This document shows, piece after piece, positions 1 through 64,000 of a DNA stretch of 64,000 bases (position 1 is its first letter; every line of letters begins with the position of its first letter). Location: the NCBI RefSeq assembly GCF_003258515.1, contig NZ_QGEH01000006.1, positions 1 to 64,000 on the forward strand, read 5' to 3'. The translations under genes were made by a program, and so were the position numbers. Under the pieces are notes generated by a model. That model searched no databases and had not been told where the DNA came from. It saw only the letters and a list, made by a program, of their open reading frames with translations. The stretch comes from Marinobacter bohaiensis. Its GTDB lineage: Bacteria > Pseudomonadota > Gammaproteobacteria > Pseudomonadales > Oleiphilaceae.

Positions 1-19
1 CGCTTCTCAACCTTGTCAA
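1..19 (-). promoter_or_regulatory. rRNA-type promoter, third of a tandem set (cut by window edge)
   Basis: On the minus strand a perfect TTGACA -35 box lies at 14-19, preceded by an A/T-rich stretch almost identical to the one upstream of the promoter at 95-122. The -10 box would fall just outside the window if the 16-base spacing of the other two boxes is kept, so only half of the site is visible. Confidence 0.5.
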
Positions 20-94
20 CCGTTATTTTTCAGCGTTTTCGATGCTTCCGAAACCGCCGAATCGTTGCCGGCTGACCCGTTCAAGGTGGCGCGC

Positions 95-122
95 ATTTTA
101 CGCTGTTTCGCCACCCTGTCAA
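95..122 (-). promoter_or_regulatory. rRNA-type promoter, second of a tandem set
   Basis: Minus strand: TTGACA (117-122), 16-base spacer, TAAAAT (95-100), then a G/C-rich GCGCGCC discriminator. A 16-base spacer and a G/C discriminator are typical of stringently controlled rRNA promoters. It points left towards the window edge. Confidence 0.7.
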
Positions 123-219
123 CCGTTATTTTAGGACGCTTTTTGCGTCGCCGCCATCGCGGTTGACCGGACTCCTGAAGGCCGCTGCGTTTCCGCTGTG
201 TGCCTCAGAAGTGGTGCGC

Positions 220-247
220 ATTCTACACGCCACCGGTGACCTGTAAA
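220..247 (-). promoter_or_regulatory. rRNA-type promoter, first (upstream) of a tandem set
   Basis: Minus strand: TTTACA (242-247), 16-base spacer, TAGAAT (220-225), then a GCGCACC discriminator. An A-rich tract directly upstream (about 250-268) could serve as an UP element. Spacing and discriminator match the promoter at 95-122, which supports both as members of one rRNA control region. Confidence 0.7.
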
Positions 248-268
248 GCGCTTTTTTCGAATTTTCTT

Positions 269-518
269 TCGCTCTTTCGGTTATCCGAAACAAGCCGCTC
301 AAGCCGTGTACAGAAACACCCGAAAAAGCCGGTGAACCGATCATTTTTTCAACCATCTCGCCACTATCGCCATTTACGGGAGCACCCTCTTCTTTATGAC
401 TGCCAGGCTCCACACCTTTGCGGCAATGAACAGGATAACGAGAAAAGGTGACAGAAGGAGAGGAGCAGAGAAGGATCGTTGTAGCAGGGGGACTAAGCGG
501 GGGATAGGAGAAGGAAAC
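269..518. other. Intergenic spacer without recognisable gene
   Basis: This stretch lies between the pssA terminator-like hairpin and the rRNA-type promoters. Short open frames exist on both strands but none has a ribosome-binding site or a recognisable product. It may carry upstream activation sites for the rRNA promoters (Fis-type sites), but I cannot point to a definite one. Confidence 0.4.
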
Positions 519-541
519 GCTACCCGCCCCTGGCGGATAGC
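519..541 (-). terminator. Terminator-like hairpin after pssA
   Basis: A 10-base-pair stem (one G-U pair) with a 3-base loop begins 17 bases after the pssA stop on the minus strand. The following sequence is pyrimidine-rich but has no clean U-run, so termination strength is uncertain. Confidence 0.4.
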
Positions 542-557
542 GCTAGAGCCTGGCAGG

Positions 558-1391
558 TCAGACGTCCTCGCCCCCGCCACCAGTAACCGGTTTGGGCTTG
601 CGAGCTTTACGCAACAGCGCCTGCACGGGACCGGATAACCCATAGACCAGAAAGCCGGCAAAGAGAACCGTCCCTGGGTCCAGCGTGATCACCACAAAAA
701 TCAGGACGACCACCAGGATTGCGGCAAACGGTACCTTCCCCTTGAGATCAAGGTCCTTGAAACTCCGGTAAAAGATGTTGCTGACCATCAGCACACCAGC
801 GCCGCCAACCACCAGCACGGTCAGCACCTTGATCCAGAACTCCGGCGTCACATCGTGGAAGCACCACACGACACCGGCCACCACCGCCGCCGCCGAAGGG
901 CTCGGCAACCCCACAAAGTACTTCTTGTCGACGGAGCCGATCTGGGTGTTGAACCGAGCAAGACGCAACGCCGCACCCGCCACGTAGATGAAGGTGATCG
1001 CCCAACCGAACTGGCCAAAGCCATTCATCAGCCAGAAAAAGGCCACCAGACCGGGCGCAACACCAAACGCCACCATATCCGCCAGGCTGTCGTACTCCTC
1101 GCCGAATTTACTCTGGGTGTTGGTCATCCGGGCGACACGACCGTCCAGACCGTCGAGGATCATGGACACAAAGATGGCAATCGCCGCTTTCTCAAACATG
1201 CCGTTGGCGGCTGAGACCATGGCAAAGAAGCCGGAGAAAAGGGATGCCGTCGTCAGAAGGTTGGGCAGCAGGTAGATCCCTTTACGGCGCACGCGGGCGC
1301 CCTCGACAACCTCTTCCTCAACCACCTCGCCGTCGTGCAGCGCCTCTTCCGTCGAAACCGATTCGGTTTCCTTTCCGCTCTTATCGTTCAT
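558..1391 (-). CDS. pssA: CDP-diacylglycerol--serine O-phosphatidyltransferase
   Basis: Makes phosphatidylserine, the precursor of phosphatidylethanolamine, at the inner membrane. The CDP-alcohol phosphotransferase signature is complete: DG-x2-AR-x8-G-x3-D-x3-D, with D83, G84, D101 and D105. Several hydrophobic membrane segments follow. The 277-residue product has an acidic N-terminal extension of about 35 residues before the first membrane segment. I chose the ATG at 1391 because the longer open frame would start upstream of a consensus -10 box. It follows ilvC on the same strand but is separated from it by a terminator, so it probably has its own promoter. The order ilvC-pssA next to an rRNA operon also occurs in Pseudomonas (from memory). 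Confidence 0.93.
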   Translation of the reverse strand: MNDKSGKETESVSTEEALHDGEVVEEEVVEGARVRRKGIYLLPNLLTTASLFSGFFAMVSAANGMFEKAAIAIFVSMILDGLDGRVARMTNTQSKFGEEYDSLADMVAFGVAPGLVAFFWLMNGFGQFGWAITFIYVAGAALRLARFNTQIGSVDKKYFVGLPSPSAAAVVAGVVWCFHDVTPEFWIKVLTVLVVGGAGVLMVSNIFYRSFKDLDLKGKVPFAAILVVVLIFVVITLDPGTVLFAGFLVYGLSGPVQALLRKARKPKPVTGGGGEDV

Positions 1392-1422
1392 TCCACATCT
1401 ATCCAATTTGAATGCACACGGC

Positions 1423-1454
1423 ATTATAGCCGATCCGGGTGGCCGCTCCGTCAA
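1423..1454 (-). promoter_or_regulatory. Candidate pssA promoter
   Basis: A perfect TATAAT -10 box on the minus strand (1423-1428) lies 31 bases from the chosen pssA start. A TTGACG -35 box (1449-1454) is present, but the 20-base spacer is longer than optimal, so either the -35 contributes little or the promoter is weak or activated. Confidence 0.45.
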
Positions 1455-1495
1455 GTGACGGGCACGCAATTCGACGAATCCCCCCTGCCCCAACG

Positions 1496-1522
1496 AAAAA
1501 ACGCGACCCGGAGGTCGCGTTT
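1496..1522 (-). terminator. Intrinsic terminator after ilvC
   Basis: Minus strand: 9-base-pair G/C-rich stem (AACGCGACC with its complement), 4-base loop, then a run of T. It begins about 20 bases after the ilvC stop and separates ilvC from pssA. Confidence 0.85.
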
Positions 1523-1541
1523 CTCTCGAACCAGCCGAAGC

Positions 1542-2567
<1,026 letters not shown>

Positions 2568-2624
2568 CTACTATTAGGTATCGGACCGAGTCTCTATCGG
2601 TCACGATTCAATGAACAATTTCAA

Positions 2625-3116
2625 TCAGATACTGAGTACTTTCTCGCCCCGGGCAATACCGGAAACACCGGAGCGCACGACTTCAAGCACACCCGTCTCG
2701 CCGACCGCCTGAATGAAGGCATCCAGCTTGTCGCTGTCTCCCGCCAGCTGGACGGTGTAAACCGTGCTGGTCACATCGACGATCTGGCCACGGAAGATAT
2801 CAACGGTTCGCTTGATCTCGGCCCGCTGCGACCCGCTCGCCTTGAGCTTGATCAGCATCAGCTCACGCTCGATGTGTGAGCCTTCGGTGAGATCCACCAG
2901 CTTGACCACCTCGATCAGCTTGTTGAGCTGTTTGGTGATCTGCTCGATGACGCGATCCGAACCGGTCGTGGTGACCGTCAGGCGCGACAGGGTCTCGTCC
3001 TCGGTCGGAGCAACCGTCAGTGTCTCGATGTTGTAATTGCGCTGGGAAAACAACCCAACCACGCGGGACAGCGCGCCCGGCTCGTTTTCCAGCAAAACAG
3101 AAATGATTCGACGCAT
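2625..3116 (-). CDS. ilvH: Acetolactate synthase small (regulatory) subunit
   Basis: Regulatory subunit that binds valine and activates the catalytic subunit IlvB. The 163-residue protein starts MRRIISVLLENEPGAL, the standard opening of the N-terminal ACT domain. I chose the ATG at 3116, five bases after the ilvB stop, with a purine-rich site inside the end of ilvB, which suggests translational coupling. The longer open frame upstream overlaps ilvB and is not needed. Confidence 0.95.
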   Translation of the reverse strand: MRRIISVLLENEPGALSRVVGLFSQRNYNIETLTVAPTEDETLSRLTVTTTGSDRVIEQITKQLNKLIEVVKLVDLTEGSHIERELMLIKLKASGSQRAEIKRTVDIFRGQIVDVTSTVYTVQLAGDSDKLDAFIQAVGETGVLEVVRSGVSGIARGEKVLSI

Positions 3117-3121
3117 GGTGA

Positions 3122-4840
3122 TCAGACCCTCTCCGTTTTGCTGAGCCACATATCCTTCATCGAGCCACGCGCCACCTGCATCGGGTAGACGTGCTCGTGT
3201 GGGTCAACATAAATGTCGAGGAAGACCAGCTTGTCTTTCATCGCAAAGGCTTCGCGCAGCTTCGGCTCCAGATCTTCCTTGCGGTCGATGCGGATACCGA
3301 CGTGGCCATACGCTTCCGCCAGCTTGATGAAATCCGGCAGCGATTCCATGTAGGACTGCGAGTGACGGGATTCGTAGTTCATGTCCTGCCACTGCTTCAC
3401 CATCCCCAGAGCCTGGTTATTCAGGTTGACCACCTTGACCGGCAGGTTGTACTGGTTACAGGTACTCAGCTCCTGGATATTCATCTGGATGCTGCCCTCA
3501 CCGGTCACGCAGATCACGTCGTCATCGGGATAGCTCAGCTTGACGCCCATCGCAGCCGGCAGACCAAAGCCCATCGTGCCCAGGCCGCCGGAGTTGATCC
3601 AGCGATTGGGCTTGTCGAACTTGTAGTACTGGGCCGTGAACATCTGGTGCTGGCCGACATCGGTGGTGACGAACGCCTTGCCGTCGGTGATACGGCACAG
3701 CGCCTCAACCACTTCCTGCGGCTTGATGTACTCGTCGCTCTTCTCATAGCGCATGCCATGGAAGGCGCGCCACTCGTCGATCTGTTTCCACCAGGCTTTC
3801 AGCGCATCCTTGTCCGGTTTTTCCTTTGTCTCCTTGACCAGCGACACCATTTCTTTCAACACGGTGTCCACCGGGCCGACGATGGGCACGTCCGCTTCGA
3901 CGGTCTTGGAGATGGAGGCCGGATCGATATCGATATGGATGATCCGCGCCCCGGGACAGAACTTCTCCGTGGCATTGGTCACCCGGTCATCGAAACGGGC
4001 ACCGACTGCCAGGATCAGGTCGGAATGATGCATCGCCATGTTGGATTCATAGCTGCCGTGCATCCCCAGCCAACCCAGCGACTGCTTGTCGGAGGCCGGG
4101 AAACAGCCAATCCCCATCAGCGTCGTCGTGACCGGATGCCCCAGCAGGTGCGCCAGTTCCGTCAGTTGATCGGACGCCTTCCCCAGCACCACACCACCAC
4201 CGGCGTAGATGATGGGGCGCTTGGCCGCCAGCATCATTTCCGCCGCCTTGCGGATCTGACCGGAATGGCCGCGCACCGCCGGATTGTATGAGCGCAGCTT
4301 GACCTTTTTGGGGAAGCTGTACTCATAACGCTCGTTGGGCGTGGTCATGTCTTTGGGGATATCCACAACCACCGGGCCAGGACGACCGGTGGCGGCAATG
4401 TAATACGCCTTGCGGATGACTTCGGGGATCTCGGACGGATGCCGCACGGACATGTTGTGCTTAACGACCGGCCGGGAAACACCGATCATGTCGGTTTCCT
4501 GGAAGGCATCCTCGCCGATCAGCGTGGACGCCACCTGGCCACACAGCACGACCATGGGAATCGAATCCATGAACGCGGTTGCGATACCGGTGATGGTATT
4601 GGTGGCACCCGGACCGGAGGTGACGAGCACCGTGCCGGGCTTGCCGCTGGCTCGTGCGTAGCCGTCCGCCATATGCACGGCGGCCTGCTCATGACGAACC
4701 AGGATGTGTTTGACCTTGTCCTGCCTGAACAGGGCGTCATAGATATGCAGCGCTGCTCCACCCGGATAACCGTAGATGTACTCGATCCCCTCATCCTGCA
4801 GGGAACGAATCAGCATGTCTGCGCCAGACAATAACTCCAC
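3122..4840 (-). CDS. ilvB: Acetolactate synthase large (catalytic) subunit
   Basis: Thiamine-diphosphate enzyme making acetolactate from two pyruvates, or acetohydroxybutyrate for isoleucine. The N-terminal domain carries FGYPGG-type and VRHEQAA motifs (catalytic Glu). The C-terminal thiamine/Mg motif reads TGEGSIQMN, with Glu where many homologues have Asp (GDG); I recall the same variant in Pseudomonas. The GTG at 4840 is the best start: GAGAGGG lies eight bases upstream, and the product begins MELLSGA like IlvI homologues, giving 572 residues. The longer in-frame extension has no such support. It is the first gene of the ilv operon; the E. coli equivalent is ilvI. Confidence 0.95.
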
Positions 4841-5137
4841 TTTCTCTACCCTCTCTATAGAGTGAATGTGCCGGACTGAGCCGGTCTGCCTGGGGATCCG
4901 ATGCATCGCTTCTTGTGGAAGCCGGACCGGACATTCCACCACACCGAGTGACGCAGAGGTTGTCTCCTGGCCAACCGAACCTCCTGAGGGTGCCGGAGGA
5001 CGGCCAATCAACGGACTGTTGCGAGATGCTGAACAGCCCTGTCACGCGGGACGCGCAATTAAGTTCAGTGTGGTAATCAACGGGGATACTGCTCGGGATT
5101 GCCTGCCGTATTCACCCCTGTTTTCAGGCAATCGCCA
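4841..5137 (-). other. Long untranslated leader of the ilv operon
   Basis: If transcription starts from the promoter at 5138-5165, ilvB has a leader of about 290 bases. At its 5' end is a 9-base inverted repeat (5097-5105 and 5125-5133). A 12-codon frame at 5042-5080 (TTG start, no clear ribosome-binding site) would encode MITTLNLIARPA, with clustered Leu and Ile codons. I see no intrinsic terminator before ilvB, so classical attenuation is not demonstrated. Confidence 0.35.
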
Positions 5138-5165
5138 ATTGTGACAGCGGGAAATGTCCTGTCAA
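5138..5165 (-). promoter_or_regulatory. Probable ilv operon promoter
   Basis: Minus strand: perfect TTGACA (5160-5165), 16-base spacer, CACAAT (5138-5143). It is the best sigma70-type match in the 530-base gap upstream of ilvB. Confidence 0.55.
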
Positions 5166-5370
5166 TAGCACCGCATCGCCAAAAGGCGCGCAACACGCGC
5201 TTTCCCGGCGATTCGTTCGTCCCGTTTCCAGCGGCGGAGCCGTTAGCCAACGCACAGATTTCAGCTAATCTTGAGCACAAGGCGACAACCCGTGGCAGAA
5301 TGGGGCCAGTCGATGGGTAGCCATCGGTCGCAATGGATTACCGGGCTCACAGAAAACAGGTAGTACCCGC

Positions 5371-5817
5371 ATGAAAATTTCAGGACTTCTGCTCAGTTTG
5401 ATCATCGCCTTCGGCGCCATGAGCGTCCAGGCCGAATCCGTCTACAAATGGACAGACGACGAAGGCGTCACCCACTTCGGCGACCGCCAGCCGACCGGCA
5501 AAACCAGCGAAACGGTCGATGTGCGCTCGGGCACCAGCCGCTCCAGCGACCAGGCCAGCCCGCAGGAACAGGTACAAGCCATGGATGAGGCTCGCGAAGA
5601 GCAGGCCGAGAAAGACAAACTGACCCGTCAGGAAGAAGCGATTGCCAAACAGCGCCAGAAGAACTGCGAAATCGCCAAGGCCAACCTCAACACCCTGAAC
5701 AGCCACGCGCGCATCAAGGTCCGGGAAGGTGGCGAGGAGCGTTTCCTGACGCCGGAAGAAATCCAGACGAAGAGAGCCGAGTTCGAGAAGATCGCGAACG
5801 AGGACTGCCAGGACTGA
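5371..5817 (+). CDS. DUF4124 domain secreted protein, function unknown
   Basis: The 148-residue product begins with a signal peptide (roughly residues 1-21, ending VQA). A short DUF4124 domain follows, recognisable from YKWTDDEGVTHFGD near residue 24. The C-terminal half is highly charged and probably a coiled coil. DUF4124 proteins are common in the periplasm of gammaproteobacteria, usually without a known role. It stands alone between the divergent ilv operon and the convergent clpB, and shares a hairpin terminator with clpB. The ribosome-binding site is weak. Confidence 0.75.
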   Translation: MKISGLLLSLIIAFGAMSVQAESVYKWTDDEGVTHFGDRQPTGKTSETVDVRSGTSRSSDQASPQEQVQAMDEAREEQAEKDKLTRQEEAIAKQRQKNCEIAKANLNTLNSHARIKVREGGEERFLTPEEIQTKRAEFEKIANEDCQD

Positions 5818-5867
5818 TCAGCCCCGGGGCGGGTGATAGACCGCCTCGCAACCTCTTCCGAACCATA

Positions 5868-5898
5868 AGAAAGGGGCCTTGTCGCAAGGCCCCTTTCT
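5868..5898. terminator. Bidirectional terminator between the DUF4124 gene and clpB
   Basis: A 13-base-pair perfect stem (AGAAAGGGGCCTT with its complement) with a 5-base loop lies between two convergent stop codons. Pyrimidine-rich tails on both strands fit use in both directions. Confidence 0.8.
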
Positions 5899-5925
5899 GG
5901 TTTCAGGTTGAATTAACAACCGCGG

Positions 5926-8508
5926 CTAGTGAGCTTGGGCGGTGAATCCCAGACCTTCGCCCTCCACCTCGGCGACGATCTGCGCGCCCGCGCTGAATTC
6001 GCCGTTGAGCAGACGCTGCGCCAGCGGGTTTTCGATCAGGCGCTGGATAGCCCGCTTCAGGGGCCGCGCACCGTAGACCGGATCGTAGCCCACCTCGCAC
6101 AGCCGGTTCATGGCCGCATCGGTCAGCGTCAGTGTCATCTCCTGCTCGCGCAGACGGCGGTTGAGCGAGTCGATCTGGATCCGGGCGATGCCATGGATCT
6201 GATCCTGCGCCAGCGGGTGGAACACCACCACCTCATCCACACGGTTGATGAACTCCGGCCGGAAATGGTTGCCGACCACTTCCATGACCGCGTTCTTCAT
6301 CGGCTCATACTCCTCTTCCCCGGCCATGGTCTGGATCAGGTCCGAGCCCAGGTTCGAGGTCATCACGATCACGGTGTTGCGGAAGTCCACGGTGCGTCCC
6401 TGACCATCGGTGAGACGGCCATCCTCCAGCACCTGCAACAGGATGTTGAACACGTCCGGGTGGGCCTTCTCCACTTCATCCAGCAGCAAGACGGAATACG
6501 GCCGCCGGCGCACCGCCTCGGTCAGGTAGCCGCCTTCCTCGTAGCCGACGTAGCCGGGAGGCGCACCGATCAGTCGGGCCACGGAGTGCTTCTCCATGAA
6601 CTCCGACATATCGATGCGCACCATGGCCTCCTCGGTATCGAACAGGAACGAGGCCAGCGATTTGCACAGCTCGGTCTTGCCCACGCCGGTCGGTCCCAGG
6701 AACAGGAAAGACCCGTTGGGCCGGTTCGGGTCGGACAGGCCGGCCCGGGATCGGCGCACCGCGTTGGCCACCGCTTCCACCGCCTCGTCCTGGCCGATCA
6801 CCCGCTGATGCAGCGCCTCTTCCATGCGCATCAGCTTGTCGCGCTCGCCTTCCAGCATCTTGGACACCGGAATGCCGGTCCACTTGGAAACGATCTCCGC
6901 GATCTCCTCGTCGGTGACGCGGTTACGCAGCAGCTTCATTTCCATCATCTCGGCCTGGCTCGCCATATCCAGCTGGCGCTCGAGTTCCGGGATGCGGCCA
7001 TACTGCAGCTCCGACATCTTGCCCAGGTCGCCAGTACGGCGCGCGTTCTCCAGGTCGATGCGCGCCTGCTCCAGCTGGCTCTTGATCTTCTGGGAGCCGT
7101 GCAACGCCGCCTTCTCGGTGTTCCAGACCTCTTCCAGGTCCGCGTATTCACGCTCGACCCCGGTGATAACGTCGCTCAGCTCGGTCAACCGCTTCTTGGA
7201 GGCGGCGTCGGTTTCTTTCTTCAACGCTTCCCGCTCGATCTTGAGCTGAATCAGCCGGCGCTCCAGACGATCCAGCGCTTCCGGTTTGGAGTCCATCTCC
7301 ATGCGGATCTGGCTGGCCGCCTCGTCCACCAGGTCGATGGCCTTGTCCGGCAACTGGCGATCGGTAATGTAGCGATGCGACAGCTTGGCGGCAGCGATGA
7401 TGGCGCCGTCCGTTACTTCCACACCGTGGTGCACTTCGTAGCGCTCTTTCAGCCCGCGCAGGATGGCGATGGTGTCTTCTTCGTTGGGCTCGGTAACCAG
7501 CACCTTCTGGAACCGGCGTTCCAGGGCCGCGTCCTTCTCAATGTTCTCACGGTACTCGTCCAGGGTGGTGGCGCCGACACAGTGCAGCTCGCCCCGGGCC
7601 AGGGCCGGCTTGAGCATATTGCCCGCATCCATGGAGCCTTCCGCCTTGCCGGCCCCCACCATGGTGTGGATCTCATCGATGAACAGGATGATCTGACCTT
7701 CCTGTTTGGACAGCTCGTTGAGCACCGCCTTCAGCCGCTCCTCGAACTCGCCGCGGAACTTGGCGCCAGCGATCAGGGCGCCCATGTCCAGAGCCAGCAC
7801 CTGCTTGTCTTTCAGGCCGTCGGGCACCTCGCCGTTAACGATGCGCTGCGCCAGCCCCTCAACAATGGCGGTCTTGCCCACGCCCGGCTCGCCAATCAGC
7901 ACCGGGTTGTTCTTGCGACGACGCTGCAGAACCTGGATGGTGCGGCGAATCTCATCATCCCGGCCGATCACCGGATCCAGCTTGCCGGCCTCGGCGCGCT
8001 CGGTCAGATCGATGGTGTATTTCGACAGGGCCTGGCGGTTTTCCTCGGCCGAGGCGTCGTTGACGGACTCTCCGCCGCGCACCTCGTCGATGGCCTTTTC
8101 CAGGGCCTTACGGTCGATGTTGTGTTCACGCAGCACCCTTCCCAGCGTGCCCCGATCCTCCAGGGCCGCCAGCAGTACCAGTTCGCTGGAAATGAACTGG
8201 TCCTTGCGCTGCTGGGCCAGTTTATCGGCAATGTTGAACAGCCGGCCCAGATCGTTCGACATGGCGACATCGCCCGCCGAGCCCTTTACCTCCGGCAGGT
8301 TCTCGATTTCCCGGGCCACGGCCTGGGTCAGGCGCGCCGGATCGGCGCCCACCTGCTTGAGCAGCGGTTTGATGGCACTGGCATCCTGATCCAGCATGGC
8401 CTGCATCAGGTGCAGCGGTTCAATGAAATTGTGATCCTTGCCGACCGCAATGGACTGGGCGTCCGCCAGCGCGGTCTGCAGACGACTGGTTAATTTGTCG
8501 ATTCGCAT
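5926..8508 (-). CDS. clpB: ATP-dependent disaggregase chaperone ClpB
   Basis: Hsp100 disaggregase that works with DnaK to rescue aggregated proteins in the cytoplasm. The full-length 860 residues show the N-terminal Clp repeat domain, the first AAA module with GEPGVGKT (about residue 205), a long coiled-coil middle domain rich in Glu and Arg (about 410-530), and the second AAA module with GPTGVGKT (about residue 600). The C-terminal D2-small domain ends the protein. The start at 8508 has a GAGGA-type site. A sigma32 promoter lies upstream, consistent with heat-shock control. Confidence 0.98.
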
Positions 8509-8586
8509 GATGTGTCCTCAATTCGTCATGACGCGCCGGTTGCAGGAGGCCTCACAGTCGGCCTCTGGCGCTTAGCTTTGTCTTAA

Positions 8587-8614
8587 ATGTAGGGGCGGGG
8601 GTGAGGACTTCAAG
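8587..8614 (-). promoter_or_regulatory. Sigma32 (RpoH) heat-shock promoter of clpB
   Basis: Minus strand: CTTGAAG (8608-8614), 13-base spacer, CCCTACAT (8587-8594). This resembles the heat-shock consensus CTTGAA-N13-17-CCCATNT and sits about 80 bases before the clpB start. Confidence 0.65.
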
Positions 8615-8626
8615 CAGGGAAGGAAG

Positions 8627-8688
8627 AAAACTGGCCGGGCTTTGCGCCCTGTCAACCCCGGAGGCGACAGGGCCGGCACAAAGCCCGG
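8627..8688 (-). terminator. Large terminator hairpin after pgeF
   Basis: Outer stem of 10 base pairs (CCGGGCTTTG with CAAAGCCCGG) and inner stem of 8 base pairs (GCCCTGTC with GACAGGGC), with a small asymmetric internal loop. It starts about 11 bases after the pgeF stop. On the minus strand it is followed by GTTTTCTTCC, so it probably ends the rluD-pgeF transcript just before the clpB promoter. Confidence 0.65.
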
Positions 8689-8698
8689 AAAGAGGACA

Positions 8699-9439
8699 TC
8701 ACTCGAGCCAGATCAGGCTCGCCATCCGGCCGGTCTGGCCGTCTCGACGGTAGGAGTAGAAACGCTCGATATCGCTGTAGGTGCAGTATTCACCGCCGTA
8801 GATCTGGCCCTCTGGAACACCGGCTTTCAGCAGCCGCGCGCGAGCCAGTGCACACAGGTCCGCCAGGAAATACCCGGGGCGCACCGACGGCTGGATGGCT
8901 CGCACCAGTGCCGGATCTTCCTCGACAAAGACATCCCGGACTTCCGGCCCCACCTGGAAGGCATCCTGCCCAATGGCCGGCCCCAGCCAGACCCGGACGG
9001 ATCCCGGTGAGGGGAACGCCGCCAGCGTATTCTCCAAAACCCCGCCGGCCAGCCCGCGCCAGCCGGCGTGTGCGGCGGCAATCTGGTCGCCGGCCTGGGA
9101 GCAGAACAGTGCCGGCAGGCAGTCGGCGGTCAGGATCGCGCAAACCGTCCGGCGCTCGCGCGTCCAGGCGGCGTCGGCTTCGCTCCCCGCGTCGCCGGGA
9201 AGCTGTACCAGGTCGGTGCCGTGAACCTGCCGGATCCAGCCAAACGAATCGTTCGGCATCCCCAGAGCGTCCGCCAGGCGGGCGCGGTTTTCAGCCACAG
9301 ACTTCGGCTCGTCGCCCACATGATCCCCCAGGTTCAGGGATTTGAAAGGAGCCTCACTAACACCGCCAAAGCGCGTGGTCACTACTGCGCGAACTCCGGG
9401 CGGCGTCGGCCAGTCCGGGATCAGCAGAGGCAGGCTCAT
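8699..9439 (-). CDS. pgeF: Multicopper-oxidase-fold protein PgeF/YfiH (peptidoglycan editing factor)
   Basis: Member of the YfiH/LACC1 family, reported to act on wrongly made muropeptides or as a purine nucleoside enzyme in different homologues. The 246-residue length is usual. Conserved segments include TTRFGGVS near the N-terminus, TADCLP with its Cys, and AAHAGWRG with its His. The start overlaps the rluD stop by four bases (ATGA), so the two are translationally coupled; this rluD-pgeF pairing is widespread. Confidence 0.93.
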   Translation of the reverse strand: MSLPLLIPDWPTPPGVRAVVTTRFGGVSEAPFKSLNLGDHVGDEPKSVAENRARLADALGMPNDSFGWIRQVHGTDLVQLPGDAGSEADAAWTRERRTVCAILTADCLPALFCSQAGDQIAAAHAGWRGLAGGVLENTLAAFPSPGSVRVWLGPAIGQDAFQVGPEVRDVFVEEDPALVRAIQPSVRPGYFLADLCALARARLLKAGVPEGQIYGGEYCTYSDIERFYSYRRDGQTGRMASLIWLE

Positions 9440-10407
9440 AAAGCCTCCTGCTCACGGGCGTGGGCGCGCAAGGCCTCGACCAGCGCCGTCATATCCTCGG
9501 GCAGTGGTGCTTCCCAGGTCATCTCTTCGCCGCTTGCCGGGTGCATCAGCGTAAGCCGGCGGGCGTGCAGGGCCTGGCGCTGAAATCCACGCAGCACATC
9601 CTGAAGCTCCGGCGTACACCCTTTCGGCAGCTGCATGCGACCGCCGTAGACCGGGTCACCCACCAGCGGATGACGGATGTGCGCCATGTGGACGCGGATC
9701 TGATGGGTGCGCCCGCTTTCCAGTTTGCAGCGGACGTGCGTGTGAGACGGAAAACGCTCAACCAGCCGGTAATGGGTCACCGCCGGCTTGCCGTCGGGCA
9801 CCACGGCCATTTTCTTGCGCTGGGTCGGATGGCGACCAATCGGCGCATCCACCACGCTCCCGCCGGTGACCGTTCCCACCATGACGGCGTCATACTCGCG
9901 CCCCATGGTGCGCTCCTGCAACTGGTCCACCAGCGAGGTGTGGGCAATGAGGCTGCGCGCCACCACCATCAGACCGCTGGTATCCTTGTCCAGGCGGTGA
10001 ACGATGCCGGCCCGGGGCAGCTTGTCCACCTCGGGCGCGTGATGCAGCACGGCGTTGACGAGCGTCCCCGCCGCATGGCCCGCTGCGGGATGCACCACCA
10101 GGCCCGCCGGCTTGTTGATCACCAGCAAATGCTCGTCTTCGTAGACGATGTCCAGCGAGATGGACTCCGCCTCCCAGGCCACCTGGACTTCGGGTTCGGC
10201 GTCCACGGCAATGACGTCCCCCAGCATGACCTTGTCCCGCGGTTTGCGCGTGCGGCCGTTGACGGTGAGGTTGCCGTCCTTGATCCAGCCCTGGATGCGG
10301 GAGCGGGAATGCTCCGGCATGAGCTCGGCCACAGCCTGGTCAAGCCTGCGGTCGCTGAGTTCGGCCGGCACTTCGAATTCGCCGCTGATTCGGTCTGCTG
10401 CGGTCAT
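9436..10407 (-). CDS. rluD: 23S rRNA pseudouridine(1911/1915/1917) synthase
   Basis: Makes three pseudouridines in helix 69 of 23S rRNA. An N-terminal S4 RNA-binding domain (about residues 15-75) is followed by the catalytic domain with GIVHRLDKDTSGL, whose Asp in RLD is the catalytic residue. The 323-residue length is typical. It is divergent from bamD, as in most gammaproteobacteria, and first gene of an rluD-pgeF pair. Confidence 0.96.
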   Translation of the reverse strand: MTAADRISGEFEVPAELSDRRLDQAVAELMPEHSRSRIQGWIKDGNLTVNGRTRKPRDKVMLGDVIAVDAEPEVQVAWEAESISLDIVYEDEHLLVINKPAGLVVHPAAGHAAGTLVNAVLHHAPEVDKLPRAGIVHRLDKDTSGLMVVARSLIAHTSLVDQLQERTMGREYDAVMVGTVTGGSVVDAPIGRHPTQRKKMAVVPDGKPAVTHYRLVERFPSHTHVRCKLESGRTHQIRVHMAHIRHPLVGDPVYGGRMQLPKGCTPELQDVLRGFQRQALHARRLTLMHPASGEEMTWEAPLPEDMTALVEALRAHAREQEAL

Positions 10408-10445
10408 TCAATCCCCTGAAGTTCTGCTAAAACATGTTTGCACCC

Positions 10446-10474
10446 TGCACAACACCGGGAAGGGTCGTTACAAT
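10446..10474 (+). promoter_or_regulatory. Candidate bamD promoter
   Basis: TGCACA (10446-10451), 17-base spacer, TACAAT (10469-10474), placing transcription start roughly 27 bases before the bamD ATG. A second -10-like ATTATA at about 10490 is too close to the start codon to serve bamD well. Confidence 0.4.
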
Positions 10475-10507
10475 GGCGCTCGGTCACTCATTATACGGGA
10501 TTCAGGC

Positions 10508-11341
10508 ATGAGATCAGGTTTTCGCTTGTTGCTGCTGTCGATCGTGCTGGTCACAGCCGGCTGTGCTTCCAACTCACCCCAGGAAGAGGTCCTGCCGGAA
10601 AAGACCTATTACGAGGAGGCCCGCTCGGCCATGAACTCCGGCAACTTCAATGAAGCCGAGCAGAACCTGGAGTACCTGGAAACCTACTATCCATTCGGCC
10701 GCTACGCCGAACAGGCTCAACTGGACCTGATCTACGCCCGCTTCCAGAACCTGGACCTGGAAGGCGCCCGCGCGGCGGCCGACCGTTTCCTGCGCCTGAA
10801 CCCGCAGAGCGAGCACGCAGACTACGCGCTCTACATGCGCGGTCTGGCCTCCTACAACATGGACATCAGTCTGGCGGGCAAATTCTTCCCCATCGACATC
10901 AGCGAGCGCGACCCGGGAGAACAGCGCCAGGCTTTCCGCGATTTTTCCGAGTTGCTCAACCGCTACCCTCAAAGCGACTACGCGCCCGATGCCCGCCAGC
11001 GCATGATTGCCATCCGCAACCGCCTGGCCAAACTGGAACTGAACGCCGGGCAGTACTACATCAAGCGTCAGGCGTACATCGCGGCCAATAACCGGGCACG
11101 CTACATTGTCGAGAACTTCCCGAACACCCCGGTGGTGGAAGACGCCCTGAAGATGCTGATCGACACCTATCGCTACCTGGACCTGAACAAGGCGGCCGAA
11201 GACGCCACCGCGCTGCTGGCCATCAACTACCCCAACAGCGATGCCTTTGACGAAAACATGACCTATCAGCCGAGCACCATCAAGCACGAAGAGCGCTCAC
11301 TGACCAGCGTCATTACCTTCGGCCTGGTGGGCGACGAGTAA
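10508..11341 (+). CDS. bamD: Outer membrane assembly lipoprotein BamD
   Basis: Essential lipoprotein of the Bam complex, which inserts beta-barrel proteins in the outer membrane. The 277-residue precursor has a lipoprotein signal with lipobox LVTAGC. TPR-like repeats follow from about residue 35 (YYEEARSAMNSGNFNEAEQ opens the first), and YPFGRYAEQ is typical of BamD/ComL. I chose the ATG at 10508 because it gives the signal peptide directly; the open frame extends upstream across rluD, where it is not coding. The order bamD-pilS-pilR resembles Pseudomonas. Confidence 0.95.
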   Translation: MRSGFRLLLLSIVLVTAGCASNSPQEEVLPEKTYYEEARSAMNSGNFNEAEQNLEYLETYYPFGRYAEQAQLDLIYARFQNLDLEGARAAADRFLRLNPQSEHADYALYMRGLASYNMDISLAGKFFPIDISERDPGEQRQAFRDFSELLNRYPQSDYAPDARQRMIAIRNRLAKLELNAGQYYIKRQAYIAANNRARYIVENFPNTPVVEDALKMLIDTYRYLDLNKAAEDATALLAINYPNSDAFDENMTYQPSTIKHEERSLTSVITFGLVGDE

Positions 11342-11358
11342 AAGCCGTCAGTGTTCCG

Positions 11359-11380
11359 GGGGCCGGTCAGGACCGGCCCC
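11359..11380. terminator. Hairpin between bamD and nadE
   Basis: A perfect 10-base inverted repeat (GGGGCCGGTC with its complement) with almost no loop lies between convergent bamD and nadE. There is no U-run, so it may be a Rho-assisted or weak bidirectional terminator. Confidence 0.5.
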
Positions 11381-11389
11381 TGCCCCACC

Positions 11390-13045
11390 TTACTTGCCCA
11401 GTTTCCAGCCGTTGGTGATCGGATAGCGCCGATCCTTACCGAATCCCCGCTCTGAAATCCGCACGCCGATCGGCGCCTGCCGGCGTTTGTACTCGTTGAT
11501 GTCCACCAGTCGTACGACCCGTTCTACGTCGGCGCGCTCGAAACCGTCCGCAATGATCGCTTCCGCGCTCAGGTCCCGCTCGATGTAGCGGTGCAGGATG
11601 TCATCCAGCACGTCGTAGCCCGGCAGGCTGTCCTCATCCTTCTGGTCCGGCGCCAGCTCCGCGGACGGCGGACGGGTGATCACCCGCTCAGGGATCACCG
11701 GCGACTGGGTATTTCGGTAGGTCGCCAATCGATAGACCAGGGTCTTGGGCACGTCCTTGAGCGCATCGAAACCACCGGCCATATCCCCGTACAGCGTCGA
11801 GTAGCCCACCGCCATCTCGCTCTTGTTACCGGTGGTCAGCACCAGTGAACGGAACTTGTTGGACAGGGACATCAGCAGCACACCGCGCAGACGGGCCTGC
11901 AGATTCTCCTCGGTGGTGTCCGGCTGCGTCCCTTCGAACGGTGCCGACAGCGCCTGCATGTAGGCATCGTACATGGGCTCGATGGAGAACACGTCGTACT
12001 GGACGCCAAGGGCTTTGGCCTGTCCGGCGGCGTCCTCCAGACTCATATCGGAGGTGTAGCGGAACGGCATCATCACCGCCCTCACCCGGTCCTTGCCGAG
12101 GGCATCGGCCGCCACCGCCAGGGTCACCGCCGAATCGATGCCGCCGGAAAGCCCCAGCACCACCGACTTGAAGCCGTTCTTGTTGACGTAATCCCGAACG
12201 CCCAGCACCAGCGCCTTGTAGACGTTCTCTTCCAGGCTCGGCTCCGGGATCGGCGAGCGAGTCGTCGGCTGGCAATGGTGATCCACCAGGAAATCGACCG
12301 GGTACAGCCCTTCGGCGAACTGCGGCACCTCCACCGCCAGTTCACCGGAGTGGTCATAGACCAGCGAGCCACCGTCGAAGACCAGCTCGTCCTGGCCACC
12401 CACCAGATTCACGTAAACGATACTGACGTTGTTGTCCCGGGAGCGGCGCTCCAGCAGCGCCTTGCGGCGGGCCTGCTTGCCCATGTCGTAGGGCGAGGCA
12501 TTGAGGTTGAGGATCAGCCGGGCGCCCGCCGCGGCCGCCTGCTCAACGGGGCCGTCGGTCCAGATGTCCTCACACACGGTCAGGCCCACCGGCACCCCTT
12601 TGATCATCGTCACACAGGGTTCGGTGCCTGCCGCGAAATAACGCACCTCGTCAAAGACCTGATAGTTGGGCAGTTGCTGCTTGAGATAGGACGCCTGAAC
12701 AGCCCCTTCCTCAATGACCACGGCCGCGTTGAACAGAAGTCCGCCGCGCCGGATTGGCGTGCCCACCACCAGCGCCGCCGGCAGGCGGGCCTGGGCCAGA
12801 CGGTCGAGCGCCTCCGCCACCCGGCCATCCAGACTCGGGCGCAACAGCAGATCTTCCGGCGGGTAGCCGGTCAGCGACAGCTCCGGGAACACCACGATGT
12901 CCGCCTGCTGCTCGTCCACCGCCTGCCGCGCGGCCGCCAGCATGCGGTCGGCGTTACCGGGAATATCACCCACCAGGAAATCCACCTGGGCCATGGTGAC
13001 TCGCAAACGTTGGCCGGGCGGCTTATCAGTCTGACCGGAATTCAT
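11390..13045 (-). CDS. nadE: Glutamine-dependent NAD+ synthetase
   Basis: Last step of NAD synthesis, amidating nicotinic acid adenine dinucleotide. The 551 residues carry an N-terminal nitrilase-type glutaminase domain with FPELSLTGYP (catalytic Glu) and TVCEDIW (catalytic Cys), and a C-terminal synthetase domain with the ATP loop LSGGIDSA and TGNKSEMAVGY. So it can use glutamine rather than only ammonia. The AGGAGAG ribosome-binding site supports the start. It is divergent from pilS. Confidence 0.96.
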   Translation of the reverse strand: MNSGQTDKPPGQRLRVTMAQVDFLVGDIPGNADRMLAAARQAVDEQQADIVVFPELSLTGYPPEDLLLRPSLDGRVAEALDRLAQARLPAALVVGTPIRRGGLLFNAAVVIEEGAVQASYLKQQLPNYQVFDEVRYFAAGTEPCVTMIKGVPVGLTVCEDIWTDGPVEQAAAAGARLILNLNASPYDMGKQARRKALLERRSRDNNVSIVYVNLVGGQDELVFDGGSLVYDHSGELAVEVPQFAEGLYPVDFLVDHHCQPTTRSPIPEPSLEENVYKALVLGVRDYVNKNGFKSVVLGLSGGIDSAVTLAVAADALGKDRVRAVMMPFRYTSDMSLEDAAGQAKALGVQYDVFSIEPMYDAYMQALSAPFEGTQPDTTEENLQARLRGVLLMSLSNKFRSLVLTTGNKSEMAVGYSTLYGDMAGGFDALKDVPKTLVYRLATYRNTQSPVIPERVITRPPSAELAPDQKDEDSLPGYDVLDDILHRYIERDLSAEAIIADGFERADVERVVRLVDINEYKRRQAPIGVRISERGFGKDRRYPITNGWKLGK

Positions 13046-13080
13046 GCCTCTCTCCTGTCCACAAGCGGGTTTAAACCGCT

Positions 13081-13086
13081 ATTATA
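13081..13086 (-). promoter_or_regulatory. -10 box of a probable nadE promoter
   Basis: A perfect TATAAT on the minus strand lies 35 bases before the nadE start. No good -35 box is seen at 16-18 bases upstream. The gap also holds a short A/T-centred inverted repeat (AGCGG...CCGCT). Confidence 0.4.
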
Positions 13087-13136
13087 CCTGCGAATCCTGA
13101 ATCGCTTCGACCACCGACCGGCTTATCCAGCAACCC

Positions 13137-14774
13137 ATGATGATGACGGACAGTCCGCCCACGGCACAGACCGACTCTTTCCCTTTCCAGCAAAGCCAGC
13201 GCCCGCGCCTGTTCCGCATCTATAACCATTACCGGCTGGTGATCAGCCTGATCCTGACCGGGCTGCTGTTCATCGACCCCGGCACCCTGGACACCAAATT
13301 CCGCCTGCCCGAGATCTACCAGATCTGCGTGCTAATCTACCTCACGCTGAACGTTTTCACCGCGCTCATGCTGTTCACCGGTTTCCGGCCACGGCAACGG
13401 CACATCACGCTGTCGATACTGATCGACATCGTGGCGCTGCACAGCCTGCTTTTCTTCAGCGTTGGCATGACCAGCGGCCTGGCCAACCTGATCATTGTCA
13501 CCGTAGCGGCCGGTAACATCCTGACGCCGAGCCGCGTGGGTCTGTTCTATGCGGCCCTGGCCGCCATCGGGTCGTTGGGCGTCGCCGGCTGGGCCGCCCT
13601 CACCCTCGACACCAACGCCGACGAAGTGGTCCGCGCAGGCTCCCTGGGCATCCTCTATTTCGCCGCCGCATTCCTGCTCCAGAGCATCACCCGGCGAATG
13701 ATCCGCAGCGAACAGCTCGCCAGCTCACGGGCTCGCAGCCTGCACGAGCTGGAGCAGATCAACCAGCAGATCATCCAGCGCATGCGCACCGGCATCATGG
13801 TGACCGACCGGTTCGGCCAGCTGCGTCTGGCCAACGCGGCGGCCCACGAACTGCTGTTTGGCGACAGCGGCCAGACCCAACCCGTCCAGCACCTGCCGGA
13901 ACCGCTCAAGGAACGCCTGGACCAGTGGCTCGAGTTCCCCGGAACGCGGACCGAGCCGTTCCAGGCCGCCCCTGTCGCGCCCATGTTGCAGGCCAACTTT
14001 ACCCGGCTGCACCAGGAACGCGGCGACCTGATCCTGATCTTCATTGAGGACATGAGCAAGGTGACGCTCCAGGCCCAGCAAATGAAACTTGCCTCCCTGG
14101 GCCGACTGACAGCGGGCATTGCCCACGAGATCCGCAATCCACTGGGCGCCATCAGCCACGCCGCCCAACTGCTGAACGAATCCCCCAACTGCGACGCCGC
14201 AGACCGCAAGATGGTGGACATCATCCAGCGTCACTCGCGCCGCGTGAACGGCATCATTGAGAACGTGCTGGATCTGTCCCGTCGGCGCCCGGCCAACACC
14301 GAACTGGTCGATATCAACGAGTGGCTGGCCGAACTGGTGGACGACTACCGACAGGGCGTCGGTGGAGACCGTGAACGGAGCCCTGACATTACCCTCGTTT
14401 TGCCGGACAATGCCCCTCCGGCCCGCTTCGACCGGAGTCAGATGGCGCAGGTGCTGGTCAACCTCTGCGACAATGGCCTGCGCTACAGCGAGATACACAG
14501 CGGAAAGGCCTGTCTGGGCATTACGGTCGGCGTCACCAGCGACGGCGAGCGCAGCTACATCGATATCCAGGACGCGGGCCCCGGGATCGACGATGAAAAG
14601 AAAGAGCATATTTTCGAGCCCTTTTTCACCACCGACCAGAGCGGCACCGGTCTGGGGCTCTACCTGGCGCGGGAACTCTGCGAAGCCAACCAGGCCCACC
14701 TGGCGCTACTCGACAATGAACAGCCGGGCTGCTGCTTCCGCATTACCTTCGCGCATCATCGCCGCCTGATCTGA
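13137..14774 (+). CDS. pilS: Type IV pilus sensor histidine kinase PilS
   Basis: Membrane kinase that controls pilin transcription through PilR. The 545-residue protein has about six membrane segments between residues 36 and 185, then a PAS-like region (about 205-300). The phosphoacceptor box AHEIRNPLG contains H330, and a C-terminal HATPase domain ends the protein with GPGIDDEKK (G1) and GTGLGLYLAR (G2) motifs. Start is the first of three consecutive ATG codons and the ribosome-binding site is weak. pilR follows 55 bases downstream. Confidence 0.95.
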   Translation: MMMTDSPPTAQTDSFPFQQSQRPRLFRIYNHYRLVISLILTGLLFIDPGTLDTKFRLPEIYQICVLIYLTLNVFTALMLFTGFRPRQRHITLSILIDIVALHSLLFFSVGMTSGLANLIIVTVAAGNILTPSRVGLFYAALAAIGSLGVAGWAALTLDTNADEVVRAGSLGILYFAAAFLLQSITRRMIRSEQLASSRARSLHELEQINQQIIQRMRTGIMVTDRFGQLRLANAAAHELLFGDSGQTQPVQHLPEPLKERLDQWLEFPGTRTEPFQAAPVAPMLQANFTRLHQERGDLILIFIEDMSKVTLQAQQMKLASLGRLTAGIAHEIRNPLGAISHAAQLLNESPNCDAADRKMVDIIQRHSRRVNGIIENVLDLSRRRPANTELVDINEWLAELVDDYRQGVGGDRERSPDITLVLPDNAPPARFDRSQMAQVLVNLCDNGLRYSEIHSGKACLGITVGVTSDGERSYIDIQDAGPGIDDEKKEHIFEPFFTTDQSGTGLGLYLARELCEANQAHLALLDNEQPGCCFRITFAHHRRLI

Positions 14775-14829
14775 TGCAGGATAACCGACTGATCTCGATC
14801 GACGTCAACGACCCTAACGAGAGCCAAGA

Positions 14830-16209
14830 ATGACCACTCCAACAGCGCTGATCATCGACGACGAACCGGATATTCGCGAGCTGCTTGAAATCACCCTCAT
14901 GCGCATGGGCATTGAGGTGCGCACCGCCGCGGACCTGACCTCCGCCAAACGGCAGCTGGAGAGCGAGCCGCCGCAGCTGTGCCTGACCGACATGAACCTG
15001 CCGGACGGCAACGGCATCGACCTGGTCCACTGGATCCAGCAGACCTGTCCGCAAACGCCGGTCGCGGTGATCACCGCCTACGGCAGCATGGATACCGCCA
15101 TTGAATCGCTCAAGGCCGGCGCCTTCGATTTCGTGTCCAAGCCGGTGGAACTGCCGCGCCTGCGGGAACTGGTCAACAGCGCGCTCAAACTCTCCGGCCC
15201 GGCTGCGGACGAAACGGCCGAGGACGAACCGGGCCTGCTGCTCGGCCAGTCGGAGTCCATCCGTCGCCTGCGTAACCAGTCGCGCAAACTGGCACGCAGC
15301 CAGGCGCCCGTGTTCATCAGCGGTGAATCCGGCAGCGGTAAGGAACTGGTCGCGCGGACGATCCACCTGCAGGGGCCACGCCAGGACGGCCCGTTCATCG
15401 CCGTCAACTGCGGCGCCATTCCGTCGGAGCTGATGGAAAGCGAGTTCTTCGGCCATAAAAAAGGCAGCTTCACGGGGGCGACCGACAACAAACCGGGCCT
15501 CTTCCAGTCCGCCGACGGCGGCACCCTGTTCCTCGACGAAGTCGCCGACCTGCCGCTGAACATGCAGGTCAAGCTGCTGCGGGCCATCCAGGAAAAAGCC
15601 GTGCGGCCGGTGGGCGACTCCCGGGAAGTGCCGGTGGACGTGCGCATTCTCAGCGCCACCCACCGCGACCTGCCGGCACTGGTCCAGGACGGCAGTTTCC
15701 GCCAGGACCTGTTCTACCGCATCAACGTTATCGAACTGAAAGTCCCACCTCTGCGCGAGCGCCGGGAAGACATCGAACTGCTGGCCAAACACATTCTCGA
15801 TCGACTGGCCCGGGACTACGAATGCGACGCCGCAACGCTCACCAGCGCCGCTCTGGACAAACTGCGCCAGTACGCCTTCCCCGGCAACGTGCGGGAACTG
15901 GAGAACGTCCTGGAACGGGCCTTCACCCTGTGCGACCGCGACCGCATCGACGCCGCCGACCTGCAGATGGGCGGCGCCCCGGTGCCCACGCCCCAGGTGG
16001 AAGTGATCGCCGACGAGGAACGGGACATCACCGTCGAATTACCACAAGACGGCGAGCTGGACCTGGAAAGCTACCTGGAGTCGATTGAACGCAAGGCCAT
16101 CGAGAAAGCGCTGGAAGCCACCCGCTGGAACAAGACGGCGGCGGCTAAAAAGCTGGGGATCAGCTTTCGGGCGTTGCGGTATAAGTTGAAGAAGTTGGGG
16201 ATGGAGTGA
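14830..16209 (+). CDS. pilR: Sigma54-dependent response regulator PilR
   Basis: Activates pilin gene transcription with RNA polymerase-sigma54 after phosphorylation by PilS. It has a receiver domain (about 1-120) with D54 as phosphoacceptor, a central AAA domain with Walker A GESGSGKE and a sigma54-contact loop reading GSFTGA instead of the common GAFTGA, and a C-terminal Fis-type helix-turn-helix ending KKLGISFRALRYKLKKLG. The 459-residue length is normal. No pilA gene is visible in this window, so its main target lies elsewhere. Confidence 0.95.
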   Translation: MTTPTALIIDDEPDIRELLEITLMRMGIEVRTAADLTSAKRQLESEPPQLCLTDMNLPDGNGIDLVHWIQQTCPQTPVAVITAYGSMDTAIESLKAGAFDFVSKPVELPRLRELVNSALKLSGPAADETAEDEPGLLLGQSESIRRLRNQSRKLARSQAPVFISGESGSGKELVARTIHLQGPRQDGPFIAVNCGAIPSELMESEFFGHKKGSFTGATDNKPGLFQSADGGTLFLDEVADLPLNMQVKLLRAIQEKAVRPVGDSREVPVDVRILSATHRDLPALVQDGSFRQDLFYRINVIELKVPPLRERREDIELLAKHILDRLARDYECDAATLTSAALDKLRQYAFPGNVRELENVLERAFTLCDRDRIDAADLQMGGAPVPTPQVEVIADEERDITVELPQDGELDLESYLESIERKAIEKALEATRWNKTAAAKKLGISFRALRYKLKKLGME

Positions 16210-16242
16210 GACCTAACCTGTCGCCAAATGCGTCAAAAAGGC

Positions 16243-16270
16243 TTGAACCCGTACTGCTCTTTCCGATAAC
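16243..16270 (+). promoter_or_regulatory. Candidate promoter of the FimT-like gene
   Basis: TTGAAC (16243-16248), 16-base spacer, GATAAC (16265-16270). A G/C hairpin (16282-16307) lies in the predicted untranslated leader. No sigma54 (GG-N10-GC) site stood out. Confidence 0.3.
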
Positions 16271-16348
16271 GTCGATAGGAAGCGAGGCGCAGGAAGCGCC
16301 CACTCGCTGAACATTTCTCGAAATCTATGGAAATAAGGACTCAAAGGA

Positions 16349-16906
16349 ATGAAGACTTATTTCGCTCAAGGCTTTAGCCTGGTCGAATTATTACTGACGC
16401 TCGTCCTTGCCGCGATACTCCTCTCATTCGCTATCCCCTCCATGAGCGATTTAATCGATGGAGCGCAACGCCGTAGCTCGATTCACGACTTGCTGTCATT
16501 CATGTCTTTCGCACGCCACTATGCTATCGACTCCAGCCGGATTGTTACGGTTTGCCCCCTGGACGAAACCAATCATTGTGGAAACGACTGGAATGGCCCG
16601 CTTTCGTTGTTTGTGGATCCATACAACGAGCGCGGGCTGAGCGCGGCAACCCACATCCTTCGCACCTTGCCTTCACCGGAAACAGGCACTCTAAAGGCAA
16701 GATCTCTACACAGCAGCTACTTCCAGTATCAGCCTAGCGGACTCATCTACAGCGATCTGGGCAACATCACCTGGTGCCCCGAAAACCGGGACAGAACGCA
16801 AGCCGCCCAGCTAATCATCAGCCGCGGCGGCCGTATCCGCATTGCCCCAGACAGTGACGGCGACGGGATACCGGAGGGTTCCGACGGCGCTCCCGTCGAT
16901 TGCTGA
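16349..16906 (+). CDS. fimT: FimT/GspH-like type IV pseudopilin with a calcium-loop-like C-terminus
   Basis: The 185-residue protein has a class III prepilin leader: QGFSLVELLLTL, with cleavage after Gly and Glu at position +5. A GspH-like domain follows. It occupies the position of fimT next to pilR in Pseudomonas, but the assignment rests on order and fold only. Four cysteines could form two disulphides. The last 18 residues contain DSDGDGIPEGSD (D168-D179), matching the DxDxDG-x5-D pattern of EF-hand or thrombospondin-3 calcium loops. Base composition is lower in G+C than neighbouring housekeeping genes. AAGGA lies nine bases before the ATG. Confidence 0.75.
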   Translation: MKTYFAQGFSLVELLLTLVLAAILLSFAIPSMSDLIDGAQRRSSIHDLLSFMSFARHYAIDSSRIVTVCPLDETNHCGNDWNGPLSLFVDPYNERGLSAATHILRTLPSPETGTLKARSLHSSYFQYQPSGLIYSDLGNITWCPENRDRTQAAQLIISRGGRIRIAPDSDGDGIPEGSDGAPVDC

Positions 16907-16925
16907 GCGATTCGCTGCTCAAGGC

Positions 16926-17339
16926 TTACCAGCAGTCACCGCCGCCCGCGCTTCCCCGGGCACCTGTATGGTTAAGTGTGAGCGTTCCACAGTCGTCGTT
17001 GGCCTGGTCGCCCGTAGGCACGGCCTGCAGCGTATACGTGGTCTGGGTCATATCGCCGGCCACCAGGCTGAGGTTATAGAAGCTGGTACCGCTCTGGGGA
17101 GACGCGGTGAACGGCAGAGCTGGCGTATTCCCGCCTTCCAGGTAGCTATAGTCAGCGGAATACTGCCGTTCCATCCACTGGGCCAAATCCATCAGGTCAG
17201 CCTGGGCTGCTGTTCTTCGAGTGTCCCGCACGTTGTTCATGTATGAGGGGTAGGCAATGGCCGCAATGATGCCGATGATCGCCACGACGATCATCAGTTC
17301 AATCAAGGTAAACCCACGGCTTGGTGATCGGTGATTCAT
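16926..17339 (-). CDS. pilE: Type IV pilus minor pilin PilE
   Basis: Minor pilin of the tip/initiation complex. The 137-residue precursor has a short positively charged leader and the cleavage site RGFTLIELM, then the hydrophobic N-terminal helix. Two C-terminal cysteines bracket a loop, as in pilins. I chose the ATG at 17339 because AAGGAAG lies seven bases upstream; the longer frame runs into the upstream hairpin. It is the last gene of the fimU-pilE operon, 118 bases after pilY1. Confidence 0.9.
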   Translation of the reverse strand: MNHRSPSRGFTLIELMIVVAIIGIIAAIAYPSYMNNVRDTRRTAAQADLMDLAQWMERQYSADYSYLEGGNTPALPFTASPQSGTSFYNLSLVAGDMTQTTYTLQAVPTGDQANDDCGTLTLNHTGARGSAGGGDCW

Positions 17340-17415
17340 TACTACTTCCTTACTCGTTGATGGGCTGCCATCAAGCTGCCGGCCCTTTATGCAATGCGTC
17401 GGTCTTTCTGGAAGA

Positions 17416-17441
17416 GCCGGTCCGTATGGGATCGGACCGGC
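17416..17441 (-). terminator. Hairpin between pilY1 and pilE
   Basis: A 9-base-pair perfect stem (GCCGGTCCG with CGGACCGGC) and 8-base loop start 17 bases after the pilY1 stop. Only a short U/C-rich stretch follows. It may reduce read-through into pilE or protect the upstream mRNA. Confidence 0.45.
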
Positions 17442-17457
17442 CCAAAGGAACCGGATA

Positions 17458-20400
17458 TTACTCGACCAGCTCCTGCCAGCCGCGGCGACCGGCACCGGCT
17501 ACGCTGCCGCTGAGCGGCGGAATTTTAGTAACATCGACGTTTCCATCCGAAGTCGGAGTGAAACGGAAGGTTCCGAGGATGGTTGACTGGTTGGGCAACC
17601 CATTTACCTTGTAGCCCACGACGCTCTCAGGCAAATCCACAAACGCCTTTGCTTCCGGTGTCCGGCCATCCAGGCCAAACGCCATCAGCCAGCCGCTGCC
17701 CCCCGATTGGCAAGGATCCAGATCGGGGACCATCGAGTTGATATACATAAACTCTCCGCGCGTCTGGGCGCTGACGATCACCCGCTCGCCGCTGTCAGTC
17801 ATATCCGCATACCAACCGTACTGGCCGTTTCCATAGGTAATGTCATCGCCACCAGACTGCCGGACGGTGAGCACTTCACCATCAACAGTCTGAGTCCCCT
17901 CCGTTAAGGTCCGCGACGCGAGATCATCACGGTCCAGCGATGACTCTCCCCGGTCCCAGACCCCATAGACGCTTTGACCATCCGTATTGGAGACATCCGT
18001 CGTTTCCAGGTATTTCCCCGTACCGAAGAAGATCAACAGGTTCGGTACGTTTCCGGCTCGTGGCATGTCGGGATGCGCTACCACTTTGGGCTCCGCAGTG
18101 ATCGGCTGGTTGAGGCTCGCCGTAAACAGCGGTTGTGGAGTGTCGTCCTGGGCAGACACGGTGTAGTCGGATGCCCAGGTTCCGTCGGTGGACACGGTAG
18201 CTACCCAAACGTTCCCATCCAGGTCTCCGGCATAGATACGGTCAGACAGATAATCACCTGTGGTATCAAGAACCGTGAGCGGTGAGAGACCATCCCCACC
18301 GTTCTCAAACTCAATGTAACGGTAGTCCCCATTATCCCAGGAACCATCAAGCCCACCTTCAACATCGAGCATAAAGAAGCCCGTGGTTCCGGCAGTGCTG
18401 TCATAGCCATTGGCGACAAACGCTGTCCAGCGCACGTCATCAGTTCCCCACTTCGCCATGCTCACGATGGGAGGCTGGGTAACATAGCCAAGACGGTTGT
18501 CGTCTTCCGCTGTGAACTCCCACAGCACGAATTTCCCAGCATCCGTCTCAGAGTAGGCTGACGGATCCGTCACATCGAGCGCGTAGATACCTTTGGCGCC
18601 GGCCCGGCCGCCGCCGACAAGGACACTACGCCAGCTTTTATCGGCAGTCACACTGCCATCCGCCGCACGCCCCTTGGTATAAATATCCTGCTGACGAGTC
18701 GACAAATCCACGTAATACCGATGCTGATAGTCCGGATCAGCCAAGTAGTGCAGCCCCTGGTCGTCGGCACCGTCGGAATAGACAAAATTGGGAATATAGG
18801 CCAGCACCTCATTACCGCCATCGGCCGTCGCATTGAACCCGTGCAACATGCCGTCGTTGGAGCCCACATAGGCGATCGGAGTACGATTCTCATTGGCACT
18901 GGCGAATGCCGCATAGCGCTCGCCGTCAACGCCAAACGGCGCGTTTTCGGGCCAGCCGGCATCAGGTTTACCGACATATTCCGGAGACGAATTGACGATC
19001 GAGCCAAGCCGGCTGCTGCGCTCCCGGATCTTCGACCCATCCTCGTTACTTCGGTCACCTCGAATGAAGCTCAGAATCTGCTGACCGAAAGTCGCCGAGC
19101 CACCGTAGCTGAGGTCATCGGTTTGATCGGTGTCCAGGTTGGCCCAACGAAAAGCAACGGCTTTCGAACTGTCATCCGAGTAGGTAATGATCGTTCGATC
19201 GTCGGTTGTGAGATCACGGTTGTCCAGGATGGCTTTGGCCGACCACCCGTCGCCGTTTTCTATGGCGGTTTCAGCGTCGGGAACGGTCGGCTCATCTTCA
19301 CCTCCCAGCTCCAGAGCCTGGAGATCACCCGACCAGCCATTGGGGTCAAACTGTGCGGAAAAAATCAGCGCCCCTTCCTGGAACGAAGACACGTCAAACT
19401 CTACCGCCGTTGCCGAGCCTGCATCGGCCGTAATATCGCCAATGGTCCCCGCCAACTGAGTGGCAAAGGTCTCTGGGTCATCAGCACTGAAAAAGCCACC
19501 GCGCCCGTTGACACTGGCGTGAAGCAAGTCATTGATCTTGTTTTCACCGCTGCTACCAGCCCACCAGTCAACGTAATCACCCGTTGATATCGCATCAAAC
19601 GCCGAGTCTGGGTCAACAGAGCCCGTAACCCCCAACCCGACGCCGTAAACGGACATGTGTTGCCAGAAGGCTGGGTCTGAACCGCTGGTTGGTACAAAAT
19701 TCTCCAAATCCGACCGCAAATCACGCTTCCAGTAGTGCATGGCCACATCGGCCAGCGTAATATCGTTACGACCATCCTTAAACGGATCTACCGGGGAATA
19801 CTGGTAGTTCTCGCCTTTCGGGTTATTTATGGATTTACCACTCTCGTCATCCGACTTCTCTACGTTATCGGACGGATCGCTCCCGTTATAATACCCATCA
19901 GTCATCAAGATCGTGTAGGCACGCCGACATTCCCTCGCGGGATTACCAGACGAGTTGCCGTTCTCGGGCTTGTCACGCCAGGCATGAAGGCTTTCTTCGT
20001 AATATTCTCCAGCACCTTCAAGGGCCCGTCGTAACGGAGTGCTCCCATTGCCATACTCGCCATACAACCAATCATAGAAATTGGTCCGGTGATTTGATGA
20101 ATACTCGCGAACGCCCTGTTCGACGGCTCGAATGTTATCGGCGTCATCGACGTCCTGGCGACCATTGTTAATCGCACCCCAACCGAGTCGAAAATACTCC
20201 GGCAACGAATTGAAAGCCTCGCCGATGCCGGCCTTACTCATCATCATCCGCGTTCGATAGTATGAATACCAGTTCGCGAAATTAGCCTTATCAGACGCAC
20301 TCAGATTATTGACGTCGACATAGTCGTAACAGTCGCTTTCATAAACATCATTTGCTCCGCCACAGCCTGAGTTACTAGAATCAAAAGCGTAATAAAAGCC

Positions 20401-20895
20401 ATTCTTGAAATCGTAGTTCCCGAACTCAAACTCATCATCACTCAAGTCATTATTGTTGCTACTTGAGTAATAACCGTTTTCAGATGCATTGGTATACGAG
20501 GAACCAGACATCCTCCCGGACCCATCTTTCTTGAAAGGCGGCAGGTAAGTAATACTTGGGCTGTAGTAGACTTTGTTAACTTTCGCGGAATAGTAGAACG
20601 GATAGTAGGCCTTATCACCCGAGTACTCTCCATCCACACAGCGCCGATTGCGCCCACGTCCTGTCCACTCATTACAAGTGTATTCCACGCCTGAATAACG
20701 AGAGATGCTATCTGGCATGTACTCTCGCTCCATCGAGCCAGAGTCATCAATAATAAACAGCAAGTTAGGAGCCACCGGAGAGCCCACAAAAAGCGGCTCC
20801 TGAGCCAGATCCGGCGCGGCGGAATAACCGGCCGTCGGCAGCACCATGGCCATCCCGACCAGCAATACCCTGAACTTCTCAACCATCCACTTCAT
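17458..20895 (-). CDS. pilY1: Type IV pilus tip adhesin and biogenesis factor PilY1
   Basis: Large secreted protein needed for pilus assembly, adhesion and surface sensing. The 1145 residues start with a signal peptide (about 1-26). A von Willebrand A-like region follows, with the metal-site motif DDSGSM at 50-55, and the C-terminal half is a PilC/PilY1 beta-propeller. A calcium-loop-like segment (DTTGDYLSD, then YAGDLDGN) lies at about residues 875-900. The N-terminal region is rich in Tyr, Ser, Asn and Gly, and its DNA is unusually A/T-rich (38% G+C over 20341-20460). It sits between pilX and pilE, the standard place. Confidence 0.95.
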   Translation of the reverse strand: MKWMVEKFRVLLVGMAMVLPTAGYSAAPDLAQEPLFVGSPVAPNLLFIIDDSGSMEREYMPDSISRYSGVEYTCNEWTGRGRNRRCVDGEYSGDKAYYPFYYSAKVNKVYYSPSITYLPPFKKDGSGRMSGSSYTNASENGYYSSSNNNDLSDDEFEFGNYDFKNGFYYAFDSSNSGCGGANDVYESDCYDYVDVNNLSASDKANFANWYSYYRTRMMMSKAGIGEAFNSLPEYFRLGWGAINNGRQDVDDADNIRAVEQGVREYSSNHRTNFYDWLYGEYGNGSTPLRRALEGAGEYYEESLHAWRDKPENGNSSGNPARECRRAYTILMTDGYYNGSDPSDNVEKSDDESGKSINNPKGENYQYSPVDPFKDGRNDITLADVAMHYWKRDLRSDLENFVPTSGSDPAFWQHMSVYGVGLGVTGSVDPDSAFDAISTGDYVDWWAGSSGENKINDLLHASVNGRGGFFSADDPETFATQLAGTIGDITADAGSATAVEFDVSSFQEGALIFSAQFDPNGWSGDLQALELGGEDEPTVPDAETAIENGDGWSAKAILDNRDLTTDDRTIITYSDDSSKAVAFRWANLDTDQTDDLSYGGSATFGQQILSFIRGDRSNEDGSKIRERSSRLGSIVNSSPEYVGKPDAGWPENAPFGVDGERYAAFASANENRTPIAYVGSNDGMLHGFNATADGGNEVLAYIPNFVYSDGADDQGLHYLADPDYQHRYYVDLSTRQQDIYTKGRAADGSVTADKSWRSVLVGGGRAGAKGIYALDVTDPSAYSETDAGKFVLWEFTAEDDNRLGYVTQPPIVSMAKWGTDDVRWTAFVANGYDSTAGTTGFFMLDVEGGLDGSWDNGDYRYIEFENGGDGLSPLTVLDTTGDYLSDRIYAGDLDGNVWVATVSTDGTWASDYTVSAQDDTPQPLFTASLNQPITAEPKVVAHPDMPRAGNVPNLLIFFGTGKYLETTDVSNTDGQSVYGVWDRGESSLDRDDLASRTLTEGTQTVDGEVLTVRQSGGDDITYGNGQYGWYADMTDSGERVIVSAQTRGEFMYINSMVPDLDPCQSGGSGWLMAFGLDGRTPEAKAFVDLPESVVGYKVNGLPNQSTILGTFRFTPTSDGNVDVTKIPPLSGSVAGAGRRGWQELVE

Positions 20896-20898
20896 GAT

Positions 20899-21441
20899 TT
20901 AACCTCCTGCCCCGGCACCCGCCAGTCCTTCGGGCTCGAATACGTAATAGCTCTCCAGCAACCGGCGACTCTGCCCCGACGGTCCCTGAGCCATGACAAT
21001 TATGCGCGCGTAATCCATCTCGACCTGATCCGAGCTCCCGTACTGCCCCTGGTCCCGAGGCAGTTGCCCCTCTTCGTCCAGTACAACCTTGCCCAGATAC
21101 TCCACGAAATAGCGAGGCGTCATGCCGTCAACCGAGCTGGCGGTCGCGGAGCCGTCAGCCGTCCAGGTATCCTCGTCGAACGGGCTCGGGGCGTCATTGA
21201 CGTCGTAGAACCCGGTATCCGAACCGAAACCACCCAGGTCGGTCATCTGATCCAACTGCCCTTCAACTTCGGCCAACGCGGTTTCCGCTACTTCAAGCGC
21301 CATTACCCCATCCCGCTGCGCCGTCGCCATGCGCTCCTGCATAACGCTGCCCTGCATCCCGGATATGGCCAACAGGGACAGAACCAGCAGGATTACCAGT
21401 GACAACAGTAAGGCCACCCCTTGCTGACGTTTGATGCTCAT
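20899..21441 (-). CDS. pilX: Type IV pilus minor pilin PilX
   Basis: The 180-residue precursor has a short leader and the hydrophobic helix of the PilX/GspK class (QQGVALLLSLVILLVL, with Val-Ala instead of the usual Phe after cleavage), followed by MQERMA, typical of PilX. I chose the ATG at 21441, one base after the pilW stop, rather than a TTG nine bases upstream. Only 3 bases separate it from pilY1. It probably primes pilus assembly together with FimU, PilV, PilW and PilE. Confidence 0.9.
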   Translation of the reverse strand: MSIKRQQGVALLLSLVILLVLSLLAISGMQGSVMQERMATAQRDGVMALEVAETALAEVEGQLDQMTDLGGFGSDTGFYDVNDAPSPFDEDTWTADGSATASSVDGMTPRYFVEYLGKVVLDEEGQLPRDQGQYGSSDQVEMDYARIIVMAQGPSGQSRRLLESYYVFEPEGLAGAGAGG

Positions 21442-21442
21442 C

Positions 21443-22507
21443 TCAGTCAATCCTGTTTCGAAGCGTTGTGGTCAGGGTATATACCCGGTAGAGCCGTTGA
21501 TCCGGCGCCGTCGTGAGGTTGTTGTCATCGGTACAATCAAGCCATCCCGGAAAGCAGTAGCTCATTGCTTGCGCGATCACATTGTTCTGTCCTGCACGAA
21601 CGAGAAAGCTGGTCTGGACAGCCATGACGCCCCCCCAGTCGGCAACGGACGCCGGATTGTCCTCCCAGTTCGTGACTCCACCATTTACCGTACCCTCGCC
21701 GAATCGCACGGCCATATCGACAACGTTATCCACCAGTTCCACGGCCGAGCCTGACGCATCGCGGAAAAACAGGGCAGGATTGCCGGTAGGCCCCGTCCCG
21801 ATGTAGTAGATTTCGGTATATGGATTGCGGATCTGCACACCCTCGTCATAGCTCGACCCCAAACAATCCTCTCCTACCGGGCAGGCCGCAGGCGCGTTGG
21901 CGGAAAAGTCGTTGCCAGGCTGGCCATCAACATTGTCCTGATTGTTGCCGACCAGCGTGATGGTCGTGCCGTCGTTCTGAACCTCCGAAATCTCAAAAAT
22001 ATCGCCATTCTCACAGTCGTTGATCATGATGATACTGCCAGCTTCGAGATTCCCTTCGTCGTCCACTTCGATGGACGCAGACACCACGTCTGCTTCCGCG
22101 GCGACACCCCCGCTGGAACGGAGACCGGATACGGCAAAGAAATCCGTTCCTGCTACCGCATCGTTGGGCCGGAATGCATTCTCCGCGGACAGACCGTCGA
22201 ATTCATAGTCATACAGACCGGGCTGGTAATCATCGTCCGTGGTATCGAGACTGTTCGTGACCGGGTTAATCGGGTAACAGCCAAAATAGCCCGAATTCCG
22301 CAAAGCTCGCGAAACGATGTCGGTCGAAATACGCCCGGCCTCTTGCGCCCGGGCTTCGGCCTCGTTCAGCCGGAACGTCTGGCTGTTGGACGTAAAAATC
22401 TGCACCAGCCCAATGGTCAACAAGGCCCCAAGCGCAAGCGCCACCATGAGCTCAATAATCGAGAGGCCCTGCTGGCCAGAGAATCCGAAACGTCGACTTA
22501 ACCTCAT
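21443..22507 (-). CDS. pilW: Type IV pilus minor pilin PilW
   Basis: The 354-residue precursor has the prepilin motif QQGLSIIELMVALALG with Glu at +5, then a large pilin domain; this length is usual for PilW. Cysteine pairs (CENGD, ACPVGEDC, CFPGWLDC) suggest disulphides. The ATG at 22507 and a GTG at 22519 are both possible. The GTG overlaps the pilV stop as GTGA, so coupling with pilV is likely either way. Confidence 0.88.
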   Translation of the reverse strand: MRLSRRFGFSGQQGLSIIELMVALALGALLTIGLVQIFTSNSQTFRLNEAEARAQEAGRISTDIVSRALRNSGYFGCYPINPVTNSLDTTDDDYQPGLYDYEFDGLSAENAFRPNDAVAGTDFFAVSGLRSSGGVAAEADVVSASIEVDDEGNLEAGSIIMINDCENGDIFEISEVQNDGTTITLVGNNQDNVDGQPGNDFSANAPAACPVGEDCLGSSYDEGVQIRNPYTEIYYIGTGPTGNPALFFRDASGSAVELVDNVVDMAVRFGEGTVNGGVTNWEDNPASVADWGGVMAVQTSFLVRAGQNNVIAQAMSYCFPGWLDCTDDNNLTTAPDQRLYRVYTLTTTLRNRID

Positions 22508-22515
22508 ATTCAAAC

Positions 22516-22929
22516 TCACAGTCTGGCTCTCAGGGTGATTGATTGAGCGCTTTCGCCATCGCTGCCACCAAACGGATCCCGCTCGTTCCACTGGACCTGA
22601 ACATCCACGAAATCCCCGTCCATCTCCACGGTTAGGTCGCCATCAGGGCCAAGCGTCTTCTGCATGTTATTTTCTATAGCGGTCAGGTCGCTCGCGCCCA
22701 AGTTGGCACCACCATTGGCACGAACTCGCTCAGCCACATCCTGGGCATAGATCGTCGCAACGGAACGCATATTGGAGTTCGACGTCTGCTGCATCGAGAG
22801 CAGCTGGACACCGGCAACACCGAGCAGGCCGATCGCAAGAATCAGCACGGCGACGAGAACCTCGATCATGGTAAAGCCGCGCTGCCCCACTGGAGCGCCC
22901 CTGCGACGGGGGACTGTCTTTCGCATCAT
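22516..22929 (-). CDS. pilV: Type IV pilus minor pilin PilV
   Basis: The 137-residue precursor has the cleavage motif QRGFTMIEVLVAVLIL and the PilV-type helix with GLLGVAGVQLLSMQQ. I chose the ATG at 22929, eight bases after the fimU stop, preceded by GAGGAA; the frame could also begin at 22947 inside fimU. It is second in the operon. PilV, PilW and PilX form the core tip complex bridging to PilY1 in Pseudomonas. Confidence 0.88.
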   Translation of the reverse strand: MMRKTVPRRRGAPVGQRGFTMIEVLVAVLILAIGLLGVAGVQLLSMQQTSNSNMRSVATIYAQDVAERVRANGGANLGASDLTAIENNMQKTLGPDGDLTVEMDGDFVDVQVQWNERDPFGGSDGESAQSITLRARL

Positions 22930-22937
22930 TCCATTCC

Positions 22938-23396
22938 TCAGGGACATACAATCTGCGCTGAACGGACCAAACCGCCAGCCGTCACACTGATTTCCGTGCC
23001 ATCCTCACCGGAATCAGCACAGACCTGATACTGCACCGTATTCCCCTGGCCACTCATTCCGTTGGCCCGGAACGAGAGGGCTGCTCCACTGGTCATGGCA
23101 AGGGAAACGCCACCGCCCGGCCCTTCGATCTCACGCAGGGAATTGCCGCCAGCGTCCTGTACCGTGATGCCGTCGTCGTAACTACCGTCTGTAGGTACAA
23201 CGTTGACGATGGTTCCACGGCGAACCGCCTCGGAACGGGCATAATTCAGAACACCGATGACACTGTTGGAAAGCGAGCTGATACGGTTGTTTTCGACGAG
23301 ACGCCCGAAACCGGGCAATGCAATCGCCGCCACAATGCCGATCAACATGAGCAGCACCAACAGCTCGATCAAGGTAAAACCACGCTTAGACTTCAT
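22938..23396 (-). CDS. fimU: Type IV pilus minor pilin FimU (GspH/FimT family)
   Basis: First gene of the minor-pilin operon. The 152-residue precursor has the six-residue leader MKSKRG, then FTLIELLVLLMLIG and a GspH-like domain with the typical NNRISSLSNSVIGVLNYARS segment. Two C-terminal cysteines could pair. An alternative ATG at 23417 would give a leader of 13 residues; the shorter leader is more usual. In Pseudomonas FimU links the tip complex to the major pilin. Confidence 0.88.
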   Translation of the reverse strand: MKSKRGFTLIELLVLLMLIGIVAAIALPGFGRLVENNRISSLSNSVIGVLNYARSEAVRRGTIVNVVPTDGSYDDGITVQDAGGNSLREIEGPGGGVSLAMTSGAALSFRANGMSGQGNTVQYQVCADSGEDGTEISVTAGGLVRSAQIVCP

Positions 23397-23423
23397 AGCC
23401 ACCGATCCTATTTTCATGGTTCC

Positions 23424-23451
23424 AGTATAGGAATCGATGGTGCAGCAGAAA
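23424..23451 (-). promoter_or_regulatory. Candidate promoter of the fimU-pilE operon
   Basis: Minus strand: TATACT (23424-23429), 16-base spacer, TTTCTG (23446-23451), a weak -35 that would fit activator-dependent transcription. In Pseudomonas this operon depends on AlgR; I did not identify an AlgR site with confidence. A small hairpin (23553-23570) lies between this site and the ispH stop. Confidence 0.4.
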
Positions 23452-23635
23452 GCGCATAGCGACGAACGGTCAGGAATGCCGGATAACCGGTACACGCCCC
23501 ATGGGTCTCGTGAACCGGTGCGCAATTCGGGTATCAGGGGAGCTAGTCGAGAGCGAAGAAATCGCTTCGCGGTATGGTGGGGCTTGAAGGCGCTTCAGGT
23601 TGGGCCAGGAACTCAAGGCTGGCGAGGCGGGCTTA

Positions 23636-24589
23636 TCAGCTCACCTCAACCGCCTTGATCCGCAACTCCTTCGGCATCGAGAACACGATATTCTCTTCCC
23701 GCCCGGGCACTTCTTCCGGCGCGTTGCAGCCGAGGTCCTGCAGCTTCTTGATGACGTCGTGCACCAGCACTTCCGGGGCGGAGGCACCGGCGGTGACGCC
23801 GACGGACTGGCGGTTTTCCAGCCAGACCGGGTCGATCTGGTCGGCGTTGTCGATCAGGTAAGCGGGAGTGCCCATGCGCTCGGCCAGTTCGCGCAGGCGG
23901 TTTGAATTGGAGCTGTTGGGGGAGCCCACCACGAGCATGAGATCACAGTCGCCGGCCAACTGTTTAACCGCGTCCTGACGGTTCTGGGTGGCGTAGCAGA
24001 TATCGTCCTTGCGCGGGCCCTGGATCTCGGGGAAGCGTTCGCGCAGGGCGTCGATGACGCGGGCGGTGTCGTCCATGGAGAGGGTGGTCTGGGTCACGTA
24101 GGCGAGGCGGGACGGGTCTTTGACGTCCAGGTTCGCCACGTCCTCGACGTCTTCCACCAGGTAGATGTCGCCGCCGTTGCTGCGGTCGTACTGCCCCATG
24201 GTGCCTTCCACTTCGGGGTGGCCCTCGTGGCCGATCAGGATGCACTCGTGGCCGTCCCGGCTGTAGCGCATGACTTCCAGATGCACCTTGGTGACCAGCG
24301 GACAGGTGGCGTCAAACACCTTGAGACCACGACGTTTGGCTTCATTCTGCACCGCCTGGGAGACGCCGTGGGCGCTGAAGATCACCAGATGGTCGTCGGG
24401 CACTTCGTGCAGCTCGTCGACGAAAATCGCGCCGCGCTCGCGCAGGTTGTTGACCACGAACTTGTTGTGCACGACTTCGTGGCGCACGTAGATGGGCGCG
24501 CCGAATACATCGAGCGCCCGGTTAACGATTTCAATGGCGCGGTCGACGCCGGCGCAGAAGCCACGGGGGTTGGCCAGTCGGATTTGCAT
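23636..24589 (-). CDS. ispH: 4-hydroxy-3-methylbut-2-enyl diphosphate reductase
   Basis: Last step of the MEP isoprenoid pathway, an iron-sulphur enzyme producing IPP and DMAPP. The 317 residues contain the three cluster cysteines in [13 protein letters not shown] (C12), [12 protein letters not shown] and the later [10 protein letters not shown] segment, plus SAHGVS. It is downstream of fkpB with 36 bases between, in the conserved order ileS-lspA-fkpB-ispH. Confidence 0.97.
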
Positions 24590-24625
24590 TGCCTGTCCTG
24601 ATTTGCTCGAAGTCAGTTGCGCTGA

Positions 24626-25078
24626 TCAGTGGGTCGTCTGCGCCGGTTCGACGCTGACGATTTCCACCTCGAAGGTCAGTGTACGCCCCGCCAGGGGGTG
24701 ATTGAAATCCACCTCTACCTGATCGCCTTCCACGTGATGAACCACGCCCGGCAGTTCGCCCTGGCGAGCGTCCGCGAACGAAATCACCGCGCCCGGTTCC
24801 AGCACCATGTCCGGACCGAATTCGGAACGCTTGAAGGTCTGGATGTTGGACGGGTTGTGCTGGCCGAACGCTTTCTCCGGTGGCACTTCGAAGGTCTGCC
24901 GGTCGCCGGCGGTCAGGCCGATCAGGTACGCCTCGAAGTTCGCCGGCAGGTTGTCGTCCCCGATTTCCAGGGTCGCCGGTCGCTTACCGAAGGTCGAATC
25001 GATTTCACTGCCATCGGGCAAACGCAGCGCGAAATGCAGCGTTACCCGGGTGCCCTTTTCAACAGGAAGCGCACTCAT
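24626..25078 (-). CDS. fkpB: FKBP-type peptidyl-prolyl cis-trans isomerase FkpB (SlpA-like)
   Basis: The 150-residue SlpA-type FKBP has its FKBP fold interrupted by an insert-in-flap domain (about residues 70-125). NHPLAGRTLTFEVEI near the C-terminus is typical. I chose the ATG at 25078, five bases after the lspA stop; the longer upstream frame lies inside lspA. It is co-transcribed with lspA and ispH. Confidence 0.94.
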   Translation of the reverse strand: MSALPVEKGTRVTLHFALRLPDGSEIDSTFGKRPATLEIGDDNLPANFEAYLIGLTAGDRQTFEVPPEKAFGQHNPSNIQTFKRSEFGPDMVLEPGAVISFADARQGELPGVVHHVEGDQVEVDFNHPLAGRTLTFEVEIVSVEPAQTTH

Positions 25079-25083
25079 GCTTG

Positions 25084-25605
25084 CTATTCCCCCTGGTCCG
25101 ACGACGCATCGGACGGCTTGCGAAACATGTCCAGCACCATCATGACGGCGCCGATGGTGATCGCCGTGTCCGCCAGGTTGAAGGCGGGGAAATGGTACTG
25201 ATTCCAATAGAAGTGTAGGAAATCCACGACGTAGCCGTGCACAACGCGATCGTAGAGGTTGCCGATGGCGCCGCCGAGGATCAGGGTGATGGCAACCGCC
25301 AGCCACCGCTCGTCGGACTTCAGGTGCGCCAACCAGCGCACCAGCACCACGCTGACCACCACGGCCAGCACCACGAAGAACCAGCGCTGCCAGCCGTCAG
25401 CGCCCGCCAGGAAGCTGAACGCGGCGCCGGTGTTGTGCAACAGTGTCAGGTTGAAGAACGGCAACACCGGTACCGGCTCGCCATACGTCAGCGTTGCCGA
25501 AACCAGCGCCTTGGTACCCAGATCCAGGGCGATCACCAGGACCGCCAGCCACAGCCAGTTCAACGGCGAGCGGGTTACGCTCGCCTCTTCTGCCCGCGCC
25601 ATCAT
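25084..25605 (-). CDS. lspA: Lipoprotein signal peptidase (signal peptidase II)
   Basis: Inner-membrane aspartyl protease that removes lipoprotein signal peptides. The 173-residue protein has four membrane segments and the catalytic Asp residues in GGAIGNLYDRV and VDFLHFYWN...FNLADT. The start overlaps the ileS stop by one base (TGATG). The N-terminal half shows LLHNTGAAFSFL, also conserved. Confidence 0.96.
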   Translation of the reverse strand: MMARAEEASVTRSPLNWLWLAVLVIALDLGTKALVSATLTYGEPVPVLPFFNLTLLHNTGAAFSFLAGADGWQRWFFVVLAVVVSVVLVRWLAHLKSDERWLAVAITLILGGAIGNLYDRVVHGYVVDFLHFYWNQYHFPAFNLADTAITIGAVMMVLDMFRKPSDASSDQGE

Positions 25606-28424
25606 CAGGCAAACGCCCTTTGTTCACCCTGACCATCGATGTTCTCGATGCAGCGACCACACAGCTTGGGATGCGCCGGATGCTGGCCGACGTCTTCGCG
25701 ATGGTGCCAGCAGCGGTCGCACTTCTCGTTCGAGCTGGCCGACACGCTAACGCGCAGGCCTTCGTAACCGGACACTTCCGCCTCGCCCGCTTCGGCCAGC
25801 GTCGCCACACGGGCGCCGGAGGTGATCAGCACGAAGCGCAGTTCTTCACCCAGTGCTTCCAGGTCCGCCTTGAGGTCGCCTTCGCAGTAAAGCGTGACTT
25901 CCGCGCTGAGCGAGCCTTTGATGTCGCCGCGATTACGGGCGTCTTCCAGGCATTTATTGACCGCTTCCTTGACGCCCTGGATCACGGCCCAGTAGTCGCG
26001 GCCCATAGTCAGGTCATCCGGCAGGGGGACGAGCTTGTCGTACCACTCTTCGAGGAACACGCTCTCGCCATGCTCGCCCGGCAGGTGCTGCCAGATCTCA
26101 TCGGCGGTGAAGCTGAGGATCGGCGCGATCCAGCGCACCAGCGCCTCGGCCACATGGTACAGGGCGGTCTGGCAGGAACGCCGCGCCAGGCTGTCGGCCT
26201 GGGTCGTGTACTGGCGGTCCTTGATGATGTCGAGATAGAAGCCGCCCAGGGTCGCCTCGCAGAAGTTGTAGAGCTTCTGGTAGACCTTGAGGAAGGCGTA
26301 GTTCTGGAAATCCTCGTCCAGCGCCTGCTGCATCGCCAGCGCCTGATCCACCATCCAGCGGTCCAGGGCCAGCATGTCCTCGGGCGCCACGGCGTGCTGC
26401 GCCGGGTCGAAGCCGGTCAGGTTGCTCAGCAGGAAGCGCGCGGTGTTGCGGATGCGGCGGTAGCCGTCGGCGGTCTGCTTGAGGATGTCGTTGGAGACCG
26501 TCATCTCACCGCTGTAGTCGGTCGCCGCCACCCACAGCCGCAGGATATCGGCGCCCAACTGGTTCATCACCTCCTGCGGCGCGATCACATTGCCCAGGGA
26601 CTTGGACATCTTGCGGCCCTTGCCGTCCACGGTGAAGCCGTGGGTCAGCACCTGGCGATACGGCGCTACGCCGTTGATGGCGATGGAGGTTTTCAGGGAG
26701 GACTGGAACCAGCCACGATGCTGATCGGAGCCTTCCAGATACATATCGGCCGGGAACTGGCCCAGGTCCTCACGCTTGGACAGGACCGAAGCGTGGGTCA
26801 CGCCCGAGTCGAACCAGACGTCCAGGGTGTCGGTCACCTTGTCGTAGTGCTCGGCGTCGGAACCCAGCAGGCTGGCCGCGTCCAGGTCGTACCAGGCGTC
26901 GATGCCGCCCTCTTCCACCTGTTTGGCGACCGCTTCGATCAGCTCCGGGGTTTCCGGATGCAGCTCCTGGGTTTCCTTGTGGATGAACAGCGCAATGGGC
27001 ACACCCCAGGTCCGCTGACGCGAGATGCACCAGTCCGGGGACTGCTCCACCATCGCCTCGATCCGGTTCTGGCCCCAGGCCGGCACCCAGCGCACACCCT
27101 TGATGGCTTCCAGGGCGCCTTCCTTCAGCCCCTTGGCTTCCATGCTGATGAACCACTGCGGCGTGGCGCGGTAGATCAGCGGCGTCTTCGTGCGCCAGCA
27201 GTGCGGGTAGCTGTGCTGGAATTTCTCTTTACGCACCAGCTTGCCTTCACGCTCCAGGGCGGCGCAGACCGGATCGTCGGCCTTATAGACATGCACACCG
27301 GCAAATTCGCCGGCCGCACTGGTGTAGGTGCCGTCGGCCTGGACCAGGTTGAGGGTATCGATGCCGTAGACCTTACCCACCTCAAAATCTTCCATACCGT
27401 GGTCCGGCGCCGTATGCACCGCGCCGGTACCGGCGTCGGTGGTCACGTGATCGCCCAGCACCACCGGCACCTGCTTGTCGTAGAACGGGTGCTGCAGCTT
27501 CTGGCCCTCCAGCGCCGCGCCGTCACAGGTACCCAGGACCTGGTAATCCTCGATGGACCAGCGGGTCATGATGTCTTCCAGCATATCGCTGGACAGCACC
27601 AGGCGCTCGGGGCCGTTGCCGGCATCCACCTGCACCAGCGCGTAGGAGAGTTCGGCGTTGAGCGACACCGCCTGGTTGGCCGGGATGGTCCAGGGCGTGG
27701 TGGTCCAGATCACAACGGAGACGGCGCCCTCGCCGCTGGAGACGCCGAACGCCGATAGCACCGCGTCCTGATCAGCGGCAGTGAAACGCACGTCGATCTG
27801 GGTGGACGTCTTGTCCTGATACTCGACTTCCGCCTCGGCCAGCGCGGACTGCCCCACGACGCTCCAGTACACCGGCCGGTAACCGCGCACCAAGTGGCCG
27901 TTGTCGACGATGCGACCCAGCGCCCGGATGATGTCCGCTTCCACCTGCGGGTCCATGGTCAGGTAGGGCTTGTCCCAGGAACCAAACACACCCAGGCGGA
28001 TAAAGTCGGCTTTCTGCCCTTCAATCTGCTTGGCCGCGTAATCCCGACAGGCCTGGCGGAAGGTCTTGTAATCCACCTTCACGCCCGCCTTGCCGATTTC
28101 CTGCTCCACCTTGTGTTCGATCGGCAGGCCATGACAGTCCCAGCCCGGCACGTAGGGCGCGTCGTAGCCCATGAAGCTGCGGGATTTGACGATCATGTCC
28201 TTGAGAATCTTGTTGACCGCGTGACCGATATGAATGCTGCCGTTGGCGTACGGAGGGCCGTCGTGGAGGATCCAGCGATCCCGGCCCTGACGGGCCTGAC
28301 GCAGTTTCCCGTAGATATCGGCGTCCTGCCAGCGCTGGAGCATGTCCGGCTCGCGCTTGGCCAGGTTGCCACGCATCGGAAACCCGGTTTCCGGCAGATT
28401 CAGGGTGTGCTTGTAATCGCTCAT
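25605..28424 (-). CDS. ileS: Isoleucyl-tRNA synthetase
   Basis: Class I synthetase of 939 residues, the usual bacterial length. HIGH motif appears as [15 protein letters not shown] (about residue 60). A large editing domain follows, then KMSKSLGNV (about 605), and a C-terminal zinc finger CDRCWHH...CGRC. Start supported by position and family alignment; 54 bases separate it from ribF upstream. The order ribF-ileS-lspA is conserved in gammaproteobacteria. Confidence 0.98.
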
Positions 28425-28478
28425 AGTGCTCTATCGGTCAATGGTGAATCATGCAGTTGAAATGCGACTCGGGTGGTT

Positions 28479-29429
28479 TCAGTGTGCGGCCAGCCAGGTG
28501 CGGGCGTCACGGAAATCCTGCTCAATTCGGGCCTTGAGCGCATCAACGGAATCGAACTTGATCTCGTCCCGCAGCGGATGGCGGAAAACCACCCGCATAT
28601 GCTGGCCATACAGTGTGCCAGTAAAGTCCAGAAGGTGCACTTCCAGGGACGGCTGGCGGCCGTCAACGGTGGGCCTCAGGCCGATGTTGGCAACGCCGTC
28701 GAACGCGCGCCCGTCTTCCAGCTCGGCGCGCACCACGTAGACACCGCGCAGGGCCGCGAGCCGTTGCAGGTTGATGTTGGCGGTGGGCGCGCCAATCTGG
28801 CGTCCCAACTGGCGCCCGTACACCACCCGGCCGCCGATCGCGTAGGGCCGGCCCAACAGTTCCGAGGCCTCGCGCAGGCGATTGGCCTGCAGCGCCTGGC
28901 GTACCCGGGTGCTGCTGACCCGCTCACCCCGGACTTCCACGGTACGCGTACTTTCCACGCTGTACCCTTCCTGCTGCCCGACGCGTTCCAGCAGTTCGAA
29001 ATCGCCGGCACGGTCGCAGCCGAACCGGAAATCGTCGCCGATCACCAGATGACGCACGCCCAGGCCATCGATCAGGATGTCCTCGATGAACCCCATCCCG
29101 GAATACTGACGAAACTGTTCATCGAAACGGACACACAGCACCACGTCGACGCCTTCCTCGCGCAGGGCTTCCATTTTCTGGCGAAAGCCGGTCAGGCGCG
29201 GCGGCGCTTCGTTACCCTGGAAGAACTCGCGGGGCTGGGGTTCGAACACCATCACCAGGCTGGGCACACCCAGATCGCGGGCGCGGGTCTTTACCTGCTC
29301 GATGATGGTCCGGTGGCCGACGTGCACCCCGTCGAAATTGCCGATGGTGGCCACACAACCGTTCCTCAACGGTGAATCGGCCCGGGCCTTGAGTCTTCTC
29401 AGGTTGGAGAGGCCTCTGATGAGACGCAT
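28479..29429 (-). CDS. ribF: Bifunctional riboflavin kinase / FAD synthetase
   Basis: Converts riboflavin to FMN and then FAD. The 316 residues have an N-terminal nucleotidyltransferase domain with IGNFDGVHVGH (about residue 30) and a C-terminal riboflavin kinase domain with PTANINL. It begins a ribF-ileS-lspA-fkpB-ispH run and lies downstream of murJ, as in Pseudomonas. It uses the riboflavin made by the operon at 43239-46096. Confidence 0.96.
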   Translation of the reverse strand: MRLIRGLSNLRRLKARADSPLRNGCVATIGNFDGVHVGHRTIIEQVKTRARDLGVPSLVMVFEPQPREFFQGNEAPPRLTGFRQKMEALREEGVDVVLCVRFDEQFRQYSGMGFIEDILIDGLGVRHLVIGDDFRFGCDRAGDFELLERVGQQEGYSVESTRTVEVRGERVSSTRVRQALQANRLREASELLGRPYAIGGRVVYGRQLGRQIGAPTANINLQRLAALRGVYVVRAELEDGRAFDGVANIGLRPTVDGRQPSLEVHLLDFTGTLYGQHMRVVFRHPLRDEIKFDSVDALKARIEQDFRDARTWLAAH

Positions 29430-29523
29430 GAACTACGCACCTTTGGCGGGTCTTGGTGATAAAACACGCGATTATAAACGATCTGGCGCAGCGGGATAAG
29501 ATGCGCCATACCGAGGCATGGAC

Positions 29524-31104
29524 CTATTTCAGCCGGAAGTGACGCAAGCGCACACCGGCCAGCACCAGCACCAGGAAGTAAACCGCCGCGCCGGCCACCA
29601 CCAACAACCCCATCTGCTGCGCCCGCTGCAGCCCACTCATGGCCAACCACTGATCGACCGGGCTGTTCAGCCAGAAGACCACCAGCGCCAGGGCGCCATT
29701 GGCCACCAGCAACTGCAGTAGGAAGCGCCACCAACGGGCCTGCACCTGCCAGGCCTTCTCCCGGCGCAGCCCGCGCCACAGCAGGGTTGCGTTGAGCCAG
29801 GCCGACAGCGACGTCGCCAGCGCCAGCCCCGCGTGGGCCAGCGGCAGCACCAGCGCCAGATTGAAAACCATATTCGCCACCATCGCGATGACCCCGATCT
29901 TCACCGGCGTGCGCGTGTCCTGACGGGCGAAGAATCCCGGAGCCAGCACCTTGATCAGCATGAACGCCAGCAGGCCCGCAGAATAGGCTCGCAGGCTCTG
30001 GGCCGACATCACCACATCGCGCCCGGTCACCTCACCGTAGTGGAACAGCGTGGCTATCAGCGGCTCCGCCAGCATCGCCAGCGCCAGCGCCGCGGGCGCA
30101 CCAATCAGCAGGACGGCACGAATCGCCCAGTCGACCGTGCGGGCGAACTGATCCGGCGCCTCCGCCGCGTGCTTGCGCGACAGGTTGGGCAGGATGACGG
30201 TGCCGATCGCCACGCCGAACACCCCCAGCGGCAACTCGGACAGGCGGTCGGAGTAATACAGCCAGGACACGCTGCCGGTTTGCAGGAACGAGGCCAGCAC
30301 CGTGTCCAGCAGCAGATTGATCTGGCTGACCGAGACGCCAAACAGAGCCGGCGCCATCAGCCTGAGCACGCGCCGCACGCCTTCGTGGCGATAATCCACC
30401 CGCGGTCTGGGCAACAGCCCGAGACGCATCAGGAACGGCAGCTGGAAGAACAGCTGCAGCGCCCCGGCGATGAAGACACCCCAGGCCAGTGCCATCACCT
30501 TCGTTTCCATCAGCGGCGACAGGAAAATCGCCGCGCCGATCATCGCCAGATTGAGCAGGACCGGCGTGAAAGCCGGCACGGCAAAGCGGTCGTAGCTGTT
30601 GAGGATCGCCCCGGCAAAGGCGGTCAGCGAAATCAGTAACAGATAGGGAAAGGTAATGCGCAGCATGTCGCTGGCCAGGGCGAATTTTTCAGGCTCGTCA
30701 ATAAACCCGGGCGCAAACACCATGGTCAGCACCGGCGAACCGAGCATCGCCACCAGCGTCACCCCCAGCAGCACCAGACCCAGGCTGCCCGCCACGGCAT
30801 TGACCAGTTGGCGCACAGCGCCGATCGCTTCTTTCTCCCGGTAGGACGAAAGCACCGGCACGAACGCCTGGGAAAACGCACCCTCGGCAAACAGGCGACG
30901 CAGGAAATTGGGAATCTTGAAGGCGACGAAGAACGCATCCGCCCCGGCGCCGGCGCCAAAGTAGCGGGCAATCACCATGTCCCGCACCAGCCCCAACACC
31001 CGGGACAACATGGTCATGACACCAACGACGCCGGAAGAGCGCAGCAGACCGGGCGCTTTGGGAGCAGACTCCTTGGAAACCTTCTGGGCTGGCTCGGACG
31101 CCAT
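29524..31104 (-). CDS. murJ: Lipid II flippase MurJ
   Basis: Moves the peptidoglycan precursor lipid II across the inner membrane. The 526-residue product is a MATE-like protein with about 14 membrane segments. SRVLGLVRDMVIARYFGAG and the NFLRRLFAEGAFSQAFVP segment near the N-terminus are diagnostic. I chose the ATG at 31104, preceded by AAGGAAG at seven bases, instead of a longer frame starting at 31188. Divergent from rpsT. Confidence 0.96.
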   Translation of the reverse strand: MASEPAQKVSKESAPKAPGLLRSSGVVGVMTMLSRVLGLVRDMVIARYFGAGAGADAFFVAFKIPNFLRRLFAEGAFSQAFVPVLSSYREKEAIGAVRQLVNAVAGSLGLVLLGVTLVAMLGSPVLTMVFAPGFIDEPEKFALASDMLRITFPYLLLISLTAFAGAILNSYDRFAVPAFTPVLLNLAMIGAAIFLSPLMETKVMALAWGVFIAGALQLFFQLPFLMRLGLLPRPRVDYRHEGVRRVLRLMAPALFGVSVSQINLLLDTVLASFLQTGSVSWLYYSDRLSELPLGVFGVAIGTVILPNLSRKHAAEAPDQFARTVDWAIRAVLLIGAPAALALAMLAEPLIATLFHYGEVTGRDVVMSAQSLRAYSAGLLAFMLIKVLAPGFFARQDTRTPVKIGVIAMVANMVFNLALVLPLAHAGLALATSLSAWLNATLLWRGLRREKAWQVQARWWRFLLQLLVANGALALVVFWLNSPVDQWLAMSGLQRAQQMGLLVVAGAAVYFLVLVLAGVRLRHFRLK

Positions 31105-31236
31105 CAATGCACTTCCTTTTCGCACGGAATCATGGGACGCTGACGGCCTCTGGATGGCCCCTTTCAGGGCCTCCGACCGCCGGCGCACGGCAGTCTACCA
31201 CAGCCCCGCGCGACGGGGATTTGAGGGGGATTTCAC

Positions 31237-31265
31237 TTGACATCACGCCCCTTAAACGGCATAGT
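31237..31265 (+). promoter_or_regulatory. Probable rpsT promoter
   Basis: Perfect TTGACA (31237-31242), 17-base spacer, CATAGT (31260-31265), giving a leader of roughly 70 bases before the GTG start. Confidence 0.55.
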
Positions 31266-31341
31266 TCCGCGTCATTTATTTTGAGGCGCTGATTGTTGGC
31301 GCGCCCGTTATTGTTCAGAAACGAATTTCAGGAGTTATACG

Positions 31342-31611
31342 GTGGCAAACTCTCCCCAAGCCCGTAAGCGCGCTCGTCAGAACGAGAACAACCGCAAGCA
31401 CAACGCTAGCCTGCGTTCCATGTCGCGCACCTACGTGAAGAAAGTACAAAGCAAGATCGAAGCTGGCAACTACGAAGAAGCCCAGGCGGCCTTCACGTCT
31501 GCCCAGCCGATTCTCGACAGCATGGTCAACAAGGGCATCTACACCAAGAACAAGGTGGCCCGCCTGAAGAGCCGCATGTCGACCAAGATCAAGGCCCTGA
31601 AAAGCGCCTGA
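31342..31611 (+). CDS. rpsT: Small ribosomal subunit protein S20
   Basis: The 89-residue basic protein opens MANSPQARKRARQNE, the standard S20 N-terminus; it binds 16S rRNA early in 30S assembly. The start codon is GTG, with AGGAG eight bases upstream. E. coli rpsT uses UUG and is repressed by its own product, so a weak start here may also tie translation to S20 level. It is a single-gene unit with its own promoter and a strong terminator. Confidence 0.97.
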   Translation: MANSPQARKRARQNENNRKHNASLRSMSRTYVKKVQSKIEAGNYEEAQAAFTSAQPILDSMVNKGIYTKNKVARLKSRMSTKIKALKSA

Positions 31612-31623
31612 TCCTGCAGTCTG

Positions 31624-31652
31624 AAAAAAACCGGCCAATGGCCGGTTTTTTT
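31624..31652. terminator. Bidirectional terminator between rpsT and proB
   Basis: Stem CCGGCC/GGCCGG extended by A-T pairs, 3-base loop, with seven A on one side and seven T on the other, so it works in either direction between the convergent genes. Confidence 0.92.
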
Positions 31653-31697
31653 ATGCCTGAAATTCAGTGGCGCGACGTTACGCCACGCGATGTCAGA

Positions 31698-32822
31698 TCA
31701 CACAATGACCAGATTATCCCGGTGGATAACCTCCTCGTCGGACACGTAGCCCAGCACTTCGGTGATCCGGTCACTGGAACGCCCGGCAATCGCCCGAGCC
31801 TCATCCGCGTCGTAATTCACCAGGCCACGAGCCACTTCGCGCCCCGCCTCGTCAACGCAGGACACCATTTCGCCCCGCCGGAACTGGCCGGAAATGGAAC
31901 GCACCCCTACCGGCAACAGGCTGCGCCCACCCTTGCACAGCACCCGCACCGCACCGGCGTCCAGGACCAGTTGCCCGCGGGTTTTCAGATGACTCGCCAG
32001 CCATTGTTTGCGCGCCGCCAGACGCTCCTGCTCGGGCAACAACAGCGTGCCCAACGCCTCCCCGTCACGCAAACGCTGCACCACGGATTCGAGACGGCCT
32101 CCCACGATCACGGTAAAGGCACCGGAGCGCGCCGCCAAACGCGCCGCGCGGACCTTGGTCTGCATACCGCCACGCCCCAGCATGCCGGCCCCGCCGGCCG
32201 CCATGGCATCCAGCTCGCCGTCGCTGGCCAGGCGCTCATCCACCAACTGCGCATCGGGATGCTTGCGGGGATCCCGGTCGAACAGACCATCCTGGTCGGT
32301 GAGGATGACCAGGCCATCGGCTTCGACCAGGTTCGCCACCAGCGCACCAAGCGTATCGTTGTCGCCGAAACGGATCTCGTCGGTGACCACCGTGTCGTTC
32401 TCGTTAACGATGGGAATCACCCCCAGATCCAGCAGGGTTCGCAGCGTGCTACGTGCATTCAGGTAACGCTTGCGGTCGGACAGGTCGTCGTGAGTCAGGA
32501 GGACCTGGGCGGAGTGCAAGTCGTGGCGCTTGAACTGCGCCTCCCAGGTCTGGACCAACCCCATCTGCCCAACGGCGGCGGCTGCCTGGAGCTCATGCAG
32601 GTGCTGCGGACGGGCCGACCACCCCAGCCGGCTCATCCCCTCGGCCACGGAACCGGAGGAAACCAGCACCACCTCAACACCGCTACGGATCAAAGCGGCC
32701 ATCTGGTCGACCCAGCCGGCCAGCGCCGGTACGTCCAAACCCCGACCATCGTTGGTCAGCAGGGCGCTGCCAATTTTCACCACCAGGCGCCGGGCGCCCC
32801 CAATCCGTCGACGTTCTGACAT
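31698..32822 (-). CDS. proB: Glutamate 5-kinase
   Basis: First step of proline synthesis. The 374 residues comprise an amino acid kinase domain (about 1-260, opening [13 protein letters not shown]) and a C-terminal PUA domain (about 280-365), the E. coli-type architecture. It lies 78 bases downstream of obgE on the same strand and shares a bidirectional terminator with rpsT. Confidence 0.96.
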
Positions 32823-32900
32823 AGCCTACCTGCCTACTCCCCAAACCTGGCGGTCATTACCAGCCGCCCGACTGACGGACGGCCACCTGCTCGGCGCCGT

Positions 32901-34130
<1,230 letters not shown>

Positions 34131-34158
34131 TTATAAAGAAAACCGGATAACCCATACG

Positions 34159-34199
34159 AAAAAGCCCCGCAGGCTTGAAGCAAGCTTGCGGGGCTTTTT
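34159..34199 (-). terminator. Intrinsic terminator after rpmA
   Basis: A stem of 13 or more base pairs (AAAAAGCCCCGCA with its complement) with an A/T-rich upper part is followed by a T-run on both strands. It lies between rpmA and obgE on the minus strand. Confidence 0.85.
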
Positions 34200-34232
34200 G
34201 TAACCGCTTTCGCCTGGTAAGCGTCGAGCCCC

Positions 34233-34493
34233 TTACTGGGCTGGAACGATGCTCACGAACTTGCGGTTTTCCGGACCTTTGGTCTCGAACTTAACAACAC
34301 CGTCCGCCTTGGCGAACAGCGTGTGGTCGCGACCCAGGCCGACGTTGACACCAGCGTGGAAACGGGTGCCACGCTGACGCACGATGATGCTGCCGGCACT
34401 GACGGACTGACCACCGAAGCTCTTGACCCCAAGTCGTTTCGACTCGGAATCGCGACCGTTACGGGTACTACCTGCTGCCTTTTTATGAGCCAT
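34233..34493 (-). CDS. rpmA: Large ribosomal subunit protein L27
   Basis: The 86-residue protein starts [20 protein letters not shown], the standard L27 N-terminus that reaches the peptidyl transferase centre. No N-terminal extension needing cleavage is present, unlike in Firmicutes. It is 31 bases downstream of rplU, and the two share a promoter. Confidence 0.98.
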
Positions 34494-34524
34494 GACTAGC
34501 CTCCTTTAATGGGGTTTCAGAGCC

Positions 34525-34836
34525 TCAGCCCTTGATACCCGTGATCTTGACCTCAGTGAACCACTGGCGGTGGCCCTGACGCTTCATGCTGTGCTTGCGA
34601 CGACGGAACTTGATGATGTTCACCTTGTCGCCGCGGCCGTGACGAACCACTTCCGCGCTGACGGTTGCACCGTCAACCACCGGCTCACCCACTTTGACAC
34701 TGTCGCCATCGGCAACCAGAAGGACGCGGTCGAATTCGACGTTGCTTCCGGTTTCAACTTCGATCTTTTCCAGCTTCAGGACATCGCCTTCAGCGACGCG
34801 GTGCTGCTTACCACCGCTGACAATAACTGCGTACAT
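34525..34836 (-). CDS. rplU: Large ribosomal subunit protein L21
   Basis: The 103-residue protein opens [18 protein letters not shown] and contains [14 protein letters not shown], both diagnostic of L21, which binds 23S rRNA. First gene of rplU-rpmA, with a strong promoter about 145 bases upstream. The leader may hold regulatory structure, but none is evident. Confidence 0.98.
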
Positions 34837-34979
34837 GGTCTTCTCCGCTTGTCGGCCGCCCCGATAACTGACGGGGCCGCGATTGACCCATCCCTGCTCT
34901 TGAATCCACCTGGTTCTAAGGGAAGCGCTTCGGCAACCCTATAGCAGGGAGCGCAGGTTGGGATGAGTTAGGGCGCGCA

Positions 34980-35008
34980 ATTGTACGAAAACCAGCCGCC
35001 GGTGACAA
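34980..35008 (-). promoter_or_regulatory. rplU-rpmA promoter
   Basis: Minus strand: TTGTCA (35003-35008), 17-base spacer, TACAAT (34980-34985), followed by a G/C-rich GCGCGCCC discriminator that fits stringent control. Confidence 0.65.
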
Positions 35009-35079
35009 GCACTCTTCGCACGTAATCGCCCCATTGGGCCAACAACGCCATCCAGCCCGAAGCCGATGGGCCGCTCAAG

Positions 35080-35108
35080 TTGACAGTCCCCGGAGCAAAA
35101 CCTAGCAT
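35080..35108 (+). promoter_or_regulatory. ispB promoter
   Basis: Perfect TTGACA (35080-35085), 17-base spacer, TAGCAT (35103-35108), 37 bases before the chosen ispB start. It diverges from the rplU promoter within about 70 bases. Confidence 0.6.
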
Positions 35109-35145
35109 TGCCGCGTTCTCCCTCCTTTCAGACCGGATCATCTGC

Positions 35146-36114
35146 ATGACAGCGCAGCGTATCTACGACACCGTCGCGGACGACTTTTCCCGCGTCAACG
35201 ACCTCATCAGGCACCGCCTTTCCTCGGATGTTCCCCTTGTCGAAAAGATTGCCCAGTACATCGTGGAGAGTGGCGGCAAGCGGTTGCGCCCGCTGCTGGT
35301 CCTGCTTTCCGCCAGGGCCCTGGGCTACGGCCAGGACAACCACCTGAAGCTGGCCGCGGTTATCGAATTCCTGCACACGGCGACGTTGCTGCACGACGAC
35401 GTGGTGGACACGTCCGACCTGCGTCGCGGCAAGGCGACGGCCAACGCCCGCTGGGGCAACGCACCCAGCGTGCTGGTGGGCGACTACCTCTACGCCCGCG
35501 CCTTCCAGATGATGGTCGAGCTCGACAGCATGCGCATCATGGACATCCTGTCCAACGCCACGGCGGTGATTGCCGAGGGCGAAGTCCTGCAGTTGATGAA
35601 CACCCGCAATCCGGACGTCTCGGAAAGTCACTACATGACGGTCATCCACAACAAGACCGCCATGCTGTTCGAGGCCGCCTCCCATACCGGCGCCCTGCTG
35701 GCCGGCGCCACGGAGGAACAGGAAGAGAACCTGAAAGCCTACGGCAAGCACCTGGGCATGGCGTTCCAACTGGTGGACGACGTGCTCGACTACCGGGGCG
35801 ACGCCGCCGAAATGGGCAAGAACGTCGGTGACGACCTGGCCGAGGGAAAACCCACCCTGCCGCTGATCCATGCCATGGCCAATGCGCCGGAAGCCGACGC
35901 GCAGCTGATCCGCCAGGCGATTCGCAAGGGTGGCCTGGACGATCTGTCGCGCATTATCGAGATCGTCGAGACCTCCGGCGCGCTGGACTACACCGTTCGG
36001 AAAGCCCACGACGAAGCGGCACAGGCCCGCGCCTGCGCCGAGTCGCTGCCCGCGTCGGACCACCGCGACGCGCTGATCCTGCTGACGGAAGTGGCGGTCG
36101 CACGCACCGCCTGA
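35146..36114 (+). CDS. ispB: Octaprenyl (polyprenyl) diphosphate synthase
   Basis: Makes the long isoprenoid side chain of ubiquinone, using IPP from the ispH pathway. The 322-residue protein has both aspartate-rich motifs: LLHDDVVDTSDLRRG and LVDDVLDYRGD. I chose the ATG at 35146, downstream of the promoter; the open frame continues further upstream without support. The gene is divergent from rplU-rpmA, the usual gammaproteobacterial arrangement. Confidence 0.95.
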   Translation: MTAQRIYDTVADDFSRVNDLIRHRLSSDVPLVEKIAQYIVESGGKRLRPLLVLLSARALGYGQDNHLKLAAVIEFLHTATLLHDDVVDTSDLRRGKATANARWGNAPSVLVGDYLYARAFQMMVELDSMRIMDILSNATAVIAEGEVLQLMNTRNPDVSESHYMTVIHNKTAMLFEAASHTGALLAGATEEQEENLKAYGKHLGMAFQLVDDVLDYRGDAAEMGKNVGDDLAEGKPTLPLIHAMANAPEADAQLIRQAIRKGGLDDLSRIIEIVETSGALDYTVRKAHDEAAQARACAESLPASDHRDALILLTEVAVARTA

Positions 36115-36128
36115 AAATCCGGCCGGCG

Positions 36129-37130
36129 TCAGAACGCCGGCATCTCTCCCAATGCCTCACGACCGTGGGGCAACTCGAAGTTCAACCGCGGGCCGACGGG
36201 CACGATCTGGGTCGGGTTCACGGTCCGCTGACTGACGTAGTAATGCTGCTTGATCTGCTCGATGTCCACCGTCCCGGCGATCCCCGGCACCTGGTACAGG
36301 TCCCGCAGGTAGCCGGCCAGGTGGGGGAAGCTCGCCAGGGTCTGGCGGTTACACTTGAAGTGAGCGAAGTAAACCGCGTCGAAACGAACCAGCGTGGTGA
36401 ACAGGCGCCAGTCGGCTTCCGTCAACCGATTACCCGCCAGGAAACGCGATGACGCCAGCCGCTCGTCCAGCCAGTCCAGTGAATCGAACAGCTCCCCGAA
36501 GGCTTTCTCGTAGGCGGCCTGGGACGTGGCGAAGCCCGCCTTGTAAACGCCATTGTTCACGGTGTGGTAGACCCGCTCATTGACGGCTTCGATCTCGCCC
36601 TGCAAGCCGGCAGGATAAAAATCCAGGTCCGATCGTACGCCATCGAGACCATCGAAAGCGCGATTGAACATGCGGATGATCTCGGCCGATTCGTTACTGA
36701 CGATCGTCTGGCGATGCTTGTCCCAGAGCACAGGCACGGTCACGCGGCCGGTGTAGTCCGGCGCTACTTGCGTGTATACCTCGTGCATAAACCGCTTTCC
36801 GTTGATGTCATCCCGATGGTCGCTGGAGTCGGGCCGGAACTCCCAGCCATTGTCCAGCATGTGAGGATGCACCACGCTGACTGAGATATGGCGCCCCAAT
36901 CCTTTCAGGGCGCGGAATACCAGTGTGCGATGCGCCCAGGGACACGCCATGGAGACATACAGGTGGTAGCGACCCGACTCCGCCGGAAAGCCGCCCTCAC
37001 CCGTGGGCCCCGGCTCGCCATCGGCCGTCACCCAGTTGCGAAATCGCGCACTTTCCCGCTCGAACTTGCCGCCGGTTTTCGACGTGTCGTACCACTGGTC
37101 GTGCCATTGGCCGTCAATCAGCAATCCCAT
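36129..37130 (-). CDS. yqjG: Glutathionyl-hydroquinone reductase (YqjG/ECM4 family)
   Basis: Reduces glutathionyl-hydroquinones, removing glutathione from quinone adducts. The 333-residue length fits the family. The catalytic Cys lies in MACPWAHRT (about residue 63), and the GST-type all-alpha domain follows. GGGAGG precedes the ATG. It is divergent from a LysR regulator, with a good promoter in the gap, and its end overlaps a short inverted repeat beside the ispB stop. Confidence 0.93.
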   Translation of the reverse strand: MGLLIDGQWHDQWYDTSKTGGKFERESARFRNWVTADGEPGPTGEGGFPAESGRYHLYVSMACPWAHRTLVFRALKGLGRHISVSVVHPHMLDNGWEFRPDSSDHRDDINGKRFMHEVYTQVAPDYTGRVTVPVLWDKHRQTIVSNESAEIIRMFNRAFDGLDGVRSDLDFYPAGLQGEIEAVNERVYHTVNNGVYKAGFATSQAAYEKAFGELFDSLDWLDERLASSRFLAGNRLTEADWRLFTTLVRFDAVYFAHFKCNRQTLASFPHLAGYLRDLYQVPGIAGTVDIEQIKQHYYVSQRTVNPTQIVPVGPRLNFELPHGREALGEMPAF

Positions 37131-37201
37131 GGGGCCTCCCGTTTCAATGGATTCGTACTTGGGCTCCGGGAATCGAGTCCGCCCGGCTGGCCCTTTTCCG
37201 C

Positions 37202-37230
37202 AGACTACGATTACACTGACAGGGACTCAA
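37202..37230 (-). promoter_or_regulatory. yqjG promoter in the divergent regulatory gap
   Basis: Minus strand: TTGAGT (37225-37230), 17-base spacer, TAGTCT (37202-37207). The gap to the divergent LysR gene is 138 bases, so the regulator could act on both. Confidence 0.5.
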
Positions 37231-37268
37231 ACGATGAATTCTGGCCAACTCCTTCAAACTGACTGAAC

Positions 37269-38210
37269 ATGCATAACGCCATCACCATTGATGCCCTCAA
37301 AGTCCTGGACGCCATCGAGCGGAAGGGCAGTTTTGCCGGCGCGGCCAGCGAGTTGTTTCGCGTGCCCTCGGCCATCAGCTACACCGTGCAGAAACTGGAA
37401 GACGATCTGGGCATCGATATTTTTGACCGGACCGGTCATCGCGCCAGGCTCACCCCCGCCGGGCGCTACCTGCTGGATGAGGGGCGCGCCCTGCTGGACG
37501 CCACCGATGCCCTGGCCCACGCCACCAAGCAGGTGGCACAGGGCTGGGAAACGCGGATCAAGATCGCCGTCAACAGCCTGCTGCCCATGGAAGCACTGTA
37601 CCCCGCCATTCGCGAGTTCCAGGCGCTGGGCGTGCCGGTGGAGATCCAACTGGTCGAGGAGGTGTTCACCGGAGCCTGGGATGCGCTGCAGTGTCGCCGA
37701 GTGGACCTGGTCTTCGGCGCCGACGCCATGAGCCGTCCTGCCGGCCAGTTCATGACCCGAATCCTCGGGCAGATTCCGTTTCGTTATGCCGTGGCGCCGG
37801 ACCATCCGCTCACCCGCCACCAGGGCCCGATCAACGAGGAGGTGGTATCGGCCTACCCGGCGGTGGTCGCCGCCGACTCGGCACGCCACCTGCAACCGGG
37901 CACGACCGGCATTTTTTCGCGCCAGCGCACCATTACCGTCAGCAACATCGCGCAAAAGATCAGTGCGCAGAAGGCCGGACTGGGAGTAGGCTGGCTACCC
38001 GAGCCACTGATCAGAGAATCGCTCGCCAGCGGTGAACTGGTGGAGCTGAATGTGGAGGCCGTGCGCCAGCCAGCCGTCATTCACCTGGCCCGGCATCAGG
38101 ACAACCAGAACGGCGAACTCAGGTGCCAGGGCAACGCCCTGAAATGGTTCTGGGACAAACTCTCGGAACCGCACCAGTTCAGCCGCTGGATCGATCCACA
38201 CACCCAATAG
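37269..38210 (+). CDS. LysR-family transcriptional regulator, YhaJ-like
   Basis: The 313-residue protein has an N-terminal winged helix-turn-helix (about 8-65; GSFAGAASELFRVPSAISYT) and a type 2 periplasmic-binding-like effector domain. The sequence, including the HTH and the GWET segment after it, resembles E. coli YhaJ, which lies near yqjG and is known for responding to quinone-like aromatic compounds. I infer that it controls the divergent yqjG. The ribosome-binding site is weak. Confidence 0.85.
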   Translation: MHNAITIDALKVLDAIERKGSFAGAASELFRVPSAISYTVQKLEDDLGIDIFDRTGHRARLTPAGRYLLDEGRALLDATDALAHATKQVAQGWETRIKIAVNSLLPMEALYPAIREFQALGVPVEIQLVEEVFTGAWDALQCRRVDLVFGADAMSRPAGQFMTRILGQIPFRYAVAPDHPLTRHQGPINEEVVSAYPAVVAADSARHLQPGTTGIFSRQRTITVSNIAQKISAQKAGLGVGWLPEPLIRESLASGELVELNVEAVRQPAVIHLARHQDNQNGELRCQGNALKWFWDKLSEPHQFSRWIDPHTQ

Positions 38211-38344
38211 CCGAAACGGTTGAGCCCGGAAAGGCCCCAGAAGCCAGAAATCAGGCCGGTATGCGCCTCGACGCTGCCGGACCGGGAACGCACAATGGCC
38301 AACGTTCCCCATAGACCCGAGGCTGTTAACGCAGGGAGTCCCAG

Positions 38345-39883
38345 ATGCGGCAGTTGTCCGAATTGGATGCGTCCTTTCTCTACCTGGAATCCGATACCGC
38401 GCCCATGCACATCGGAGGGATCTATATTTTCGACGGTCAATCCTGTGACCAGCCGCTGACGTTCAGCCGATTCGTATCTTACCTGCGCAGCCGGCTACAC
38501 CTGGTGCCTTTCTTCCGTGAGAAGCTGAAGCAGGTACCACTCAGGCTCGGCGCCCCCTACTGGGTCGACGACGCCAACTTCTCCATCGAACGCCACCTGG
38601 CCTACGTCAAGATGGGCGCCCGCAACGACCAGGACAGCCTGCTGGCACTGGCCTCGCGCATCATGCAGGAGCCGCTCAAACGCGACCGCCCGCTGTGGCA
38701 CATCACCTTCGTCGATGGGCTGGCTGCGACCGATGCGGAAACCGGCAGCGAATCCGCCAGCGGCTTTGCCCTGATCGTGCGCCTGCACCATGCGGCGATC
38801 GATGCCTTCAGCGGCGAGGAAATCATGGGCAAGCTGCTTGAGTACAGCGCCACCCCGGAGCCCATACGTCCACCCCAGCCCTGGTACCCGAAAGCGGCCC
38901 CCAGCGAACGGCGCGCCCTGCTGCAGGTGGGAAGCAACCTGGCCCGAAAGCCATTCCGGATCGCCTCGCTGGCCGCCCACGCGGCGGAAGCCGCCACCCG
39001 CGGCGTCATCCAGCGCCAACTGAGCAAACTGCCCCTGCCACTCCCGCTGTTCTCGGCCCCCCATTCGCCGTTCAACCGCCAGATCACCGCCAACCGCCAG
39101 GTACTGGGAAAAACGCTGTCTCTGTCGCGGCTCAAGGGCGTCAAGACCAGCATCGGGGATGTCACTCTCAACGACGTGGTACTGGGCCTCTGCGCGGAAG
39201 TCCTGCGCCGCTACATAGCGGAGCACGACGGTGACCTCAAACGCCCGCTGGTGGCGATGACCCCGGTGTCGGTGCGTTCGAAAAGCCTGCGCAGCCCCAC
39301 CGGCAACCAGATGTCGGCGATGCTGCTGAACCTGGCCACCGACATTCCGTGCCCGGCCTCAAGGATACGCCGCATCCACTGGAACGCAGTGGCGTCCGAA
39401 CCCTACCAGGAAGCCATCGCCGCCGATCGCCTGACGGAACTCGTGCCATCCACCATGCTGGCCCTGTCGGCCCGCCTGTACGGCGAGCTGCAACTGGCGC
39501 AGCGCTACCGTCCGGTGTTCAACGTGCCGATCACCAACGTACCCGGTCCCCAGGTGCCGATGTATCTGCAGGGCGCCAAGCTGGCGCACCAGTACAACCT
39601 GGCGCCGCTGTTCGACAGCATGGGACTGGTGATCGTCGCGGTCAGCTACGAAGGTCAGCTCACCCTGAATTTCACCCTGTGTCCCGATGTGGTCCCCGAC
39701 GGCGAACGCCTGGTCGACCTGGTGGAGGAGAGTCTGCAGGCGATCGAGGAAGCCGCGGAGTCCATGCCAGCCGATCAACCACCGGACCTGCCCGGCGAGG
39801 GACACGGTTCGACGCTGCTGGACGACACCCTCAACCTGATCGAAAGCACGCTGCAGAAATCGATCAAACGGCTGCGAGGATGA
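38345..39883 (+). CDS. Wax ester synthase / acyl-CoA:diacylglycerol acyltransferase (WS/DGAT)
   Basis: Esterifies fatty alcohols or diacylglycerol with acyl-CoA to make storage wax esters or triacylglycerol. The 512 residues carry family features: LSELDASFLYLES start, PLWHITFVDGL, SPFNRQITANR and TNVPGPQVPMYLQGAKL. The catalytic HHxxxDG motif reads HHAAIDA (residues 148-154), so the final Gly is Ala; both His and the Asp are kept. AGGGAG precedes the ATG. It stands alone, with a bidirectional terminator after it. Marinobacter species usually carry several such genes, so this may be one paralogue. Confidence 0.92.
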   Translation: MRQLSELDASFLYLESDTAPMHIGGIYIFDGQSCDQPLTFSRFVSYLRSRLHLVPFFREKLKQVPLRLGAPYWVDDANFSIERHLAYVKMGARNDQDSLLALASRIMQEPLKRDRPLWHITFVDGLAATDAETGSESASGFALIVRLHHAAIDAFSGEEIMGKLLEYSATPEPIRPPQPWYPKAAPSERRALLQVGSNLARKPFRIASLAAHAAEAATRGVIQRQLSKLPLPLPLFSAPHSPFNRQITANRQVLGKTLSLSRLKGVKTSIGDVTLNDVVLGLCAEVLRRYIAEHDGDLKRPLVAMTPVSVRSKSLRSPTGNQMSAMLLNLATDIPCPASRIRRIHWNAVASEPYQEAIAADRLTELVPSTMLALSARLYGELQLAQRYRPVFNVPITNVPGPQVPMYLQGAKLAHQYNLAPLFDSMGLVIVAVSYEGQLTLNFTLCPDVVPDGERLVDLVEESLQAIEEAAESMPADQPPDLPGEGHGSTLLDDTLNLIESTLQKSIKRLRG

Positions 39884-39906
39884 GACTCCCTCCCGACCGG
39901 CAGACA

Positions 39907-39935
39907 TAAAAAAACCGGGCAAAGCCCGGTTCTTT
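39907..39935. terminator. Bidirectional terminator between WS/DGAT and the DUF2057 gene
   Basis: Stem AACCGGGC/GCCCGGTT with a 3-base loop. On the minus strand it is followed by seven T, making a strong terminator for the DUF2057 gene; on the plus strand the tail CTTTCT is weaker. Confidence 0.88.
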
Positions 39936-39956
39936 CTAATCGCTCAGTCGCTTGGC

Positions 39957-40706
39957 TTACTGGAACGCCCAGCGCAGGAAATTCTTCTTCTCTTCCTTCG
40001 AGGCACGTTCCCACAGCAGCTTGAGACCCTCAAGCGTGGGCAGTCCCTCGGCGGCCGACGGCACCGCCGGCGCGGAACCGGACGAAGAGGCGGCTGCCGC
40101 CCCCACAGCGGCTCCGGCCGTTGCTGCAGGCGCAACCGTCTGCGCGGTATTCGATGCCGGCGCCTGCGGTAACTGGGGCAGCTGCGGCTTGGGCGCAACG
40201 TAGTCGCCGGACACGGCCACCTGACGGTTCTGCTCGTCCACCACACGAATCTGCATGTTCTGGGCCATCCGCTCGGCTTCACGCTGGGAAGAGGCCTTGG
40301 GCACCACAAACTGGTAAGTGCGTCCGGCCTGGGCATTGATCACCACCTGCAGGGGATCAGTCTCGATCACATTGACCTTGGAGCCCTCGTCCTGCGAGGA
40401 CTTCTGATTCGCCCACACCGTCTTGTAGGTAAACGCCACCGTGTTCTGCCCCGGCAGCAGCTCATAGCGAAGCTCGATATCGTCCATGAGGTAGCTGTTC
40501 ACCTCCCGGCCATTGACGGAAAGGATCTTGATCGATTCGGGCTTTTCCAGAATCGCCACCTGCCCGGCCTGGGCGGAAGGGCCATCCCAGGTCTGGATAC
40601 TCCTGAGTGACGAGCTGCTACAGCCCGCCACAACCAAGGCCGTGACCAAAAGCGCAGCCAATTTCAGACACTGCTTGAATCCCTGTCCGTTTTGACCAGA
40701 AGACAT
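39957..40706 (-). CDS. DUF2057 family lipoprotein
   Basis: The 249-residue precursor has a lipoprotein signal with lipobox LVVAGC (Cys29), so the mature protein is membrane-anchored. A DUF2057 (YccT-like) domain follows, with the usual INGREVNSYL-type opening around residue 65 and VVPKASSQREAERMAQ. A low-complexity Ala/Pro/Ser linker (about 175-220) precedes a short C-terminal helix. E. coli YccT (CsgI) affects curli, but no curli genes are present here and the function is unknown. Start chosen at 40706 with GAGG upstream. Confidence 0.8.
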   Translation of the reverse strand: MSSGQNGQGFKQCLKLAALLVTALVVAGCSSSSLRSIQTWDGPSAQAGQVAILEKPESIKILSVNGREVNSYLMDDIELRYELLPGQNTVAFTYKTVWANQKSSQDEGSKVNVIETDPLQVVINAQAGRTYQFVVPKASSQREAERMAQNMQIRVVDEQNRQVAVSGDYVAPKPQLPQLPQAPASNTAQTVAPAATAGAAVGAAAASSSGSAPAVPSAAEGLPTLEGLKLLWERASKEEKKNFLRWAFQ

Positions 40707-40880
40707 GAAAACCTCGCGACGATGATTCGGAAATGAGGAGATGGCCGCGGGGATTCGCGGCAACCGATTCGGCATTTTGACGATTGGTCCGGCCGAGCGC
40801 AAGGCGTCGCCTTATCTCGACCATGGCCGACATACTCTGCGAGGCTGTTCGCAACGCTTTGCAATGACGTCGATTTTCAG

Positions 40881-40908
40881 TTGATTTGCCGTGCGGATCG
40901 ATTAAATT
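40881..40908 (+). promoter_or_regulatory. Candidate promoter of the small gene at 41006
   Basis: TTGATT (40881-40886), 16-base spacer, TAAATT (40903-40908). It would give a leader of about 90 bases. The remainder of the gap from 40707 holds no gene that I can support. Confidence 0.4.
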
Positions 40909-41005
40909 GAACGCATCGGCATCCAGCAAACCGTTTTGCTCCGGCCTCGACACAACTGCAGCGACACAATAATGACGCGACGAGCCGGTGGCAGGAGACA
41001 CTGAC

Positions 41006-41209
41006 ATGGACACCAGCAATCGCCAGGGAGAACAGGGCCCGGTGCCGTTCCGCAGCAGCCGCTTCTTCTGCGTCAGCGGCGAGTGGTACTTTACCACGCG
41101 CGAAGGCTTCGACAGCGGCCCCTTCGCCACCCGCAATCGCGCCGAAACCGGTCTCAAACGCTTCCTTCACGTGGTGCGCCTGCTGCCGGCCCCGGAACGC
41201 CTGTACTAG
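41006..41209 (+). CDS. Small conserved-looking protein, DUF6316-like
   Basis: A 67-residue basic protein with an AGGAG ribosome-binding site eight bases before the ATG. The core SSRFFCVSGEWYFTTREG followed by GPFATRNRAETGLKRFL looks like the short DUF6316 family known from Marinobacter-type bacteria (from memory). No signal peptide or membrane segment is seen. It has its own promoter-like sequence and is convergent with pgpA. Function unknown. Confidence 0.65.
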   Translation: MDTSNRQGEQGPVPFRSSRFFCVSGEWYFTTREGFDSGPFATRNRAETGLKRFLHVVRLLPAPERLY

Positions 41210-41221
41210 TGTCCCGTCGGG

Positions 41222-41749
41222 TTACAGGGCGAACGGGATCAGCGTCTTATCCAGCGCGTAGACCAGCGCCATGGCCATGAAGCCGGCGATGACGTCGTCG
41301 ATCATGATCCCCAGACCGCCAGGCGTGCGATCATCGATCCAATTGATCGGCCAGGGTTTGAGCACATCGAAGAAACGGAAGGCGACGAACGCCAGCAAGA
41401 CCCCTTCCAGGGTCTGTGGATGCAGACCCAGCACGATCCACATGCCCACGAACTCGTCCCAGACGATCCCGCCGTGGTCGTGCACCTTCAGGTCCCGGGC
41501 GGTCTTGCCACACAGCCAGATCCCCACCAGGAAGGCGGCCAGCACCACGCCCCAGTAGGCCACCGGTGGCAACCAGAACAGGATGAAATACAGCGGAATG
41601 GCGGCAAGGCTACCCCAGGTGCCGGGCGCGCGGTTGATGGCTCCGCTGCCGAAGCCGAAGGCCAGCAGGTGCACCGGATCCTTGAGGAAGTGCGGCGGCA
41701 GCAGCGGTTCAATCTGTTCCGGTTCCTGCTCGAGGGAGGGATCAGTCAT
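41222..41749 (-). CDS. pgpA: Phosphatidylglycerophosphatase A
   Basis: Dephosphorylates phosphatidylglycerol phosphate in the inner membrane. The 175-residue protein shows FGSGAINRAPGTWGSL and WDEFVGMW, both conserved, and IMIDDVIAGF near the end. I chose the ATG at 41749, with TGGAG upstream, over a TTG four codons earlier. It is 12 bases after thiL, the last gene of the nrdR-to-pgpA run. Confidence 0.94.
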   Translation of the reverse strand: MTDPSLEQEPEQIEPLLPPHFLKDPVHLLAFGFGSGAINRAPGTWGSLAAIPLYFILFWLPPVAYWGVVLAAFLVGIWLCGKTARDLKVHDHGGIVWDEFVGMWIVLGLHPQTLEGVLLAFVAFRFFDVLKPWPINWIDDRTPGGLGIMIDDVIAGFMAMALVYALDKTLIPFAL

Positions 41750-41761
41750 GCGTGGCTCCAA

Positions 41762-42721
41762 TCAGTCACCCTGGGCTCCAAAATGGTCGTATCCGCCAAT
41801 CCCGCTGGCAATCGACGTACCGTCGTTGTGGACCTGGACACCCTGCCCCGCAACCATCTCACCGACCCGGGCCAGGGGAACGTCAACGGCTGCCTGCAGG
41901 GATTGCCAGTGCCGCGGCGGCAGGGTGAAACAGAGTTCGTAGTCGTCGCCGCCGGACAGCGCGTGCGACAGCGCCTGTTCGCCGCAGACCTCGCGCAATG
42001 ACCAAGACAACGGGATGCTGGCCGCGTCGAGATCGGCGCGACAGCCGGAGGCTTGGGCCAGGTGTGCCACGTCCGCCAGCAAGCCGTCGGACACGTCGAT
42101 GGCCGATGTGGCCAGCCCGCGCAGCGCCGTGCCCAGGGCCAGACGCGGCAACGGTCGATGGTAGCGTGCCAGTAAGTGCTCCTGGGCCAGTGTCGGCGAG
42201 GGCTGCTCCAGACACGCCAGCGCACCGGCGGCGTCGCCCAGGCTGCCGGAAACAACGATCAGGTCACCCGGCGCGGCACCGCTGCGACGCAGCGCCTGCC
42301 CCGCCGGCACCGTACCGTGAACCTGCAGGGTCAGCGTCAGCGGCCCGCGTGTGGTATCGCCACCGGCCAGGGCAATCCGGAAATCGTCGCTGGCGCTGGC
42401 AAGGCTTTCAGCAAACGCCTCTAGCCAGTGTCGACGGGCTTCCGGCAGAGTCAGGGCCAGCGTGTAGCAGACGGGATCGGCGCCCATGGCGGCCAGGTCA
42501 CTGACCGCCACGCCCAGCGCCCGGGTCGCCAGGTGGCGGGGATCATAATCGGCGGGGAAGTGGACACCCTCCACCAGGGTATCGACGGAGAAAACCAGCT
42601 CGCGACCGGGGCCGATCTGCTGGATCGCACAGTCGTCGCCGATGCCGAGCCGGAGGTCGGGGTGCGTGACCGATCGGGCAACGGGTTCGAAAATCTGTCG
42701 GATCAGTTCGAATTCGCCCAT
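41762..42721 (-). CDS. thiL: Thiamine-monophosphate kinase
   Basis: Makes thiamine diphosphate, the cofactor used by IlvB in this window. The 319 residues show the GIGDDCAI motif (about residue 27) and GGDTTRGP and DVSDGLL segments, typical of ThiL and related PurM-like ATP-binding enzymes. The ATG at 42721 has GGAG upstream; a TTG two codons earlier is less likely. It lies 38 bases after nusB. Confidence 0.94.
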   Translation of the reverse strand: MGEFELIRQIFEPVARSVTHPDLRLGIGDDCAIQQIGPGRELVFSVDTLVEGVHFPADYDPRHLATRALGVAVSDLAAMGADPVCYTLALTLPEARRHWLEAFAESLASASDDFRIALAGGDTTRGPLTLTLQVHGTVPAGQALRRSGAAPGDLIVVSGSLGDAAGALACLEQPSPTLAQEHLLARYHRPLPRLALGTALRGLATSAIDVSDGLLADVAHLAQASGCRADLDAASIPLSWSLREVCGEQALSHALSGGDDYELCFTLPPRHWQSLQAAVDVPLARVGEMVAGQGVQVHNDGTSIASGIGGYDHFGAQGD

Positions 42722-42759
42722 CGACAACTCCGGCCCGGACCGTCCAGCAACGCCGCCCG

Positions 42760-43242
42760 CTAGCGCGGACGGGTTTCCGCGAGCCGCAGGCGCCGGCTGA
42801 GTTTGTCCAGAAGGCTGTTGACGAACTTGTGGCCCTCGGTACCGCCAAAACGCTTGGCCAGCTCGATCCCTTCGTTGATCACCACCCGGTATGGCACGTC
42901 GATCCGATGCTTGAGCTCGTAGGTGCCCAGACGCACGATGGCCAGCTCGATCGGGTCCACTTCGCCCAGGGGACGATCCAGGTAGGGCTCGAACGTGCGG
43001 TCCAGGTCGTCCTGCTCCCGGTGGACGCCGCGCAACAGATCCCGGAAATAGGCGGAATCCACTTTGGACATGTCGTTGTCCACCATGAACTCCGCTTCGA
43101 TGGCACTGATGGAGCTCTTGGAGTAATGGCGGTGGTAGAGCGCCTGCATCGCCAGAACGCGGGCGCGGCGACGTTCACCGGCCTTGGGAGCTCCCGGAGT
43201 GGCCGCACCTTCGACCGGAGTACCTTCTTGGTCGCTCATCAT
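42760..43242 (-). CDS. nusB: Transcription antitermination factor NusB
   Basis: Partner of NusE in rRNA antitermination, binding boxA RNA. The 160-residue all-helical protein has an N-terminal extension of about 24 residues before [15 protein letters not shown], then [18 protein letters not shown] near the end, as in NusB. The start overlaps the ribH stop (ATGA), the coupling common to ribH-nusB pairs. Confidence 0.95.
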
Positions 43243-43715
43243 TCACCTATCTTCTTGAACAGGCTGACCATCTCCAGCGCGGTGACGGCCGCCTCGGCGC
43301 CTTTGTTGCCGGCCTTGGTGCCGGAGCGCTCGATGGCCTGCTCGATGGAGTCCACGGTCAGGACACCGAAGGCCACGGGCACATTGGTGTCCAGGCTCAC
43401 TGCGCCCAGACCGCTGGAGGCTTCGCCGGCCACATAGTCAAAGTGCGGCGTACCACCGCGAATCACCGCGCCCAGGGCAATGATGGCGTCGTATTCGCCG
43501 GTCTCGGCGACACGCTTGACGGCCAGCGGCATCTCGTAGGCACCGGGCACACGCACGACGGTGATATCGTCCTCGGCAATGCCGTAACGACGCAGGGTAT
43601 CGATCGCCCCGTCCACCAGACTCTCAACGACGAAAGCGTTGAACCGGCCGACGACAAGCGCATAGCGACCACTGCACTGGGTAAAATCCCCTTCCAGCGT
43701 CTTGATTCCAGACAT
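43239..43715 (-). CDS. ribH: 6,7-dimethyl-8-ribityllumazine synthase
   Basis: Makes lumazine from the RibD pathway product and the 3,4-dihydroxy-2-butanone 4-phosphate from RibBX. The 158-residue product has [27 protein letters not shown] and [16 protein letters not shown], all diagnostic. I chose the ATG at 43715, with AGGAG upstream, instead of the frame's first start at 43799. It lies 43 bases after the ribBX gene. Confidence 0.96.
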
Positions 43716-43758
43716 CTCTGACTCCTGTTTCCGGACCCGTCTCGACGGACGCCGGCGA

Positions 43759-44871
43759 TTATGGGTTAAACGGTAGATACTCCACCACTTCCAGGTCAAA
43801 ACCGGAAATGGCGGAGAACTTGATCGGCGCGCTCAGCAGGCGCATCTTGCCCACGCCCAGGTCCCGCAGGATCTGGGACCCGGTACCGACCGTGAAGTAG
43901 ACACCGGAACTGCCCTTGGCGGCAGGCCGCGCGCCCTCGTCGAAGAATTCGTGGATCCGGTCATCCAGATTGTAGCTGTCCTCGCCGCTGTTCAGGATGA
44001 CGACCACACCGCGCCCTTCGCTGCCCACCTTTTCCAGGGCGCGATGCAGCGGCCAGCTGTGAGAACCCGTGCGACGGGCGCCCAGCAGGTCACGCAGGGT
44101 ATCGGTAATATGCACCCGCACCAATACCGGATCATCCTGACCCACGTCACCCATGGTCAGCGCCAGATGAGTGCCGCCGTGGATGGTGTCGCGATACGTA
44201 CGCAGCCGGAACACGCCATATTCGGTGTCCAGATCATGCTCCTCGATGCACTCGATGGTGCGCTCATGCAGCGTGCGGTAGTGGATCAGGTCGGCGATGG
44301 TGCCGATCTTGAGGTCATGCTCGGCGGCGAACGTCTCGAGGTCCTCACGACGGGCCATGGTGCCGTCGTCGTTCATCACCTCACAGATCACACCGGCCGG
44401 CTCGGCGCCGGCCAGTGACGCCAGGTCGCAGGACGCCTCGGTGTGCCCGGCCCGGCTGAGCACCCCGCCGGGATCGCTCATCAGCGGGAAGATATGACCC
44501 GGCTGGACGATGTCGGTGGGTTGGGCATCGCGAGCCACCGCGGCGAGCACCGTACGTGCACGGTCGGCGGCGGAAATACCGGTGGACACACCCTCGGCGG
44601 CCTCGATGGAGACGGTGAACTTGGTACCGAAGCCAGAGTCGTTCTGGCGCACCATCAACGGCAGCTGCAACTGCTCGCAGCGCTGGCGTGTCATCGGCAT
44701 GCAGATCAGGCCGCGGGCGTAACGCGCCATGAAGTTGATCGCCTCGGGCGTGCAGAACTCCGCTGCCATGACGATGTCGCCCTCGTTCTCGCGATCCTCG
44801 TCGTCCATCAGGATCACCATCTTGCCCTGACGGATGTCCTCGATGATTTCTTCGATCGTGTTCAGTGCCAT
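43759..44871 (-). CDS. ribBA: 3,4-dihydroxy-2-butanone 4-phosphate synthase with degenerate GTP cyclohydrolase II domain (RibBX type)
   Basis: The N-terminal half (about 1-200) is an intact Rib[11 protein letters not shown], and [13 protein letters not shown] with its His. The C-terminal half (about 205-370) has the GTP cyclohydrolase II fold, but the zinc cysteines expected in SECLTGD and RCDCG are absent. The corresponding stretch reads [12 protein letters not shown], and there is no Cys at all in this domain. Such RibBX hybrids without cyclohydrolase activity are known in Proteobacteria. A separate ribA is therefore expected elsewhere. Start at 44871 chosen from the family N-terminus MALNTIEEI. 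Confidence 0.93.
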
Positions 44872-44953
44872 AAGACATTGCACCCTTGATTAAAATGACA
44901 GGCCGCCCTTCGAATGACCGGCCTCGTCCTGAACTTGCCGCCGCCCGATGCCG

Positions 44954-46096
44954 TCAGGCGGACGCTGTATCCGGTACCAGTATAAGCCGCTGGTCGTCGC
45001 CAACCTGACGGCGATCGAGTACGCGCCAGTGCTTCCGGTCCGCCATCCGGTCGATGGGCAGGGTCACGGTAGGCCGCCCCTCACTGCCAAGGAACACCGG
45101 CGCCTGATACAGCCAGAACTCGTCCACCAGGCCTCCGGCCACGAAACTGCCGGCAAGCCGGGGGCCGGCTTCCACCAGCACGTCGTTCACGCCTTCTCCG
45201 GCCAGCCATCCACTCAGCGCCGACAACGCCATGCCGCTGTCTTCGACGGGCAATCCGTGCAGGCGTGCACCGGCGGCGGACAGGGCTTCGGCACGGTCGC
45301 TGTCGAGCTGCGCCGGATCGCACAGAATCCAGACCTCGCCGGTGCTCAGGATCCGGGCTCCCGGCGGCGTCTTCAGGGACGGGTCCAGGATCACCCGTCG
45401 GGGCTGCGCGCCCGGTGCCACTGCGTCGCCCAGCGCCCCCATGTCGTCCGGGCGCACGGTCAGCGAGGGATCGTCCGCCAGCACCGTTCCCACGCCGGTA
45501 ACAATGGCCCCACTCATCGCCCGCAGGCGCTGGACGTCGCGTCGCGCCGCCGCCCCGGTGACCCACTGGCTTTCACCGGAGGCCATGGCCGTGCGGCCAT
45601 CCAGGCTGGCGGCCACCTTGACCCGGATGAACGGTCGCTGCCGGCGCATGCGCTGCAGGTATCCCGGGTTCAGCGATTCGGCGGCGTCGGCCAGCACACC
45701 TTCGACAACCTCAATGCCGGCCTGGCGCAGGCGCTGCAGCCCTCGCCCCGCCACGGCCGGGTTGGGATCGGTCATGGCCACCACCACCCGGGCGACCCCT
45801 GCGGTCGCCAGTGCGTCGGCGCAGGGCGGTGTGCGGCCGTGGTGGCTGCAGGGCTCCAGGGTGACGTAAGCGGTCGCGCCCCGCGCCGCATCGCCAGCCG
45901 CCTGCAAGGCATACACTTCGGCATGGGGCTCACCGGCCCGTTCGTGACAGCCTTCCCCAACCACCTGGCCGTCACGGGCAATAACGCAACCGACACGGGG
46001 ATTAGGGTGGGTCGAATAACGGCCTTTCCAGGCCAGGCGGATGGCCCGCGCCATCATCTCGGCGTCGCTCGGGGCCGGGCTCGCTGTTCTACTCAA
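44954..46096 (-). CDS. ribD: Bifunctional riboflavin deaminase/reductase
   Basis: Second and third steps from GTP to riboflavin. The 380-residue protein has a zinc deaminase domain with GEPHAEVYAL and PCSHHGRTPPC, and a C-terminal reductase domain from about residue 150. The start is a TTG at 46096, supported by GAAGG nine bases upstream and the 12-base gap to nrdR; the first ATG is 13 codons later. Riboflavin synthase (ribE) is usually next, but here ribBX follows after only 82 bases. Confidence 0.94.
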   Translation of the reverse strand: MSRTASPAPSDAEMMARAIRLAWKGRYSTHPNPRVGCVIARDGQVVGEGCHERAGEPHAEVYALQAAGDAARGATAYVTLEPCSHHGRTPPCADALATAGVARVVVAMTDPNPAVAGRGLQRLRQAGIEVVEGVLADAAESLNPGYLQRMRRQRPFIRVKVAASLDGRTAMASGESQWVTGAAARRDVQRLRAMSGAIVTGVGTVLADDPSLTVRPDDMGALGDAVAPGAQPRRVILDPSLKTPPGARILSTGEVWILCDPAQLDSDRAEALSAAGARLHGLPVEDSGMALSALSGWLAGEGVNDVLVEAGPRLAGSFVAGGLVDEFWLYQAPVFLGSEGRPTVTLPIDRMADRKHWRVLDRRQVGDDQRLILVPDTASA

Positions 46097-46108
46097 TGGA
46101 AGACGCCT

Positions 46109-46627
46109 TCAGTCCTTGGATTTCGACGGCGCGGTCAGGGCCTTGGCCACATCCACCGGGTCGGCGTTGTCGCCCATGTGCACGGTCAGGCGCTCGATCT
46201 CTTCCTTGAATTCGTTGATGTCCTGAAAACTGCGGTAGACCGACGCAAAGCGCACAAAGGCCACCTGGTCGAGCTGGCGCAGCTCGGTCATCACTTCCTC
46301 GCCCAGCTCCATGGACTTCACTTCCCGCTCGCCGCGGGAACGCAGCCGGAACTTGATCCGGTTCAGCGACGCCTCGATTTCCTCGATGCTGACCGGACGC
46401 TTTTCCAGCGCCTTCATGATGCCCGAGCGCAATTTGTCCTCGTCGAAGGGTTGCCGGGTGCCGTCCTGCTTGACGACCCGCGGCAACACCAGTTCCGCCG
46501 ACTCGAAGGTGGTGAAGCGTTCCTTGCACGACAGGCACTCACGGCGCCGCCGCACCTGGTCGCCATCGGCCACCAGTCGCGAGTCGATCACCTTGGTATC
46601 TGCCTCACCGCAAAAAGGACAATGCAT
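46109..46627 (-). CDS. nrdR: Transcriptional repressor NrdR
   Basis: Zinc-ribbon and ATP-cone repressor of ribonucleotide reductase genes. The 172 residues begin [17 protein letters not shown] with the zinc ribbon completed by CLSCKERF, then the ATP cone from about residue 47 ([16 protein letters not shown]). The length is slightly above the usual 150-160 because of a C-terminal tail. It is followed by ribD, the widespread arrangement. Confidence 0.96.
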
Positions 46628-46687
46628 GTCGTCCGCTCCCAGACAACGCGGGACGCCTCAACGGCGCCCCGAAAATTTCAGTGGCTA

Positions 46688-47944
46688 TCAGCCGGCGTAG
46701 ACCGGGAAACGCTCGCACAGCGCCTTGACCTGGCTGCGTACGCGGCTGATGGTTTCCTCGTTTTCCAGATCGTCGAGAATATCGCAGATCCAGGCCGCCA
46801 GGTCGCGACACTCGCCTTCGCCGAAACCACGGGTGGTGACCGCCGGGGTACCGATACGCAGACCGGAGGTGACAAACGGCGAGCGCGGGTCATTCGGGAC
46901 CGCGTTCTTGTTGACGGTGATGAACGCCTTGCCCAGCGCCGCGTCCGCATCCTTGCCGGTGATGTCCTGCTTGATCAGGCTGAGCAGGAACAGATGGTTC
47001 TGGGTACCGCCAGACACCACCTCGTAGCCGCGATCAACGAACACGCTGGCCATGGCCTGGGCGTTCTTGATGACCTGCTGCTGGTAGCTGCGGAATTCGG
47101 CGCTCATGGCTTCCTTGAAGCACACCGCCTTGCCGGCGATGACGTGCATCAGCGGGCCGCCCTGGCCGCCCGGGAATACGGCGGAGTTCAGCTTCTTCTG
47201 GATGTCTTCGTCGGCGCACGCCAGGATCAGGCCTCCACGCGGACCGCGCAGGGTCTTGTGGGTGGTGGTCGCCACTACGTGGGCGTGGGGCATCGGGTCA
47301 GGATAGACGCCGGCGGCCACCAGACCAGCGACGTGGGCCATGTCCACGAACAGGTAGGCACCGACCTTGTCGGCGATTTCGCGGAAACGGGCGAAATCCA
47401 GGTGCTGGGAGTAGGCGGAGAAGCCGGCAACGATCATCTTCGGCTTGTGCTCGACCGCCAGGCGCTCCACTTCATCGTAGTCGATCAGGCCGGTTTCCGG
47501 GTTCAGGCCATACTGGACCGCCTTGTAGATCTTGCCGGAGAAGTTGACGGAGGCACCGTGGGTCAGGTGACCTCCGTGGGCCAGGCTCATACCCAGCACG
47601 GTGTCGCCCGGCTTGACCAGCGCCATGTAGACGGCGCTGTTGGCCTGGGAACCGGAGTGCGGCTGGACGTTGGCGTAAGCGGCGCCGAACAGTTCCTTGG
47701 CGCGCTCGATGGCCAGATTCTCGACCACATCGACGTGCTCGCAGCCGCCGTAGTAGCGCTTGCCGGGGTAGCCCTCGGCGTATTTGTTGGTCAGCACACT
47801 ACCCTGCGCTTCCATGACTCGCGGGCTGGTGTAGTTCTCCGAAGCAATCAGTTCGATGTGCTCTTCCTGGCGCTGGTTCTCGGCCTGGATGGCACTCCAG
47901 ACATCATCGTCGAAGCCGGCGATTTTCATTTCACGATTAAACAT
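46688..47944 (-). CDS. glyA: Serine hydroxymethyltransferase
   Basis: Interconverts serine and glycine, charging tetrahydrofolate. The 418-residue PLP enzyme has [10 protein letters not shown] near the N-terminus and the PLP lysine in [13 protein letters not shown] (about residue 230). I chose the ATG at 47944, with AGGGG ten bases upstream; a nearby ATG at 47929 is possible. A -10-like TAGAAT (47992-47997) lies upstream without a clear -35. Divergent from ettA. Confidence 0.96.
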
Positions 47945-48026
47945 GGATGCGCTGCCCCTGTAATGGCTGATCAGAAATTTGAAGGGCCCGTATTCTAGCC
48001 CAGATAGCCCTCCAAAATCATCTTTT

Positions 48027-48050
48027 AACCCGCATGATACGGGTTTTTCG
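48027..48050 (+). terminator. Plus-strand terminator-like hairpin between divergent glyA and ettA
   Basis: Stem AACCCG/CGGGTT with a 7-base loop, followed by TTT on the plus strand. Neither neighbour needs a terminator here, as both are transcribed away from it, so its role is unclear. Confidence 0.35.
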
Positions 48051-48075
48051 CGCCCGCCGCGCCGGTCCCGCCGAA

Positions 48076-48104
48076 TTGCCAAAGTGACCCGGTTTCGCTA
48101 CCGT
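48076..48104 (+). promoter_or_regulatory. Candidate ettA promoter
   Basis: TTGCCA (48076-48081), 17-base spacer, TACCGT (48099-48104), about 118 bases before the ettA start. Confidence 0.35.
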
Positions 48105-48221
48105 AGGGGGCCTTCAGAATCCGGTCTTACCGGGGTAAATCCAGCGCCTCTCATGAGGCTCCCTAAAGGCCCCGGATCGTCCCCATTTCAATCGTTCGAA
48201 TCGAGAGGACATTGCCTGACC

Positions 48222-49883
48222 ATGGCTCAATACGTCTATACCATGAATCGCGTGGGCAAAGTGGTTCCGCCCAAACGCGAAATCCTCAAGGATATTTCCC
48301 TGAGCTTCTTCCCCGGCGCCAAGATCGGCGTACTGGGTCTCAACGGCGCCGGTAAGTCGACGCTGCTGCGCATCATGGCCGGCATCGACAACGATTACAT
48401 CGGTGAAGCGCGCCCGCAGCCAGGCATCAACGTTGGCTACCTGCCCCAGGAACCGGAACTGGACGACAGCAAAACGGTGAAGGAAATCGTCGACGAAGCC
48501 GTATCCGGTATCCACGATGCCCTGGCCGAGCTGGATCAGGTCTACGCCGCCTACGCCGAGCCGGACGCCGACTTCGACGCGCTGGCCAAGAAACAGGGCG
48601 AGCTGGAAAGTTTCATCCAGGCCGCCGACGGTCACGACATCGAGCGCAAGCTGGAAGTCGCCGCCGACGCCCTGCGCCTGCCGGCGTGGGACGCCAAGGT
48701 GGTCAACCTGTCCGGTGGTGAACGCCGCCGTGTCGCCCTGTGCCGCCTGCTGCTGTCCGGCCCGGACATGCTGCTGCTGGACGAGCCCACCAACCACCTG
48801 GACGCCGAATCCGTGGCCTGGCTGGAGCGCTTCCTGCACGACTTCAGCGGCACCGTGGTCGCCATCACCCACGACCGCTACTTCCTCGACAACGTCGCCG
48901 GCTGGATCCTGGAACTGGACCGCGGCCAGGGCATTCCCTTCGAAGGCAACTACAGTCAGTGGCTGGAAGCCAAGGAGAAACGCCTGGAGCAGGAAGCCAA
49001 GCAGGAAGCCGCGCGCCAGAAGACCATCAAGCACGAGCTGGAATGGGTGCGCAGCAACGCCAAGGGCCGCCAGTCCAAGAGCAAGGCCCGTCTGGCCCGC
49101 TTCGAGGAAATGAGCTCCCAGGATTTCCAGAAGCGCAACGAAACCAACGAGCTGTACATTCCGCCCGGTCCGCGCCTGGGCGACAAGGTGATCGAGGTGG
49201 AAGGCGTGAGCAAGGCCTTCGAAGGTCGCCTGCTCTACGAAAACCTCGACTTCCGCGTACCGCCGGGGGCCATCGTCGGTATCATCGGTGGTAACGGGGC
49301 CGGTAAGTCCACCCTGTTCCGCATGCTCAACGGCACCGAGCAGCCGGATTCCGGCACCATCACCGTGGGCGAGACCGTCGAGCTGTCCTACGTCGACCAG
49401 ATGCGCGACCTGGACGGCGACAAGACCGTCTGGGAAGAGCTGAGCGACGGCCAGGACATCATCCAGGTGGGCAACTACCAGACGCCGTCCCGCGCCTACG
49501 TCGGCCGCTTCAACTTCAAGGGTGGCGACCAGCAGAAGCGCGTCGGCGACCTGTCCGGCGGTGAGCGCAACCGCCTGCACCTGGCCAAGCTGCTCAAGCA
49601 GGGCGGCAACGTCCTGCTGCTGGACGAACCGACCAACGACCTGGACGTGGAAACCCTGCGGGCACTGGAAGAGGCGCTGCTCAACTTCCCGGGCGCGGCG
49701 CTGGTGATCTCGCACGACCGCTGGTTCCTCGACCGTGTGGCCACTCACATCCTCGCCTTCGAGGGTGACAGTGAAGCCGTCTTCTTCGAAGGCAACTTCA
49801 CCGAGTACGACGAGGACCACAAACAGCGCAAGGGCGATTCCGCCATGGTGCCCCAGCGCATGAAGTACAAGAAGCTGGCGTAA
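48222..49883 (+). CDS. ettA: Energy-dependent translational throttle protein EttA (ABC-F)
   Basis: ABC-F protein that gates 70S initiation complexes according to ATP level; it has no membrane domain. The 553 residues have two ATPase cassettes: Walker A GLNGAGKST (about residue 38) and GGNGAGKST (about 356), signature LSGGERRRVAL and LSGGERNRLHL, and the linker between. MAQYVYTMNRVGKVVPPKR matches EttA. I chose the ATG at 48222; the longer open frame upstream extends into the promoter region. Confidence 0.95.
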   Translation: MAQYVYTMNRVGKVVPPKREILKDISLSFFPGAKIGVLGLNGAGKSTLLRIMAGIDNDYIGEARPQPGINVGYLPQEPELDDSKTVKEIVDEAVSGIHDALAELDQVYAAYAEPDADFDALAKKQGELESFIQAADGHDIERKLEVAADALRLPAWDAKVVNLSGGERRRVALCRLLLSGPDMLLLDEPTNHLDAESVAWLERFLHDFSGTVVAITHDRYFLDNVAGWILELDRGQGIPFEGNYSQWLEAKEKRLEQEAKQEAARQKTIKHELEWVRSNAKGRQSKSKARLARFEEMSSQDFQKRNETNELYIPPGPRLGDKVIEVEGVSKAFEGRLLYENLDFRVPPGAIVGIIGGNGAGKSTLFRMLNGTEQPDSGTITVGETVELSYVDQMRDLDGDKTVWEELSDGQDIIQVGNYQTPSRAYVGRFNFKGGDQQKRVGDLSGGERNRLHLAKLLKQGGNVLLLDEPTNDLDVETLRALEEALLNFPGAALVISHDRWFLDRVATHILAFEGDSEAVFFEGNFTEYDEDHKQRKGDSAMVPQRMKYKKLA

Positions 49884-49895
49884 GCCGCGCTTCCC

Positions 49896-49930
49896 GGCAG
49901 CCGGCCATCCGGTCGGCTGCCCTTTCCCTT
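49896..49930 (+). terminator. Terminator-like hairpin after ettA
   Basis: 8-base-pair stem GGCAGCCG/CGGCTGCC with a 10-base loop, then CTTTCCCTT. It starts 13 bases after the ettA stop and lies 24 bases before radA, so radA may be partly separated from ettA transcription. Confidence 0.5.
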
Positions 49931-49953
49931 CCACCTGCAATCACCGAGCTTCC

Positions 49954-51333
49954 ATGGCCAAGACCAAGACCGCCTACGTGTGCACCGAATGCGGTGCGGA
50001 TTACTCCAAATGGCAGGGCCAGTGCTCCGCCTGCTCCGCCTGGAACACCATCAGCGAAGTCCGCGGTGTCAGCTCAGTGTCCGGCGGCGGCAGCCGCGGC
50101 GCCCGCTTCGAGGGTTTTGCCGGCAGCCTGTCCGGCGTGCAGTCGCTGGACTCCATCAGCCTGGCGGAACAGGAGCGCGTCAGCTCCGGCATGAAGGAGC
50201 TGGACCGGGTCCTGGGTGGCGGCCTGGTGGAAGGCTCGGCAATCCTCATGGGCGGGCACCCCGGCGCCGGCAAGAGCACCCTGCTGCTGCAGACCGTCTG
50301 CCATCTGGCCGGCCAGCTCCCGGCACTGTACGTCACCGGTGAGGAATCGATGCAGCAGGTGGCGCTGCGGGCCAAACGCCTGGGCGTGCCTACCCGGGAT
50401 CTGAAGATGCTGTCGGAAACCAGCGTCGAGCGCATTATCCAGGTGGCGGAAGCGGAAAAGCCCAAGGTGCTGGTGGTGGACAGTATCCAGGTGATGCACA
50501 TGAGCGAGGTGGAATCGGCGCCGGGCAGCGTGTCCCAGGTACGCGAGAGCGCCGCCCTGCTGACCCGTTTCGCCAAGCAGACCGGGACCATCCTGTTCCT
50601 GGTGGGCCACGTCACCAAGGACGGCAGCCTGGCCGGGCCCAAGGTGCTGGAGCATATGATCGACTGCTCGATCCTGCTGGAAGGCTCCAGCGACAGCCGC
50701 TTCCGCACCCTGCGCGGCATCAAGAATCGTTTTGGCGCGGTCAACGAACTGGGCGTGTTCGCCATGCTGGAGCAGGGCCTGAAAGAAGTGAAGAACCCCA
50801 GCGCCATCTTCCTCAACCGGGGCGAGGACGCCGCTCCCGGCAGTGTGGTGATGGTGGTCTGGGAGGGCACCCGCCCCATCCTGGTGGAAGTCCAGGCACT
50901 GGTGGACATCTCACAGGGCAGCTACCCGCGCCGGGTGGCGGTGGGCACGGACCAGAACCGGCTGGCCATGCTGCTGGCGGTGCTGCATCGTCATGGCGGC
51001 ATGCACGTGGCGGATCAGGACGTGTTCGTCAACGTCGTCGGCGGCGTGAAAGTCAACGAGACCGGCGCCGACCTGGCGATACTGGCCGCCATCGTCTCGT
51101 CCTTCCGTGACAAGGCACTGCCGCAGGATCTGGTGATTTTCGGGGAAGTGGGCCTGTCCGGCGAGATCCGCCCGGTGCCCAGCGGCCAGGAACGGATCTA
51201 CGAGGCTTCCAAACACGGCTTCACCCGCGCCCTGGTGCCCAAGGCCAACGTGCCGCGCAAACCGATCGAGAATATGAAGGTGAAAGCCATCACCAAACTG
51301 AGTGAAGCGCTCGACGCCCTGCTCGACATGTAA
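49954..51333 (+). CDS. radA: DNA repair protein RadA
   Basis: RecA-like branch-migration ATPase in recombination and repair. The 459 residues have an N-terminal zinc finger (CTECG, CSAC), Walker A GGHPGAGKST (about residue 97), the RadA motif KNRFGAVNELG (about 255), and a C-terminal Lon-protease-like domain. The order with a convergent mapZ resembles Pseudomonas, where radA and mapZ are neighbours. Confidence 0.97.
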   Translation: MAKTKTAYVCTECGADYSKWQGQCSACSAWNTISEVRGVSSVSGGGSRGARFEGFAGSLSGVQSLDSISLAEQERVSSGMKELDRVLGGGLVEGSAILMGGHPGAGKSTLLLQTVCHLAGQLPALYVTGEESMQQVALRAKRLGVPTRDLKMLSETSVERIIQVAEAEKPKVLVVDSIQVMHMSEVESAPGSVSQVRESAALLTRFAKQTGTILFLVGHVTKDGSLAGPKVLEHMIDCSILLEGSSDSRFRTLRGIKNRFGAVNELGVFAMLEQGLKEVKNPSAIFLNRGEDAAPGSVVMVVWEGTRPILVEVQALVDISQGSYPRRVAVGTDQNRLAMLLAVLHRHGGMHVADQDVFVNVVGGVKVNETGADLAILAAIVSSFRDKALPQDLVIFGEVGLSGEIRPVPSGQERIYEASKHGFTRALVPKANVPRKPIENMKVKAITKLSEALDALLDM

Positions 51334-51336
51334 CGA

Positions 51337-51361
51337 GCGGGCGTTCACGGACGACGCCCGC
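51337..51361. terminator. Hairpin between radA and mapZ
   Basis: 8-base-pair stem GCGGGCGT/ACGCCCGC with a 9-base loop lies between the two convergent stop codons, without a U-run. Confidence 0.4.
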
Positions 51362-51367
51362 CATCAC

Positions 51368-51748
51368 CTATCGCTGCTCACCGAGATGGCGCAGCTCCCG
51401 GTCCAGCAGGGCCGGGTCCCCCAGATTGAGTTCCACCAGACGACGCAGGTGGGCGGCGCTGTCCAGATCGATGTACTGGCATTGAAACCCCAGCACCTCA
51501 TCCTCGACGTGGCGCAAGGCCACGGACATCACGATGCCGGTGTCCTGGTCGTTGAGGTGAATCGTAATCTCGAATGGATCGTTCAGACGGGAGGTCCAGT
51601 TCGGTGGGCGCCGGACCAGCACCCCTTTGAGAGAGATATCCATGACCTGGCTGGACCAGGCATTGTCGCCGACGTAGATGTCACAGGGCGCGTCGAACAG
51701 GATGCGCTCGAATCGGCGCCGATTGTGGGCCATGCTGGTTTCGCTCAC
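51368..51748 (-). CDS. mapZ: Single-domain PilZ c-di-GMP receptor, MapZ-like
   Basis: The 126-residue protein carries the c-di-GMP motifs RRRFERI and DISLKG. It matches Pseudomonas aeruginosa MapZ (PA4608) over most of its length, including FQCQYIDLDS...HLRRLVELNLGD near the end. MapZ binds the chemotaxis methyltransferase CheR and links c-di-GMP to flagellar behaviour. I chose the GTG at 51748, with AAGGAG nine bases upstream; an ATG five codons later is possible. Location next to radA is as in Pseudomonas. Confidence 0.8.
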   Translation of the reverse strand: MSETSMAHNRRRFERILFDAPCDIYVGDNAWSSQVMDISLKGVLVRRPPNWTSRLNDPFEITIHLNDQDTGIVMSVALRHVEDEVLGFQCQYIDLDSAAHLRRLVELNLGDPALLDRELRHLGEQR

Positions 51749-51849
51749 AGTGCCGCGCTCCTTTCCCGGACTCTGCCCGGATCGTGTCCAGTTCCTTCTG
51801 ACACTATAGTTCGCACCGCGCCGGACAGCCATCCGGCGCGGATGCTCAC

Positions 51850-52914
51850 CTAATCGTGATAGGCACCGCTGAGCTCGCACACCGCCTCGATGAAGGCGCC
51901 GGCATGCGCGGGATCCACGTCCGGCGTGATGCCGTGACCCAGATTGAAGATATGGCCAGTGCCACGCCCATAGCGGGCCAGGATGTCAGCGACTTCCTGC
52001 CGGATGCGCTCCGGCGGCGCGTACAGCATCGCCGGATCCATGTTGCCCTGCAGGGCCACCCGGTCGCCCACCCGGGCGCGGGCGCGACCGATGTCGGTCG
52101 TCCAGTCCAGACCCAGGGCGTCCGCCCCGGTTGTCGCCATGGACTCAAGCCACTGCCCGCCATTCTTGGTGAACAGGATCACCGGCACGTAGCGGCCGTC
52201 GTGCTCACGGATCAGGCCATCGACGATCCGCTGCATGTAATCGAGGGAAAAAGCCTGGTAGGCCCAACTGGACAGGGCGCCACCCCAGGTGTCGAAGATC
52301 TGCACCACCTGGGCGCCAGCGCGGATCTGGGCGTTGAGGTAATCGGTGACCGCATCGGCCAGTTTGCCCAGCAACGCGTGCATGACGTCCGGCTCGCTGT
52401 ACATCAGCTTCTTGGCTTCGCGGAAGTCCTTGGAAGAACCGCCTTCCACCATGTAGGTGGCCAGCGTCCAGGGGCTGCCGGAGAAGCCGATCAGCGGCAC
52501 ACGGCCGTTAAGCGCCCCGCGGATGGCGGATACGGCAGCCATCACGTAATCGAGGTCGGTTTCGGCGCTCAGCGTCGGCAGCGCCTCCACATCGGCCGCG
52601 GAACGCACTGTACGCTTGAACTTCGGCCCTTCGCCGGTCTCGAAATAGAGCCCCAGGCCCATGGCATCCGGTATCGTCAGGATGTCCGAGAACAGGATCG
52701 CCGCATCCAGCGGGAAGCGCTCCAGCGGCTGCAGCGTGACCTCGCAGGCCAGCTCGGTGTTCTTGCACAGACTCAGGAAGTCCCCGGCCTGGGCCCGTGT
52801 CGCGCGATATTCCGGCAGGTAACGCCCTGCCTGGCGCATCATCCAGACCGGCGTGCGGTCTACCGGCTGGCGCTGCAGGGCCCGTAAAAACCGGTCGTTT
52901 CTGAGTTCTGTCAT
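51850..52914 (-). CDS. hemE: Uroporphyrinogen decarboxylase
   Basis: Decarboxylates uroporphyrinogen III to coproporphyrinogen III in haem synthesis. The 354 residues contain [16 protein letters not shown] (the family's N-terminal signature) and [13 protein letters not shown]. Length and termini match. It follows gltD by 32 bases on the same strand, so it may share the glt transcript, as in Pseudomonas gltB-gltD-hemE. Confidence 0.97.
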
Positions 52915-52946
52915 ACTGCTCCCGTCGCTGGCTCGATACGTCGTGT

Positions 52947-54383
<1,437 letters not shown>

Positions 54384-54436
54384 TCAACTTCGACAACGAT
54401 TCAACAGTGCCCGCGCCTGCGGGCTGGGCCGGAGAT

Positions 54437-57400
54437 TTACTCCGGTCGGGCCCGTGTGCTGGCCAGCAGTGTCCGCAGGCTCGCGGCCTTCGGTTTCACT
54501 AGCCAGAAACGGCCAATGTAGTCGTCGAAATTGTCGAGAATGTGTTCGGCCCATTCGCTCTGGGTCTCAGCCACATGCTCGCGGATCACACTGCGAAGAT
54601 GGTTGCGGTACGGCTCCATGTCTTCGCTGGAAATACGCTGGATTTCCACCAGTTCGTGGTTGTATTTGTCGACAAAGGTGTTCTGCTGGTCCAGCACGTA
54701 GGCAAAACCGCCGGTCATCCCGGCACCGAAGTTGTGGCCGGTGGTCCCCAGCACGGTCACCAGGCCGCCGGTCATGTATTCGCAGCAGTGATCGCCAGCC
54801 CCCTCGACCACCGCGTGGGCGCCGGAGTTACGCACACCGAAGCGCTCGCCCGCGGTGCCAGCGGCGAAGAGCTTGCCGCCGGTGGCGCCGTACAGGCAGG
54901 TGTTGCCGATGATGGACGTGTCCTGCGTCTCGAAGCTGCTGCCGCGAGGCGGACGGACCACCAGCTTGCCGCCGGTCATGCCCTTGCCCACGTAGTCGTT
55001 GGCGTCGCCCTCAAGGATCAGGTTCAGGCCGCCGACGTTCCACACCCCGAAACTCTGGCCGGCAGTACCGTTCAGGTCCAGCGTGATGGGGGCGTCCACC
55101 ATACCCTTGTTGCCGTGCACTTGTGCAATCTCGCCAGACAGGCGGGCGCCGATCGAGCGGTCGCAGTTGGTCACGCGGTACTGCCAGTGACCACCGGACT
55201 TGCTCTGTATGGCGCCGGTGACGTCCTTGACCATCTGCTCAGCCAGGGCGCCCTCATCGAACGGCTTGTTGCGCTCCACCTGGCAGGTGTGCGGCTTGTC
55301 CGCCGGAATCAGGTCATTGCCGAGGATCGGCGCGAGGTCCAGCTGTTTCTGACGCGCGGTATCGCCCGGCAGGACTTCCAGCAGGTCAGTGCGGCCGACC
55401 AGCTCTTCCAGGTTGGTCACACCCAGCTTGGCCATCCACTCGCGGGTTTCCTCCGCCACGAAGCGGAAGAAGTTCATGGCCATCTCGACCGTGCCCTTGA
55501 AATGTTCTTCACGCAGGTGGTCATTCTGGGTGGCGACACCGGTTGCACAGTTGTTCAGGTGACAGATGCGCAGGTACTTGCAGCCCAGCGCCACCATCGG
55601 CGTGGTGCCGAAGCCAAAACTTTCGGCGCCCAGGATCGCGGCCTTGACCACGTCCAGCCCGGTCTTCAGGCCGCCATCGGTCTGCAGGCGGATCTTGCCG
55701 CGCAGGTCGTTGGAACGCAGCGCCTGCTGCGCTTCGCTCAGGCCCAGCTCCCACGGCGAACCGGCATAGCGGATCGAAGTCAGCGGGCTGGCCGCGGTAC
55801 CGCCGTCGTAGCCGGAAATGGTGATCAGGTCGGCGTAAGCCTTGGCCACGCCAGCGGCAATGGTGCCGACGCCCGGCTCGGAAACCAGCTTGACCGACAC
55901 CAGTGCCTGCGGATTGACCTGCTTGAGATCGAAGATCAGCTGCGCCAGGTCCTCAATCGAATAGATGTCGTGGTGAGGCGGCGGAGAGATCAGGGTCACC
56001 CCCGGTACAGAGTAGCGCAGACGGGCGATCAGCTCGTTGACCTTGCCACCGGGCAGCTGGCCGCCCTCGCCTGGCTTGGCGCCCTGGGCCACTTTGATCT
56101 GCATGACGTCAGCGCTGCGCAGGTACTCGGCGGTGACACCGAAGCGGCCGGAAGCCACCTGCTTGATCTTGGAGCGCTTCTCGGTGCCGTAACGGGCCGG
56201 ATCTTCACCGCCCTCACCAGAGTTGGAGCGCCCGCCCAGGGTATTCATGGCCACCGCCAGCGCCTCGTGCGCCTCCGGCGACAGCGCACCCAGTGACATG
56301 GCGGCCGAGTCGAAGCGCGGGAAGATGGCTTCCACCGGCTCCACCTTGTCCAGATCGATCGGCGCGATGCCGTCGCGGAAACCCAGCAGGTCGCGCAGCG
56401 TCGCTACCGGGCGCTCATTGACCAGCGCCGCGTATTCGCGGTACGTGCCATAGCTACCGTCGGTCACCGCCCGCTGCAGGGTGTTGACCACGTCCGGGTT
56501 GAACGCGTGGTATTCCTGACCGTGGACGTACTTGAGTACACCACCCTGGGAAATCGGCTTGCGCGGCTTCCAGGCCAGGCTGGCCAGCAGCTCCTGGTCC
56601 TGCTGGAAATCGTAGAAACCAGCACCCTGGATACGGCTGGGCACACCGCAGAAGCACATGTCCACGACCTCATCGGCCAGACCGATGGCTTCAAACAGCT
56701 GGGCACCACGATACGAGGTAATGGTGGAGATACCCATCTTCGACAGGATCTTCAGCAGCCCCTTGTTGATGCCCTTGCGGTAATTGTTCTTGGCCTCGAT
56801 CGGATCCATCATCACCTCGCCGGTGCGGATCAGGTCGTTGAGGATCTGATACGACAGGTACGGATAGACCGCCGTCGCGCCAAAGCCGAACAGTACCGCG
56901 AAGTGGTGAGAGTCGCGCGCCCAACCAGTTTCAACGATCAGGTTGGCATCGCTGCGCAGTCCCTTCTGGACCAGGTGATGATGAACCGCGCCGGTTGCCA
57001 TCAGGGCATTGACCGGCACCTCTCCCTCTTTCAGGTCCTTGTCGCTCAGGATCAGCAACACCCTGCCATCGCGTACCGCCTGCTCCGCCTCGGCACAGAC
57101 GGCCTCGACCGCCTGTTTGAGGCCGACTTCCGGCCGGTAACTCAGGCGAATCCGGCCCACTTCGAAGCCCGGGCGATCGTTGCTCTCGATGCGCAGGAAC
57201 TTGGCCGGAGACAGCACCGGTGTCGACAGGATGATCCGATTGGCGTGATCCGGGGTTTCCTCAAACACGTTGCGCTCAGCGCCCAGACAGGTCTCCAGGG
57301 ACATCACGATGGACTCGCGCAGCGGGTCAATCGCCGGGTTGGTCACCTGGGCGAACTTCTGGCGGAAAAAGTCCGCCACGTGATGCACCTTGCTGGACAG

Positions 57401-58885
57401 CACCGCCATGGGCGTATCGTCACCCATGGAGCCCACCGCTTCCTGGCCGCTTTCCGCCAGGGGCCGCAGCACCTGGTCGCGCTCCTCGAACGACACGTGA
57501 AACATCTTCTGGTGCACCTTGAGGTCGTCGCTTTCCATCAAGCGGAACTCGGGGGTGTCCTGATTCAGCGTGGCCTCAACACGCAGCGCGTTCTCGCGCA
57601 GCCAGCGTTTGTAGGGCTGACTGGTCTTGAGGCGCTGATCGATGTCCCTGGTGTGCAGGACTTCTCCGGATTCAGTGTCGATCGCCAGCATCTGACCCGG
57701 TCCGACACGGCCCTTGGCCACCACGTCCTCCGGCTTGTAGCCGTAGGTGCCGATCTCGGACGCCAACGTGATGAAATCGTCCTTGGTGATCACCCAGCGC
57801 GCCGGGCGCAGGCCGTTGCGGTCCAGCATACAGACCGCATGACGGCCATCGGACAACACCAGACCGGCGGGGCCGTCCCAGGGCTCCATGTGCATGGAGT
57901 TGTATTCGTAAAAGGCGCGCAGGTCGGAATCCATGGTGTCGACGTTCTGCCACGCGGGCGGAATCATCATGCGCACGGCCCGGAACAGGTCGACACCGCC
58001 GGCGAGCAGGATTTCCAGCATATTGTCCATGCTGGAGGAGTCCGAACCGGTTCGGTTGACCAGCGGCTGCAGGGTCTGCAGGTCAGGCAGCTCCGGTGAC
58101 TTGAACTTGGACGCCCGGGCGATGGCCCAGTTGCGGTTGCCGTCAACGGTGTTGATTTCGCCGTTGTGGGCCAGGAAACGGAACGGCTGCGCCAGCGGCC
58201 AGCGCGGCATGGTGTTGGTGGAAAAGCGCTGGTGGAAAACGCAGATCGCGGTCTGCAGGTCGGGATCGCCCAGGTCCTTATAGAAGGTGGGCAGATCCAC
58301 CGGCATCATCAGGCCTTTATAGGCGATGGTCTTGTGGGACAGGCTACAGATGTAGAACTCGCTGTCGTCGGCCAGCTCTCGCTCGGCGTGGCGGCGACCC
58401 AGAAACAGCCCGATACCGAATTCCCGCTCGCTCTTGCCCGCCGGCTCCACAAAAATCTGCTCGATACGCGGCAGGCAGTCCAGCGCCATCGGCCCCAGGC
58501 AGTCGCTGTCGGTGGGGACTTCACGCCAGCCCACAACGTCCAGCCCCTGGTCCACCAGGTGTTTTTCCACAACCTTTCGGGCGCGATCCGCCTTGGCGTC
58601 GTCCTGATCCAGGAAAATCATGCCGACGCCGTAGAGGTCACCCAGTTCCTTGCCCAGGCTTGCCTTGGCAGCCTTGCGCAGGAAGGCGTCGGGTTTCTGC
58701 AGCAACAAGCCACAGCCGTCACCGGTCTTGCCGTCCGCCGCAATCCCACCGCGGTGGGTCATGCAGGTCAGCGACTCGATGGCAGTTTGCAGCAACTTGT
58801 GGCTGGCGTCGCCCTTCATGTGGGCAATCAGGCCAAATCCACAGTTGTCCCGGAACTCACTGGGATGATACAAACCTGTCATCAT
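54437..58885 (-). CDS. gltB: Glutamate synthase large subunit
   Basis: Ammonia assimilation: makes two glutamates from glutamine and 2-oxoglutarate. The 1482-residue length is typical. The class II amidotransferase domain starts at Cys15 in RDNCGFGL (short propeptide before it). A central domain follows, then the FMN-binding synthase domain with 3Fe-4S cysteines in [15 protein letters not shown] (about residue 1105), and the C-terminal GXGXG beta-helix ends the protein. A promoter with a palindrome lies about 95 bases upstream. Confidence 0.98.
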
Positions 58886-58978
58886 AAGCGTTCTCTCATA
58901 TAAAAATTCTTTTCAATCAACGGGATAGATGCCGAGCCCAGGCACATAACCCGCCGACCCTGAAAATGGGGGCTGGCC

Positions 58979-59007
58979 ATTTTACATGCGTGCTAGTACG
59001 TACTCAA
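58979..59007 (-). promoter_or_regulatory. gltBD promoter with internal palindrome
   Basis: Minus strand: TTGAGT (59002-59007), 17-base spacer, TAAAAT (58979-58984). A perfect 10-base palindrome AGTACGTACT (58995-59004) covers the spacer next to the -35 box. The adjacent CTCAA...TTGAG repeat and the A/T-rich stretch to about 59090 could hold regulator sites. The rest of the 270-base gap has no gene. Confidence 0.55.
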
Positions 59008-59155
59008 ATTCTTGAGCAATTTTTAGCGAGACTACGGAAATAACAAAGCGGCGTGAAAAGAATAAAAAAGAATAAGATCAATCCGGTAACGCAAACGGTT
59101 TCACGTCACTCCGGAATACGGCCCGAGCAGCCTCGGCCGGGCCAGCCCTACCCGG

Positions 59156-60898
59156 CTAGAGGCCTGATAATGAACGAATCCAGACGTCGTGCCGGGCCAG
59201 GTTCCCCGGCAGGCGCGCAATGGCCGCGCGCGCTTCTTCACGACTGGGGAACCGTCCGTAAATCACAACATACCACGGTTTACCCTGCCGTGTAGAGCGT
59301 GTATAGACGAGCTCGGTCACGTCCGGGTGCTGGTTGAGGAAATCGATGGCCGTGGCCTCTTCGAAGCCGGCAATGAACTGCGCGGTCACGCCGGATTCCG
59401 TTCTGAGCGGCGCGACATCCCGGAAGCGCTGCGGCAGGTCCGGCTGGAAAGCGGGTGCCTCTTCCGCCGGTTGTGACAAATCGTTCGACTGAGCCCCGTC
59501 CACTGGCGGCGCCTCAGCCGGCCGGGACGCTTCCGGTGTAACGGCATCCTCTTCTTCCGCGTCAGGGCCCGAAGGTCCTTGCGTCGGCACGGTTTCCGAC
59601 AACGTTTCCGATGGCTCACCGACGGCTGCCTCGTCATCGGCGGCTCCCGGAGCTGCACCCGACAGCGCATTCGCATCTTCGGCAACGCCCGTTGCCACCC
59701 CCTCAGACGACACCGCAGATTCGTCCACCGGCGTCGCCCTCTGGACATCGTCGTCAGACTCAACCGGAACCGGGGTCGCGGACTCCCCATCCGCGCCCGC
59801 ATCGGCGGCGGGCGTGCCTGAAGCCTCCGGCGAGACTGACGGAGCCTCCGGATTCCCACGTGCCATCGTCCCCGCAGCTCCGGACTCAGCGACGCCGGCA
59901 TCGGCCGGGTGATCGGCGGCCTCCGCCCACTCTTCCGCGCCCGGCCCCAGTCGTACCGTCTTCCGTTCCGCCGGCGGCTCCGATGCCGTCTCCTGGGACG
60001 CCACGGTTGCATCATACTGCCAGGACACCACCAGCCATGACACGCCCAACAAGACGACGAGGGCCAGAGGGATCAGCAACGATCGGACGCTGAACGACCG
60101 GCGACGCGCCACTGCAGCGGGTTGATGCCCCGCCATGTCGAGCCAGACCGCAGGCGCCGTTCGCCTGAGCCGGCCAAAACTGCCCTGGCTCAGTTCGTGC
60201 AATTTCTTGAGACGGGCGCCGCTGAGCAAGTCGGACGTATCGCCACCGGCTTTTTGCAACCGGGGGCGCAAATAGTCGGCCAACTCGTCCCGGTTCAGGG
60301 GCCGCAGGCGCAAGGGGTGGACATACGATTCAAGGCCCGACACCTCGACCAGATCGGTCACCAGGGATTCAGCCCCCGCCAGAACCGGCACCGCTCCCTG
60401 ACTCCGATCACCACGGCAATAGGCCGTCAGCAGGAGTTGAAGCAGCGCGGTCGGCATGTGATCGGCGTCGTCAATCAGCAGGACTATCCGGCGCCCCTTG
60501 GATGTGGCGGTTTCGCTCCAGCGGAAGAAGCCCAAAATAGCGTCGCGAGGCGAGCGCCCTGCCCCCAACCCGTGATGCGCGATACGCAGCAATCGATCAC
60601 ACAGGGCCTGCTCGCTGTGGCAATCGGCGACCTCCAGACGCTGGAAGTCCAGCCGCTCCGACTCGCCACGAACCAGCTCGGCCAGCAACCGGGTCTTGCC
60701 GGACCCGCGCGCTCCGGTCACCACCAGGGCCATGTCGCCGAAGGCCGACAGGTGCCGCAGCGTTTCAAGAGTATGTTGGCGCTGAGCACCGGGAAAGAAG
60801 GGGTGTTCCATAGCCAGGGGATCCTGCCCCAGGCCATAGCGCTCCTGCAGCTTTTGAAACAGACTGCCGGGGTCGCTGGTAAGCCTATCGTCGATCAT
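59156..60898 (-). CDS. AAA ATPase / SPOR-domain protein, DamX-like
   Basis: The 580-residue protein has an N-terminal AAA domain with Walker A GARGSGKT (about residue 61) and Walker B IVLLIDDADH, a single membrane segment near residues 271-291 (LLIPLALVVLLGVSWLVV), a 200-residue Ala/Glu/Pro-rich periplasmic linker, and a C-terminal SPOR domain (about 505-580) that binds denuded septal peptidoglycan. The order aroK-aroB-damX matches the family context. E. coli DamX lacks such a clear ATPase motif, so I avoid the symbol. Its gene is not followed by dam here. Confidence 0.85.
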   Translation of the reverse strand: MIDDRLTSDPGSLFQKLQERYGLGQDPLAMEHPFFPGAQRQHTLETLRHLSAFGDMALVVTGARGSGKTRLLAELVRGESERLDFQRLEVADCHSEQALCDRLLRIAHHGLGAGRSPRDAILGFFRWSETATSKGRRIVLLIDDADHMPTALLQLLLTAYCRGDRSQGAVPVLAGAESLVTDLVEVSGLESYVHPLRLRPLNRDELADYLRPRLQKAGGDTSDLLSGARLKKLHELSQGSFGRLRRTAPAVWLDMAGHQPAAVARRRSFSVRSLLIPLALVVLLGVSWLVVSWQYDATVASQETASEPPAERKTVRLGPGAEEWAEAADHPADAGVAESGAAGTMARGNPEAPSVSPEASGTPAADAGADGESATPVPVESDDDVQRATPVDESAVSSEGVATGVAEDANALSGAAPGAADDEAAVGEPSETLSETVPTQGPSGPDAEEEDAVTPEASRPAEAPPVDGAQSNDLSQPAEEAPAFQPDLPQRFRDVAPLRTESGVTAQFIAGFEEATAIDFLNQHPDVTELVYTRSTRQGKPWYVVIYGRFPSREEARAAIARLPGNLARHDVWIRSLSGL

Positions 60899-60934
60899 GC
60901 GTCACTTCATCCGTGACCGGCGTCATCGGCCGGG

Positions 60935-62023
60935 TCAATGACAGTATGCAGAGAGGGTTTCTTCCAGCAGCGGGAACGGAAAATCCGATGTCACAACGGC
61001 CTCTCCCATGGCCTCGAGCAACACCAGGCGCAACGCGCCATCGACATTCTTCTTGTCCACCGCCATCAATCGCAGAAAATCATCGGGCGTCATTCCCGCC
61101 GGCGGCTCGAGCGGCAAACCGGCGCGATCAAGCAGCAGCTGGATACGGGCCACGTCCGTCTCGGACAAATGACCGCAACGCCGGGAAAGATCTGCCGCCA
61201 TAAGCATGCCGGTACCCACCGCTTCGCCATGCAACCAGGTACCATAGCCGGTAAAGGTTTCGATGGCGTGACCGAAGGTATGCCCGAGGTTGAGAATGGC
61301 CCGAAGCCCTCCTTCGCGCTCATCCACCGCTACCACGTCCGCCTTGCAGGCACAGGACCGATAGATCGCGTCCACCATCGCCACCGGTTCCAGCGCCCGA
61401 AGGTCATCCACCCGCTGCTCCAGCCAGGCCAGGAACTCCGGCTCACGGATCAGGCCATACTTGATCACCTCGGCCAGCCCGGCAGGCAGTTCCCGGGGCG
61501 GCAGGGTTTTCAGGCTATCGGTATCGATCAGTACCACTTCCGGCTGATGGAAGGCGCCAATCATGTTCTTGCCCAGGGGATGGTTGATGCCGGTCTTGCC
61601 TCCAACCGACGAGTCCACCTGGGACAGCAGCGTTGTGGGAATCTGTATAAACGGCACACCGCGCTGGTAACAGGCCGCGGCAAAACCGGTCATATCCCCG
61701 ATCACCCCGCCTCCCAGAGCGACCAGCGTGGTCTTGCGGGTATGGCGCTTTTCCAGCAGGGCGTCGAATATACGGTTGAGGATTTCCCAGTTCTTGAACT
61801 TTTCACCGTCGGGCAGGATCACGTGATCGACCGACTTCCCCGGGAAGTTGGCCACAGCCTGCTCCAGATAAAGCGGCGCCACCGCCTCATTGGTCACGAT
61901 CAGGACCTGCTCGCCAACAACGTAGTCGCTCAGGTCTTCGCGGCCGATCAGGCCCTGGCCGATGATGATCGGATAGCTGCGCTCACCCAACGCCACCGTG
62001 AGCCGACGGGTCAAATCAGACAT
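60935..62023 (-). CDS. aroB: 3-dehydroquinate synthase
   Basis: Second step of the shikimate pathway. The 362 residues show the NAD-binding [19 protein letters not shown] (about residue 104), and [17 protein letters not shown]. The start overlaps the end of aroK by 8 bases, so translation is probably coupled. A 36-base gap separates it from the DamX-like gene. Confidence 0.97.
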
Positions 62024-62582
62024 TGTGCTGCCCTTCCTTCCTCAACTGACGCTTTTTGCGCGGTACGCGCGGTTTGATGCGGTTCAAAAGCTGGCGCACC
62101 ACCAGACGCGGGCTCTTGCGATCGGTCATCATGACCACATCCGCCAGGCGGGAGTAGATCGGATCCCGCGTACGGAACAATGCCTGCAGGACGCCGCGCG
62201 GATCTTCCTGCTGCAACAGGGGACGATTGCGGTCGCGACGGGTGCGCTCGTATTGCTGGTCTACGGAGGTTTTCAGGTAAACCACGACGGCGTCCCGGCA
62301 CAGGTGGCCGTGGTTCTCGTCAAGCATCACGGCACCGCCTCCCGTCGCAATGACCGCGCCGTGTTCGTGCGACAGCTCTTCCAGGATGCCGGTCTCGCGT
62401 TTGCGGAAACCGCTCTCGCCTTCAACGTCGAAGATCCAGGGGATATTGGCACCGCATCGTTCTTCGATCAGACGATCGGAATCGATAAAGCGGTATCCGA
62501 GCTCCCTGGCCAGTAGTCGGCCGATCGTGCTTTTCCCCGCACCCATCGGACCGACGAGAACAATACGATCTGGCAACGACAT
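62016..62582 (-). CDS. aroK: Shikimate kinase
   Basis: Phosphorylates shikimate at the fifth step of the pathway. The 188 residues start [19 protein letters not shown], with the Walker A loop and the FIDSD substrate motif, and RETGILEEL after it. I chose the ATG at 62582, with GAGTGGA upstream, over the frame's earlier start at 62621. It is the first gene of aroK-aroB-damX-like and is separated from pilQ by a terminator. Confidence 0.96.
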
Positions 62583-62678
62583 AGTTCCACTCAATTCGGT
62601 ACAGGGCGCTGAGCATAGCACAGGCGACTGAGTACAGATAACTCAAGCGCCACGGGCTCCCACAAAACGCTCAGGCAC

Positions 62679-62704
62679 AAAAAAGCCGCCCCATCGGGAC
62701 GGCT
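62679..62704 (-). terminator. Intrinsic terminator after pilQ
   Basis: 9-base-pair stem (one G-U pair, AGCCGTCCC with GGGGCGGCT on the minus strand) with a 3-base loop, then a run of T. It starts about 20 bases after the pilQ stop. Confidence 0.85.
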
Positions 62705-62723
62705 CTCGGATCAACCCGGGCGA

Positions 62724-64000
62724 TCAGTCGATCAGGTCGCCCTTGAGGATCTTCGGTGTAATGAACACCAGCAGTTCGCTGCGCTCGTCCACCGTATTGG
62801 TGTTGCGGAACAGCGCGCCCAGGTAGGGAATATCACCCAGGAACGGCGTCTTGGTGATAGTCACCGACTGCTCAGACTGGAAGATACCGCCCAGCACAAC
62901 TGTTTCGCCATTGCGCACCAGCAACTGCGTGGCCACTTCGTTGGTGTTGATGGCCGGACCGGCTGTGGTTTCTTCGCCGCGGGAGTCCTGGTTGACCTGC
63001 AGATCCATGATGATCTTGTCGTCCGGCGTGATCTGCGGCGTCACCTCCAGAGACAGTACCGCTTCCTTGAAGGAGACGGACGTAGCACCGCTGGAAGACG
63101 CCTCTTCGTACGGGATTTCCTCACCAGACAGGATCTTGGCGGTCTGGCGATCGGCCGTCACGACCTTGGGCTGGGACACGATCTCGGCCTTGCCGTCGCT
63201 GGCGTAGGCTGACAGCTCCAGGTCGACCATGAAGTCGGTACCCACGTAGCCAAACGCGATGGAGGACGCGTTGGAATCGGAAACACCCAGATTTACGTTC
63301 AGGTCGTTATTGGCCAGATCCAGTGCGCCGCCTCCGGTAATGCCGGACAGGCCACTTCCAGAGCCGCCCACAACCGCGTTGTTGTCGCCGCCATTGGCGT
63401 CACCACGACCGCTGAAGCCCCACTCAACACCGAACTCTTCCGCCAGGTTGGTCTGGGCCCGTACAATCCGCGCCTCGATCAGCACCTGACGCACCGGCAC
63501 ATCCCAGGTGGAGATCAGTCGACGGATCTGCTCCAGCTTCTCGCTGGTTTCCCGCACGCTGATGGTGTTGGTACGTGCATCGGAAGACACAAAGCCACGA
63601 TCGGAAATCAGTTCGTCGTCCGCCTGGATCAGCGCCACGATGTCCGCGGCCTTGGCGTAGTTCACCTGGATGATATCCAGACGCACCGGGGCCAGCTCGG
63701 CAATCTGCTTGGAGGTTTCCAGTTCGAGACGCTCGCGGGCGGCAATTTCATCGGCCGGCGCAACCAGCAGGACGTTGCCGATCTGACGCTTGTCCAGACC
63801 CTTGGTCTTGAGAATCAGATCCAGCGCCTGATCCCAGGGCACATTTTGGAGACGCAGGGTGATGCTGCCGCTCACCGTATCACTGGCCACCAGGTTGAGG
63901 CCGGTGAAGTCCGCGATCAGCTGCAGGACGGAGCGCACTTCGATGTCCTGGAAGTTCAGGGACAGCTTTTCACCGGTGTACGGGAATTTATCCTCGCGGC
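62724..64000 (-). CDS. pilQ: Type IV pilus secretin PilQ (partial, N-terminus outside window)
   Basis: Outer-membrane secretin through which the type IV pilus passes. 424 C-terminal codons are visible and the frame stays open to the right edge. The visible part begins with the secretin/TonB short N-terminal domain (LSLNFQDIEVRSVLQLIADF), then N-domains (NVPWDQALDLILKTKGLDKR), and the secretin core with VPVRQVLIEARIV, SFKEAVLSLEVTPQITPDD and the end segment ELLVFITPKIL. Sequence matches Pseudomonas PilQ. The start and the pilM-P genes lie outside. Confidence 0.96.
   Translation of the reverse strand, partial: REDKFPYTGEKLSLNFQDIEVRSVLQLIADFTGLNLVASDTVSGSITLRLQNVPWDQALDLILKTKGLDKRQIGNVLLVAPADEIAARERLELETSKQIAELAPVRLDIIQVNYAKAADIVALIQADDELISDRGFVSSDARTNTISVRETSEKLEQIRRLISTWDVPVRQVLIEARIVRAQTNLAEEFGVEWGFSGRGDANGGDNNAVVGGSGSGLSGITGGGALDLANNDLNVNLGVSDSNASSIAFGYVGTDFMVDLELSAYASDGKAEIVSQPKVVTADRQTAKILSGEEIPYEEASSSGATSVSFKEAVLSLEVTPQITPDDKIIMDLQVNQDSRGEETTAGPAINTNEVATQLLVRNGETVVLGGIFQSEQSVTITKTPFLGDIPYLGALFRNTNTVDERSELLVFITPKILKGDLID

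Follow-up and report, generated by a model that had tools for sequence, protein, structure and literature searches.

In the 64,000 nucleotides of Marinobacter bohaiensis DNA analysed here (the window), ribD and ribBX lie side by side in a rib cluster (Table 1), which raises the question of what has become of the riboflavin synthase gene ribE. Only 82 bases separate the end of ribD from the ATG of ribBX, or 70 bases if an alternative GTG start at 44883 is used, and an operonic RibE1, that is, a gene between ribD and ribBX, is absent from the window. The initial annotation had pointed out this absence together with the lack of any lumazine-binding repeat protein, which agrees with a whole-genome search in which no lumazine-binding domain (PF00677) was found in the window. 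It had supposed that ribE was either moved or replaced. The evidence below makes it very likely that, instead, this lineage dropped the operonic ribE1 and depends on a second copy of older origin, ribE2, and that this is an ordinary arrangement common to close relatives.

Table 1. Positions of rib genes and related features. Positions without a contig or locus name are those of the window.
Feature	Position	Strand	Remarks
nrdR-like ORF	46109-46627	-	upstream of ribD; named by reading of the ORF
ribD	44954-46096	-	deaminase + reductase; PF00383 + PF01872
ribD-ribBX junction	44872-44953		82 bases; position of ribE1 in relatives that retain it
ribBX	43759-44871	-	ATG start at 44871; DHBP synthase fused to GCH II-like domain; PF00926 + PF00925
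ribH (lumazine synthase)	~43239-43715	-	PF00885; internal ATG of ORF 43239-43799 chosen as start
nusB-like ORF	42760-43242	-	next gene of the cluster; named by reading of the ORF
Wax ester synthase/diacylglycerol acyltransferase-like ORF	38345-39883	+	resemblance by eye
Stand-alone RibA	C3:41453		retains SECLTGD and RCDC
Isolated ribE (ribE2)	G000:C1:1740925-1741470; L003:8860-9537	-	two PF00677 stretches
Sole FMN riboswitch found in the genome	G000:C1:147461-147611; L249:6462-6612	-	precedes second, divergent lumazine synthase
Second RibBX-like gene	G000:C5:63436-64500; L066:1492-2661	-	GCH II cysteines absent
Second RibD_C match	G000:C1:1914890-1915396	-	330 aa frame
FMN riboswitch in rib cluster of G055	G055:C1:254775-254940; L269	-	between ribD and ribE1
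Third RibE-like protein of G009	G009:C120:60298-61455; L169		long branch in RibE tree

RibBX of the window has its closest solved match in 6mnz_A. It includes a full DHBP synthase domain and a GCH II-like domain devoid of the SECLTGD/RCDC zinc/catalytic cysteines, which the stand-alone RibA of the same genome has; the label ribBX in the initial annotation is therefore appropriate.

In the whole-genome search, two PF00677 stretches were found, both in a single protein encoded on contig C1, and the genome thus has one intact two-domain RibE. Among solved structures, this protein best matches 1i8d, the riboflavin synthase of E. coli (E 1.2e-65), and its residues M1, F2, T3, G4, I5, V6, S41 and H102 are the same as those of the E. 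coli enzyme. F2 is critical for riboflavin synthase, and S41 and H102 are important (PMC10012899, in part); conservation of these three residues is that of the RibC/RibE2 type. An apparent mismatch with E. coli at raw position 185 (S versus D) was traced to a one-residue alignment offset, with the D one place earlier. RibE2 is probably the active synthase. Its gene stands by itself: it faces a convergent methyltransferase gene (PF05175; read as rlmG-like), and the divergent gene upstream of it has no Pfam match.

That ribE was replaced, either by horizontal acquisition of another riboflavin synthase or by a non-homologous enzyme, is a very improbable account of this gene. It would fit the finding that the enzyme kept in this genome is only distantly related to its operonic paralogs: in the best tblastn segments (L147-L246), identity to the window genome's own RibE is 29-43% for operonic copies and 43-80% for isolated copies. 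However, the C1 protein has the usual two lumazine-binding stretches of an ordinary RibE, and its position in the RibE tree, with isolated copies from the same genus and family, and its conserved neighbourhood (see below) make a recent acquisition unneeded.

The positions of RibE, RibD and RibB were compared in the same 58 genomes, 37 from the family of the window (f1) and 21 from other families of the order. Here, ribE is called isolated when it is not beside ribD or ribB; the RibE counts are those of the matches listed, with the third PF00677 match of G047 left out, and G045 and G049 were scored from coordinates alone. Within the family, 21 genomes have isolated ribE only, 15 have both copies, none has an operonic copy only, and one lacks a RibE match (G010, 540 contigs, 94% complete). 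Thus, every family genome with a RibE match (36 of 37) has an isolated copy, including G009, which has two, and G027, in which it is a fragment at a contig end. G009 also encodes a third RibE-like protein (Table 1). All six genomes of the genus, including that of the window, are isolated-only. The initial annotation had held that ribE elsewhere in relatives would make this an ordinary lineage arrangement, and this is the case in 5/5 same-genus relatives. Among genomes of other families, ribE is beside ribD or ribB in 17/21, five of which have an isolated copy too, and 4/21 are isolated-only.

The length of the ribD-ribBX junction parallels this distribution. In the five same-genus genomes, the gap is 45-65 bases, so that the short junction is common to all of them and that of the window is slightly longer; in all 20 isolated-only family genomes besides that of the window, these five included, it is 5-162 bases, and in the 15 with ribE in place it is 673-914 bases (data for the gap from ribD or ribE to ribB exclude G039, G040, G044, G046, G047 and G053). 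Named loci were also collected by a scan with the RibBX of the window and scored at the rib locus. Among the best 80 of at least 591 stretches, 57 have a ribE match and 23 have none. The latter include all 14 Marinobacter loci among these best 80 (L067-L080; gap 52-76 bases); the other nine belong to Halomonas or Vreelandella (seven), Marinospirillum (one) and an unclassified MAG (one), and a Mangrovitalea locus in the same best 80 (L081) has ribE. The named loci and the 58 genomes probably overlap in part, and therefore their counts are not independent. A misassembly that dropped ribE1 at the junction is hardly credible, as nothing was found in its favour and the junction is free of ribE in 5/5 same-genus genomes as well as in 14/14 Marinobacter loci of the best 80 of at least 591 stretches.

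The relationship between operonic and isolated copies was analysed in a RibE tree of 78 rows, built by a careful method with the contig-end fragment of G027 left out. A branch with 100/100 support separates the 32 operonic rows (beside ribD or ribB) from E. coli RibC and the 45 isolated rows. The RibE of the window genome clusters with the isolated copies of its own genus, on the side of E. coli RibC and away from operonic RibE1, although the exact place of E. coli RibC among the isolated rows is weakly supported. Three terminal branches of the tree are long, and the program gave a warning of long branches meeting at G041. Judged from this tree, the split between operonic and isolated RibE is an old paralogous one.

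These results bear on the idea of relocation, in which the operonic ribE would have been physically moved out in this lineage to become the isolated gene. An operon without ribE and exactly one RibE protein elsewhere are what such relocation predicts, and the part of the initial supposition that placed a riboflavin synthase gene elsewhere in the genome is borne out. However, the isolated gene falls in the other paralog clade, and a tree constrained to unite the six sequences of the genus with the family's 15 operonic ones was rejected (lnL 225.7 worse, p-AU 5e-46). An earlier, less specific constraint asked only for all 32 operonic rows and the six genus rows to share one side of a branch. It was not rejected (p-AU 0.228), but it lends no support to relocation because it is also satisfied by genus rows that branch first among the isolated copies. 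The groups of both clade tests were named after the tree had been seen.

Gene order provides further evidence against relocation. Five genes around the ribE of the window genome were used as queries, and the sample of isolated-only family genomes comprised 14 of the 20 others (G017, G025, G026, G030, G035 and G036 left out). An opposite-strand hypothetical gene is located at most 2.2 kb upstream of ribE2 in 14/15 family genomes that retain ribE1, the exception being G013, and the same gene is found within that distance upstream of ribE2 in 11/14 of the isolated-only genomes sampled. Of the three others, G011 and G014 retain the tetR neighbour alone near ribE2 and G007 has no query neighbour; in G013 and the outgroup G037, each of which has both copies, none of the five neighbour genes was found in the stretch taken. 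The conserved neighbourhood in genomes retaining ribE1 indicates that, in this family, the loss of ribE1 came after ribE2 was established at its site. As the isolated gene occupies this same place while the operonic copy is still present, relocation is very unlikely.

The operonic state of ribE was also mapped on a host tree, a quick tree of the two operon genes (RibD+RibB) for the 50 of 58 genomes with both genes in the fetched stretch. At least seven changes are required (five forced by starred branches), at least four of them among rows of the family, which is not a single clade on this tree. Such counts do not polarise gain versus loss. Still, because ribE is beside ribD or ribB in most genomes of the other families, its absence here is most simply explained by loss, and repeated loss is the simplest reading of the changes, which we infer to be losses.

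Thus, for the dropping of ribE1 with reliance on ribE2, the following course would apply. An ancestor of the family would have had two riboflavin synthase genes, one in the rib operon (ribE1) and one elsewhere, the divergent ribE2 of the E. coli RibC type. Loss of ribE1 in the lineage of the window would then have brought ribD next to ribBX, and this loss would have been tolerated as ribE2 already supplied the activity. The present pathway would run from RibA (C3) through RibD, RibBX and RibH of the window cluster to RibE2 (C1).

Several additional rib genes and FMN riboswitches were observed. The initial annotation had suggested looking for an FMN riboswitch next to any isolated ribE; at the Rfam gathering score, none was found near isolated ribE in the window genome (L001, L003) or in three of the five same-genus relatives (L251-L253). 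The sole riboswitch found in the genome is associated with a second lumazine synthase, which has 28% identity to RibH of the window. A second RibH match is present in 6/58 genomes, with a riboswitch just upstream in 6/6; both are present in 4/6 genomes of the genus. In G055, an FMN riboswitch is located within the rib cluster, and in G009, G023, G028, G033 and G043 one precedes an extra ribB. Another RibBX-like gene also occurs in the genome; it is 60% identical to that of the window and is adjoined by regulator-like and NUDIX-like ORFs (by reading). The five same-genus genomes each have only one DHBP synthase match. A second RibD_C match occurs in the window genome and in G002-G005, not in G001. 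The window also includes an ORF that by eye resembles a wax ester synthase/diacylglycerol acyltransferase (Table 1).

The missing operonic ribE corresponds to no gap in the pathway, and there is no new enzyme to seek. With the isolated copy kept and the operonic copy absent in several lineages, these genomes are a small, clean case of an operon losing one of two paralogs, and they caution that an operonic riboflavin synthase need not be the one on which the cell depends. Loss of operonic ribE in Marinobacter is undescribed in the literature searched, at the level of titles and the starts of abstracts.

In E. coli, the rib genes are dispersed and the riboflavin synthase gene is located outside a rib operon. 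E. coli RibC (1i8d) shares with the RibE of the window genome its side of the tree and the key residues; in contrast to E. coli, ribD, ribBX and ribH of the window genome are still clustered.

The kind of arrangement is known, and the ribE1/ribE2 pair is in print (PMC10012899). According to part of this source, RibBX of Aeromonas salmonicida has no GCH II activity, ribE1 is operonic and ribE2 is 33% identical to ribE1; Shewanella oneidensis and Pseudomonas putida have similar arrangements (PMC10012899, in part). Single deletion of either ribE causes no riboflavin auxotrophy in A. salmonicida, and therefore tolerance of ribE1 loss has a precedent; however, virulence in fish is abolished by deletion of ribE1 but not of ribE2, indicating that the two genes are not equivalent everywhere (PMC10012899, in part). 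One speculative and rather unlikely extension is that RibE1 and RibE2 are non-interchangeable in the family of the window, with RibE2 for housekeeping and RibE1 for extra flavin demand (e.g., secretion), the latter being repeatedly lost when that demand ends; if so, the ribD-ribBX junction would be a genomic marker of the switch. Because the asymmetry in A. salmonicida is reversed, the findings reported for it are consistent with non-interchangeability, though not with RibE2 as the main enzyme in that organism (PMC10012899). Like the genome of the window, A. salmonicida has RibBX in the operon, a stand-alone ribA and a monocistronic ribE2 (PMC10012899, in part). The two differ in that Aeromonas has an extra ribB, whereas the window genome carries a further RibBX-like gene and a further RibH, and in that Aeromonas retains both ribE genes, whereas the genus of the window has kept ribE2 without ribE1 (for Aeromonas, PMC10012899, in part).
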